Below, piece after piece: positions 1-43,642 of a stretch of DNA of 43,642 nucleotides. A program made the translations under genes and the position numbers. Source of the stretch: a virus; the IMG/VR virus record IMGVR_UViG_3300020202_000119, positions 1-43,642 of that record. One strand, 5' to 3'. The notes below the pieces were generated by a model. It was not told the DNA's origin, searched no databases, and saw nothing but the letters and a program-made list of their open reading frames with translations. Position 1 is the stretch's first letter. The number at the start of each line of letters is the position of its first letter.

Positions 1-136
1 GTCTCTGCGCAATTGTAAATAGGGTACGCAATCCGTAGGGATCCGATTTTAACGCACGGACCTTACCATTGATGGTCCTTGCACGTGACCCGGTGCTGAC
101 GGCTATAATCTCACTGTGTAGATATGGTGTGGTCAT
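1..136 (-). CDS. Small protein of unknown function, cut by the left edge
   Basis: An open frame of 45 codons starts at an ATG on the minus strand (position 136) and runs off the window without a stop. The start follows an AGAGGAG ribosome site eight bases upstream. The protein begins MTTPYLHSEIIAV and is polar; I recognise no family. It is the third gene of the leftward set driven from the promoter near 720. If the window is a circle opened here, the frame continues into the right end as Gln-Phe-stop, giving a 47-residue protein. That closure is inference. Confidence 0.55.
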   Translation of the reverse strand, partial: MTTPYLHSEIIAVSTGSRARTINGKVRALKSDPYGLRTLFTIAQR

Positions 137-212
137 TTGATTCGCTCCTCTGCTGCGCGGCTACCCCCACGCAATGGGTGTATCAGTCATCCCCTGATAC
201 TGGGTTGCCAGC

Positions 213-464
213 TCAATCAATAAGATTGCCATGGTCGTCAAACCACTCTGCAACCTCACTGCTCACCTCGACTGACCAATACTCTTGGCTATATGGGATG
301 CCAGTGCTCTCATGGACTGGGCGATGGATCGTAATCAGCCCAGCCTGCTCCATCTGTTCCAACCACTCGCCGCGATGGACCGAGGTAAAGTGGCGACCGC
401 TCTCATCTCTGGTTGCCAGTTTCCCTAATGCGATCTTATCTGCGCTGGTTAATGTTGTCGTCAT
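213..464 (-). CDS. Hypothetical protein, 83 aa
   Basis: The start codon follows a very good ribosome site (AAAGGAGG, eight bases before ATG), which separates this frame from the longer plus-strand frame over the same bases. The protein is acidic and soluble, with no membrane segment. The middle part (around residues 27-50, with EWLEQMEQAGLI) could be a winged-helix-like segment, but I do not recognise a family. It lies between the ribbon-helix-helix gene and the edge-cut small gene on the same strand, probably in one transcript. It may be a regulator or an accessory host-takeover protein; function unknown. Confidence 0.7.
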   Translation of the reverse strand: MTTTLTSADKIALGKLATRDESGRHFTSVHRGEWLEQMEQAGLITIHRPVHESTGIPYSQEYWSVEVSSEVAEWFDDHGNLID

Positions 465-514
465 CTGCTTATCCTCCTTTATACTGTTGTGCCCCGAATT
501 CGCCTAACAAAACC

Positions 515-676
515 CTAACGCGACTCTATTTTAGCTTTTGCTCTACGTCTGGCTTCCAAGGCTTCTTTAAGGAGGAGGACTAGCATATTCGACAAGCTCC
601 TTGACTCTTCCTTAGCCAGCCTCTCAGCCTCCTCTTTTAGCTCCTTGCCAACCCTAAAACCTACGTACTCAGTCAT
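515..676 (-). CDS. Ribbon-helix-helix (CopG/Arc-like) DNA-binding protein, 53 aa
   Basis: The likely start is the ATG at 676, preceded by GAGGAGG at good spacing; an upstream in-frame ATG at 715 has no such site and lies beyond the -10 box. The protein opens with a short strand-like segment (MTEYVGFRV), then two helices, one rich in Lys/Glu and one with SLSNMLVLLLKEAL. This is the usual size and order of a ribbon-helix-helix repressor, which binds DNA as a dimer through the N-terminal strand. The gene is first in the leftward operon, directly behind a strong promoter whose -35 box touches a 16-bp palindrome, so autoregulation is likely (inference). Confidence 0.7.
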   Translation of the reverse strand: MTEYVGFRVGKELKEEAERLAKEESRSLSNMLVLLLKEALEARRRAKAKIESR

Positions 677-705
677 TGCTGCCTCCTCACATGCTTGACA
701 AACAT

Positions 706-734
706 ATATTACCACAGCCCAAAAACGATGTCAA
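706..734 (-). promoter_or_regulatory. Sigma70-type promoter for the leftward small-gene operon
   Basis: Read on the minus strand: TTGACA (729-734), a 17-base spacer, then TAATAT (706-711). This is a perfect -35, a near-perfect -10 and ideal spacing. It fires towards the ribbon-helix-helix gene starting at 676. Confidence 0.8.
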
Positions 735-748
735 TAAAAATTTTTATT
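733..748. promoter_or_regulatory. 16-bp AT palindrome overlapping the -35 box, candidate operator
   Basis: AATAAAAATTTTTATT is a perfect palindrome whose first two bases overlap the -35 element of the leftward promoter. The neighbouring ribbon-helix-helix protein is an obvious candidate ligand. Palindromes of A/T tracts also arise by chance or act as bent DNA, so the operator role is inference. Confidence 0.4.
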
Positions 749-789
749 TGTTTAACGATTAGGTATATATTAGCGTATCGGCAAAATTT

Positions 790-935
790 TCCACTGTAAG
801 CGCTACTGTAATTTTGCAGTACTGCATTTAAGCTGCACTACTGCAACTGCAAGTACTGCAGCTCCCTACGGGAGAGCTGCGGTTTACACCTCGTACTGCA
901 GTACTTGCAAGTAGCAGGTAGTGCTTGTGTTCGTT
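790..935. repeat. Cluster of nested inverted repeats built on ACTGCA/TGCAGT
   Basis: The cluster contains a 12-bp perfect palindrome TGCAGTACTGCA (815-826), a 14-bp inverted repeat (848-861 with 896-909, TGCAAGTACTGCAG), a 10-bp palindrome TACTGCAGTA (894-903) and an internal hairpin GCAGCTC/GAGCTGC (858-864 with 874-880). The internal hairpin shares bases 858-861 with the larger stem, so the two structures exclude each other in single-stranded DNA or RNA. There is no T-run after it, so it is not a simple terminator. Confidence 0.7.
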
Positions 936-947
936 TTTACACCTACA

Positions 948-1061
948 CCATAGGTGCACATTTGTAAGAATTTAGGGTATTTTTAGTATTTTCTTAACAA
1001 AGCGGGACGCTCTGTTATAGCTATGGCTTTCATAGGTAATTCGCGCAAGGTGCACCTATGG
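948..1061. repeat. 12-bp inverted repeat with distant arms (CCATAGGTGCAC)
   Basis: CCATAGGTGCAC at 948-959 is exactly repeated in inverse orientation at 1050-1061, with 90 bases between. A shorter match CATAGGT also occurs at 1031-1037. Two dispersed copies of one site in an intergenic control region suggest a binding protein that could loop the DNA. Confidence 0.55.
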
Positions 1062-1451
1062 AAAATGTTTGCCAGACCCCCACCCCAAATCCAAAAAAAC
1101 CTTTAAACCTACCCCCTCCCCCTAGCTCCCACTTTTATGCACAATGTTAAATAAAATCGATAATGTTAAAGGTAAATTTTTTTATAATATAAAATTCCAG
1201 TACGCACATCGTGCAAACTTAATTCTAGGCGTTTTTATATCAGACCTGAACAATATCGCATATGTGTAAAAATAATTGCTTATAGCGCGAATGTGTTGAA
1301 ATTTCGCATATTTTAAAGTGGCTCGATAACCCTTGGTTGCAGGCTATTAGCTGTTGTGGCAATGTGGCCCGCGTTAGGGTTTTATTAGGTTCGCATTGTG
1401 ACGTATGTGTATAACTTGATAATTTACTTATGGCTGATATATTTTTTAGTT

Positions 1452-1832
1452 ATGGAAGAGATTGATTTTGTTTCAGTAGTTGAGCAGGCTGCCGAGAATG
1501 CGGCCAAGAAGCGGCGTAAGCAATTAATCGACAAGCATATTTGGGATGGCAAGCCAAAAGCATCTGAGCGGGTGATCGTTCAGTTCGTGTTTGATCATAT
1601 GGACGTTGATGTGAAGCCGGAGGATGCACCGTCAGCAGGGGCGTGGGGGCTACTGATGGCGGTGCGCAATGATCCGACCCTGAAGATGGACTTCTACAAG
1701 ACCATCTGGCCGAGGCTACTGCCAAGCCGGTCGCAGATTGAGACTGGGGACAAGTTCACAGATGATGGCAGGGAAACCCTGGAGATTATCGGTAAGGTCG
1801 AGCGGGCGTACCTGAAGGCGACGCAAGGATGA
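1452..1832 (+). CDS. Putative terminase small subunit, 126 aa
   Basis: The small terminase recognises phage DNA and recruits the large subunit for packaging. This assignment rests mainly on position, just upstream of the large terminase, and on size. The protein is charged in its first 40 residues (AKKRRKQLIDK) and ends in a segment with TIWPRLLPSRSQIE followed by an acidic helix, a pattern I associate with small terminase-like phage proteins. I prefer the ATG at 1452; the frame can be opened to a GTG at 1398, but that would add an unlikely hydrophobic leader. Neither start has a strong ribosome site. Confidence 0.55.
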   Translation: MEEIDFVSVVEQAAENAAKKRRKQLIDKHIWDGKPKASERVIVQFVFDHMDVDVKPEDAPSAGAWGLLMAVRNDPTLKMDFYKTIWPRLLPSRSQIETGDKFTDDGRETLEIIGKVERAYLKATQG

Positions 1833-1836
1833 TTTT

Positions 1837-2046
1837 ATGACATTTGGAATGAATGGTTTGGTATGCGATGGGCGAGAGTCTGATTATCCGAAAAAACGGC
1901 GCCATTACTCTGGGGCACGCGAAAAGATTAAAGATAACACGAAGGTGCATTCCGCCGCTCTTAAAAAAGCCAAGCTGGCTGCAATGTCGCTAGATCTTAG
2001 TCTTGAAGAATATTTTAGAATACCACGGCAAAAAAGGCCCGTATGA
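1837..2046 (+). CDS. Small basic hypothetical protein, 69 aa
   Basis: Starts at ATG 1837 behind AAGGA with eight bases of spacing. The protein is lysine/arginine-rich (KKRRHYSGAREKIKDNTK) with a C-terminal helical segment (LSLEEYFRIP). Its end overlaps the start of the large terminase by four bases, so translation is probably coupled. It could be a packaging accessory or a DNA-binding protein; no family recognised. Confidence 0.6.
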   Translation: MTFGMNGLVCDGRESDYPKKRRHYSGAREKIKDNTKVHSAALKKAKLAAMSLDLSLEEYFRIPRQKRPV

Positions 2047-3821
2047 CTGCAACACCGCAACTTGTGGAGCCCCCACAGCTCCCGCCAGTCGATCGCACTA
2101 AATACTCGTATTATCACCTCGTCCCAAAGGAATATCGTGCTAATTTAAAATTCCGTAGAGAGCTGGTCGAGCTTGGTGGCTCGAGTAAGCGGCAGGCCGA
2201 AGAGCTGTGGCTGATGTGCGCACGCGACATGCTTTTCTATGTCAATGCGTTCTGTTGGATCTTTGAACCGCGGCAGGCGAAGGTCATGCCGTTCCTGACA
2301 TATGACTTTCAGGACTACGCTCTCGACGAGATTGATAGCGCGATCGGTCATCACGATTTGGTTGTCAGCAAAAGCCGCGACATGGGCGCCAGCTGGATGT
2401 GTGTTACGGTCTGCGAACATCGGTGGCATTTCAAAGATATGGAAACGTTCCTGCTGGTGTCACGGAAAGAGGACCTGGTCGACAAGACCGACGATCCGAA
2501 ATCCATGTACTGGAAGCTGGACTTTTTACACAAATACCAACCAGCATGGCTGCTGCCGCAGATGGAACGGCAGAAGATGCATCTTAAAAACTGCGACAAT
2601 GGCAGCACGATCGACGGAGAAAGCACATCGGCAGAGACGGCAACAGGCGACCGGCGAGCAGCAGTCATATTCGATGAATTTTCGAAGATGCCAGACAGCC
2701 ATAAGATCGCAGCAAGCTCGCGTGACGTTTCGCGCTGTCGAATATTTAACTTTAGTGCATACGGTACAGGCAACGCTGCGTATGACCTAACGCGCAAGCC
2801 AGAGTTTCGGCAGTTGCGTCTACACTGGTCGCTGCACCCGGAAAAGAATAAGGGACTGTACAAAGATCCAGATAACGGGAAGTATCGGTCGCCATGGTAC
2901 GACGGCGAATGTAAGCGCGCGGTCAATCCGCAAGAGATTGCACAGGAACTTGATATTGACTTTCTGGGCTCGAGCTACCAGTTCTGGGATATACCAAAGC
3001 TTGAGCTTTATGAGCGTCAGTTCTGTCGTCCGCCGTTGCGTATGGGCGATGTTACTTTCGATAAGGAAAAGATGAAGTTCTTGAGGTTCGTCGATACGCC
3101 AAATGGTTCTCTGCAGCTGTGGCGGCAGCTTGATGAGATTGGCAACTTTCAGCGGGGCGACTATGTTTTCGGCGTTGATACGTCATTTGGTACCGGGGCG
3201 AGCAATTCCAGCGTCTCGATAGGTGATCGCAAATCAGGCGAGAAAGTGGCAGAGTACACGAGTCCAAACCTCCCGCCGCATGAATTTGCAGAGAAGATCT
3301 TCATACTCGCACAAATGTTTAAGTCGCAATCGGGAGAAGGGCCATATGTGGTCTGGGAGGACAATGGGCCAGGTGCTATCGTTGGTCGCAGGCTCATAGA
3401 GCTTGGCTACCGCAATATATACTATCGCAAGAAAGAGAAGACGATCACTAGAAAGTCCACTCAGACTCCAGGTTGGGCGAGCAATGACGAAACAAAGTTG
3501 CTATTGCTAACGGAATATAGACAGGCCATGCATCAGAATGATTTTATCAACCATTCGATTGAGGCTGTCAGGGAGTGTAAGCAGTACATTCGGGGTAGCG
3601 GGTCCGAGATCTACCATGCTGAGTCGCAGTCTACTATCGATCCAACAGGCGCACGGGAAAACCATGGTGACAGAGTGATCGCAGATGCACTATGCTGGCT
3701 TGGTATCAAGGAGACACCCGTCGAGGAGAAGGAGCCAGAACCAGAGATTCCCGTCGGTAGTCTCGCATGGAGACGAGAAAGATACCAGAGAGAGAGTTCA
3801 AAGGCTAGGGAGGAGTGGTAA
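2043..3821 (+). CDS. terL: Terminase large subunit (ATPase and nuclease), 592 aa
   Basis: This is the packaging motor that pumps DNA into the prohead and cuts it. The ATPase part shows a Walker A-like SKSRDMGASW (residues 109-118) and Walker B AVIFDEF (207-213) with the catalytic Glu after Asp. The RNase H-like nuclease part has GVDTS (Asp 379), WEDNGPG (around 440) and GDRVIADAL (Asp 543 and 548), the expected spaced acidic residues. The acidic C-terminal tail (about 555-592, EKEPEPEIP) probably contacts the portal. Length is normal for the family. The start overlaps the preceding gene by four bases. Confidence 0.95.
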   Translation: MTATPQLVEPPQLPPVDRTKYSYYHLVPKEYRANLKFRRELVELGGSSKRQAEELWLMCARDMLFYVNAFCWIFEPRQAKVMPFLTYDFQDYALDEIDSAIGHHDLVVSKSRDMGASWMCVTVCEHRWHFKDMETFLLVSRKEDLVDKTDDPKSMYWKLDFLHKYQPAWLLPQMERQKMHLKNCDNGSTIDGESTSAETATGDRRAAVIFDEFSKMPDSHKIAASSRDVSRCRIFNFSAYGTGNAAYDLTRKPEFRQLRLHWSLHPEKNKGLYKDPDNGKYRSPWYDGECKRAVNPQEIAQELDIDFLGSSYQFWDIPKLELYERQFCRPPLRMGDVTFDKEKMKFLRFVDTPNGSLQLWRQLDEIGNFQRGDYVFGVDTSFGTGASNSSVSIGDRKSGEKVAEYTSPNLPPHEFAEKIFILAQMFKSQSGEGPYVVWEDNGPGAIVGRRLIELGYRNIYYRKKEKTITRKSTQTPGWASNDETKLLLLTEYRQAMHQNDFINHSIEAVRECKQYIRGSGSEIYHAESQSTIDPTGARENHGDRVIADALCWLGIKETPVEEKEPEPEIPVGSLAWRRERYQRESSKAREEW

Positions 3822-4147
3822 TGAGCTGTTATCTCGTCAATTTGTTGGATACGAAAACCAATGAGCAGTGTACCGTCCCATTCTTTAGAAAATGGAATAA
3901 GAAAGAAAAGCAGATATTGGAGTCTGGCCCATATAGTTTTGATTACGGAAGAGGGTATCTGTTTATGTTGGGGATGGGTGTTCCAGAGCATATCGCCGAT
4001 AAGAGAACCAAGAAAATAATCTCTGATGACATAAAGCTTGGTCGCCGGGCAAGCAGGGGAAGGTATCGCGTAGAGTCGGTTATTACAGGAAAAGGCAGGG
4101 TTGGATATAGCGAGTCAGAAAATAACATTTGCCAAGATACAAGATAA
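3821..4147 (+). CDS. Hypothetical protein, 108 aa
   Basis: The ATG at 3821 shares its A with the terL stop (TAATG) and follows GGGAGGAG, so it is coupled to terL. The protein is basic, begins MSCYLVNLLDTKTNE, and has no signal peptide or membrane helix. The C-terminal part (GRRASRGRYRVESVIT) may be a small beta domain. No family recognised. It is the last gene before the terminator at 4252, closing the packaging transcript. Confidence 0.65.
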   Translation: MSCYLVNLLDTKTNEQCTVPFFRKWNKKEKQILESGPYSFDYGRGYLFMLGMGVPEHIADKRTKKIISDDIKLGRRASRGRYRVESVITGKGRVGYSESENNICQDTR

Positions 4148-4251
4148 GTGGTAATAGTTCCATCGAGATACTACACATAGTGGCATTTACATTTGAATAG
4201 GTGAACTTTCGCAACCCGGCCAGGTAGCGATAGGTTGAACCAAAAATTAAC

Positions 4252-4294
4252 AGCAGCCATAGCGGGCGCTATACCGTTATGGCTGCTTTTTTTT
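4252..4294 (+). terminator. Rho-independent terminator after the packaging genes
   Basis: AGCAGCCATA (4252-4261) pairs perfectly with TATGGCTGCT (4278-4287), a 10-bp stem, followed directly by a T-run ending at 4294. The stem contains an in-frame ATG (4279) of the portal reading frame, which argues against that ATG as the start. The 130 bases between 4148 and the stem contain no supportable gene and could be the body of a small RNA; I see no clear promoter for one. Confidence 0.85.
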
Positions 4295-4317
4295 GGTTTC
4301 ACTTTCTTGAGGTGGAA

Positions 4318-6090
4318 GTGATCAACCCGGAAGACAGTAAGCATATCTCCCGTCTTCGTCGCGCAATGGAAGCGTCGCGCAAGCAGCTGATACCATTCAG
4401 AAACAATCGCACTGCTTCAATCAGACAGTTTGTTGGCAGACACTATGGTGACAATGGCTCAAACCATCGTGTACCAGTTAACTTAATTGAGTTGGCGGTA
4501 AACACTTATGTTCGCCAGCTTTCAGCAAACAACCCGCGACTGTTGGTTACTACTCCATCGCTTAATGCCAAGGCCAAGGCCGCTAAGTTCGAAATCGCAA
4601 TTAACAATCTTATTCGAGAGATTCGCTTTAATCAGACGATGAAAATGGCTGTAACCAATGCCGTTTTCTCCATAGGTATCATTAAAACAGGGATTACTAC
4701 CATTGGCGAAGTTGAGGTTGATGGCTTCACGCACGACCTCGGACAGCCATTCGCGGATTCTGTCGATCTCGACGACTGGGTGCACGACATGTCTGCCAGA
4801 CGTTGGGACCAGATCGAGTTTTGCGGGAATAAATACCGTCTGCCATACGAAGTAGTCATGGATTCCAAGGCGTACGACAACAAGAAAAATCTGAAGCCAG
4901 ACAAGAGGTCGGATACGCTCGATTGGGAGTATGGCGAAGACAAGGCTGAAGATCTCTCCAAAGACAACAGCTACGACGATGATGAGTACCAAGACCATGT
5001 GGAGCTATGGGATATCTGGCTGCCGATGGAGAATCTGGTACTCACACTCCCATGTTCTGGCGGCCAGCCTATCAGAGTTGTCGAATGGGAAGGACCTGAG
5101 TACGGACCGTTCAATACATTAAGCTTCTCTGAAGTACCAAACAATATCATGCCTCTGCCTCCAGTGGCTATCTGGGTGGATATCCACGAGATGGCCAATG
5201 CAACAATGCGCAAGCTGGCGCGGCAGAATGATCGACAGAAAACAGTGCTTGGAGTACAGCGCGGAAAAGATCCAGATGGCAAGCGGATCGTCGAGGCAAG
5301 CGACGGTGACGCTATTGCGATGGACGATCCAAACTCAGCACGAGAGTATCGTTACGGTGGTATCGATCAGCAGTCACTTGGGTTCCTATTACAGCTCAAC
5401 AATTTGTTCTCGCGCCATGCTGGTAACTTAGACATTCTCGGTGGCCTGTCGCCGCAAGCCAATACTCTGGGGCAAGAGGAACTGATATCCAAGACTGCAT
5501 CCAAACGCATGAACGAGATGCAGGATAGGACGCAGGAGTTTGCGCTCAGAGTGTGTAGTGATCTTGGCTGGCACCTATGGCATGACAAATTCATTACACT
5601 ACCAATGTTCAAGCGCATTCAGAATACGAACATTGATATACCCATGTACTTTTCTCCTGAGGATCGTGAGGCCGATTACTACGAGTACACCATCGATATA
5701 CATCCGTACTCTATGCAGGAGCAATCGCCTTACTCAAAGTTACAAACGATCCAAAATTTCTTTGGTCAGATCTTAGCGCCATTTGCTGGCCAGCTCCAAC
5801 AGGCGGGAATGACGATCAACTGGGAAGGTCTGATACGCACATATGCCAAGTACTCAAACCTGGCAGAGTTAGAAGATATTCTTGAGTTCGCGCAGTTGAT
5901 GCCTCAGATGATGGGAGCCAGTGAACCGCAAGCCGCAGGCAAACCAGCTCATACAAAGCGAACATACGAGCGGGTCAATCGGCCGGGTGTAACCGCAAGC
6001 GCACAGAATGCGATTATGTCTGCCGCACTGATGGGTGGCACGCCAAATCCACGTAACGATCAAGCCGCATACGCAGGAGCACCATCGTAA
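4318..6090 (+). CDS. Portal (head-tail connector) protein, 590 aa
   Basis: The portal forms the dodecameric channel at one capsid vertex through which DNA enters and leaves. Length, position between terminase and scaffold, and the mix of acidic central region (EDKAEDLSKDNSYDDDEYQ split across the clip region) and long C-terminal helices fit a podovirus-type portal. The sequence around residues 300-400 (MRKLARQND, then DILGGLSPQANTLGQEEL) resembles the stem/wing helices of this family. I place the start at GTG 4318, after TTGAGG, because the upstream ATG 4279 lies inside the terminator stem. Confidence 0.8.
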   Translation: MINPEDSKHISRLRRAMEASRKQLIPFRNNRTASIRQFVGRHYGDNGSNHRVPVNLIELAVNTYVRQLSANNPRLLVTTPSLNAKAKAAKFEIAINNLIREIRFNQTMKMAVTNAVFSIGIIKTGITTIGEVEVDGFTHDLGQPFADSVDLDDWVHDMSARRWDQIEFCGNKYRLPYEVVMDSKAYDNKKNLKPDKRSDTLDWEYGEDKAEDLSKDNSYDDDEYQDHVELWDIWLPMENLVLTLPCSGGQPIRVVEWEGPEYGPFNTLSFSEVPNNIMPLPPVAIWVDIHEMANATMRKLARQNDRQKTVLGVQRGKDPDGKRIVEASDGDAIAMDDPNSAREYRYGGIDQQSLGFLLQLNNLFSRHAGNLDILGGLSPQANTLGQEELISKTASKRMNEMQDRTQEFALRVCSDLGWHLWHDKFITLPMFKRIQNTNIDIPMYFSPEDREADYYEYTIDIHPYSMQEQSPYSKLQTIQNFFGQILAPFAGQLQQAGMTINWEGLIRTYAKYSNLAELEDILEFAQLMPQMMGASEPQAAGKPAHTKRTYERVNRPGVTASAQNAIMSAALMGGTPNPRNDQAAYAGAPS

Positions 6091-6218
6091 TGGAAGACAG
6101 TGAATTAGTGAACATCGTACGCGAAAAGATGAACTCTTTTCGCGGCAAGAAAAAACAGTCAAAGAAGAAAAAGAAGCGCTCCTTGTCTGAGTACGTGAGC
6201 AAGAAATCGGGGTATTAA
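6090..6218 (+). CDS. Very small basic protein, 42 aa
   Basis: The ATG shares its A with the portal stop codon (TAATG), a sign of translational coupling, and the frame ends two bases before the next gene. The middle is a dense lysine run (GKKKQSKKKKKRS), followed by a short helix-like tail ending SKKSGY. Such small Lys-rich proteins may bind DNA or line the head interior, but I recognise no family. Confidence 0.6.
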   Translation: MEDSELVNIVREKMNSFRGKKKQSKKKKKRSLSEYVSKKSGY

Positions 6219-6219
6219 A

Positions 6220-6582
6220 GTGCCAACGTATTGTTACACATGTTCTTGTGGTCGCCAGTTTGAGCGCGTAATGCCGGTCAAGCACGCGGCGCGTCCAAAG
6301 CGTTGTCCAATGTGTGGCAACATGGCACCACGCGACATCGTTCGTGACCATGCGTCAACTGCACACGAGCCAGGTAACTGGCCAATGGTATCAGAAGCCG
6401 TTGGTGTCCATCCGTTGGATGCAAAGGCGGCAGAAGAATACGCAGCAAAGATCGGCGTTCCTACCAGATTCACAAAAGACGGTAATGCAATATTCACATC
6501 GGCCAGGCACAGAAAAGAGTACTGCGAACGGCATGGATTCTATGACCGCAATGGCGGTTACGGGGATCCGCAACGCAAATAA
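6220..6582 (+). CDS. FmdB-like zinc ribbon protein, 120 aa
   Basis: The N-terminus (MPTYCYTCSCGRQFE, then CPMCGN at about 29-34) is the FmdB-type zinc ribbon: two Cys pairs about 20 residues apart, with the usual MPTY-like opening. The function of these proteins in phages is unknown; they often lie among head genes. The remaining 80 residues are charged and end with HRKEYCERHGFYDRNG. The start is a GTG with GGGG seven bases before it, two bases after the preceding stop. Confidence 0.75.
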   Translation: MPTYCYTCSCGRQFERVMPVKHAARPKRCPMCGNMAPRDIVRDHASTAHEPGNWPMVSEAVGVHPLDAKAAEEYAAKIGVPTRFTKDGNAIFTSARHRKEYCERHGFYDRNGGYGDPQRK

Positions 6583-6603
6583 AAACCGAATAGGGAGTTA
6601 GAC

Positions 6604-7569
6604 ATGGAACGAGAAATCGAAAATGAAACAGCAACTCAAGAGCCTGAGGTTCAAGGTGACTTCCAGGATATTCCCGAGCCACAAGAGCAAAGCGAATTTC
6701 AGCCAGAGCAAGAGGACAAGGAGCAAGTCGATGAAGATCCGGTCGAAGAAACGCAAGCCTCTACAGAAGAGAAAAAGCCAGAAGAAAAGCAGGACGAGAG
6801 CGACCCGAAGATAGACGCGCTGATCGATCGCGCACACGACCTCGGATTAAGCGACAAAGATATTGGCGAGTTCGATAGTACCGAAGCACTTGAGAAAGCC
6901 CTTACGGTCTACGAACGACGCCTCATGGCTTCGCTGCGCCAACCTGAACCGCCTCCGCCCATACAACAACAAGCGGCTACGCAGCAAGCCAGAGTTCCTG
7001 TGGAGCTACCAGATCTCGATCCAAAAGAGTTTGATGAAGGTCTGGTAAAAGCTTGGGGTAGCATGAAGGAGATGGTCCGTTACCTCAACGACCAGAACCA
7101 GCAACTTGTCAATCATATCCGCGCTGAGCAGGGGCGCGCAGAAGATGCACGGTTTGACGATCACATTGCAAAACTGGGAGATCAATACAAAGAGATTTTC
7201 GGAGCTGGCTCCGTTTCCGAATTAGATCCAAAAAGTACGGAGTTCAAAAACAGAGCAGAAGTCTATCGGGCGATGCATTCGCTTAAGCTGGGTTACCAAC
7301 AGCTTGGCACGAGATTACCGTCTGAGGGCGAACTGTTCAAACGCGCAGTTAACAGTGTCTTTGGCGACAAAATACTGAGCAAAACTGCAGCGACAGAACG
7401 ACAGAAAATAGCTGCGACTCTCAAGAAGCGCAGCAAGCAACACATTGGTCGCGCAACTCATCGTGAAGGTATCGACTCTCGTACTGGAGAGCAACGGGCT
7501 ATCGATGCTGTGCGCGCCAAGCTACGTGATAGAGGACATTCAGTCCAAGCTGAACCTGAAGAATTTTAG
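6604..7569 (+). CDS. Putative scaffolding protein, 321 aa
   Basis: The gene lies directly upstream of the major capsid gene. Its product is highly acidic and Glu/Gln-rich in the first 70 residues, proline/glutamine-rich around 115-130 (EPPPPIQQQ), helical in the middle, and basic at the C-terminus (LKKRSKQHIGRATHREG). That composition and order is typical of scaffolding proteins, whose basic C-terminus contacts the capsid protein during prohead assembly. Starts at ATG 6604 after AGGGAG. No protease domain is visible in it or nearby. Confidence 0.75.
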   Translation: MEREIENETATQEPEVQGDFQDIPEPQEQSEFQPEQEDKEQVDEDPVEETQASTEEKKPEEKQDESDPKIDALIDRAHDLGLSDKDIGEFDSTEALEKALTVYERRLMASLRQPEPPPPIQQQAATQQARVPVELPDLDPKEFDEGLVKAWGSMKEMVRYLNDQNQQLVNHIRAEQGRAEDARFDDHIAKLGDQYKEIFGAGSVSELDPKSTEFKNRAEVYRAMHSLKLGYQQLGTRLPSEGELFKRAVNSVFGDKILSKTAATERQKIAATLKKRSKQHIGRATHREGIDSRTGEQRAIDAVRAKLRDRGHSVQAEPEEF

Positions 7570-7583
7570 GAGATTAAAAATCA

Positions 7584-8615
7584 ATGGCTACTTTAACCAC
7601 TGATGAGATTGCCGATCTCATCACTACCACGCAAAAAAATCTCGGCAGAATGAAATGGACAGACCTCAGCACTGATTTGCAAGAATACATTGCAATGCCA
7701 AACCTAATCAAGAAGGAGAAGGTGCAGTTTGATGGCGGGCAAGCAATTCAATGGAATTTCATGGTCAATTCCAACGGGCAGGCTCGTAATATCGGACTGT
7801 TCGAAGTGGATAACTACAATGTAACCGATGTGATGAAGACTGCTAGCATCCCATGGCGGCATACAAACACAAACTACTCGATCGACGCTCACGAAATCTC
7901 AATTAACGGCGATCCTGCAACACGCATTGTTGATTTAGTAAAAGTACGTCGCGTCGCAGCTCTAATTGATTTGGCTAAGCTGATGGAGACGAATTTCTGG
8001 GGCGCACCATCATCGTCCTCCGATGAAATTACACCCTACGGTATTGATTACTGGGTCGTCAAGAATGCAACTGAAGGGTTCAATGGAGGCATTCCAAGCG
8101 GGTTTAGTGACGTCGCCGGTCTTTCTCCAACGACGTACCCACGCTGGAAGAACTGGACGGCGCAGTACACGACTGTATCGAAACCAGACTTGATTGCCAA
8201 GATGCGTCAAGCGTCCACCAAGACAATGTTCCGACCTCCAGTAGAGATCAGCGATTACAACCGTGGTAACCGATATGGCTACTATACAAACTACGATGTA
8301 ATCGGAACGATGGAAACGTTGCTTGAAAATCAGAATGAAAACCTGGGTAACGATTTGGCCAGCAAAGATGGTGAGGTCATGTTTAAGCGCAATCCAGTCA
8401 AATGGGTTCCAGAGCTTGATTCGGACGCGCAGGACCCTGTTTATGGTATCAACTGGGGTGTTTTCTACCCTGTGTTCCTAAAAGGTTGGTACATGAAGGA
8501 AGACAAGGCTCGTCAGCATCCTAATCAGCACAATGTCTTAGTGACGGACATTGACATTACCTACAACTGGAAATGCTGCGATCGTCGCAGACTGTTCATC
8601 ATCAACAAAGCTTAA
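7584..8615 (+). CDS. Major capsid protein, 343 aa
   Basis: It sits between a scaffold-type gene and structural genes and has the expected length. Several stretches look like the capsid family of short-tailed environmental phages: an N-terminal helix (TTDEIADLITTTQ), a segment GLFEVDNYNVTDVMKTASIP, and a strongly conserved-looking WRHTNTNYSIDAHEI. No cleavage signal is obvious. A ribosome site AGGAG lies eleven bases upstream. An HK97-like fold is assumed from context, not shown. Confidence 0.8.
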   Translation: MATLTTDEIADLITTTQKNLGRMKWTDLSTDLQEYIAMPNLIKKEKVQFDGGQAIQWNFMVNSNGQARNIGLFEVDNYNVTDVMKTASIPWRHTNTNYSIDAHEISINGDPATRIVDLVKVRRVAALIDLAKLMETNFWGAPSSSSDEITPYGIDYWVVKNATEGFNGGIPSGFSDVAGLSPTTYPRWKNWTAQYTTVSKPDLIAKMRQASTKTMFRPPVEISDYNRGNRYGYYTNYDVIGTMETLLENQNENLGNDLASKDGEVMFKRNPVKWVPELDSDAQDPVYGINWGVFYPVFLKGWYMKEDKARQHPNQHNVLVTDIDITYNWKCCDRRRLFIINKA

Positions 8616-8643
8616 TTCTGAATAGATGATTGGGAGATAAACA

Positions 8644-9465
8644 ATGAACAAGGTCAATTACGCCGGTGGAGTAAACACTGAAAACACCAGTGCTTCTCCG
8701 TCGAAGGAAATCTGGGGCAGCATGCCTGCCGACATCTTGTACGATCCATCCGTTGGGTACCATTTCTACGATGACTTCCTGGAATTTCCGACGATCACCA
8801 CGCCGACAATTACGACTGAAATCGAGTGGGGAAATCGGGGGTACAAGGCATTCGGAAGCGCAGGCGGAACAATCACCAAGCTTGCCGTGTCAAACGGTGT
8901 TGGTGGCGTGGTGTTCACTGAAACCGATGACAATCAAGGTTTGTCGTTGGCCACAATCGCCTTGCCGTTCAAGATCGATATCGGACAGGGCAAGTTCTGG
9001 TTTGAGGCCAGAATTAAATCTGACACAATCACCGATACGCGCAACGGCTGGGTGTTGGGATTGTGGGAACAGCAAACACTATCGGCGACTGTGCCGATTG
9101 CTGCAGCTGGAACTTTGGCTGACGCAAACTTTGTTGGTTTCCATCGTCTTGAGGGTGACGGCGATGCAGTTGATACCGTGTATAAGGCCGATGGAGTAAC
9201 GCAGGTCACCGTCGGTACTGATGCGGTAACATTGGTCGCTGACACTTATGTTAAACTTGGGATGATCTTCGAACCGGCAACGAACATCTTGACGTTCTAC
9301 AAGAACGGCGTTCCTCTTGCGAATACAAAGACCATTCCGACTGCAGATGGTACGGACTTCCCCAATGACGTTCAGATGGGTCTCTGCTTCGCCATGCTCT
9401 GCGCGAGCAACGATGATGCTGTAAATACACTCGGTTGGTGGCGCGCAGCTCAGTTGCGACCGTAG
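8644..9465 (+). CDS. Structural protein with a lectin-like (concanavalin-type) beta-sandwich, 273 aa
   Basis: The gene follows the capsid gene after 28 bases with a GGGAG ribosome site. Most of the protein (about 40-273) reads as a beta-sandwich: a YDDFLEF start, alternating strands, and FWFEARIKSD and LGMIFEPATNILTFYKNG segments, which resemble LamG/concanavalin-like folds. Possible roles are capsid decoration or carbohydrate binding on the head. The same kind of domain seems inserted in the nozzle-like protein at 16428. Specific ligand unknown. Confidence 0.6.
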   Translation: MNKVNYAGGVNTENTSASPSKEIWGSMPADILYDPSVGYHFYDDFLEFPTITTPTITTEIEWGNRGYKAFGSAGGTITKLAVSNGVGGVVFTETDDNQGLSLATIALPFKIDIGQGKFWFEARIKSDTITDTRNGWVLGLWEQQTLSATVPIAAAGTLADANFVGFHRLEGDGDAVDTVYKADGVTQVTVGTDAVTLVADTYVKLGMIFEPATNILTFYKNGVPLANTKTIPTADGTDFPNDVQMGLCFAMLCASNDDAVNTLGWWRAAQLRP

Positions 9466-9480
9466 TCTAAAGTACTAGGC

Positions 9481-9514
9481 GTCCGGCTGGGATATGCGGG
9501 TATCTCAGCCGGAC
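9481..9514 (+). promoter_or_regulatory. 14-bp hairpin between capsid-region genes, without a T-run
   Basis: GTCCGGCTGGGATA (9481-9494) pairs with TATCTCAGCCGGAC (9501-9514), 13 Watson-Crick pairs plus one G-U, around a 6-base loop. No U-tract follows, so intrinsic termination is unlikely. It could be an RNA processing or stability element separating the highly expressed capsid genes from the adaptor gene, whose ribosome site (AGGG) begins four bases later. Confidence 0.7.
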
Positions 9515-9527
9515 ATAGGGATTGACT

Positions 9528-10325
9528 ATGGCTGAATCAACTTTATCACTTGGATATTCTGACTACCGATCTGAGATTGGCTACTATCTCGGTTATGGTC
9601 GCACGTCCGGAAATTGGACGTCAGACCAAACTTCAGATATCAACGCAATCTTAAAGATGGGACTTCGGCAATTCTATTACCCGCCGGTGCTATCGAAGGG
9701 AGAACCGATCTACGACTGGAGCTTCCTTCACATCAACACCACGATTGCAACTGTCGCTGATGACTATGATCAGACATTGCCAGACGGCTTTGGCGGACTT
9801 GAAACAGAGGTATTCACATTTGCTACGACTGATGGTGCCTATAATCCAGTAAAAGTAATTGGGGAGAGTCAAATAAGAACTTTGAGGCAAGGCAATACGC
9901 TAACTGGTATCCCGCGGTTTGCTGCCATTCGAATGAGATCGACCGATGGTACCACTGGTCAGCGTTTTGAGGTGATCTGGTGGCCAACACCGGATGCAGT
10001 CTACACGATGGGATACAGATACAGAGTGCAACCTGACAATCTGAGTGATGCTGCTCCGTATCCATATGGTGGAATGGTTCATGCCGAAACCATTCTTGCC
10101 AGTTGTCTCGCTATAGCTGAAGAGCGAATCAAGGACGAACGTGGAGTAAAGTGGGACAGCTTTATGACTAAGTTGGCCCAAAGCATCGCCTACGACCGGA
10201 GTCTCGGACAGCAGTACTTTGGCTACAACGGAGATAGGTCTGATTCCAGAGACTCTCTGTCAGATAGATCACATCGGTACATCGGCAACAATAATGTCAC
10301 ATTCAACGGCGTCGAGTATCCGTAA
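9528..10325 (+). CDS. Putative head-tail adaptor protein, 265 aa
   Basis: The order portal-scaffold-capsid-adaptor and the sequence features fit a gp6/tubular protein A-like adaptor that seals the portal and attaches the tail. Visible features are the N-terminal YRSEIGYYLGYGR, a helix with INAILKMGLRQFYYP followed by YDWSFL, and a long helix near 190-215 (ETILASCLAIAEERIKDE). The ATG at 9528 is preferred because AGGG lies seven bases upstream; a TTG six bases earlier is also in frame. The Arg/Ser/Asp-rich tail (SDSRDSLSDRSHR) is unusual. Confidence 0.65.
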   Translation: MAESTLSLGYSDYRSEIGYYLGYGRTSGNWTSDQTSDINAILKMGLRQFYYPPVLSKGEPIYDWSFLHINTTIATVADDYDQTLPDGFGGLETEVFTFATTDGAYNPVKVIGESQIRTLRQGNTLTGIPRFAAIRMRSTDGTTGQRFEVIWWPTPDAVYTMGYRYRVQPDNLSDAAPYPYGGMVHAETILASCLAIAEERIKDERGVKWDSFMTKLAQSIAYDRSLGQQYFGYNGDRSDSRDSLSDRSHRYIGNNNVTFNGVEYP

Positions 10326-10336
10326 GGAGAGTTAAA

Positions 10337-10663
10337 ATGGCCAGTGCGGCAATTACTATTAGCGAGCAACCTGCAACTATAGAAAGCGATACAAATGAAG
10401 CCGTCATCACAAAGAACACATCTCTCAAAGATATGACAGGAACGCTCGTCAATGCGGGGACTACGGACGTGTGGTGCAAGGCTTCTGTATCCAGTACTGC
10501 GCCATCTAGCGTAGCGACTACAGGCGCACAAGCACAACTGCAGTTCCCTCTTTCGGCTGGCGCGTCCATACCGTGGTTGGCTCATTATACCGCGATTGCA
10601 CATAAAACGGCTTCTGGAACATCTACATTGGCTTGGTTTCCTGATAGGGAGTATAGACGATAA
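10337..10663 (+). CDS. Small structural-type protein, 108 aa
   Basis: Starts behind GGAGAG. The product is Ser/Thr/Ala-rich with regular beta-strand spacing (ATIESDTNEAVITKNTS; a small beta-sandwich is plausible) and ends in WFPDREYRR. It lies in the virion operon, its stop overlapping the next start (TAATG). It may be a decoration, stopper or fibre-base protein; no family recognised. Confidence 0.6.
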   Translation: MASAAITISEQPATIESDTNEAVITKNTSLKDMTGTLVNAGTTDVWCKASVSSTAPSSVATTGAQAQLQFPLSAGASIPWLAHYTAIAHKTASGTSTLAWFPDREYRR

Positions 10664-11427
10664 TGCCTCCGACTGATGCATCTGGCGGCGGTGCCAACTT
10701 CATGGTCAGGGGCGTCATTGCGATGCTCGCTGCCGGAATCACCGCTATTGTTGTGACGACTTTAACAGCAGACAAAATTGATTTAAACGGGACAAGCGCG
10801 CCATCCGCGTCTGCAGCTGGTGACGCACGAATCTACTACAACAATACTGATGACAAGCTCTATCTATCTAAGAATGGTGGCGGGTTCTCCGAGCTTGGTG
10901 CTGGCGGTGGTGGATCACTACCAGTTACCGATACGACATCTATTGTTGAGGGTAGTGCGGATAATACGAAGGAAATTCGGTTTGAAGTGGATGGTTTGAC
11001 TACAGGCACTGTCCGGGTAATCACTCCGCCCAACTCTAATTTCACAATGGCTGGCATCAATATAGCTCAGACATTCACCGCGAAACAGACATTCTCATCT
11101 GCAGTTATTACAACGCCAGTTGTGCTTACTGACGGCGCCAACATTGCGACAGATGCGTCGTTGGGAAACTACTTTCGTGTGACATTGGCCGGCAATAGGC
11201 AGCTGGACAATCCATCGAATGCTACAGATGGACAAAAAATAACATGGGAAATAATTCAGGACGGTACTGGCAGTAGAACCATAACACTGGATACCAAATT
11301 TGCATTTGGGACCACGCTAACATCTGTGACGCTAACTACGACCGCGAGCAAAAAAGATTTTCTCTCCGTCATCTACCATGCGTCTGCTGACAAATTCTAC
11401 GTGGTTGGTTTTGTGAAAGGATTCTAA
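10663..11427 (+). CDS. Fibre-like virion protein with an N-terminal hydrophobic helix, 254 aa
   Basis: Residues 14-34 (FMVRGVIAMLAAGITAIVV) form a hydrophobic helix, then a typical phage fibre segment: ARIYYNNTDDKLYLSKNGG, common in tail-fibre head-binding parts, a Gly-rich hinge (GAGGGGS), and beta-rich repeats to the end. The segment ITLDTKFAFGTTLTSV and the ending FYVVGFVKGF resemble surface-exposed caps. A membrane-like helix in a fibre is odd; it may anchor the protein in the virion. Starts on the stop of the preceding gene (TAATG). Confidence 0.6.
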   Translation: MPPTDASGGGANFMVRGVIAMLAAGITAIVVTTLTADKIDLNGTSAPSASAAGDARIYYNNTDDKLYLSKNGGGFSELGAGGGGSLPVTDTTSIVEGSADNTKEIRFEVDGLTTGTVRVITPPNSNFTMAGINIAQTFTAKQTFSSAVITTPVVLTDGANIATDASLGNYFRVTLAGNRQLDNPSNATDGQKITWEIIQDGTGSRTITLDTKFAFGTTLTSVTLTTTASKKDFLSVIYHASADKFYVVGFVKGF

Positions 11428-12053
11428 TGAAAAAACTGTTATCGATTCTAGTACTGTTCGTCAGCGTATCATGCTTCTCCGCGACGATTAGCGATCCGGT
11501 AAAAGTAAAATACTGCAACGAACGGGTGCGCGTATCGGCCAACAAACTGCAAGACGCCTATGCTCTCTGCGATGCAGTTGCAGACAGGTGGACAAGCCTT
11601 GGCGGTGGTGCAACGGCATTCAATGTAATGCAGGATGATATTCGCCAAGCGGCCAATGCTGTCGTGGATGCGTATCAGTTCTGCTACCTCACCGAGAAGC
11701 TATGGTTCCTGCATGGTGACAGTTCATTTATTCCAAATAACGCAGATACGGTGTCTGATGGAGCGCCGGCGGATGGTAGATCGCAGATTACTGGCGCGAA
11801 AGTTCATGGTGTGCTGACGAGAGTAATCGAGTTCCAAAACTGGCTGCTGTCATCGGCGGGTTCTTTTACCGACTCTACTCGCACAAATGTAGCGTACATA
11901 AATACCGTAATGGCTGTATGCGTTGAAGGGCCCACTCAAACACAGGCAGCTGCAGAAAATTTCATCAATCGATGCACTGAGCTGAGAACCAATTACGAGG
12001 CCAGTAGCAACGCGAACCTGAACACGATTCTTTCAGTGTATGTGCCGAACTGA
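11427..12053 (+). CDS. Exported protein of unknown function, 208 aa
   Basis: The N-terminus (MKKLLSILVLFVSVSCFSA) is a clear Sec signal peptide: two Lys, a hydrophobic core, then small residues. Cleavage after CFSA is likely; the VSVSC stretch could also be a weak lipobox. The mature part is helical with several Cys (C30-region, C48, C86, C169, C183) that may form disulphides in the periplasm. The gene is coupled to its neighbours by TAATG and TGATG overlaps, in the middle of the virion operon. No family recognised. Confidence 0.65.
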   Translation: MKKLLSILVLFVSVSCFSATISDPVKVKYCNERVRVSANKLQDAYALCDAVADRWTSLGGGATAFNVMQDDIRQAANAVVDAYQFCYLTEKLWFLHGDSSFIPNNADTVSDGAPADGRSQITGAKVHGVLTRVIEFQNWLLSSAGSFTDSTRTNVAYINTVMAVCVEGPTQTQAAAENFINRCTELRTNYEASSNANLNTILSVYVPN

Positions 12054-12064
12054 TGGAGATGTAC

Positions 12065-13216
12065 ATGAAACGATTACTGCTATTTTCCTTTCTTTTCCTA
12101 CTCTGCAACAGTGCTTCCGCGGCATGGACAGAGAAATATGTGCGTGCCGATGCAGCGGGCGGAGGAACTGGAAACTCTGACACAGCTGTAGATGCATATC
12201 AGCTGTCTGAGGCGATCACGCATAGCACTACAAATACGAATGTGCGGTACAATGTCAGGGCCGGTACATACACATTTACGACCACGACCCACACGTTTAG
12301 CGGAGTTGGTCTGACGACGGCACCAAATTGGTGGCGTGGATTTTCTGCTACCCCTGGTGACCTCGACACTGACTATTCTACGACGCGGCCACTGTGGAGT
12401 TATACTACCGGCCGTGTAGTGATCAGTGGTGCGCATCAAATATTCTCAAATATTAATATCGAGAGTCAATCTACCACAGTGAATGCTGGTGCAGTTAACG
12501 TTACTGCCGCAGCTATTCGCTTGGATCGAATGCGATTCACAAATACGGCTGCGAACGCCAATAGTACCGCGTTGCGTACGGCTACTGGTGGTGATGTCGT
12601 TGTTACTCGGTGTTGGTTTACGGCAACGTCTACAGCCACTCAGGTTTGTACCATCGCTGCGCGCACGTATTTCGTCGGATGCGTAATTCGCGGCGGAGGA
12701 AATGGTATCGACATCAATACGAATTTAATTGCGATGTATTGTGTGTTCGATGATGTGGGCGGAAGCGGCATAAATATTAGTAACACCTCTGCAGCGGTAA
12801 CGGCAATAAACTGTATTTTCTATTCCGCTGGCAATGACGGGATACGTGTGGCAGCTGCGCCGAACGGCGGAATCATTGCGTATTGTATTTTCGATGCGAA
12901 TGGTGGCTATGGGATTAACAACAACACCGGCGCCAATATTAATACACTGCAGAGATTCCAAAACGCTTATCACAACAATACGAGTGGGCAAACAAACGGA
13001 TTTTCGGACCAATTAATGGTAGGTCCAATTACAGAGACTGCTTCACCATTTACAAATGCGGCAGGTCGTGATTTTACCATGGTGCCTACGGCACAATCGC
13101 GTGGGAGTACACTGCCTGGCAATTTCGACAATGAGACGTATTCGCCATACATCGATTTGGGTGCTGTACCCAGGAAAGAGAACGACAACCAGGGGTTCAT
13201 ACTCATAGGGTTCTAG
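12065..13216 (+). CDS. Exported right-handed parallel beta-helix protein, 383 aa
   Basis: The ATG at 12065 follows GGAG by six bases and gives a textbook signal peptide (MKRLLLFSFLFLLCNSASA, cleavage before AWTEKY); an ATG twelve bases earlier is also in frame. From about residue 80 the sequence is a parallel beta-helix, with repeated NGIDI, SGINI, DGIRV and YGINN turns about 20-24 residues apart, as in pectate-lyase-like and tailspike folds. The N-terminal YVRADAAGGGTGNSD resembles the start of many secreted DUF1565-type helices. A polysaccharide-binding or depolymerising role is plausible, but no catalytic residues can be assigned. Confidence 0.7.
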   Translation: MKRLLLFSFLFLLCNSASAAWTEKYVRADAAGGGTGNSDTAVDAYQLSEAITHSTTNTNVRYNVRAGTYTFTTTTHTFSGVGLTTAPNWWRGFSATPGDLDTDYSTTRPLWSYTTGRVVISGAHQIFSNINIESQSTTVNAGAVNVTAAAIRLDRMRFTNTAANANSTALRTATGGDVVVTRCWFTATSTATQVCTIAARTYFVGCVIRGGGNGIDINTNLIAMYCVFDDVGGSGINISNTSAAVTAINCIFYSAGNDGIRVAAAPNGGIIAYCIFDANGGYGINNNTGANINTLQRFQNAYHNNTSGQTNGFSDQLMVGPITETASPFTNAAGRDFTMVPTAQSRGSTLPGNFDNETYSPYIDLGAVPRKENDNQGFILIGF

Positions 13217-13218
13217 TG

Positions 13219-13524
13219 ATGGCCGATCTCGATAGTGACATGCAAAAGCTGTTCGGGTCAATCGAAAAACTAGTCGCAAGAGTAGAGTCGCTATACGAGA
13301 GCATTTCAGAGGTCAAAGAGGAGCTGAGACAGCAAGTGCATATTGGACAGAAGCTTGAGGCGTGGAAGGCTGAAACGAATGAGCGTCTGGCTCACGGAGT
13401 ACAGCGCATGGACAGAATCGAAGAGTCTTTCAAAGCGTGTGTCAAAAAAGAAACTGCCATGGCGTATGTCGCAGGAGCGGCAGGTGGTGCGGCGTTACTA
13501 ATGAAGATGTTAGGAGGAGGCTAA
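13219..13524 (+). CDS. Coiled-coil protein with a C-terminal hydrophobic segment, XhlA-like, 101 aa
   Basis: Residues 5-75 are a heptad-rich coiled coil (LFGSIEKLVARVESLYESI), followed by a hydrophobic Ala/Gly-rich stretch (about 81-97, AYVAGAAGGAALLMKML) and GGG. This topology, and the place just before a holin-like gene, recalls XhlA-type lysis accessory proteins that sit on the inner membrane. The match is by architecture only. The ATG at 13219 is preferred; a GTG three bases earlier overlaps the previous stop. Confidence 0.5.
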   Translation: MADLDSDMQKLFGSIEKLVARVESLYESISEVKEELRQQVHIGQKLEAWKAETNERLAHGVQRMDRIEESFKACVKKETAMAYVAGAAGGAALLMKMLGGG

Positions 13525-13725
13525 ATGAAGGGCTCATGGAGAACGACGACGCTAGGGATTTTAACAATTGTTATAGCCGTCTGCACCGGTTTAAAAGCGC
13601 TCATTGACGGAGATCCGACGACAAACGTGGATATCCCAGTGCTTGCTACTGCGATTACATCTGGCTTTGGACTGATAAAGGCTAGAGATGACAAGGTAAC
13701 GAGCGAAACTGCAGGCGCTAAATGA
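13525..13725 (+). CDS. Holin-like small membrane protein, 66 aa
   Basis: The protein has MKGSWRTTTLGILTIVIAVC as first membrane helix, a loop with the DGDPTTN motif, and a second, weaker hydrophobic segment (about 38-51, VLATAITSGFGLI), ending in a charged tail. This two-segment pattern with D-G-x-P-x-T in the loop is common in phage proteins annotated as holins. It starts directly after the coiled-coil gene stop, with AGGAGG overlapping the stop. Role: a pore in the inner membrane for lysis (inferred). Confidence 0.65.
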   Translation: MKGSWRTTTLGILTIVIAVCTGLKALIDGDPTTNVDIPVLATAITSGFGLIKARDDKVTSETAGAK

Positions 13726-13961
13726 ACCTGATTAGCGAATTGCTAAAGGTGCTTGTCGCAGTAATCAAGAGTCTTTTCGGTATCGACAAGCCGGCAGAGA
13801 CAGAGGTAAAAAATGCAAAGCCTAATAAGCCGCTTAATGACATTAACAGTGATGATCGTCTGCTTGGGGAGCTTGGGCTGCGAGGCTACCTTCGGGCCGC
13901 GAGTGAGGACGACGTACGTGATAGTACACCCAGGCACACCGATGCAAATACTAGAGAATAA
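13722..13961 (+). CDS. Small membrane-anchored protein, candidate inner-membrane spanin, 79 aa
   Basis: Starts with an ATGA overlap to the holin-like gene. The N-terminus (LISELLKVLVAVIKSLFGI) is an amphipathic-to-hydrophobic helix, the rest a polar, Lys/Asp-rich stretch. A lipoprotein gene begins inside it in another frame, as in Rz/Rz1 pairs, so I suggest an inner-membrane spanin subunit. It is shorter than most Rz proteins and has no clear coiled coil, so the call is tentative. Confidence 0.45.
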   Translation: MNLISELLKVLVAVIKSLFGIDKPAETEVKNAKPNKPLNDINSDDRLLGELGLRGYLRAASEDDVRDSTPRHTDANTRE

Positions 13962-14082
13962 GGCCGTCCGCGGGAGGGTTCTCGATGGTGGTGGCGACGC
14001 TGTAGAGCAGGACATTGGTGGCTGGATCACGATGCCGCCGGATCATTGGGACGCGGTAAAGCGAAAACTCGAATCCCGGTGA
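13813..14082 (+). CDS. Lipoprotein nested in the preceding gene, candidate outer-membrane spanin, 89 aa
   Basis: The first 150 bases overlap the previous gene in a different frame. The signal peptide (MQSLISRLMTLTVMIVCLGS) ends in a lipobox SLGC, Cys at about residue 23, so the product should be an outer-membrane lipoprotein. The mature part (YVIVHPGTPMQILEN, then GGWITMPPDHWDAVKR) reads as a compact beta domain with a C-terminal helix, unlike the short Pro-rich Rz1. Position in the lysis cassette suggests a spanin or lysis-control role (inference). Confidence 0.6.
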   Translation: MQSLISRLMTLTVMIVCLGSLGCEATFGPRVRTTYVIVHPGTPMQILENKAVRGRVLDGGGDAVEQDIGGWITMPPDHWDAVKRKLESR

Positions 14083-14153
14083 TAGTGACATTAATTGTCC
14101 TTTTACTTTTCATCTGTGCAATCTGGATTGTACACGAGAGGAAAAGTAAATGA
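14079..14153 (+). CDS. Tiny single-helix membrane peptide, 24 aa
   Basis: A GTG at 14079 overlaps the stop of the lipoprotein gene, and the frame ends with an ATGA overlap to the next gene. The product (VIVTLIVLLLFICAIWIVHE then RKSK) is one hydrophobic helix with a basic tail, the layout of a small type I or II membrane peptide. GTG 14085 is an alternative start. Couplings on both sides and the membrane-like composition support a real gene; no family assigned. Confidence 0.5.
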   Translation: MIVTLIVLLLFICAIWIVHERKSK

Positions 14154-14332
14154 GAAGACCTTGGCCACGAATCAAGCAGCTTGAGTTTTGCACTGGCTGC
14201 GGGCGAACACGAATGATGGTTGGCCTTGAAGGTGATCCAGAGGGTGTAATGAGATGTTCGTGGTGTGGAGTCAAGCTGTATAAAAACCGGAGCCAGCGGC
14301 AATCTGGCGTGAATAGGGAGGTACAATCATGA
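14150..14332 (+). CDS. Small zinc-ribbon protein, 60 aa
   Basis: Two CxxC pairs, CTGC (around residue 14) and CSWC (around 36), about 20 residues apart, indicate a zinc ribbon. It starts at ATG 14150 behind GAGAGGAAAA, overlapping the tiny membrane peptide, and its stop overlaps the fibre gene start (ATGA). The basic ends suggest nucleic-acid or protein contact. Function unknown. Confidence 0.65.
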   Translation: MRRPWPRIKQLEFCTGCGRTRMMVGLEGDPEGVMRCSWCGVKLYKNRSQRQSGVNREVQS

Positions 14333-15753
14333 GTGCGGGAAATGTGATGCGGAGATGGCTGTCAGGCGCTCAGGGCGGTGGAGGGGTGTCCACAAATTTA
14401 GGTGCTGGTGAAGACACATTGCAGCTAAACACAACTGGCGCAAACAATGTAGCCGTTGGCTATCAAGCTCTCGATGCGAATACAATCGGCGATGGCAATG
14501 TTGCCGTTGGTTCAGGAGCAATGGGTGCAAACACAACTGGTGCAAATAATGTAGCGGTTGGCTATGCGGCTTTAGATGCTAACACGATTGGCGACAAAAA
14601 TGTTGCGATTGGTAAAGACGCGATGGGTGCCAATACGACTGGTGCCGATAACGTAGCCGTGGGTTATCAAGCGTTGGATCTCAATACGATTGGCACTGCA
14701 AATACGGCGATCGGATCTGGAGCTATGGGAGCCAATACCACTGGTGTCAACAACACAGCAGTGGGTAAGGATGCGCTTCTGGCGAACACGGTCGGTACGG
14801 GTCTAACTGCAGTTGGCAAAGGTGCCTTGGACGCAAACACGACTGGTATCGACTGTACGGCGATTGGCTTGGATGCATTGGGTGGTAACACAATTGGTAC
14901 CGACAATACTGCAGCCGGCAAGGATGCTTTGAAGGCCAACACTACAGGCATCAAGAATACGGCTATCGGATCTCTGGCCTTAGATGCCAATACTATTGGG
15001 ACTGAAAATACAGCAGGGGGCTACGATGCTCTTGGCGCTAACACGACAGGTATCAAAAACACGGCTGTCGGATCTACGGCTTTGAACGCTTGTACTATAG
15101 GAACTGAAAATACAGCGTTTGGATTTGATGCATTGGGTGCGGTGACCACTGGTGTAAATAACACTGCTGTAGGTTCGAGCGCGGGAAATGTCATTACGAC
15201 TGGAACTGGCAATACGATCATTGGTCGCGATGCAGATGCGAGCGGTGCGGCGGGAGTTGATCAGATTGTGATTGGTCGCGGAGTCACTGGTGTGGGAGAT
15301 AGCAAGTGTACGATCGGAGCTGGTGCCAATACCGCGACAATTGACCTGGATGGCGCTGATACTTCCTGGTCTGCTGCATCCGACGAACGTCTAAAAAAGA
15401 ATATCGATAGCTACAATGTTGGTCTTGATTTCATCAGCAAGCTTCGTCCGGTTACCTATCAATGGAGATCGAAAAGCGAGGTTCCTGCATCCATCGAACG
15501 TTACTACGATCCGCAATCCGACGAGCCATGCCGTGGTGTGCGCGGCAAACGTTACCATGGGTTTATCGCGCAGGAAGTTCGCGCTGCGCTGCAAGAGTAC
15601 CCAGAGATTCCTAATGGTCAACATTTCTGGCATGAGGAAGAGGACGGCGTTCAAAGCGTAGCCCCCAGCGATTTGATGCCGATCATGGTTAATGCCGTCA
15701 AACAGTTGAACGACAAGTTCATTCGATTGGAGAACAAACTTGGCCTCGCGTAA
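14329..15753 (+). CDS. Tail fibre with trimeric repeats and peptidase_S74 self-cleaving chaperone, 474 aa
   Basis: A short N-terminal base (1-33) is followed by sixteen 17-residue repeats (residues 34-305) of the type NTTGxNNxAVGxxALxA, alternating TTG and TIG, which resemble the trimeric beta-roll of YadA-like heads. A cap region (306-348) leads to the intramolecular chaperone: SDERLKKNI at 351-359 (Ser 351 the cleavage nucleophile), TYQWRSK, GFIAQEV and a C-terminal coiled coil (VKQLNDKFIRLENKL). The chaperone trimerises the fibre and then releases itself. This is most likely a host-binding fibre or spike. Start overlaps the preceding stop by ATGA. Confidence 0.85.
   Translation: MSAGNVMRRWLSGAQGGGGVSTNLGAGEDTLQLNTTGANNVAVGYQALDANTIGDGNVAVGSGAMGANTTGANNVAVGYAALDANTIGDKNVAIGKDAMGANTTGADNVAVGYQALDLNTIGTANTAIGSGAMGANTTGVNNTAVGKDALLANTVGTGLTAVGKGALDANTTGIDCTAIGLDALGGNTIGTDNTAAGKDALKANTTGIKNTAIGSLALDANTIGTENTAGGYDALGANTTGIKNTAVGSTALNACTIGTENTAFGFDALGAVTTGVNNTAVGSSAGNVITTGTGNTIIGRDADASGAAGVDQIVIGRGVTGVGDSKCTIGAGANTATIDLDGADTSWSAASDERLKKNIDSYNVGLDFISKLRPVTYQWRSKSEVPASIERYYDPQSDEPCRGVRGKRYHGFIAQEVRAALQEYPEIPNGQHFWHEEEDGVQSVAPSDLMPIMVNAVKQLNDKFIRLENKLGLA
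14428..15243 (+). repeat. Sixteen in-frame 51-bp coding repeats
   Basis: The repeats encode 17 residues each and alternate between an NTTG-start and an NTIG-start version, so the higher unit is 102 bp. DNA identity has drifted strongly between copies while the protein pattern holds, indicating selection at the protein level and limiting slippage. The last three units have lost the leading Asn. Confidence 0.8.
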
Positions 15754-16435
15754 GGTGATGCTTGGTACTCCAGCGTATGACGGACGTGTAGATGTAGGTT
15801 ACACGTTCAGTCTGGTGAAAAGCATTCAGGCTTGTGCGGCTTATGGTATCGCGCTTCATCCGGTTTGGTGGCCGGGTGAAGCGTTGATACAGCACGCGCG
15901 AAATATGTTGGTCGGTCTTGCCGTTGAAGGCGGAGTTGACGATTTGATCTTCGTTGACTCCGATGAAGAGTGGGAGCCAGATCATATTCTGGCGTTATTG
16001 AGTCATCCTGTAGATGTGGTTGGTGCTGCTGTAAGGAAGCGCACAGACGAGGTAGAGGCCTATAATGTTCGTAGCAAAACTGCGAATATACCTGTTGATA
16101 TTAAAACCGGATTATGGCTTGTTGATGGAATCGGAACTGGATTTTTAAGGTTGTCTCGAAGAGCTCTAACAGCACTGTTTCAAAACAGTGAGCCGTATGA
16201 CCATAGTGGAACTAAATGTCGAATGGTGTTCGATGTCGGAGTGGTCAACGGCAGACTCGTCGGAGAAGACATTTGCATGTGCGACAAGCTCACCGCGCTG
16301 GGCTTTAAAATTCACGTCGATCCTTCATTCACAATTACACACGTCGGAACCAAGAAGTTTAAGGGATGCATCCAAACATACGTAGAAAAGCTGAAGGCAT
16401 CTGAAAAAGTTTCTAGGATTAAAGCGTGTGGGTAA
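15740..16435 (+). CDS. Glycosyltransferase, GT-A/family 2-like, 231 aa
   Basis: The protein shows MLGTPAYDGRVDVGYTFSL at its start, a segment QHARNMLVG, then LIFVDSDEEWEP (71-80) with a DxD motif (Asp 73, Asp 75) that binds metal and the nucleotide-sugar, and later GIGTGFLRLSRRAL and GEDICMC. This is the pattern of phage GT-A glycosyltransferases of the Anp1/GT2 type. I take the TTG at 15740, with GGAG seven bases upstream, inside the end of the fibre gene. It may decorate the fibre, another virion protein, or the host surface. The acceptor is unknown. Confidence 0.75.
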   Translation: MASRKVMLGTPAYDGRVDVGYTFSLVKSIQACAAYGIALHPVWWPGEALIQHARNMLVGLAVEGGVDDLIFVDSDEEWEPDHILALLSHPVDVVGAAVRKRTDEVEAYNVRSKTANIPVDIKTGLWLVDGIGTGFLRLSRRALTALFQNSEPYDHSGTKCRMVFDVGVVNGRLVGEDICMCDKLTALGFKIHVDPSFTITHVGTKKFKGCIQTYVEKLKASEKVSRIKACG

Positions 16436-18809
16436 AGTCAGTGCACTAGAGCTTCAATTTCCAGCAGGCGGACTACTGAAGCGTTACAGCTATCAGCAGC
16501 AGCCTCCTTTCACCACACCATCGTGTAACAATGTCAGGCCAACAGAAACACTAGAGGGGCGACAGCGCGGCGGCTCGCGTCCTGGGTTGGGCAAGGCATT
16601 CTATCAACAGCTCGGTAGCGGCAATCCAGTTAGAATGATAAACAGTGTTGGAATTGTTCAGGAAGACGGGAGAACGTTCCTGGAGGATAGCTTTGAGGGA
16701 TCGTCTCTTGGTGATGCGTGGACTGTTGCTAACTGGGGTGGCCTGGTTCTGCCTTCCATATTTCCGATCAACTACGCGGATGTGACGTTCGGAGTAAATG
16801 GCGGAGCAGTACATTCGGCATTATCGAATTTCGACACTTCTTTACCATACCTGCTCGAAATATTTATCTCGCCATATCAGGGAGCTCATCACGGTACGTA
16901 CTCGATATTTGCGCGGATGAACAATAATACTCCTGTGGCTACCACGAATGGTCTCGTTATAGAGTTGACCATGACTGGGACTGGTGGCGGTTGGACGGGT
17001 AGGCTGAGGGATTACTCCTCTGGAACACCAACGGATACGAGCTTTACATCCGGGAATCACGGGTCGCCACAGGCGGGATGGTTCTCAGTTCTGATTAATG
17101 GAAACAATGTCAGCTGCACTTGGCTTGGAACAAGTGTTCTCGGATCAACTGCTGTAAGCGCTGCAGCGGGCGCACGCTTTGGTTTTGGAATGAACTGTAC
17201 CGTGTCCGGTGGAGTGTGTCTGGTTGACGCGTTCCGAGTTCAATATCAAACGAACAATAATTCTCAGGCGCGGCGTCGATTACTGGTATCAAGCTCAAAT
17301 GGTACCCTATACAGAGAGACGTATCTGAGCACGCTTGAGGCGCTGACGTCCAATCTATCGTTGGCAAGCGACAGGCAGCTGCAAACAGCAGAACGGGCTC
17401 AGCGTCTGTATATCGCCGATAACGGTAACCCCGCCGCCACTGGCACAGATGGAGTAAGGGGCACTGGCAATGATCGCCTCGATGCAGCCAGTGTAGCTGA
17501 CTGGACTGCGATCGGTGCGAATATCCACGACTATGTAGTTGTTATCTCAAATGGTACTGGTGGAGGCGCAATCGATGGCACATACACGATATCAGCGATT
17601 GCATCTGGAGAGTTAACGCTTGGCTCTAATTGGTGTACTGGTGGTGGCGCAACATGTGATTATCGAGTTGAGCGCGCTCCAAAAATCTACAATCCAATTG
17701 CGGACACGTTGACACTTTTGACGGCCACAGCTGGTCTTGGCCAGGTCCCGACTGGCTGTCCATTAATGTGTATATGGCAGGATAGACTGACGCTTGCAGG
17801 CGCACCAGTCGCACCGCACGTATGGTACATGAGTCGCCAGGGAAACTTTCAAGATTGGGACTTTGCTGCGGATGAAACGGATAGAGGTAGGGCGATCGCA
17901 GGTACCACATCGTCCAACACAGGCGCAATCTTTGGCGAGGCAATGACATGCCTTGCTCCGCATAGTGATGATTATCTGTTCTTTGGCTATGCTTCATCCT
18001 TGTGGGTGCTCCGTGGCAATCCAACCCTTGGTGGCCAGCTTGATAACCTTTCACGAATTGCCGGCATTGTTGACAAGCGCGCATGGTGTAAAGGCCCAAA
18101 TGGCGAGTTCGTGTATTTGAGTCGTGACGGTCTATATTCGGTCAATCCAGGCGGTGGATATCCAGTTAGTTTGTCTCGAGAGCGGCTGCCAATAGAACTT
18201 CGCGATGTGGATAGCTCGGCATATACAGTACTGCTTGCCTATGACTCGCGAGATCGCGGGGTACACATTTACCTCACACCGGTCGCCGATCGTGGTCAGA
18301 CGCACTATTGGTTCGATTGGCAAACACGTGGGTTCTGGCCATTAACATTGCAGGGTGAGCATGAGCCACATTCGATTCATGAATATGTATCAGAATCATC
18401 TTCTGCTTCTGCCGTCCTGCTTGGTTGCCGCGATGGATACATTCGCCGATACAAAGACGACTACGAAGAAGACGACGGTGAGCCATTCACATCCTTTTAC
18501 TACTATGGACCGATCATGCTCGGAGATGGTTACAACGATGGAATCATAAGAGAGATTATCGGTTCGCCAGGAGCAAACAGTGGTGACGTAGACTGGAGCC
18601 TGTACGTAGGAGAAACGGCAGAGCAGGCGTTTAATGCTAGCGCTTTTGAGACCGGCTCGTGGGATAGTACCGGTCTGAACTACAAAGCAAGACCCCGCGG
18701 AAGAGGCGCGGCGATGTACCTCAAAGTGACAAATGGCGAGACGCGGCGCTGGTCGATGGAGCGTGTTATGATTTCCAGAGAAAAGATTGGAGCGCAGCTC
18801 AAGATATGA
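16428..18809 (+). CDS. Tail nozzle-like protein (tubular protein B/gp10-type), 793 aa
   Basis: The N-terminus (CNNVRPTETLEGRQRGGSRP at about 34-53) is the conserved opening of short-tail nozzle or stabilisation proteins. Residues 320-680 show propeller-like beta repeats (QRLYIADNG, MCIWQDRLTLAG, DYLFFGYASSLWVLRG, EFVYLSRDGLYSV). Between about 83 and 275 there is an extra beta-sandwich (FLEDSFEGSSLGDAW to FRVQYQT) resembling a concanavalin-like lectin domain. It begins with GTG, overlapping the glycosyltransferase by eight bases. The protein probably forms the hexameric distal part of the tail. Confidence 0.7.
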   Translation: MGKVSALELQFPAGGLLKRYSYQQQPPFTTPSCNNVRPTETLEGRQRGGSRPGLGKAFYQQLGSGNPVRMINSVGIVQEDGRTFLEDSFEGSSLGDAWTVANWGGLVLPSIFPINYADVTFGVNGGAVHSALSNFDTSLPYLLEIFISPYQGAHHGTYSIFARMNNNTPVATTNGLVIELTMTGTGGGWTGRLRDYSSGTPTDTSFTSGNHGSPQAGWFSVLINGNNVSCTWLGTSVLGSTAVSAAAGARFGFGMNCTVSGGVCLVDAFRVQYQTNNNSQARRRLLVSSSNGTLYRETYLSTLEALTSNLSLASDRQLQTAERAQRLYIADNGNPAATGTDGVRGTGNDRLDAASVADWTAIGANIHDYVVVISNGTGGGAIDGTYTISAIASGELTLGSNWCTGGGATCDYRVERAPKIYNPIADTLTLLTATAGLGQVPTGCPLMCIWQDRLTLAGAPVAPHVWYMSRQGNFQDWDFAADETDRGRAIAGTTSSNTGAIFGEAMTCLAPHSDDYLFFGYASSLWVLRGNPTLGGQLDNLSRIAGIVDKRAWCKGPNGEFVYLSRDGLYSVNPGGGYPVSLSRERLPIELRDVDSSAYTVLLAYDSRDRGVHIYLTPVADRGQTHYWFDWQTRGFWPLTLQGEHEPHSIHEYVSESSSASAVLLGCRDGYIRRYKDDYEEDDGEPFTSFYYYGPIMLGDGYNDGIIREIIGSPGANSGDVDWSLYVGETAEQAFNASAFETGSWDSTGLNYKARPRGRGAAMYLKVTNGETRRWSMERVMISREKIGAQLKI

Positions 18810-19030
18810 TTACTCCAATCAGGCCAAGCGAACTATCTGCACTTGAAGTGCGGCGTGCACTGCAGGGCATTAGTGACGCTGTGATTCAGACGCAATCATA
18901 TCCATGGGTGAAGCAAAACATTCCAGAGAATAAGACATTAACCATACCTAATGGGTTCGGGCTCGTGGTGATTGGCCCATTCACAATTGATGGCAGTTTG
19001 GTTGTTGACGGAGCTCTGGCAACGATATGA
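18806..19030 (+). CDS. Small virion-associated protein, 74 aa
   Basis: Starts by ATGA overlap with the nozzle gene and ends by ATGA overlap with the next. The N-terminal half is helical (SALEVRRALQGISDAVIQT), the C-terminal half beta (TLTIPNGFGLVVIGPFTIDGSLVVDG), which resembles one rung of a beta-helix or fibre shaft. It may be an adaptor between nozzle and fibre. No family recognised. Confidence 0.6.
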   Translation: MITPIRPSELSALEVRRALQGISDAVIQTQSYPWVKQNIPENKTLTIPNGFGLVVIGPFTIDGSLVVDGALATI

Positions 19031-19710
19031 GCGGCGAAATTAATCTGGCACAACAGGCAAGCGGCAATACTCCAAGCTCTGGATACACGGCGCTATACTC
19101 CAAAACAGATGGACTCATGTATTTTAAGGTTCCGGCGGGGACAGAGTATGCCCTTCTTCCGATGGCGTCTCTGACACAAGGATCAGTTTTATTTGTTGGT
19201 GCGTCTGGAATCATCACGCAAGACAATTCAAATTTCTTCTGGGATGATAGCAACAATAAACTTCGTGTTAGTGGAATTGTGGGTATTACTGATGGCTCAA
19301 GTGCGGCCGCGGGCAATATCGGTGAATTAAAGCGTTCGTATCAGGCGCTGACAAACTGTGCTGCTAGTGGCACGTGGGGCAATGTGACGTCGATTGAGTT
19401 GACCCCTGGTGAATGGGATGTTAGCGCAGTCGTTCGTGTGTATGCTAATAGCGCGACTCTGACCGGAAATAGTAGTGATATGGCGATCAGCGTCAATTCT
19501 GGTGGCACTACTACTGACCATGTCGGTGGAGACAATGCAGTGGAGTTTAGGTCTCCGACAAGTGGCAGTACGGAGCAGAATACAGTGTCGATACCTAAAT
19601 ATCCGCTTAATCTTACATTGACCACGACTGTTTTTTTGAAGACAAAAGTTTCATATTCGGCCGGTACACCGCAGCACTCAGGGCGCATTTCCGCGCGGAG
19701 GGTACGATAG
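19027..19710 (+). CDS. Putative receptor-binding fibre protein, 227 aa
   Basis: The N-terminal 80 residues have the phage-fibre pattern GYTALYSKTDGLMYFKVPAG and NFFWDDSNNKLRVSG (short shaft segments). The last 130 residues form a compact beta domain (SIELTPGEWDVSAVVRVYAN, then LTTTVFLKTKVSYSAG) like C1q/TNF-type jelly-roll tips of receptor-binding proteins. Genes before and after overlap it by a few bases, keeping stoichiometry linked. Receptor unknown. Confidence 0.6.
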   Translation: MSGEINLAQQASGNTPSSGYTALYSKTDGLMYFKVPAGTEYALLPMASLTQGSVLFVGASGIITQDNSNFFWDDSNNKLRVSGIVGITDGSSAAAGNIGELKRSYQALTNCAASGTWGNVTSIELTPGEWDVSAVVRVYANSATLTGNSSDMAISVNSGGTTTDHVGGDNAVEFRSPTSGSTEQNTVSIPKYPLNLTLTTTVFLKTKVSYSAGTPQHSGRISARRVR

Positions 19711-19994
19711 TGGCAGTTGCATACAGAAAACCCGGCAATTCCATCACGTGTCCACCTGGCCAGGTGCTGGTGATAGTATCTGTGCCAATTGCGTCATTAC
19801 CAACATCCGCACCGGTTGGTTCAGACTTGTTGTCATATAAGAAGATTGCCGCAATCGATGATGCGCAGAAACAGCTGAGTGAGGCAAGGCTGATTGAGTC
19901 AAAAACAGATGCGGCGCTTGATCAGGATGCGACAGATTTTGCCTCTCGAATGGCTGCGTTGAAGGCCGCGCGGCCGGGTGGAGCTTTCGAATGA
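19710..19994 (+). CDS. Small fibre-region protein with a helical C-terminus, 94 aa
   Basis: A GTG start shares a base with the preceding stop. The first 30 residues are beta-like (ITCPPGQVLVIVSVPIASLP), the rest helical and charged (DDAQKQLSEARLIESKTDAA), suggesting a coiled-coil oligomer. The C-terminus is PGGAFE. Gene order suggests a tail accessory or chaperone for the fibre. No family recognised. Confidence 0.55.
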   Translation: MAVAYRKPGNSITCPPGQVLVIVSVPIASLPTSAPVGSDLLSYKKIAAIDDAQKQLSEARLIESKTDAALDQDATDFASRMAALKAARPGGAFE

Positions 19995-20413
19995 AACTCG
20001 CACAGAAGAAAAAATATTTGGTGGTGCCATCGAAATCCAGGCCGATTGACTGGCCAGATGGATGGGCGTTTCCTGGTGTGTGGCCTCCAGGTTGGCCAAA
20101 GGACAATCCTGTAAACTTCACATTCGAACTTTCGTTTAAAGATTCTTTCCTGACAGCTCGATGTCTTGACGAACACAGCGAAGATACAGATGAGGCTCTC
20201 GGGCAAATGTTGCATATTGGCGTGTTCAATGGGGCTGACAGGTACCGTCTATCGGCCGATGGAGATACATTTTCTGCATGTGGTCTATTTCAGATTAACG
20301 AATATCAGCCAGGGCGATTTGGGATAAAGCAAAAACTTGTCTTCGATGTTCAAGGTCAGCTCGATATCAGGATTAGGTTGTTCGGCTGGGAAAATGGAAA
20401 ATGGGCGGTTTGA
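19991..20413 (+). CDS. Hypothetical virion protein with a WPPGWP motif, 140 aa
   Basis: The ATG overlaps the preceding stop. Residues 18-36 carry a striking Trp/Pro motif (IDWPDGWAFPGVWPPGWP), followed by a beta-rich domain (VNFTFELSFKDSFL, LDIRIRLFGWENG). The same WPPGWP motif in a similar setting occurs near the N-terminus of the Calx-beta/Kelch protein at 21009, so the motif may be a shared docking module. Function unknown. Confidence 0.6.
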   Translation: MKLAQKKKYLVVPSKSRPIDWPDGWAFPGVWPPGWPKDNPVNFTFELSFKDSFLTARCLDEHSEDTDEALGQMLHIGVFNGADRYRLSADGDTFSACGLFQINEYQPGRFGIKQKLVFDVQGQLDIRIRLFGWENGKWAV

Positions 20414-21009
20414 CTGTAGAAGATCTTTTAGTTGATCATCAGCTGTACCACAGCGAGAACCAGATGGACTGGTTTATCACGGCTCGCTCAGGCGGTTTGA
20501 CGCCGTATGGTCAATACAAGCAGGCATTGCGAGAGCTTCACGGTAGACATCGAGGATTGAAGGATCTTGGATTTCAGCGCGAACTACTATTGCTTGAAAT
20601 TGAAGAACTTCAGTGTTCTGACGGCAATTACTTTCAAACAAAAAAGAATGAAATCATTTTAAAGCAGAAGAAGTTTTCTTTATTGGAGCTTGATCGGAAT
20701 ATCGCAGACACAAAACGCGAACTAGATCATTTTTACGGTCAAGCTTTACGTTTAAAAGAAGTCGTAGGCGATTTAACGCCAGAGAAACGTAAGCAGTTAG
20801 ACTGTGAGATGTGGATCGTCAATATCAAAGTTCAGGCTGCGGTAGATTGCCTTATACGCGGCGGACTAGGTGAATCCGTGCTGACCATGTTGATGTCAAT
20901 CCCTAGTCATATACGCAATCCGATCTTAAAAGAGGTAATGCAGCCCAAAGAGAAGCTGATTGCTTGGTTGGAGAAACAGGAGCCTCTAATGTTGGAGGCG
21001 AATGCATAA
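20401..21009 (+). CDS. Coiled-coil protein of unknown function, 202 aa
   Basis: It overlaps the previous gene by 13 bases. Residues 30-125 are strongly helical with coiled-coil character (RELLLLEIEELQ, LLELDRNIADTKRELDHFY), the remainder also helical (AAVDCLIRGGLGESVLTMLM). No enzymatic motif is visible. Placement between two WPPGWP proteins suggests an assembly factor or chaperone for the tail structures, but this is inference. Confidence 0.6.
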   Translation: MGGLTVEDLLVDHQLYHSENQMDWFITARSGGLTPYGQYKQALRELHGRHRGLKDLGFQRELLLLEIEELQCSDGNYFQTKKNEIILKQKKFSLLELDRNIADTKRELDHFYGQALRLKEVVGDLTPEKRKQLDCEMWIVNIKVQAAVDCLIRGGLGESVLTMLMSIPSHIRNPILKEVMQPKEKLIAWLEKQEPLMLEANA

Positions 21010-22739
21010 TGGGCTATGCTTATTTGGCAAAAGTGGCGGAATCATCTGAGGATCCTATTCCAGATGATTGGCCATCTGAATGGAATTACATCAGCGTCGA
21101 TGCTTTTGACGATAATGATTTTGATGCAAATGATGTTGCGTGGCCCCCAGGCTGGCCGGTGGACGTAGATGACCAAGATCTTTCTTTATCCCTAAACATA
21201 CCGTTAACAGCACCTGTTGGAGGAACAATAACGGCTACCTTAGACGTATTAGATGGTGGCAGTGATACCGATGTCTTGGAGTATCATATTATTGTACTCA
21301 GTGCTGCGATAGGAGGAACAACAGTTGGAGTCAAAAAGAACTCTGGCGATTCTTATACCAATAGAATTGCGTATTTAGTCACAAATTACACTGGATCTAA
21401 GTATGGATTTAGTGAAGCATTGTTCGTCAACACAAATTCAGGTCAGATAGGATCTGTGTTAACGGTAACGGCCTCGGTTTTTACTATTAGCGACACTCTT
21501 GGTACATCAGACACATCTACTATCGCCAATGCGGGTACATTAAATTTGTCTGCTTCGACCTACTCTGTTTTAGAGAGTGGCGGGGCTGTTACGGTAACGG
21601 TGACAAGGACAAGCGGTAGCAGTGGTGCGGTTGGAGTTTCGTATGCGACCTCTAACGGCACTGCTACGGCTGGATCTGATTACACGGCAACTTCTGGCAC
21701 ATTATCTTGGGCGGATGGAGATAGTGCGAGCAAGACATTTAATGTGTCAATTACTGATGACTCAACAGTTAATGAGGGCAACGAGACCTTTACGGTTATA
21801 ATCAGCAGCCCAACTGGCGGCGCAACACTGGGAGCTACTTCATCAGCAACGGTTACAATCACAGACAATGACATTGAGCGCATAGTAGTTTTCGGAGGCG
21901 ATAATTCTTCTCCTATTGCAGACTGCGATTCATATACATCCAGTACAGATGCGTGGTCATCTAAAACAGACATGCTGGGGGTTAGGCAACAGTTTACGGC
22001 TTCGACCATTTCTGGAAAAGGCTACACCTATTGTGGGCATAACGGATCATCTACACTAAGAACTTGTGACGAGTATAACATTAGTACCAATGCTTGGGCA
22101 AATAAGACTGATGCACCAACTCCTTCGAGACAGTCTCACGCTGCGGCTACAATATCTAGCGCTGGTTATATATGCGGCGGGGTAAGTGGGGCTCCTTCCC
22201 TCGCTGATTGTGATGAATTTACCGCAGGAACAAATTCTTGGTCATCAAAAACAGATTTTTCAACAGCAAGATCAATTATGCCGGCAACGGCAATAGGATC
22301 CTCTTTATATATTTGCGGAGGCTCACTTAGCGGTGGCAGCGTCTCCAACAAAACAGATCAATACACGCCAGGCAGCGACACCTGGACGGCAAAAACTAAT
22401 ATGATATCACAAAGGGCGACTAGTGGTGGATCTACTATAGGAAGCAATGGATATGTATATTCTGGATTGAATGGAGTGCTTGCTTTTGTTCGAACCTGTG
22501 AAGAATACAATCCTTCTGGTGATTCCTGGTCATCTAAGACAGATACGCCGATCTCGATGAGCTTGCATACAGGAGCTACCGCTAACAGTTTGGGGCATAT
22601 AATTGGCGGTCAAGACTCTTCGTTCTCTGCGCTTCAGTCATGCTACGCGTTTGATGCAAATACAAATTCATGGTCAACAAAATCGTCAATGCCGTCTCCA
22701 GCACGCTTTAGACTTGCTAGTTGCACATTACAAGCTTGA
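21009..22739 (+). CDS. Calx-beta plus six-Kelch-repeat virion protein, 576 aa
   Basis: I use ATG 21009 (on the preceding stop, with GGAGG ten bases upstream); an earlier in-frame start is less likely. Order: acidic N-terminus with WPPGWP (45-50); a beta domain (about 55-170); a Calx-beta domain (about 178-288, with ESGGAVTVTVTRTSGSSGAV and DDSTVNEGNETFTV); then six Kelch repeats (289-576) with conserved Trp at 316, 363, 411, 459, 507 and 555, about 48 residues apart, forming a six-bladed propeller. Calx-beta and Kelch modules are typical of bacterial and eukaryotic adhesion proteins, so a host-binding appendage is likely. The Calx-beta part has several Asp/Asn-Glu positions that could bind calcium. 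Confidence 0.75.
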   Translation: MGYAYLAKVAESSEDPIPDDWPSEWNYISVDAFDDNDFDANDVAWPPGWPVDVDDQDLSLSLNIPLTAPVGGTITATLDVLDGGSDTDVLEYHIIVLSAAIGGTTVGVKKNSGDSYTNRIAYLVTNYTGSKYGFSEALFVNTNSGQIGSVLTVTASVFTISDTLGTSDTSTIANAGTLNLSASTYSVLESGGAVTVTVTRTSGSSGAVGVSYATSNGTATAGSDYTATSGTLSWADGDSASKTFNVSITDDSTVNEGNETFTVIISSPTGGATLGATSSATVTITDNDIERIVVFGGDNSSPIADCDSYTSSTDAWSSKTDMLGVRQQFTASTISGKGYTYCGHNGSSTLRTCDEYNISTNAWANKTDAPTPSRQSHAAATISSAGYICGGVSGAPSLADCDEFTAGTNSWSSKTDFSTARSIMPATAIGSSLYICGGSLSGGSVSNKTDQYTPGSDTWTAKTNMISQRATSGGSTIGSNGYVYSGLNGVLAFVRTCEEYNPSGDSWSSKTDTPISMSLHTGATANSLGHIIGGQDSSFSALQSCYAFDANTNSWSTKSSMPSPARFRLASCTLQA

Positions 22740-22754
22740 TGAAAGGTTGAAGCA

Positions 22755-23972
22755 ATGGCCAAGAAAAAAAAGAAAGTTGTACAAACGCAAGCGCAACCAA
22801 AGGCACCAAATAAGCCTGCTCAACCATCTAAGGCTAGCGCTGGAAGGCCAGGGGTTGAGGTTGAGAAAAAGCCTATTGATTTCTCACCTGCTGGCATTCT
22901 GTCGCAGTATGAGCAGAAGCAAAAGGAGGCCAATGCAGCCAATGAAAAGCGCTACGCCGAAGGACTGGCTGGATACGATGCGCTAATCAATCAGCAGGCC
23001 GCGGCCAATCAGGCTGCGCAAGCTGGTTATCAGCAACGCTACGGAGACTACATCAGCGCGTTAAAGGCGCAACAACAGGCTGGCCAGGGAATTATCGGCG
23101 GATATCAAGGCCGCTATGATGATTATCAAAAAGCCTTGGCTGCAGCACAAGCGGCTGGAAATGACATCGTCGGTGGCTATCAGAGCCGATACGATACTGG
23201 CATGCGGAATCTCGAGGGTGCTGGCGTACAGGAAGCCGCTGACATCAATGCTGCCGCTTCGGCCAACTCAAGCAACGTTCTAAATTCGCTGAGAGACTCA
23301 GGGCTTGCGGGCACAACTATCCTGCCAACACTGCGCGCAGGAGTAGAGCGCAATCGCATTGCAGAGCAGGCGAGACTCAATGAGCGGCTGCGACAAGAAC
23401 GCGCAGCAGCACACGCCAACTTATCCGCGGATGTTCTTGGCGCGAAATCCGGTCAACAGGCTGTTGGCTTATCAGGCGCTCAAACGTTAGCTGGATTGAG
23501 ATCTGATGCTCTCGGTGAGCAGGCTCGGCAGCAGATAATCGGACTGCAAGGCGCGCAGAATACGGCTGGGCTGAAAGCTGACGAACTGATTGCTGCTAAC
23601 GCAGGACAGGCTGCTCAGTCAGCTCTGGGTGTTGGCAAGCTCGGATTCCTTGAACGCAGAACAGACCAGGCGCCAGATGTGGGTCTATATGCAAGTATGA
23701 TGCAGAATATGGGATCTGGTGGTCTCTATGGCGCACCGACTCAGACAGGTGCGCCGCCAGGACTTTCGCCATCGGGAACTATTCCAAGTCTGACGCCGGC
23801 TACCCCTGCTGCTCCAAAACCAAAAAATGATTCGATGGATGATCTCATGGGAAAATACAAGGCGTATGTGGCTGAGTTTCAGCGCACCAATTATTCTGGG
23901 GTCTCTGGTACTCCAGGGCGCATGATGACGCTTGATGAGTTCAAGTACAATCGTCCGATGAAGTATTCATAA
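22755..23972 (+). CDS. Ejection-type internal virion protein, 405 aa
   Basis: The product starts with a Lys/Gln/Pro-rich tail (MAKKKKKVVQTQ) and is then Ala/Gln/Gly-rich helix throughout, with imperfect repeats containing GYQxRYxDY (about 90-145). The C-terminal part is Pro-rich, then ends MMTLDEFKYNRPMKYS. Composition and position before the very large protein resemble internal proteins that are ejected with the DNA to form a conduit (as gp14/gp15 of T7-like phages). No sequence family is assigned. Confidence 0.6.
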   Translation: MAKKKKKVVQTQAQPKAPNKPAQPSKASAGRPGVEVEKKPIDFSPAGILSQYEQKQKEANAANEKRYAEGLAGYDALINQQAAANQAAQAGYQQRYGDYISALKAQQQAGQGIIGGYQGRYDDYQKALAAAQAAGNDIVGGYQSRYDTGMRNLEGAGVQEAADINAAASANSSNVLNSLRDSGLAGTTILPTLRAGVERNRIAEQARLNERLRQERAAAHANLSADVLGAKSGQQAVGLSGAQTLAGLRSDALGEQARQQIIGLQGAQNTAGLKADELIAANAGQAAQSALGVGKLGFLERRTDQAPDVGLYASMMQNMGSGGLYGAPTQTGAPPGLSPSGTIPSLTPATPAAPKPKNDSMDDLMGKYKAYVAEFQRTNYSGVSGTPGRMMTLDEFKYNRPMKYS

Positions 23973-23981
23973 GGGGTAGCC

Positions 23982-25148
23982 ATGGCGATAAACGTTAGCT
24001 ACGAACCGATAGCTGCAATAGGCGCTGGATCTTATGGTGCTGGTTACGGCCAGTACGCCCAACGCATTGCTGCTCAGCAACAAGAAGAACGTATGCTGCA
24101 GCAGAGACTAGCGGCAGAGGCTGCTCGACAGCAGGCGGAAATAATTGCGAACCAACAAGCGCAAGCAGCGCAAATACAGGCGCAGAAAGAACGCGACTTT
24201 TTCAACGCCAAGGCGCAGGCTCTTCGCGATCGCTTCATGGCTGGCCAAGATCTGCTAGAAAAGGAGAGTGCGCTTAAAGACGCACTGGCCTTGCAAGAAG
24301 CGCGCTATGGGCTCGAGGATAAGCAGATACAGAAGCGCTTCGATTTGGGGCAAGAGGAGCTCTCGCAGCAGGAACAGCGACGCATTGCTCAGGCTCAGAA
24401 AGAAAGATTCGCATTGGATGAAGCATTCAGAAATCAAGACATCGACGAGGACACCTATCGCAAGGGGATAGAAATTCATGCCGCGAAGAGCGCAGGCTTA
24501 CCATGGCAGGCGGTGTTTGAAAAACCTGGGCGTCAAACAATCAGATATGATGAGGATCGTGGGATTGCTGAGGTAATCGACGAGAAAGGCAATGTTTTAG
24601 ATTTCAAGCCGTATGAGCGGCCAGGGGTCGTCTATGGATCAGAGGTTGATCCTGAGACGCACGCAGTATGGGGCTTGGACAGAAAAGGGCAACGTATTAA
24701 ACAGCTGGCGCCAGGGGCCAAACAACAACAGTCCTATCAGCCGGAGCTTCTAACTAAGCTGACAAAAGATGCATACGATATCTTGAAAACAAAACAGGAC
24801 GACGAAGAAGTTCCTCCCTCTGAAGATCAGGTAAGGACATGGGTCAAGAATCAACTAAAATTCATGGACGATCTAAATGCATCCAGAAGACAGCTGTCAA
24901 GTCTGCCTCCACCAGAAACATACAAACTCCCTGAACCTGCAGCTTGGCCGGCGCCAGTTCAGCAGGCTGCGTTCAAGGCCATGGATGAAGCTCGTGAACG
25001 AGGAGTAACCGGGCCAGAGGATCTTGATAAAATTGGTTTTGCTGCAGCGAATGCAGCTATGCCTACAGTGGGGTCTATTCAGGAAGCGATGAGCCTTCCA
25101 CCAGGTACGGTTTTCAGGACTCCAGATGGACGAGTCAAGGTGCGATAA
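23982..25148 (+). CDS. Ejection-type coiled-coil internal virion protein, 388 aa
   Basis: Starts behind AAGGGG (ATG 23982). The N-terminus has a Gly/Tyr-rich patch (GAGSYGAGYGQY), then a long Gln/Glu/Arg coiled coil (about 25-165, QQEERMLQQRLAAEAARQQ), then a mixed domain with DEKGNVLDFKPYERPG and a Pro-rich C-terminus. It overlaps the next gene by one base (TAATG). Together with the flanking genes it would form the ejected core of a short-tailed phage (inference from order). Confidence 0.6.
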   Translation: MAINVSYEPIAAIGAGSYGAGYGQYAQRIAAQQQEERMLQQRLAAEAARQQAEIIANQQAQAAQIQAQKERDFFNAKAQALRDRFMAGQDLLEKESALKDALALQEARYGLEDKQIQKRFDLGQEELSQQEQRRIAQAQKERFALDEAFRNQDIDEDTYRKGIEIHAAKSAGLPWQAVFEKPGRQTIRYDEDRGIAEVIDEKGNVLDFKPYERPGVVYGSEVDPETHAVWGLDRKGQRIKQLAPGAKQQQSYQPELLTKLTKDAYDILKTKQDDEEVPPSEDQVRTWVKNQLKFMDDLNASRRQLSSLPPPETYKLPEPAAWPAPVQQAAFKAMDEARERGVTGPEDLDKIGFAAANAAMPTVGSIQEAMSLPPGTVFRTPDGRVKVR

Positions 25149-28100
25149 TGCCTGACGAGTTTGACATTTTTCAAGATTATATACCAACAAATTCGGCGGA
25201 TCCATTTGATCAGTTCGAGGATTACGTTCCATCAATATCAAATCAAGCAGCTTTAGATGCAGAAGCAGATGACCTCAAGCGCATTGGCCAAGAAGAGTTT
25301 CAGAGACGTAGGGGTGAATATCTTTCAGGATTCGGTTTGTCTAATGAAGAAGTTCCTGTCGGTCAGTTAAAGAGCAAAATCGCAGAACAGACAGCCGCTT
25401 ATCGGATTGGGAAACTTCCAAGTGCTATAAGGCCAATAGCTGCCGGTGTCGCCAATATAGGCGGGAGTATAAAAAGTCTTGTTGAACGTGGTGGCGAGAT
25501 GGCTGGGGTTCTGCCAAGCGGTATTGCAGATCAAGAGAACAGGCTGATTGGCGCCGTTAGTGAAGGGGCGAAGAAGTCGTACCAGGATACATTCTACGGT
25601 CCTGATGTTGGATCATTCAGTGAAGGGCTCGTTAGTGGGATAGGCAAGATGGCCATGGCCGGAGCAACCGGAGGCATCGGGCTTGCCGCTTTAGGTGCAG
25701 ATGCTGCTAATCAGGCTGCAACAGCAGCTGAAGACTTTAGAGATCCAACATCAGGACAGGGTTTGTCTGACGGCGCCAAAGCTGCATACATTGCAGGTAC
25801 TGCAGCGATTACAACATTGACTGGTCATCTGTTGAAGAAAGTGGCTGGCTTTGCTGGCGGCTCAGGTGGAGCAGGCGTAACAAAGAACGCGTTTGTGAAA
25901 GCTCTGAAGCATGTTGGAGAGACGGGCGGTGTGCTGGCGGCTCAAGCGCTTGCGACTCAGGAGCTGGCCAAAGATGTCGGGCTGGATGATAAACCTTGGA
26001 GTTTGGAAGAGGCCGGAAAGCTCATCGCACATTCGATGATCGAGGCTCCATTCTTTGTAGCTGGTGGCGCACTGACAAATAAAGCGCTTGGGTTAATGGT
26101 CAAAAAACCGGAAGCAGCCGCAGCCTTGGCCCAGACAAAAGAACCAAGCCGCAGCCTGTGGCAGAAATTTGGTCTCGACAAGCTTGTAGGCGAGAGAGTT
26201 AGCGCAAAAGAGAGAGCTGAGTTCGCCGAAGAGATTCGAAAGAACATGAATCGCCCTCAGATCTCTGAGGATCAAGTGCAAGAACGATCTGACTTCGGCG
26301 GATTCAAGAAAGCAAAATTAACAGAGCTACCAGAATCAAAAATGCCTGAAATTGAAGGGGCGCAGATTAAATCATTGAAAGAGGTGGCTGGTCCAAAAAC
26401 AATTGATGAGATGTCTATCGTTGAACTAAAGGACGAACTTTTTAAAAGTCCTGTTCAGGGGATGCCGCTAAAAAATAAAAGGGCTTACGAAGAGGCGCGA
26501 CGGAACGTGCCTGAAGCAGAGCACGTCATACTCGATGGCGACGGATTAAAGTCGATCAATGATACTTTCGGTCACGAAGCTGGTGACAAACTGTTAAGCG
26601 CAATAGGGACAGCATTAAAGAACTCTGGCTTGGAATCCTATCATATCAGTGGCGATGAGTTCTCGGTAATACCAAGATCCAAGGCTGACATTCAAAAATT
26701 AGAGATGGTTCAAAAGGCACTACAGGACACCGTTTTGACTTACAAACTTCCTGATGGTACTATTTATGAACACAAGGGGGTTGGATTCAGCTATGGAACA
26801 GGAACAGACTCAGTCTCCGCAGAGCGAGCCCTCCAAGCCAACAAAGTCCAAAGGGAAGAAGCTGGCCTCCGACCAAAAAGAGGGGCTCAGCTTACACGAG
26901 TGGTTCAAGAGCCTTCCACCGGGGGGCGAGTTGACAATAACCCTCCCGGCCAGCCTGCAAGCGAAGTCATAACAGAGCCGATCCAAACAAAGAAACCGAT
27001 TCAAACATTGGGAAGCATGGGTGGCGGTGAAGTCGAAGCTCATGCTTTTGATTTTTCTGCAGGTCCCAGCAGAGGCGAATCTGCAGTCAAGAGGTGGTTA
27101 AAACGCAACTTTATTGGCGACTTACCAAAAGAAGTTTTCGAAAGAAATTTACGGAGAGAGGGCGCTCACGACGCGGCCGCTACAGAAACGGCAGTGGCCG
27201 TCAAGAAATTTGGCCAAGCTGTGCGTGAATCTTTCGGAACAAAGGAGCTAAATCCGGAACAGCAGGTTGCAGTCAATAACGTATTGCAGGGCGCCAAGCC
27301 AATTGAGTCTCTACCTCAGCCACTACGTGAAGTCGTCTCTGAGATGCGCAGCAATATTACGGCATTGTCGAGAGAGTTGATACGTTCTGGCGCCGTACAA
27401 GGCGACCTTGCTGCAGTTGTCGAAAAAAATGCAGATACCTATTTACATCGAAACTACCGGGTTTTTACGGAAAAAGACTGGATGAAAAAGATTGCGCCAG
27501 AGGAGAAGAACAGAGCTCTGTCAGCGTTGAGAGCTGAAATGAAAGGTGCGCCAGAGGCTGAGATCCAAGGCGCATTAAACCGCCTCTTAGATCCCCAAGC
27601 AGATAGTCCACTTGGTTTTCTGGCCAAACACAAAAATCTTGGCGGTAAGGATCTATCCATTCTCAAGCATCGACAAGATCTTCCGATGTGGCTGCGACGA
27701 CTGTGGGGCGAGGAAACAGATCCAGTTAAAAATTACGTTCGTACAGTCACGAAGCAATCAAACCTCATAGAGAATCATAAATTCCTGTCAGATGTTAAGC
27801 GGGAAGGTCTTGGTAAATATTTGTTCGAGAAACCGACCGGAGATAATTACGTACGAATAGAACACAAGGGCGACTGGTCTTACTCTCCGCTGGCTGGACT
27901 ATACACCACGAAGCCAATTGCCGAGGCGCTTGGCAGGGTCGGTGAGATAACGTCTGGAAATAATCCCATATGGAATGCGTATCTCCATGGCGTGGCTATA
28001 TCGAAACAGGCGAAGACCGTACTCAATGTTCCGATGGGAGACATCAGGAATTTTCTAGGGAATATTGGGTTTGAAGTCGCGAGTGGACGCATACTGTCAA

Positions 28101-29584
28101 CAAAAGGTTTGAAGGAAGCCATCAAGGGGACGTATGATTCTGCCTTGGCTAATGATACTGTAGCAACCAAGCTGGTGATCAAGCTGCAGAAGCTTAGAGT
28201 TCTTGACGGTGGCGTTGAGGCTGGTGAAATTGTAGCCTCCTTGAGGGATGCCAACAAACAACAGATCGATATCGCTGAGATTTTGATGCCGGGTAGAGGT
28301 GTTGGTAAAGGGATCAAAAAAGTACTCAACACGTCATCTAAGCTATATCAGGCGGTTGATAATTTCTGGAAGATTCGCGCTTTTGAGGTCGAAAAGGCAC
28401 GCTATCAAAAGGCGTATCCGGAATGGTCTGCGGATAAAGTTGAATCGAAGGCCGCGGAGATTGTTAGAAATACACTGCCGTCATATTCAATGTTGCCAGA
28501 AATAATAAGGTCTATGCGAAAAATTCCATTGACCGGAACATTCGTATCATTCCCGGCTGAAGTCGTTCGCACAGCTGTACAGACCGCGAAATTGGCAAAG
28601 GCTGAAATGGCCGATCCGAGAACGGCATCCATTGGTTCTCAGCGTGTCGCTGGGATGCTGGCTGCAGCATTGATTCCGGCGGGGATAGCGGCGACATCAC
28701 GATATCTGTCTGGGGTAGACAAGGACGACGATACAGATCTTAGACGGTTCGTGGCCCCATGGATTAAGAACTCAACGATTGTTTGGTTGGGCAAAAATGA
28801 AGACGGAACTCCAAGCTTTGTTGATGCAAGTTACATGGACTCTCACAAGTATTTGCGAGATCCAATCATAGCCATGCTGTCTGGAAGGGATGTTTCCGAG
28901 GGAATTGAATCTGCTGTGTCAGAGGCAATGTCTCCGTGGCTACAAGAGAACATGCTTGCATCAGCGATTCTGGATGTGGCCAGAAATAAGCGCGGGACGA
29001 CCGGCCGGCCTATTTACAACGAGCAAGCACCGGTCACCCATATCGTAGGTGCATCAGTGAAGCGGGTGTGGGAAGCGTTAGAGCCAGGTGCTATGACTCA
29101 AGGCAGGCGAATTAAGATGGGACTGACGGGTGAGATAGAAGATACTGGTCGCAAATATGATCCAGAGCAAGAGATCGCAGCCATGTTTACCGGCTCACGC
29201 ATTCAGTCTGTAGACATAGAGCAGAGTCTGTTTTTCAAGGGTGTGTCGTACGCAAAAGATAAAACTGAAGCTCAACAGATTCTACGTAGCAAGCTGGCCA
29301 GCAAGGGCGCCGTAACTCCACAAGAAATCTTGTACGCCAAATCACTGACAGAACGTGCCCGCGAGGAGCTGTTCAAAGAGCTGTCTGAAGACCTCCAGGC
29401 GGCAATAAGACTCGGAGTCACGCGGGATAGGATATCAAAAAAACTGAAGGAAGCTGGACTTTCTAAGGAAGAGATAGCCAGACTGTTTAAATCAAATTAT
29501 CGAGAATACGTGCCAAGAGAGCAAGAGTTTAAAGCGAAGATCAAACGGAGCAAAGCAGAGCCACATCCAGTTCTACCGTTCTAA
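25148..29584 (+). CDS. Very large ejection-type protein with an embedded GGDEF-like domain, 1478 aa
   Basis: Size, position and hydrophobic Ala/Gly-rich stretches (about 155-205 and 215-330) fit a DNA-ejection conduit protein. Residues 459-575 are a GGDEF-type cyclase fold: ILDGDGLKSINDTFGHEAGD (461-480) with metal-binding Asp 463, then SGDEF (501-505) in place of GGDEF, then GVGFSYGTG and a closing AERALQANK. The inhibitory RxxD site before the signature is absent. The rest (about 600-1478) is mostly helical, resembling large polyvalent phage proteins, with further hydrophobic segments near 1165-1190. The start shares a base with the previous stop. Confidence 0.75.
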   Translation: MPDEFDIFQDYIPTNSADPFDQFEDYVPSISNQAALDAEADDLKRIGQEEFQRRRGEYLSGFGLSNEEVPVGQLKSKIAEQTAAYRIGKLPSAIRPIAAGVANIGGSIKSLVERGGEMAGVLPSGIADQENRLIGAVSEGAKKSYQDTFYGPDVGSFSEGLVSGIGKMAMAGATGGIGLAALGADAANQAATAAEDFRDPTSGQGLSDGAKAAYIAGTAAITTLTGHLLKKVAGFAGGSGGAGVTKNAFVKALKHVGETGGVLAAQALATQELAKDVGLDDKPWSLEEAGKLIAHSMIEAPFFVAGGALTNKALGLMVKKPEAAAALAQTKEPSRSLWQKFGLDKLVGERVSAKERAEFAEEIRKNMNRPQISEDQVQERSDFGGFKKAKLTELPESKMPEIEGAQIKSLKEVAGPKTIDEMSIVELKDELFKSPVQGMPLKNKRAYEEARRNVPEAEHVILDGDGLKSINDTFGHEAGDKLLSAIGTALKNSGLESYHISGDEFSVIPRSKADIQKLEMVQKALQDTVLTYKLPDGTIYEHKGVGFSYGTGTDSVSAERALQANKVQREEAGLRPKRGAQLTRVVQEPSTGGRVDNNPPGQPASEVITEPIQTKKPIQTLGSMGGGEVEAHAFDFSAGPSRGESAVKRWLKRNFIGDLPKEVFERNLRREGAHDAAATETAVAVKKFGQAVRESFGTKELNPEQQVAVNNVLQGAKPIESLPQPLREVVSEMRSNITALSRELIRSGAVQGDLAAVVEKNADTYLHRNYRVFTEKDWMKKIAPEEKNRALSALRAEMKGAPEAEIQGALNRLLDPQADSPLGFLAKHKNLGGKDLSILKHRQDLPMWLRRLWGEETDPVKNYVRTVTKQSNLIENHKFLSDVKREGLGKYLFEKPTGDNYVRIEHKGDWSYSPLAGLYTTKPIAEALGRVGEITSGNNPIWNAYLHGVAISKQAKTVLNVPMGDIRNFLGNIGFEVASGRILSTKGLKEAIKGTYDSALANDTVATKLVIKLQKLRVLDGGVEAGEIVASLRDANKQQIDIAEILMPGRGVGKGIKKVLNTSSKLYQAVDNFWKIRAFEVEKARYQKAYPEWSADKVESKAAEIVRNTLPSYSMLPEIIRSMRKIPLTGTFVSFPAEVVRTAVQTAKLAKAEMADPRTASIGSQRVAGMLAAALIPAGIAATSRYLSGVDKDDDTDLRRFVAPWIKNSTIVWLGKNEDGTPSFVDASYMDSHKYLRDPIIAMLSGRDVSEGIESAVSEAMSPWLQENMLASAILDVARNKRGTTGRPIYNEQAPVTHIVGASVKRVWEALEPGAMTQGRRIKMGLTGEIEDTGRKYDPEQEIAAMFTGSRIQSVDIEQSLFFKGVSYAKDKTEAQQILRSKLASKGAVTPQEILYAKSLTERAREELFKELSEDLQAAIRLGVTRDRISKKLKEAGLSKEEIARLFKSNYREYVPREQEFKAKIKRSKAEPHPVLPF

Positions 29585-29992
29585 AGCCGAAAAAACAAAA
29601 TGCCCGGTAGATTTAAGTCTGTTTACTCTTTCGCATTCGTAAACATTTTTGATGTACTTGTTGAAGTAGCGGCCGTTAGAAGAGGCGCTTAAAATCCCAT
29701 TGTAAATATCTTCAGGAACCTCGTAGTATCTGTAAATATTCCCGTCCTTGAATTTAACGTATAGCAGCCCCCTACTGCCATCATATCCGATGCAATCGAT
29801 AAAGGTCGACGACACCTTCTTCATTTCAATTGGAGGAGGTTTCATCGCCTCATAATAATTTTCGACTGGATCGTGAGGCCTCCCGTACATTAGATCTGGG
29901 TTTGAATTTATGGATAAATATGCAACCCCTAGGATAATGAGTAATGTGACGCCATAGTCCGCAAACAGGTAATTGAATATTCTCTTTATCAT
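29573..29992 (-). CDS. Membrane-anchored KTSC-domain protein, 139 aa
   Basis: Starts at ATG 29992 behind AGGAGAG. The N-terminal helix (about 14-30, VTLLIILGVAYLSINS) anchors it in the membrane. The C-terminal half is a KTSC domain: SSTFIDCIGYDGSRGLLYVK, then IYRYYEVPEDIYNGIL and GRYFNKYIK. KTSC domains are small phage/bacterial modules of unclear function, sometimes linked to nucleic-acid enzymes. The gene converges on the large ejection-protein gene and overlaps its last 12 bases. It lies beside attP, where lysogenic conversion genes are common; exclusion or surface change is possible (inference). Confidence 0.7.
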   Translation of the reverse strand: MIKRIFNYLFADYGVTLLIILGVAYLSINSNPDLMYGRPHDPVENYYEAMKPPPIEMKKVSSTFIDCIGYDGSRGLLYVKFKDGNIYRYYEVPEDIYNGILSASSNGRYFNKYIKNVYECERVNRLKSTGHFVFSALER

Positions 29993-30041
29993 GCATCTCT
30001 CCTAAATTTAATATATACCACGGACATAGATCGGTTATGGG

Positions 30042-30060
30042 ACTGTCACATACTGTCACA
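30042..30060. repeat. Tandem ACTGTCACA sites, candidate integrase arm sites
   Basis: ACTGTCACA occurs at 30042-30050 and 30052-30060, exactly one helical turn apart, and again at 30270-30278 on the other side of the tRNA-like core. Repeats on both sides of a core are the layout of arm-type integrase binding sites in attP. Confidence 0.55.
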
Positions 30061-30097
30061 GGAAATTCTATAAGTCGTTTAATACCAATACACTTTC

Positions 30098-30140
30098 AGG
30101 GATTATGAGTCCCTTGCTCTCACCGCTGAGCTACGGGCCT
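30098..30140 (-). other. attP core: 5' half of a tRNA gene with CAT anticodon
   Basis: On the minus strand the bases read as the 5' half of a tRNA: acceptor strand AGGCCCG, TA, D-arm GCTC-AGCGGTGA-GAGC, then anticodon stem-loop AGGGA-CTCATAA-TCCCT. Sequence then diverges and no variable loop, T-arm or 3' acceptor strand follows, so this is not a functional tRNA gene. Next to an integrase gene, it is best read as the attP core matching a host tRNA-Met (or CAT tRNA-Ile). A 9-bp direct repeat AAGTCGTTT (30072-30080 and 30142-30150) brackets it. Confidence 0.75.
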
Positions 30141-31342
30141 GAAGTCGTTTTAGACGCACTGTTTAAATTGTAACTTATTTCATATATTGAACTTGCGCTA
30201 ATATCTTCTTTTGCACAATTTATGGGGCTATGTGTTGAAATATGCTTAAATTTACCAAGCTTGCCACAAACTGTCACATGATCTTGGACTGGGCGACGGT
30301 GCTTCTCGTGTGTTTTCTCGGCCCTCTTTAACACCTCTGCAGCCCTCAAATACCGCTCTGTGATAGCAGTGGTAGAATGTCCCAACTTGGTTTTAACCTG
30401 CCACAGACTATATCCATCTGCCAGATCCCAACAGGCTCTAGCATGCCTGAGGTAGTGTGGGGTAAACACCTTTACATTGGCATCTCTGGCAGCTTTCTTA
30501 AAAGCTTTGCGCACCATTGAATATGTCCAAGCTTTACCATCTTCTCTCGGACACAGATATTCATTGTCCTTATTTCTCTTGGCAGCTTCAATTGTCCACG
30601 GCTCTGCATCGATCATCAGGCGCTTTCCAGGTTTGACCACTTTTGTCCAGACGCGACGATCTATATCTATTTCAGAAACTTTTGCCCGCAAAAGCTCATC
30701 AATACGCGCTCCAGTCTCGGAGAGAACTTCAATCAGTAGTCCAAAACATGGCCTACTCCACGCAGCATCTGCAAACTTGCAAAAGTCAATCCAGTGTAAA
30801 AGCCGCAGCGGTGGCTCAATCTCCTTTATCTTTGATACATCATTGGCTGGATTGCTATGACAATAATCTGGCACACACCATTTGAAAAAAGTTCGGATGT
30901 GTGCCAAGCATTTATTTGCGGTGCGCGGCTTTGTTGGCCTTCCGGCTGAGTCTTCTCTTTTTTTATCGATCATGGCTTTGCGATGCTCTTGCCAGGCCAT
31001 GATATGCCGCCTAGTAATCTGATAAACAGGGAGATCGCCGACGACATCTTTTAAAACGCGAAGGCTCGCACAACTGGCCCGGATATGATCTGGAGTCAGG
31101 CAGAGCGTGCGCATGTGCTCCTCATATTCGGCGATGGCTTTTGAGAGCACGACCTCTTTTGTTGACGGCTCAAACGACAAGCCAAATTTAGAACGATTCT
31201 TTTCGGCCAGTAAATCCAAATATACCTTTTGAGCCTCGAGCTGCGTTCCCCTCAAATGAGAGTGAATGCGTCGATTGGGCATCCGAAGCTCTATCTTCCA
31301 CAAAAAAATGTCACCGGAAATCTTATAGAGTTTTCTCAGCAT
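30131..31342 (-). CDS. int: Tyrosine-family integrase, 403 aa
   Basis: The enzyme recombines attP with the host attB. Core-binding part: about 65-175. Catalytic part: Arg 213 (TGARIDEL), Lys 237 or 240 (VKPGKR), His 296 and Arg 299 (HYLRH), His 322 (LGHSTT) and nucleophile Tyr 331 (ITERYL). All key residues are present. About 55 residues follow the usual end, a non-conserved tail. The final Gly-Pro-stop are encoded by the tRNA-derived attP core. The start overlaps the repressor gene by 20 bases; ATG 31342 has no strong ribosome site, and a start at residue 21 is possible. Confidence 0.92.
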   Translation of the reverse strand: MLRKLYKISGDIFLWKIELRMPNRRIHSHLRGTQLEAQKVYLDLLAEKNRSKFGLSFEPSTKEVVLSKAIAEYEEHMRTLCLTPDHIRASCASLRVLKDVVGDLPVYQITRRHIMAWQEHRKAMIDKKREDSAGRPTKPRTANKCLAHIRTFFKWCVPDYCHSNPANDVSKIKEIEPPLRLLHWIDFCKFADAAWSRPCFGLLIEVLSETGARIDELLRAKVSEIDIDRRVWTKVVKPGKRLMIDAEPWTIEAAKRNKDNEYLCPREDGKAWTYSMVRKAFKKAARDANVKVFTPHYLRHARACWDLADGYSLWQVKTKLGHSTTAITERYLRAAEVLKRAEKTHEKHRRPVQDHVTVCGKLGKFKHISTHSPINCAKEDISASSIYEISYNLNSASKTTSGP

Positions 31343-31874
31343 CTTCTTCGCTCTTCAAGAACTCCTCGTCTAATTTTGCCCGAACGCGTAGGGCCGCCAT
31401 TTTTTCTTCATTGGTCATGGATTGTCTCACACGCTCAGAAGACGACGCTATAAGTTTTGTACTTCTGCTGATGAGAGATAGTATATTAACCAGCTTTGCG
31501 ATTTTAATGTCAAGAACCCCAAGGTGATGTTCGCATGCGCCAACCAACACAGATATTGGAGGTTCTTCGATTCCAGGATTGTCTTTAGTTACTGGTTCCT
31601 TATTTTCAATCAAGGGCTCTTTTCCTTCAGTTTCTACTTTTTTCAGGGCGCGAGGGGTTGGTGATTTTGCAAGCATATCGTCAATATCAAAACAGCCTAG
31701 TGCATCGGCTATTTTTTCTATAGAGCCCCAATCGTTTACACGGTCAGTATTCTTTAAGAACTGTTGGACATATCCGGGATCTAACTCAGCCTTCATGGAT
31801 AGCTGCCTCATTGTCCAGTCGTATGCCTCCAGAAATTCCCTTATTTTATTTTGTACTGCCCGCAAATCGTGCAT
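31323..31874 (-). CDS. CI-like repressor with XRE-type helix-turn-helix, no peptidase domain, 183 aa
   Basis: Residues 7-62 form a lambda-repressor-like helix-turn-helix (TMRQLSMKAELDPGYVQQFL, then IEKIADALG). The C-terminal half is a polar linker (Lys/Glu/Pro-rich) and a helical, probably coiled-coil, oligomerisation domain (about 110-180). There is no S24 peptidase motif, so classical RecA-driven self-cleavage is not expected. A strong ribosome site (AGGAGGG) precedes the ATG. It is transcribed away from the Cro-like gene and continues into int, so repressor and integrase are probably one lysogenic transcript. Confidence 0.8.
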   Translation of the reverse strand: MHDLRAVQNKIREFLEAYDWTMRQLSMKAELDPGYVQQFLKNTDRVNDWGSIEKIADALGCFDIDDMLAKSPTPRALKKVETEGKEPLIENKEPVTKDNPGIEEPPISVLVGACEHHLGVLDIKIAKLVNILSLISRSTKLIASSSERVRQSMTNEEKMAALRVRAKLDEEFLKSEEDAEKTL

Positions 31875-31913
31875 TGCACATTCCCTCCTATATAAATATA
31901 GAAATAATCAATA

Positions 31914-31942
31914 AAAGTATTGCACAATGATGTAAAAGTAAA
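31914..31942 (-). promoter_or_regulatory. Candidate promoter for repressor and integrase
   Basis: On the minus strand: TTTACT (31937-31942), 17-base spacer, TACTTT (31914-31919). The -10 is weak, as expected of a regulated maintenance promoter. An alternative TTTACA/TATTGA pair with the same spacing lies six bases downstream. Confidence 0.4.
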
Positions 31943-31944
31943 CA

Positions 31945-31966
31945 AAATTTTCAAAAAAGAAAATTT
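31945..31966. promoter_or_regulatory. Candidate operator in the divergent switch region
   Basis: AAATTTTC (31945-31952) and GAAAATTT (31959-31966) are 8-bp inverted arms around a six-base A-run. The site lies just upstream of the candidate repressor promoter, in a 230-base AT-rich region between the repressor and Cro-like genes. Related motifs of the TTTACNTC type recur (around 31931 inverted, and at 32065), so more than one operator class may exist. Confidence 0.4.
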
Positions 31967-32037
31967 GTGTAAATTGTGTACTCGTCGTGTTTTACGTTGC
32001 CATATTGAAAAATTCTATATCAAAATAAAATATCATC

Positions 32038-32066
32038 TTGTCAATTTGATTTTTAAACACTATATT
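32038..32066 (+). promoter_or_regulatory. Early rightward promoter for the Cro-like gene and replication operon
   Basis: TTGTCA (32038-32043), 17-base spacer, TATATT (32061-32066): a good sigma70 promoter 40 bases upstream of the Cro-like start. It is the only clear plus-strand promoter before the long early operon. Confidence 0.7.
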
Positions 32067-32106
32067 TACTTCACAATAAATTAAAACAAGTGCGTTGGAG
32101 GCCGGT

Positions 32107-32316
32107 ATGATTTCGGTTCGTTCCATTTTGCGTAAATTCAACGTAAAACAGGAAATAATTGCCGAGGCAATAGGGATTAGCCAGCCTCATCTATCTGCAA
32201 TCAAGAATGGAAAAGCCCGTTTAACGCTCAATGTCGCCAAGAAGTTGTCTAAGTTGGGAAAATATAGAGTGGTTATTAACCGCTCTGGAGAGATCTGCTT
32301 TGAGGAGAAAAAATGA
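32107..32316 (+). CDS. Cro-like helix-turn-helix regulator, 69 aa
   Basis: The ATG at 32107 follows TTGGAGG by five bases; a TTG twelve bases earlier lies within the ribosome site and is less likely. Residues 7-45 form a helix-turn-helix (NVKQEIIAEAIGISQPHLSA, then KNGKARL), and the C-terminus ends in a beta pair (KYRVVINRSGEICFEEKK). Position first in the early operon, divergent from a repressor, is that of Cro, which blocks repressor synthesis during lytic growth. Confidence 0.75.
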   Translation: MISVRSILRKFNVKQEIIAEAIGISQPHLSAIKNGKARLTLNVAKKLSKLGKYRVVINRSGEICFEEKK

Positions 32317-32555
32317 ATCTCGCACCACAGATCGGAATGAGATCAGTTTATTCGTGGAAAGAGGTTGCCTCTTTCTTGGGCATGAAAGAGGAGCAGGTAA
32401 GGTCCTTGGTAAGAACCAATCGTTTAATTAAACGCTATACAGGGATGTTCCCTTTCGCTCAAAAAGACGTCAATCAATTTTTGGTTCGATTCAATGCCGG
32501 CGAAATACAATTTGGTGTTCGCCGAAAGGGCAAGAGATTTCAGGAGGCACAATGA
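32313..32555 (+). CDS. Excisionase-like helix-turn-helix protein, 80 aa
   Basis: ATGA overlap with the Cro-like gene; ribosome site GAGGAG lies inside it. The protein has a MerR/Xis-type winged helix pattern (SWKEVASFLGMKEEQVRSLV, then RLIKRYTGMFPFAQKDVNQFL) and a basic tail (RRKGKRFQ). Such proteins bend DNA at attP to direct excision, or act as early regulators. Excisionase is the preferred guess because int lacks an obvious partner elsewhere. Confidence 0.55.
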   Translation: MNLAPQIGMRSVYSWKEVASFLGMKEEQVRSLVRTNRLIKRYTGMFPFAQKDVNQFLVRFNAGEIQFGVRRKGKRFQEAQ

Positions 32556-32788
32556 CAAATCAGGACATGTTTGAACAGCAAGCCGAGCTCTTGCTGAAAA
32601 CGCAGGATCAGCTGCTCGAGCAGATGAATATCTGCGACAAGCTGCGATGGAAGCTGGCGACGGCCATCGGTCAGCTGGCGCAACTTCGGGCTGAGAAGTG
32701 GGCGCTTCTGGAGGAGAACGAAAGGCTCGAGAGGCTGATTGACAACCACTGGCTGGCGGTCAAATCGGAGCTGCCAAATGGAATCTAG
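32552..32788 (+). CDS. Coiled-coil protein, 78 aa
   Basis: ATGA overlap with the previous gene; ribosome site AGGAGG. Nearly the whole product is one long helix with heptads (LLLKTQDQLLEQMNICDKL, LRAEKWALLEENERLERLI). No domain recognised. It overlaps the following small membrane protein gene by 11 bases. Confidence 0.6.
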   Translation: MTNQDMFEQQAELLLKTQDQLLEQMNICDKLRWKLATAIGQLAQLRAEKWALLEENERLERLIDNHWLAVKSELPNGI

Positions 32789-32906
32789 GGACAATGATGA
32801 ACGTCACTCGGTTTTATTCTCCGTCGTATTTTTGATTATCATATTCTGGATCACCCTGTTTCTCTGGGGCTGCGCTCGCAATCTAAGGGAACTTAACACA
32901 CTTTAA
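32778..32906 (+). CDS. Small single-span membrane protein, 42 aa
   Basis: An ATG inside the end of the coiled-coil gene opens a frame with a charged N-terminus (MESRDNDERH) and one long hydrophobic helix (VLFSVVFLIIIFWITLFLW, residues 12-30), then GCARNLRELNTL. LWGC resembles a lipobox but the helix is too far from the N-terminus for a usual signal peptide. In the early operon it may be a superinfection-exclusion or host-membrane factor (inference). No strong ribosome site; probably coupled. Confidence 0.5.
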   Translation: MESRDNDERHSVLFSVVFLIIIFWITLFLWGCARNLRELNTL

Positions 32907-32921
32907 ATTTGGAGGTGTACG

Positions 32922-33392
32922 TTGGCTTCTATCCTCGCAATAGATCCGGGGACAAACTGTGGCTGGGCATTAGATTTAGACGGCATAGTTCTCAGCGGAG
33001 TATGGAACTTGAAGGGGGGTCGCTATGAGGGTGGCGGGATGAGGTTTATACGGCTGCGCAAGTATTTGGCTGAGACATGTTTTTCTAGCAACGTCAACCA
33101 AATCTACTTCGAGGAGGTACGACGACACCTGGGGACGGATGCTGCGCACATCTACGGCGGAATCATCGCCACAATCACCGCATTCGCGGAACAAAATCAA
33201 ATCCCCTACGAGGGTATACCGGTGGCGACCGTAAAAAAATACGCAACTGGCAAAGGTAACGCAGACAAAAAAATGATGGTTGAGGCGGCGTGCAAGCGCT
33301 GGCCAGATCAATTTATTCAGGACGACAATCAGGCTGACGCGCTTTGGATTTTGGCAACTGGAATCTCACAGATGGAGGGAGCGAAAAAATGA
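32922..33392 (+). CDS. RuvC-like Holliday junction resolvase, 156 aa
   Basis: The fold is RNase H-like: ILAIDPGTNCGWALD (Asp 8), IYFEEV (Glu 64/65), KKYATGKGNADKKMM and DDNQADAL (Asp 135, Asp 139), the spacing of the four acidic residues of RuvC. Length is near RuvC. It probably resolves branched recombination or replication intermediates before packaging. The TTG start is supported by GGAGGTG at good spacing; the gene ends with an ATGA overlap to the RecT-like gene. Confidence 0.8.
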   Translation: MASILAIDPGTNCGWALDLDGIVLSGVWNLKGGRYEGGGMRFIRLRKYLAETCFSSNVNQIYFEEVRRHLGTDAAHIYGGIIATITAFAEQNQIPYEGIPVATVKKYATGKGNADKKMMVEAACKRWPDQFIQDDNQADALWILATGISQMEGAKK

Positions 33393-34285
33393 ACGAGCTG
33401 GCAGTACAGTCGAATCAGGTGTCGATCTACGATCGCATCCAAAACCCAATGGAAGCTATCAAACAAATGGGAGACTTCTTTGCCAAATCCGGCATGTTTG
33501 GCTGCGAGAAGGTAGAGCAGGGCATGGTCATCGCTATGGCCTGCATGTGTGAGCGCCGCAATCCAATCGAGATCAGTCGGATGTACCACATCATCGAGGG
33601 AAAATTATCGATGAAATCTGACGCGATGTTGGCTGGCTTCCGTGCGCGGGGCGGAAAGGTCAAGTGGATCAGAGCGGACCACGAGGCGGCTGTAGCGGTG
33701 TTCACGATCGACGGTAACGAGACTGAGATCAGCTACACCATTGAAGACGCCAAAATGGCCGGTCTATATCCGGGGAGGCCCAACAGTAATTGGGTCAAGA
33801 GACCAGATGCCATGCTGAGGGCAAGACTGGTCAGTAAAGCAGTACGAATGCTGACGCCGGAGGTGAATGCTGGAATGTACACTCCAGAAGAGGTGGAGGA
33901 TTTCGATAGGCCATCACTACCAGCGATTGTAACCACGACCATAACAGATGTTCCGGCTCCAAAAACGAATGAAAGAGAAGTGGAGAAAAAGCGCCGCTTC
34001 CCAGCACCTGAGGCACCGAAACCAGAGGTTGCCGTAACACTCCCAGAGCCATTGGTTGATACTAAATCTGATACCAGGGAGCTGCCTGCAGTAACGACAT
34101 CAAATCTAAATCAGCTCCAATCAGAAGTGGCAAAAGCGCTTGGTGACAAAGTAGATAAGGCGGTTCAGTACTTAAAGTCAAAATCATGGATACTTCCAGA
34201 CCAAGGCCTGAACGCACTGTCTGAGGAGCAGTGTTCGCGGATTTTGGCGAGGACTGGACCATTTTTAAGGGCGATTGAGCAATAA
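33389..34285 (+). CDS. recT: RecT-like single-strand annealing protein, 298 aa
   Basis: The N-terminal 170 residues have the RecT family pattern: MACMCERRNPIEISRMY, then KSDAMLAGFRARGGKVKW, YTIEDAKMAGL, a W-K/R-RPDAMLRARLVSKAVR segment and AGMYTPEEVED. RecT anneals complementary strands and works with an exonuclease; the nuclease here is the DUF2800 gene at 35582. Residues 175-240 are a Pro/Lys-rich linker, followed by a helical C-terminal domain (255-298) that may bind SSB. The ATGA start couples it to the resolvase. The gap after it is filled by a pentamer array. Confidence 0.75.
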   Translation: MNELAVQSNQVSIYDRIQNPMEAIKQMGDFFAKSGMFGCEKVEQGMVIAMACMCERRNPIEISRMYHIIEGKLSMKSDAMLAGFRARGGKVKWIRADHEAAVAVFTIDGNETEISYTIEDAKMAGLYPGRPNSNWVKRPDAMLRARLVSKAVRMLTPEVNAGMYTPEEVEDFDRPSLPAIVTTTITDVPAPKTNEREVEKKRRFPAPEAPKPEVAVTLPEPLVDTKSDTRELPAVTTSNLNQLQSEVAKALGDKVDKAVQYLKSKSWILPDQGLNALSEEQCSRILARTGPFLRAIEQ

Positions 34286-34291
34286 TTTCTA

Positions 34292-34376
34292 GGCGTGACG
34301 TGGCATGACTCGGCCTTGCGAGGCCTGGCAGGGCATGACTCGGCTTGGCATGGCACGGCGGGACAAGACAAGGAGA
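34292..34376 (+). repeat. Pentamer array 1: 17 units of G(G/A)CNN
   Basis: Starting at 34292 every fifth base begins a new unit of the form GGCNN or GACNN (one unit is TGCGA), in perfect register for 85 bases. The first units are GGCGT, GACGT, GGCAT, GACTC. The last unit, GGAGA, is the Shine-Dalgarno of the gene at 34382. The array fills the whole gap between the RecT-like gene and that gene. A 5-base period is incompatible with coding selection. Confidence 0.85.
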
Positions 34377-34381
34377 CTTTA

Positions 34382-34948
34382 ATGAAGACGGTAATTGCAA
34401 AACTTCGCGGCGTATCGCCGTACAGTCAAAGTAAACATTACGACAAAGAACAAGTGCCAATGCTCGAAAAAGAATCACACCATGCGTATGAGGCGCGGAC
34501 ATGGAAGAATAGGTTGCATATCAACGATTCTGGGAAAGTTTTCATTCCTCCCATGGCATTTAAGAATTGCATTTCTGAGGCAGCTCAATTCTTGGGGGAG
34601 AAAATACCTGGGAAGCGAAATGCAACATGGACGAAGCATTTCTTGGCAGGAATCTTGGTGTCTGAGCCTCTGATTTTAAAAATCAAAAGAGATGAGGTTG
34701 GTGGCGAATGGTTCTTTGTTCCTTCTGATGGAAAGAGGGGTGGAGGATCGAGAGTTAATAAGTGTTTTCCGGTTATTAAAGATTGGGATGGTGACGTTTT
34801 GTTTTACATTCTCGATCAGACTATTACCGAAGATGCATTCCGACATCACCTGGAAGAAGCGGGTAAGTTCATAGGTATCGGCCGATTCCGTCCACGCAAT
34901 GGTGGATTCTACGGAAGATTTGAGGTCGTAAATCTGAAATGGAACTAG
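34382..34948 (+). CDS. Conserved-looking phage protein of unknown function, 188 aa
   Basis: I place the start at ATG 34382, after AAGGAG; the frame remains open upstream through the pentamer array to a GTG at 34295, but that stretch is repeat DNA. Features: GVSPYSQSKHY near the start, FIPPMAFKNCISEAAQFLG (about 54-72), GKRGGGSRVNKCFP, and a Gly/Arg-rich C-terminus GIGRFRPRNGGFYGRFEV. I recall relatives in other phages next to recombination genes, without known function. The Gly-rich end recalls RAMP-type RNA-binding folds, but this is weak. Confidence 0.7.
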   Translation: MKTVIAKLRGVSPYSQSKHYDKEQVPMLEKESHHAYEARTWKNRLHINDSGKVFIPPMAFKNCISEAAQFLGEKIPGKRNATWTKHFLAGILVSEPLILKIKRDEVGGEWFFVPSDGKRGGGSRVNKCFPVIKDWDGDVLFYILDQTITEDAFRHHLEEAGKFIGIGRFRPRNGGFYGRFEVVNLKWN

Positions 34949-34952
34949 TTTT

Positions 34953-35027
34953 AGCGCGGCGCGGCTTGGCTTGGCTTGACGAGACCGGGCCAGGCGCGGC
35001 AAGGCAAGGCTTGGCGAGACGAGGGCA
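34953..35027 (+). repeat. Pentamer array 2: 15 units of G(G/A)CNN
   Basis: From 34953 to 35027 fifteen pentamers follow in perfect register, including three consecutive GGCTT and two GGCAA units. It begins five bases after the upstream stop and ends at the ribosome site (GAGGG) of the gene at 35034. Only the first unit (AGCGC) and the last (GGGCA) deviate from G(G/A)CNN. Confidence 0.85.
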
Positions 35028-35033
35028 ATTTAA

Positions 35034-35522
35034 ATGGAAGAGAAAAAGTCAATTTTTGAGATTTCACCCGACACGCAGCTTCTTATAGCGAGACTTGAGA
35101 AGATGCAAAAGGGAGAATGTGTTCAGTACGACGAATTGAGCAAGATAATAGGTAGGAATGTACAGATGAATCGCAGTTCGCTTTTATCTGCCAGGAGAAT
35201 ACTGCAGCGACAGGGGATGGTTTTTGACGCTGTTTCAGGGGTAGGCATTAAGCGTCTGGATGATATTGGCATTGTCAAGGCCTCGCAGGGTCACGTTTTT
35301 AGAGCTTATCAGGCTGCAAGGCGGGGCGCTCAGAAACTATCTTGTGTAGATTATGATACATTGAATAACGAAGATAAAATTACACACAATACATCTGCAT
35401 CGATACTGGGTGCAATTGCGTTGGTTGCAAAACCATCAAACACAAAAAAGTTGCTTAAAGCAGTTCAGGAAGCGCGCGAAACGCTACCAACAGCCAAGAC
35501 TCTTGAGCTATTTTCAAAGTAG
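35034..35522 (+). CDS. Hypothetical recombination-module protein, 162 aa
   Basis: Starts after pentamer array 2 with GAGGG. The N-terminal 75 residues look like a winged helix (TQLLIARLEKMQKGECVQYD, SSLLSARRILQRQGMVFDAV). The C-terminal half is helical with Lys/Ala-rich segments. No family recognised. Flanked by arrays on both sides, it belongs with the RecT-like and nuclease genes; a regulator of the module is possible. Confidence 0.65.
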   Translation: MEEKKSIFEISPDTQLLIARLEKMQKGECVQYDELSKIIGRNVQMNRSSLLSARRILQRQGMVFDAVSGVGIKRLDDIGIVKASQGHVFRAYQAARRGAQKLSCVDYDTLNNEDKITHNTSASILGAIALVAKPSNTKKLLKAVQEARETLPTAKTLELFSK

Positions 35523-35525
35523 CTA

Positions 35526-35575
35526 GGCATGACTGGACGAAGCGCGGCATGGCTTGGCAAGACGAGACAAGGAAT
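35526..35575 (+). repeat. Pentamer array 3: 10 units of G(G/A)CNN
   Basis: Ten pentamers in register from 35526 to 35575 (GGCAT, GACTG, GACGA, AGCGC, GGCAT, GGCTT, GGCAA, then GACGA, GACAA, GGAAT). It begins four bases after the upstream stop; the last two units contain AAGGA, the ribosome site of the nuclease gene at 35582. Confidence 0.8.
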
Positions 35576-35581
35576 TCAACC

Positions 35582-36634
35582 ATGAGTCATCACCCATTTT
35601 CCCCATCAAATCACCCGGCTTGGCGTCGGTGTGTATGTTACGACGGCACAGAAGCAGGAGAGGCCGCTGAGCGTGGTACCATCCAGCATAAGGCACTAGA
35701 GAGTTTGTTGGTTGGTAGGCTTGGACAACCAATAATGCCACTCGGTATCACGGATGATGAGCTGGAGATGGTGGCGTGGGCAGAAGATTTTATCAAAAAA
35801 ACTGCCAATGGTGGAAAGGTGTTCCCGGAGAGACGTGTAGTTTACTATGAGGATCTCGACGATTTCGAACCACTATATGAGGGTACCGCGGATGCCATAG
35901 TAATCAATGCGGCGGGAGAACCGACCTGCCTCTTCGACTACAAATCTGGTGCCGATCACGATTACTATCCCCAAATGGCCGCTTATGCAGCAGCGGTCTG
36001 TCAGATGTTTAGGGTTAGATACATTAATGTGTACGTTTTATTTGGTTTGACGAGGACCCATCAATACTATCACTTTGATGCGAAGGAAGCTGCCGAATAT
36101 GCAAAAGAAACAATCAAGCAAAGAAAAGCAAAAGACAAAAAACCAACGCCGTGCTCGTACTGTAAATGGTGCAGGCATGCAGCAACTTGCCCAGCTCTTG
36201 CAGAGCGCGCCATCGCAGTTTCACAGGGCCATCCAGATTGGCGATTGTCCACCTACGACCCCGGAAAAATAACCGATGGTTCCGAGATGGCCAAGGCTCT
36301 TAAACTTTCGCGGTTTATGAAGGCTTGGTGCGAATCCGTAGACCATCACGCCAGGGAGATGGCTGTCAAAAACGGGGAGGTGATACCTGGATTTTCTGTT
36401 GCCAAGCGGGCTGGAGCTAGGGAGGTGACGGTACCAACGAAGGCGTACGAACTGTGTGGGCTACCGCTTGATAGATTTTTGAGTTGCTGCACGGCGAAGG
36501 TGACGGCTCTTGAGAAGCTGGTTGGAGCCAAAAAGTTCAAAGAAATAGAGAGTGAATTTGTGAAACGCAAATCAGACCAATACTACCTCGTAGAGGAGAA
36601 GGAGAAGGGCAATGCCGAAAATAACGTACAATGA
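35582..36634 (+). CDS. DUF2800-like PD-(D/E)XK exonuclease, 350 aa
   Basis: Start at ATG 35582 with AAGGA; an ATG at 35549 lies inside the array. Nuclease signature: AERGTIQHK (His 36), EGTADA (Asp 104), FDYKSG (Asp 119, Lys 121) and QMAAYA. Cysteines 191, 194, 197 and 203 (CSYCKWCRHAATC) together with Cys 17/19 recall the Fe-S cluster of AddB/Cas4-type nucleases. It should resect double-stranded ends to give single strands for the RecT-like protein. The C-terminal half includes a helical region with no assigned role. Overlaps the next gene by 23 bases. Confidence 0.8.
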   Translation: MSHHPFSPSNHPAWRRCVCYDGTEAGEAAERGTIQHKALESLLVGRLGQPIMPLGITDDELEMVAWAEDFIKKTANGGKVFPERRVVYYEDLDDFEPLYEGTADAIVINAAGEPTCLFDYKSGADHDYYPQMAAYAAAVCQMFRVRYINVYVLFGLTRTHQYYHFDAKEAAEYAKETIKQRKAKDKKPTPCSYCKWCRHAATCPALAERAIAVSQGHPDWRLSTYDPGKITDGSEMAKALKLSRFMKAWCESVDHHAREMAVKNGEVIPGFSVAKRAGAREVTVPTKAYELCGLPLDRFLSCCTAKVTALEKLVGAKKFKEIESEFVKRKSDQYYLVEEKEKGNAENNVQ

Positions 36635-37079
36635 TCGAGAGGATACATTTGTGCCAGTACCAGCGGGAGACTACATCCTTGGAGTGGAGGCTGCAGAAAT
36701 AAAATTTTCAAAATCGTCTGGAAATGAGCAGGTTGAAGTTAAATGTCGAATTTTGACCGTAAGGCCAGATGGATCTGTGTCGCATGGACCTTTGGTATTC
36801 GACTACCTCCTCTTCGACGAAAAAATGGGGTGGAAATTCGATATGTTTATGAAGGCTATCCGCAAGGCGCCGAAGAAGGGAACTGAAATAGAAGTTAATG
36901 AGCAATGGCTAAAAGATACAGTCGTTGGGTCACTTGGTTGGGCAGCGATATCTATAGATGAACATAACGGGAAGAAGAGGAATAAAATTGTGAGGTGGAT
37001 CACATCTGGCAAAGACAATCCATACGATTGTATCACATTTGAGCTACCGAAAACTAAAAAAGAGGAGTTGCCGTTTTAG
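36612..37079 (+). CDS. Putative single-stranded DNA-binding protein (DUF669-like), 155 aa
   Basis: The protein is beta-rich and follows a recombination nuclease: an OB-like pattern with VPVPAGDYILGVEAAEIKF, NEQVEVKCRILTV and FDYLLFD, then helix and AAISIDEHNGKKRNKIVRW, ending in an acidic tip KKEELPF as in SSB-type tails. These features fit DUF669-type phage ssDNA-binding proteins. Ribosome site GGAG lies before the ATG. Confidence 0.65.
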   Translation: MPKITYNDREDTFVPVPAGDYILGVEAAEIKFSKSSGNEQVEVKCRILTVRPDGSVSHGPLVFDYLLFDEKMGWKFDMFMKAIRKAPKKGTEIEVNEQWLKDTVVGSLGWAAISIDEHNGKKRNKIVRWITSGKDNPYDCITFELPKTKKEELPF

Positions 37080-37084
37080 TCAAA

Positions 37085-38686
37085 ATGAATCTCTTTTCGG
37101 ATACACATACCCCAACTCTTCAGCTGCGTCCGTATCAGCAGCAGGCAGTAGACGCAGTCTTCAAATCGTTCGAAGAGTTTAATAGAGTTCTGTTGGTTGC
37201 CCCCACGGGTAGCGGAAAGACGATAATGTTCTCATCTATAGCAAAAAGAATGTTGCCGAGGCGAACACTGATTCTGGCACATCGGGAGGAGTTAATTGAG
37301 CAAGCTATTGATAAAATCTACACCAGCACGGGCATCGAGGCGGGGAAGGAGAAGGCTGAAGCCTACGCTTCTCTCAGCGATAGAGTCGTTGTCGGGAGCG
37401 TGCAAAGCCTTGTCCGATCAAAACGGCGGGAAAGATGGCCGCAAAATCACTTCGATCTCATTGTCGTGGACGAATGCCACCATGCCATGGCAGAATCCTA
37501 TACCCATACTCTCGATTACTTTCGAAGCGCAAAGGTCCTCGGAGTTACTGCCACTCCTGACCGGGGTGACCGGAGGAATTTATCCAAAATATTTGAAACG
37601 CTCGCATATGAAATCAGTCTCATCGATTTAATCAAAGAGGGGTACCTCTCGAAGATCACCATTAAAACGATACCAATCAATATCGATATACGTAACGTTA
37701 ACACTGTCGCAGGAGACTACGATGCCAAAGAGCTCGACCAAACAATTTCAGCGTATCTGCACGAAATCGCACTGGCCATCAAAAATCACGCATCCTTCCG
37801 AAAAGTGCTTGTGTTCCTGCCCCTCGTGCAGACTAGCAAAACGTTTGTATCTATTTGCGAGCGCGTGGGCTTGGAAGCATCGCACGTTGATGGTGCAAGT
37901 GGAGATCGGCAAGATATTCTGCGAGCGTTCCAGGAAAACAAAATAGATGTGCTATGCAATGCGATGTTGCTGACGGAGGGGTTCGACTGTCCCGACATTG
38001 ACTGCGTTGTTGTTTTGCGACCAACCAAGGTGAGATCATTGTACGCTCAGATGATTGGTCGTGGTACCCGTGTGGCAAAAGGCAAGAAGGATCTGCTGAT
38101 ATTAGACTTCATCTGGCTTCACGAGCGCCATGATTTAATTAAACCCGCAAGCCTCATTGCGAGGACAGACAGAATTTCGAACAAGATGGCTGCCATTGCT
38201 GGGGACGGCAAGGAGCATGATTTGCAGGAATTGCAGGCACGGGCTGTTGGCGAGATTGAAGAGGAGATCGAGACCGAGAATGACGCCAAAAAAGCTCGTG
38301 AGGAAAAGCTCAAGGAAGCTCTCAGGGAGAACAGGCATAAACGTTCGAGGATGGTCGATGCTATTGAGTTCTTCACGTCTCTCCATGAAGTTGAAAATGC
38401 AGAGTACGAGCCCGAATTTGCATGGCAACGACAGCGGCCAAGTGACAAACAGATGGCTGCTCTGATTAAGTTTGGTATCAATCCAGAATCAATCACATGT
38501 AAAGGGCAGGCATCTGCAATACTCGATAGATTGTTTTTGCGTAGTAGGGAGAAGCTTGCTACGCCGAAGCAGCTTAGGTTACTGAGAAAGTTTCGTTACG
38601 AGAATCCGGAGAGAGCGACATTCGAACAGGCCAGTAAGTTCTTGGATGAGAAGTTACGAAAGCCGGTGTTTGGAGGTGTAAAATGA
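37085..38686 (+). CDS. SF2 DEAD/DEAH-box helicase, 533 aa
   Basis: All helicase motifs are visible: Q-motif-like LRPYQQQAVD (15-24), Walker A APTGSGKT (39-46), Ia LILAHREEL, Walker B VVDECHHA (128-135), III VTATP (154-158), IV VLVFLPLVQT, V TEGFDCPDIDCVV, VI QMIGRGTR. The C-terminal 170 residues (Glu/Lys-rich coiled coil then QLRLLRKFRYENPERA) are typical of phage UvsW/RAD25-like enzymes. It may remodel replication or recombination intermediates, and may be the only helicase in the window. Ends with ATGA overlap. Confidence 0.88.
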   Translation: MNLFSDTHTPTLQLRPYQQQAVDAVFKSFEEFNRVLLVAPTGSGKTIMFSSIAKRMLPRRTLILAHREELIEQAIDKIYTSTGIEAGKEKAEAYASLSDRVVVGSVQSLVRSKRRERWPQNHFDLIVVDECHHAMAESYTHTLDYFRSAKVLGVTATPDRGDRRNLSKIFETLAYEISLIDLIKEGYLSKITIKTIPINIDIRNVNTVAGDYDAKELDQTISAYLHEIALAIKNHASFRKVLVFLPLVQTSKTFVSICERVGLEASHVDGASGDRQDILRAFQENKIDVLCNAMLLTEGFDCPDIDCVVVLRPTKVRSLYAQMIGRGTRVAKGKKDLLILDFIWLHERHDLIKPASLIARTDRISNKMAAIAGDGKEHDLQELQARAVGEIEEEIETENDAKKAREEKLKEALRENRHKRSRMVDAIEFFTSLHEVENAEYEPEFAWQRQRPSDKQMAALIKFGINPESITCKGQASAILDRLFLRSREKLATPKQLRLLRKFRYENPERATFEQASKFLDEKLRKPVFGGVK

Positions 38687-39237
38687 ACATTAAACCCGAT
38701 GATAGAGTGCGAGTGTATACGATACCAATGGGCTGTACATGTATGCATGAAGAGAAGCCAGTGGAGCCAAACACCGAACCGAACGATGAGATAAAGATCG
38801 GTGATATGGTTCAAATACTTGGCCCCCAAGATGAGCATTGGGGCAAAATTGGTTTAGTTAAGGATATTAATTTTTGTTCGAGAACTTGGGGATCATTAGT
38901 ATTAGTGGAAAATGTCGCTGTGCCTTTGAGCCATGTAAAGAAAGTATCACTTGATCAACCAGCCACTGACCCCGACGCTACCTTCTGGGCCGCACACAAT
39001 GAATCTGTAGCGCGCCGCATGGATTGTACTGGGAAGTACGGGCAGGATAGACGGGGGATGCTGCCGAAGAGGGGTATTGAATACGAAATAACTCACTCAG
39101 ACGAGATGGGCATGATAGCCTGTCTTCACAAAGACGATAACTACAGCATGCGTAAAAAACAACTCGTTGCGCTGCAACGGAAAATCGCGGAGTACGAGCG
39201 GAGGTATGGGAAACCAGATGAAAATCGCAATGATTAA
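38683..39237 (+). CDS. Hypothetical protein with a KOW-like segment, 184 aa
   Basis: ATGA overlap with the helicase gene; ribosome site GGAGG. Residues 36-80 (IKIGDMVQILGPQDEHWGKI, then GLVKDI and LVLVENVAVPLSHVKKV) read as a KOW/SH3-like beta barrel. The C-terminal part is charged and ends with an Arg/Tyr-rich helix (RKIAEYERRYGKP). Two Cys near residues 18-20 (MGCTCM) may bind metal. Function unknown. Confidence 0.6.
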   Translation: MNIKPDDRVRVYTIPMGCTCMHEEKPVEPNTEPNDEIKIGDMVQILGPQDEHWGKIGLVKDINFCSRTWGSLVLVENVAVPLSHVKKVSLDQPATDPDATFWAAHNESVARRMDCTGKYGQDRRGMLPKRGIEYEITHSDEMGMIACLHKDDNYSMRKKQLVALQRKIAEYERRYGKPDENRND

Positions 39238-39529
39238 ATTCGCAGATATCCCTGAGGAACGTTACCCGCCAAACGGATGGCGTTATGTCAGCGGTGACGA
39301 TGAAACTGGGACGCACACAATTATTATTAGCGGTGACGAATTGGTTTGTAGCTGCTGGTTAGACGCCATTGCGCAACGCATAGTGGCCGAACACAACTCG
39401 GTCGAATGGGAGTTGATCTGCTGTAGAGAGATCAATAATAGCCAGCAAGACATTGAGAAAATAAAGTCAGCTCACGACAACGCTGATTATTGGTATCGAT
39501 TGATCGAGATGATTGGAGACGCGGAGTAA
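39218..39529 (+). CDS. Hypothetical protein, 103 aa
   Basis: The preferred ATG at 39218 (MKIAMIKFADI) lies in the end of the previous gene; a GGAGG 13 bases upstream is distant, and an ATG at 39206 is an alternative. Features: YPPNGWRYVSGDDE, a beta hairpin (HTIIISGDELVCSC) and a C-terminal helix (AHDNADYWYRLIEMIG). No family recognised. Confidence 0.6.
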   Translation: MKIAMIKFADIPEERYPPNGWRYVSGDDETGTHTIIISGDELVCSCWLDAIAQRIVAEHNSVEWELICCREINNSQQDIEKIKSAHDNADYWYRLIEMIGDAE

Positions 39530-39530
39530 T

Positions 39531-40100
39531 ATGGGTATCGACGCAATAATGCTGCTAGAGCTCAAATCCAAAAGAACGCCAGATGAGATCGAAAGTGTCA
39601 GATATCAAATGTGTGAAGCATTTGGCCATGGACACTTTTTTCAGGATCGGGAACTAAATCACAGGGCTCTGGAAATTGTCGATCCTAAGCCCTATGGTAT
39701 AAAAAGCAGCCATGCTTTTTTAGAGGTCAACCTATGGACCAGATACTACGGTATCGGCTATGAACGCGGCAACTTTCCTTTTATTTACACCTTGGCTATA
39801 TATCTAGAAAGAAAATTGTCACCATGCAACGTCTACTATGGCGGCGATCATACCTATATCGTAGAGCTTTTTGACACAAGTAAAAGAGATGACTTGATGA
39901 AGCATTTCGTCAAGGTCGGTCGCAGGCCATACCGCCGCCATGTAATTGCTCCTATATGTACATTCTGCAATGCGCATCCGACTCTCCTCGAGCGTGGTGG
40001 CAGCTATGAATCTGTATATTGCCCCGGTTGTGGCTTGTCAGAGGAGACTCGTGATGGTGGTATTTCTTGGAAGGTAATAGATGATACCATACCCCGCTGA
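39531..40100 (+). CDS. Hypothetical protein with a C-terminal zinc ribbon, 189 aa
   Basis: The ATG at 39531 follows GGAG by four bases. The N-terminal 130 residues are a mixed domain (MGIDAIMLLELKSKRTPDEI, WTRYYGIGYERGNFPF, then YYGGDHTYIVELFD), the C-terminus a zinc ribbon (CTFCNAHP at about 148, YCPGCGL at about 168). I recall similar phage proteins with unknown role. Overlaps the next gene by 20 bases. Confidence 0.65.
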   Translation: MGIDAIMLLELKSKRTPDEIESVRYQMCEAFGHGHFFQDRELNHRALEIVDPKPYGIKSSHAFLEVNLWTRYYGIGYERGNFPFIYTLAIYLERKLSPCNVYYGGDHTYIVELFDTSKRDDLMKHFVKVGRRPYRRHVIAPICTFCNAHPTLLERGGSYESVYCPGCGLSEETRDGGISWKVIDDTIPR

Positions 40101-40542
40101 ATGGCCACGGCGATACAATGCCAGTACTCAACCATGCGACATGCTGGTCGGTCCATGTGTTTGCGGTGCGTGGCACAAACTGGAGGATTGGTACGTGGGC
40201 AAAAATAAAAAGAAACCAATGCGAGTAGCTACACGAAAGCGTAGGTCCCCACTGGAATACCTCGATGCACTGCAGGACAAAGTCGAACTGCATGAGGACG
40301 TTGGCCGGATTGCGAAGAGTATTAGACCCAACAAGAAAAGGAGAAGGCGAATAGCTAAGAAAGAAAAACCAATGCGAGTAGTATACGGACGGCCAGTGTA
40401 CCCAATGAGTGGTGTCCCGGAATGGGCCAAACATCCTGACGGGTGCAATACTGTGGAGGAGCGTTTGCAGTCAATAGAGGAGCGATTGGATAGGATTGAA
40501 ATGCGTATCGAGCGGCGTGGACAGCGACACGCACGCAAATAG
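40081..40542 (+). CDS. Basic hypothetical protein with a repeated KKPMRV motif, 153 aa
   Basis: Starts inside the previous gene after GGAAGG. A Cys motif (CDMLVGPCVCGAWHK, about 19-33) opens the protein; then two similar segments, KKPMRVATRKRR (about 44) and EKPMRVVYGRPVY (about 95), flank a helix and a strongly basic patch (KKRRRRIAKKE). The C-terminus is a charged helix (EERLQSIEERLDRIEMRIER), probably a coiled coil. Looks like a nucleic-acid-binding protein; no family recognised. Confidence 0.55.
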   Translation: MIPYPAEWPRRYNASTQPCDMLVGPCVCGAWHKLEDWYVGKNKKKPMRVATRKRRSPLEYLDALQDKVELHEDVGRIAKSIRPNKKRRRRIAKKEKPMRVVYGRPVYPMSGVPEWAKHPDGCNTVEERLQSIEERLDRIEMRIERRGQRHARK

Positions 40543-40568
40543 CCCAGAGCTACTGTGAGGCTACAACA

Positions 40569-40877
40569 ATGAACGTCTATTTTAAGCATCCCAAAAAGCC
40601 TGCATTGCGTGTTGATTTGTACAAAGCCGGAAAATGTCCGTACTGCAAATGGGGGATCTTGTTCGCCGCTCGAGGAGCTGTGTGTAAAGTTTGTCGCGCA
40701 AAGATTGTAAGAGTCGTCCTTTCGCCAATTGAAAAAGCCGCCGATAAAATGGAAAAACGCTTTTGGACGATGAAAAGAAGATCCACTAACTCTAGTGGTG
40801 TTGAATATTGGATTGCAACAGGTATCGGACCCTTCGTAAGGCCGAAAAACAGGTATCAGAGCTACCACAATGGCTAA
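40569..40877 (+). CDS. Small zinc-ribbon protein, 102 aa
   Basis: CPYCKWG (about 23-29) and CKVCRAK (about 39-45) form a compact zinc ribbon in the first half; the second half is basic (KMEKRFWTMKRRS) and ends in a Tyr/Arg-rich tail. The ribosome site is weak (GTGAGG). Possibly nucleic-acid-binding; function unknown. Confidence 0.6.
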   Translation: MNVYFKHPKKPALRVDLYKAGKCPYCKWGILFAARGAVCKVCRAKIVRVVLSPIEKAADKMEKRFWTMKRRSTNSSGVEYWIATGIGPFVRPKNRYQSYHNG

Positions 40878-40906
40878 GAATCAAAAAGTAATGAGCTGGA
40901 GAAACA

Positions 40907-41212
40907 ATGAAAAACTATCGTAAGCAGGATGGGTGCCGTAACTGCAAGTATGTATTCGCATGGCGCGAATACGACGACGAAACCATGTACTATTGTACAT
41001 TTGGCGCGCCCAAGCGGCCTCCGTGTCTATCTTATTTGATGGGTGAAATACCATACAAGGTATTTGACTACGAGGCGAGCGAAAGGGCCAGTAGAGAATG
41101 GCGCGAATGGTCTAACGGTAGGATGGTATCACGGGAAGGGGTATGTGACCATTGGGAGAAACAGAATGACAATACCACCGATACCACCGAATCACCCGAG
41201 ATTCAGAACTAA
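40907..41212 (+). CDS. Cys-rich hypothetical protein, 101 aa
   Basis: GCRNCKY (9-15), YYCTFG (about 29) and GVCDHW (about 79) supply enough Cys/His for one metal site. A Trp/Arg-rich helix lies in the middle (ERASREWREWSNG) and the tail is Thr/Asp-rich (NDNTTDTTESPE). Ribosome site GGAG before the ATG. Common type among phage early genes, function unknown. Confidence 0.6.
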   Translation: MKNYRKQDGCRNCKYVFAWREYDDETMYYCTFGAPKRPPCLSYLMGEIPYKVFDYEASERASREWREWSNGRMVSREGVCDHWEKQNDNTTDTTESPEIQN

Positions 41213-41417
41213 TGAAGACGGCGCGTACTACTTTGGCCGGGTATGCGACACATGGGGCTGGATTAAGGTTGGTGACAGCATACAAGGTATAAACATAGCC
41301 GAAATGTGTGACCACGCGATTATGGGATGGCTCGATATGATCAATGCGAAAAACATTGATTGGGCTTTCGACAATGCGGTTGCGTGGCGAGAGTACAAAA
41401 AGGAGCATTGCGGATGA
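41166..41417 (+). CDS. Hypothetical protein, 83 aa
   Basis: The ATG at 41166 has GGGAG seven bases before it and lies in the end of the previous gene. The N-terminus is proline-rich (MTIPPIPPNHPRFR), the rest mixed with several Trp (VCDTWGWIKVGDS, IMGWLDMINAKNIDWAF). Soluble and small. No family recognised. Confidence 0.55.
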   Translation: MTIPPIPPNHPRFRTNEDGAYYFGRVCDTWGWIKVGDSIQGINIAEMCDHAIMGWLDMINAKNIDWAFDNAVAWREYKKEHCG

Positions 41418-41500
41418 AATTCAAATGCCAACGGTGCGGTTGCGTAGTCACTCACGATTTGCAGCATGAAATATGGGAAAGGAATCAACGAAGCGAATGA
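41414..41500 (+). CDS. Tiny CxxC protein, 28 aa
   Basis: ATGA overlaps tie this frame to genes on both sides. The product starts MKFKCQRCGCVVTHD, a half zinc ribbon with CQRCGC, and ends in a charged helix (HEIWERNQRSE). It may dimerise around a metal. The coupling on both sides is the main support. Confidence 0.45.
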   Translation: MKFKCQRCGCVVTHDLQHEIWERNQRSE

Positions 41501-41673
41501 AACATTGTTACCATGTCGTTGGATCTTATTTGTCCGGGTTTAGACGCCATTTCGAATATCGAGTGGTGGCGAGCTCTGTTGTTGCGGCTACCAGGGTGGT
41601 TCTAGAGGAGCATCCAAACGCCGATATCACGAGCATCAAACAGGAGTTTGAAGTTGATTTTGTGGGAGAGTAG
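41497..41673 (+). CDS. Hypothetical protein, 58 aa
   Basis: Starts at an ATGA overlap; an in-frame upstream ATG at 41473 would lie inside the tiny CxxC gene. The sequence (HVVGSYLSGFRRHFEYRVVA, ATRVVLEEHPNADI) predicts a strand-helix-strand fold. No family recognised. Confidence 0.5.
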   Translation: MKHCYHVVGSYLSGFRRHFEYRVVASSVVAATRVVLEEHPNADITSIKQEFEVDFVGE

Positions 41674-41675
41674 TA

Positions 41676-41909
41676 ATGGGCGATAGCGACAAATGTAAGC
41701 ACAATCACATGTCACATTCCTGCGTCTACTGTGAGCGCGACATGTTGCGCAAGGACGTTTGCAGATTGCTCAATCTAGCCCATGGTGAAATGTTAAAGCG
41801 AAGTTGCCTGGAAGATGATCTGAGATCGTTGCACCGTTTAGCGACTAGTCAGGAATGGGAGATACTGAAATTAAGTCTAGATGAATTAATTAGCAGAATT
41901 GATGGGTAA
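41676..41909 (+). CDS. Cys/His-containing helical protein, 77 aa
   Basis: GGGAG lies before the ATG. The N-terminus has CKHNHMSHSCVYC (7-19), a likely zinc site, followed by two amphipathic helices (VCRLLNLAHGEMLKR, LKLSLDELISRI). Fits the run of small metal-binding early proteins. Function unknown. Confidence 0.55.
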   Translation: MGDSDKCKHNHMSHSCVYCERDMLRKDVCRLLNLAHGEMLKRSCLEDDLRSLHRLATSQEWEILKLSLDELISRIDG

Positions 41910-41924
41910 CCGAGGAGCAAAGTT

Positions 41925-42302
41925 ATGATTCAAGTTCATGAAGAAGAAAAGTTTTATAATAGTATCATCGCCCAAGATGACGACAATGACTATGAAGAAA
42001 ATGGATATGTCGCTTGTGTTATCGGTAATTGGGCTGCGCTCGCGCATTATGGCCATTGCTCGTGTTATGGTACATGGACCTCTATCACTGGTGGCGATTA
42101 TAGCGGGCGTGGCACAATGCCTCCGGAGTGGGACTGGCAGGGTACCCCAGATGAGTTAGTGGCAATGGCCATTGCTAAGCGGTGTATTACAGTTCCAGAT
42201 CGAACCATCAACGAAAATGACGAAGATTACGACCATCTAAAAAATGTGTACGACCAGATCGTAGAGTGGGATAAATCAGGGCGACCAAAAAGGGAGGAAT
42301 AA
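41925..42302 (+). CDS. Hypothetical protein with an HCSCYGTW motif, 125 aa
   Basis: The central motif HYGHCSCYGTW (about 42-52) is one I recall from uncharacterised phage proteins. The N-terminal 25 residues are acidic (AQDDDNDYEENG). The C-terminal half is charged and helical. It starts behind GAGGAG and its stop directly abuts the MazG-like gene. Possibly a metal-binding enzyme; function unknown. Confidence 0.65.
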   Translation: MIQVHEEEKFYNSIIAQDDDNDYEENGYVACVIGNWAALAHYGHCSCYGTWTSITGGDYSGRGTMPPEWDWQGTPDELVAMAIAKRCITVPDRTINENDEDYDHLKNVYDQIVEWDKSGRPKREE

Positions 42303-42647
42303 ATGTCAGAAAAGTTAGAACAGACACATGCAGAGTGGATCAGTGCAACGGCCAATTGCATCCATATGAATGCCCGTGCCAAGGGCTGGTGGGACACCGA
42401 GCGTAACGACGGCGAGATGATAGCACTCATACACAGCGAACTGTCAGAAGCACTCGAGTATGCACGCAAGGGCAATCCGCCAGATGATAAAGTGCCTGAG
42501 CTATCCGGGGTTGCTGCAGAGCTCGCAGATACAGTCATTCGTATTATGGACCTTTGTGTGGGTAGAGGTATCGATCTTGGTCAAGCCATCGTTCTTAAAC
42601 ACAACTTTAACACAACCCGCGAGTACAAGCATGGAAAGAAGTTCTAG
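42303..42647 (+). CDS. MazG-like nucleoside triphosphate pyrophosphohydrolase, 114 aa
   Basis: The all-alpha NTP-PPase pattern is clear: ALIHSELSEALEYAR (about 40-54) with the E-x-x-E metal site, then ELADTVIRIMDLC (about 73-85) with the E-x-x-D site, and the common ending FNTTREYKHGKKF. Such phage enzymes hydrolyse dNTP or (p)ppGpp-like nucleotides, shaping nucleotide pools. AAAGGGAGG precedes the ATG. Its 3' end overlaps the primase gene by 17 bases. Confidence 0.8.
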   Translation: MSEKLEQTHAEWISATANCIHMNARAKGWWDTERNDGEMIALIHSELSEALEYARKGNPPDDKVPELSGVAAELADTVIRIMDLCVGRGIDLGQAIVLKHNFNTTREYKHGKKF

Positions 42648-43638
42648 GATAGATCTTAACATCGCTCAAAGGTTCTGTGATGTCTTCTCAGTTGGGAAGC
42701 TGACATTCCAGACCTTTGACGATGTCGATGGCCGCAAGAAGCCGCGCTTGACAGACGTCATACACGGCACCTTTGCGGAGAGTAGAGACAGGTTGTCAGA
42801 TTTAAATCATTGTGGTGCGGGTATATTCCTGACTATCAACGAGACAGACCTTCAAGGTCGCAGTGCTGCCAACGTTGTCTCGCTGCGCGCACTGTTCATT
42901 GATATGGATTCCAAGCCTTTACCAGCCAAGTGGCCATTGCAACCAGATGTGATTGTTCAACGTACACAAGTCAGGTGGCATGCGTATTGGTTGCTTGCTC
43001 CAAAGCAGCCACTTGCGAGATTTTCAGAGGCGCAAAAACATTTAGCAAAGTATTACAATTCAGATCCACGCATATCAGATCTCTCACGGGTAATGCGCAT
43101 ACCAGGTTTCCTGCACCAAAAAGATCCAAATAACCCTCAGAAAGTGGAGTTGATTCGGTGCATCAAACCAGATTTCACATGGACGATAGACGAAATTTTA
43201 GAGGCGCATCCAATAGCAGAGGCTCCCAAGGAGCAAGCGGTCCACAGAATTTCCGTACCTCAAAACTCTGATTCGAACCTACGATTATTCCACGCTTGGG
43301 TTAGCAAGGTGGCTCCCGATGTTGTTGAAGGCCAAAGAAACAACAAACTTTTCAACATAGCTGCCGAGGGGGCGGGGCGCGGTATCCCAAAAGACGAAAC
43401 GCTACAAATCTGCATGTCAATCAGAAACGGGTTACCAGAACGTGAGGTAACAGAGCTCGTCAAACAAGCATACTCAAAGGAACGAACAGCCAACATGCCA
43501 GAAACAGAAGAGGTAGAACACTGTCGGTATTTCTTAAGCCCAAGCGTCACCCACAACAACGGGTTTAGCCAGGATTTTCCATGGTCTCAGCATGAACCAG
43601 AGACAGTAACAGATGAGGTAGGTTTCGACGAACTTTAA
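42631..43638 (+). CDS. RepB-type primase (archaeo-eukaryotic primase family), 335 aa
   Basis: The start is ATG 42631; frames further upstream overlap the MazG-like gene. Catalytic pattern of RepB-like primases: ALFIDMD (Asp 91, Asp 93), then VQRTQVRWHAYWLL (His 117), then SRVMRIPGFLHQKD (about 152-165). The C-terminal 130 residues are helical (NNKLFNIAAEGAGRGIPKDE), a common primase C-terminal domain. No helicase domain is fused. It likely primes phage DNA replication. The stop is four bases from the window end. Confidence 0.78.
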   Translation: MERSSRIDLNIAQRFCDVFSVGKLTFQTFDDVDGRKKPRLTDVIHGTFAESRDRLSDLNHCGAGIFLTINETDLQGRSAANVVSLRALFIDMDSKPLPAKWPLQPDVIVQRTQVRWHAYWLLAPKQPLARFSEAQKHLAKYYNSDPRISDLSRVMRIPGFLHQKDPNNPQKVELIRCIKPDFTWTIDEILEAHPIAEAPKEQAVHRISVPQNSDSNLRLFHAWVSKVAPDVVEGQRNNKLFNIAAEGAGRGIPKDETLQICMSIRNGLPEREVTELVKQAYSKERTANMPETEEVEHCRYFLSPSVTHNNGFSQDFPWSQHEPETVTDEVGFDEL

Positions 43639-43642
43639 AATT

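Follow-up and report, generated by a model that had tools for sequence, protein, structure and literature searches.

Organization of the locus

The window analyzed here, a stretch of 43,642 nucleotides, comprises positions 1 to 43,642 of the IMG/VR virus record IMGVR_UViG_3300020202_000119, which encodes an integrase, a CI-like repressor, RecT, and a terminase. The integrase and CI-like repressor genes are located on the minus strand (30131-31874), which suggests that the virus is a temperate phage. A RuvC-like Holliday junction resolvase is encoded at 32922-33392, upstream of the RecT-like gene. Three arrays of pentamers occupy gaps between open reading frames: the first precedes a gene of 188 codons, the second separates it from a gene of 162 codons, and the third follows the latter. 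The recT gene lies just upstream of the first array and a DUF2800 gene downstream of the third (Table 1).

The first-pass annotation of this DNA had described three intergenic arrays of pentamers, each unit consisting of a G(G/A)C triplet and two free bases (NN), and these were confirmed on the plus strand. None of 20,000 shuffled segments per array reached the observed number of G(G/A)C units, the maxima of the null distributions being 8, 8, and 6. The longest strict runs comprise 13 and 10 units, whereas none of 200 simulated windows contained a run longer than 4, and a scan of both strands revealed no further run of at least four strict units elsewhere in the window. Each unit had been described as having two or three fixed bases, in unbroken register. 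The register is indeed unbroken, but each array contains exceptions to the triplet: in a single 5-nt register, strict G(G/A)C is found in 15/17 units of array 1 (exceptions, unit 6, TGCGA, and unit 17, GGAGA), 13/15 units of array 2 (AGCGC and GGGCA), and 8/10 units of array 3 (AGCGC and GGAAT). The outermost units are marginal, and array 3 is short (9 to 10 units).

Table 1 Features of the pentamer-array locus (window coordinates)
Feature	Position	Strand	Description
Array 1, candidate vrRNA guide 1	34292..34376	+	17 units; 14 guide units, NN = GT GT AT TC CT GA CT AG AT TC TT AT AC GG, then 3' handle; homologous arrays in relatives
Array 1 3' handle, GACAAGACAAGG	34362..34373	+	3'-end alignment; runs into AAGGAG Shine-Dalgarno-like site of vipr
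vipr, 188-aa RAMP protein, SUSP1 Vipr homologue	34382..34948	+	Profile, PHROG, and predicted fold
Array 2, candidate vrRNA guide 2	34953..35027	+	15 units; 12 guide units, NN = GC GC TT TT TT GA CG CA GC AA AA TT, then 3' handle
Array 2 3' handle, GGCGAGACGAGG	35013..35024	+	3'-end alignment of arrays
vap-like accessory gene, 162 aa	35034..35522	+	Homologues 3' of vipr in most relatives; wHTH-like model
Array 3, candidate vrRNA guide 3	35526..35575	+	10 units; 7 guide units, NN = AT TG GA GC AT TT AA, then 3' handle
Array 3 3' handle, GACGAGACAAGG	35561..35572	+	3'-end alignment of arrays

Proteins encoded between the arrays

The CRISPR-like VIPR (Viral Interference Programmable Repeat) was described for systems of Escherichia phage SUSP1 and a Pseudomonas fulva prophage, and was tested in vivo and in vitro (bioRxiv 2026.04.26.720920; PMC13142463). 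Its guides (vrRNAs) consist of 9 to 16 pentamers, each combining a fixed GGY with a free NN, and are loaded on the phage-encoded RAMP protein Vipr; the 3' tail of the guides is invariable and, in the SUSP1 clade, structured (PMC13142463). Successive NN pairs recognize double-stranded DNA and pass over one base each time; the targets are the DNA of rival phages, with repressors reported among them (PMC13142463). This small programmable DNA-binding system reportedly needs no PAM and has been proposed as an ancestor of CRISPR (PMC13142463).

A Pfam scan of the 188-aa protein gave no match, and tblastn against phage records returned a weak match (E of about 8e-3) to a hypothetical protein of SUSP1 and related phages. 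When the profile of the 188-aa family was compared with all PDB sequences, the sole significant match was 36pp_D, "SUSP1 Vipr protein" (E = 2.8e-7). The single sequence also matched SUSP1 Vipr with phmmer (E = 1.6e-4), and hhalign aligned the family with a profile of the SUSP1, LESphi2, and DSL-LC04 Vipr proteins at 99.0%. Moreover, phrog_4652 is common to the 188-aa protein (2.7e-11) and SUSP1 Vipr (1.4e-96), which share only about 20 to 30% identity in their aligned parts.

The AlphaFold model of the 188-aa protein has a pLDDT of 92.3. The 50 PDB matches listed by Foldseek are CRISPR effector entries throughout, the top ones among those listed being type VII Cas7 and Csm/Csm3-type subunits, with E values from 4e-8. 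Significant matches in a viral library were few, and one of them carries the name Cas system-associated RAMP superfamily protein. The alignment of relatives shows a conserved C-terminal stretch, EEAGKFIGxGRFRPRNGGFYGRFxV, which is similar to the glycine-rich loop of RAMPs. The predicted model and the length of 188 aa agree with the RAMP fold and the small size (about 20 kDa) of the protein in VIPR. As judged from the profile comparisons and the predicted fold, the 188-aa gene product is a Vipr homologue, a minimal RAMP protein.

The 162-aa protein is weakly related to SUSP1 Vap1 (hhalign, 88.7%). From its wHTH-like model, the N-terminal half is predicted to be a DNA-binding winged helix, and the protein probably binds DNA; the PDB matches of the model fell short of significance.

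Conservation and guide exchange among relatives

Scanning viral contigs with the 188-aa protein retrieved 19 relatives with 40 to 68% identity to the window protein, and two further relatives were found in genomes of metagenome-assembled bacteria (Geobacteraceae and Nitrospiria). The phage collection contained no DNA-level relatives of the window. Pentamer arrays are present around vipr in nearly all relatives, and arrays, vipr, and the vap-like gene stay together in most of the 19 viral and two genomic ones while the surroundings differ. Beyond the vipr-vap pair, the neighbors examined vary and include genes for an integrase, a head maturation protease, exonucleases, and a primosomal protein. 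The arrays accompany vipr and the gene 3' of it rather than recT. Recurrence next to the recT-like, DUF2800, and 188-aa genes had been proposed as a check on the arrays; it is observed for the 188-aa gene, vipr, but not for recT, since the neighbors change. The description of the genes as belonging to the recombination module does not hold for all of them; the two between the arrays are vipr and the vap-like gene.

Positional entropy was determined from 26 arrays, selected by the handle motif and aligned on their 3' end. Within the triplet, the outer G and C mostly stay under 1 bit, and the middle position, a purine, shows about 1 to 1.7 bits. The NN positions mostly show 1.8 to 2.0 bits, the maximum being 2. 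This agrees with the earlier description of two free bases per unit, except for the final two units of each guide, where NN is almost fixed (AA/GA). The most plausible role of the free NN positions is to carry the guide information.

The viral contigs L024 and L026 are 99.3 to 99.4% identical over about 6.3 kb, except for the array directly after vipr, which is replaced between the two (L024:3445-3539 and L026:3445-3586) over a stretch of roughly 90 to 120 nt. We interpret this as natural guide swapping, a pattern that replaceable guides predict. The vipr genes of L010 and L011 are 99% identical, and their NN are unrelated.

On L022 (3600-5281), about 15 consecutive arrays of the CGT type are found 3' of vipr and of the vap-like gene, an unusually large bank. 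On L010 (2808-2977), an unbroken run of 34 GACNN units lies upstream of vipr, perhaps representing two or three guides, fused or overlapping.

In an unbiased search, the dominant 5-periodic triplet varied among the relatives, being GGC, GAC, CAC, CGT, or CGC. Across the regions around vipr in L009 to L032, the change of triplet tracks the Vipr clade while the 5-nt period is constant, and the AA-AA 3' end is kept in the CAC and CGC arrays. The main text of the VIPR preprint allows "a related consensus" beside GGY (PMC13142463); relative to that text, clade-dependent triplets (GGC, GAC, CAC, CGT, and CGC) with a constant period and an AA-AA 3' end are possibly new to VIPR. That the triplet of the guide scaffold is evolvable, switching among GGC/GAC, CAC, CGT, and CGC within one Vipr family (about 40 to 68% identity to the window protein) while the period, the NN pair, and mostly the AA-AA end stay fixed, is a proposal to which we give even odds.

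The 3' handle and translation starts

The 26 aligned arrays share a handle at their 3' ends with the consensus GRCAAGRCAAG, formed by the last two units, GRCAAGRCAAGG, with their nearly invariant NN. In the window, a start codon is found within about 10 nt 3' of the arrays, and a likely Shine-Dalgarno site (AAGGAG, GAGG, and AAGGA) overlaps the handle in all three, 6 to 9 nt upstream of the ATG. In L010, L012, L014, and L031, the handle lies well upstream of the gene start, and the Shine-Dalgarno site stands on its own between the two. An extra translational effect through the overlap is possible but not general, because these relatives keep the handle and the Shine-Dalgarno site apart. Only one promoter-like site was found near the arrays, fewer than in shuffled sequences, which indicates that the arrays are probably part of an operon mRNA.

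A structured 3' tail like that of the SUSP1 clade did not show up here, no conserved structure being apparent past the handle, and an Rfam search of the window and seven relatives gave no match. In L023 to L027, a stretch GACTTTTGGTGGC..GCGGAATA recurs between successive arrays; Rfam returned nothing for the loci covered, and the stretch may be the 3' tail or a processing element of that clade.

VIPR reading and proposed mechanism

We consider the locus to encode a VIPR system in a temperate-type phage, with the arrays as vrRNA guides and the 188-aa gene as vipr, at a probability of about 0.93. Direct support comes from the pentamer arrays, the homology and predicted fold of Vipr, a module conserved among relatives, hypervariable NN, replacement of guides, and the 3' handle. 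By analogy with published VIPR, the guide RNAs would be produced, loaded, and read with a 1-nt skip, and the system would repress its targets and act against competitors.

As in the SUSP1 and P. fulva systems, the locus is phage encoded and combines a RAMP protein of the same PHROG, an accessory gene 3' of vipr, and, around vipr, pentamer arrays (about 9 to 16 units) with a fixed triplet, a free NN, and a conserved guide 3' end. It differs from them in the triplet, which in the window is G(G/A)C, always with C and with A allowed at position 2, whereas the published one is GGY. It also differs in the placement of the arrays before, between, and after both genes, abutting start codons, in the structured 3' tail, which is not seen in the window, and in the accessory protein, which matches Vap1 weakly by profile.

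In the mechanism proposed, each Vipr subunit would grip one fixed G(G/A)C triplet, giving a filament on the guide RNA that exposes the two free NN bases of each unit as guide information. The NN pairs, in series and with one base skipped, would read a matching double-stranded DNA site, NNxNNxNN; the guides would comprise the 14, 12, and 7 units before the handle, and the last two units would serve as the 3' handle. Target binding would then block transcription of a gene of a rival phage or prophage, and the vap-like 162-aa protein may assist. The first-pass idea of a ring or filament protein, encoded nearby and reading one triplet per subunit at a conserved spacing, survives here in principle; the identity and purpose assigned to that protein do not.

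The CRISPR class 1 Cas7 backbone (type VII Cas7 and Csm3) shares with the window protein the RAMP/RRM fold, a glycine-rich motif near the C terminus, and an assumed filament on guide RNA. The window system, however, has a period of 5 nt versus 6 and a single small protein. No CRISPR repeat-spacer array was found among the neighbors scanned, and a Pfam scan of the ten genes around the arrays revealed no Cas domain.

Search for targets

No targets were found in the window or in the loci of its relatives. Exact 20-base patterns of arrays 1 and 2 with a skip of one base had no match in the viral contigs, and the array of L031 had none in 141 genomes from the order to which the Geobacteraceae relative belongs. 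Patterns of 16 bases gave 9, 17, 19, 1, and 21 matching stretches, which outside the seed are mostly at chance level. In a codon-phase test of 851 NN units, the dinucleotides were nonrandom but agreed about as well with phase 1-2 as with phase 2-3, which lends no support to a wobble-skip signature. Since no natural targets were found, we infer the targeting code of the window clade by analogy. The relevant rivals may be unsequenced, because the genome relatives sit in two metagenome-assembled bacteria (Geobacteraceae and Nitrospiria).

Three candidates were rejected. In the most promising of them, ten consecutive NN units of array 2 match, with a 1-nt skip, L040:4754-4776 at the C-terminal end of a Cro/CI-type repressor gene, but only 5/12 bases agree outside the seed, which is within chance. 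For array 1, a site on L042 (10/16 outside the seed) is unconvincing after 17 trials, and a match to integrase box I was dropped given the matches in unrelated frames and proteins.

Alternative explanations

The arrays could be leader elements as well as VIPR guides, with Vipr bound to the mRNA shutting off translation of the vipr, vap-like, and DUF2800 genes in an autogenous manner. The overlap of handle and Shine-Dalgarno site in the three window arrays and their probable location in an operon mRNA are in line with this dual role, which we nevertheless regard as unlikely: the two elements are separate in four relatives, and leader control alone leaves the swapping of NN unexplained.

The first-pass annotation had suggested a ring or filament protein that takes up one triplet per subunit, with TRAP and RecT/Redβ as precedents and possibly with autogenous control by the adjacent RecT-like protein. 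In this reading, a protein of the recombination module would bind the mRNA leader. TRAP (trp RNA-binding attenuation protein) does bind regularly spaced RNA triplets, one per subunit, which the 5-nt spacing and triplets of the window resemble, and recT closely precedes array 1. The conserved protein encoded next to the arrays is, however, a CRISPR-type RAMP (Vipr), unrelated to TRAP; the triplet is GRC instead of (G/U)AG, and a scan of the ten neighboring genes revealed no TrpBP domain. Control by RecT found no supporting evidence, the arrays staying with vipr in relatives while other neighbors change. TRAP acts in cis, and array replacement, in which free positions change between near-identical phages, has no place in such a model, which we hold to be very improbable. 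Functionless pentamer repeats, neutral or born of slippage, have an even smaller claim. Tandem arrays can stem from slippage, and a few duplicated blocks are found in L024 and L012. Slippage would, however, copy neighboring NN, whereas the NN are near maximal entropy with the triplets fixed, and divergent phages, with differing triplets, likewise carry arrays beside vipr. The earlier judgment against simple slippage is thereby upheld; related phages devoid of arrays had been named as the sign of neutral repeats, and nearly all vipr relatives carry them.

Implications

Read as a VIPR locus, this region shows the anatomy of VIPR independently, in an uncultivated phage and from sequence data only. 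VIPR gains a distant clade with it, one with natural guide swapping among near-identical phages and clade-specific triplets. If the scaffold triplet is indeed evolvable, the triplet-reading pocket of the RAMP protein would shift its specificity together with the guides, giving rise to mutually orthogonal VIPR systems. The relatives are material for finding the RAMP residues that read the triplet and for examining orthogonality between VIPR systems.
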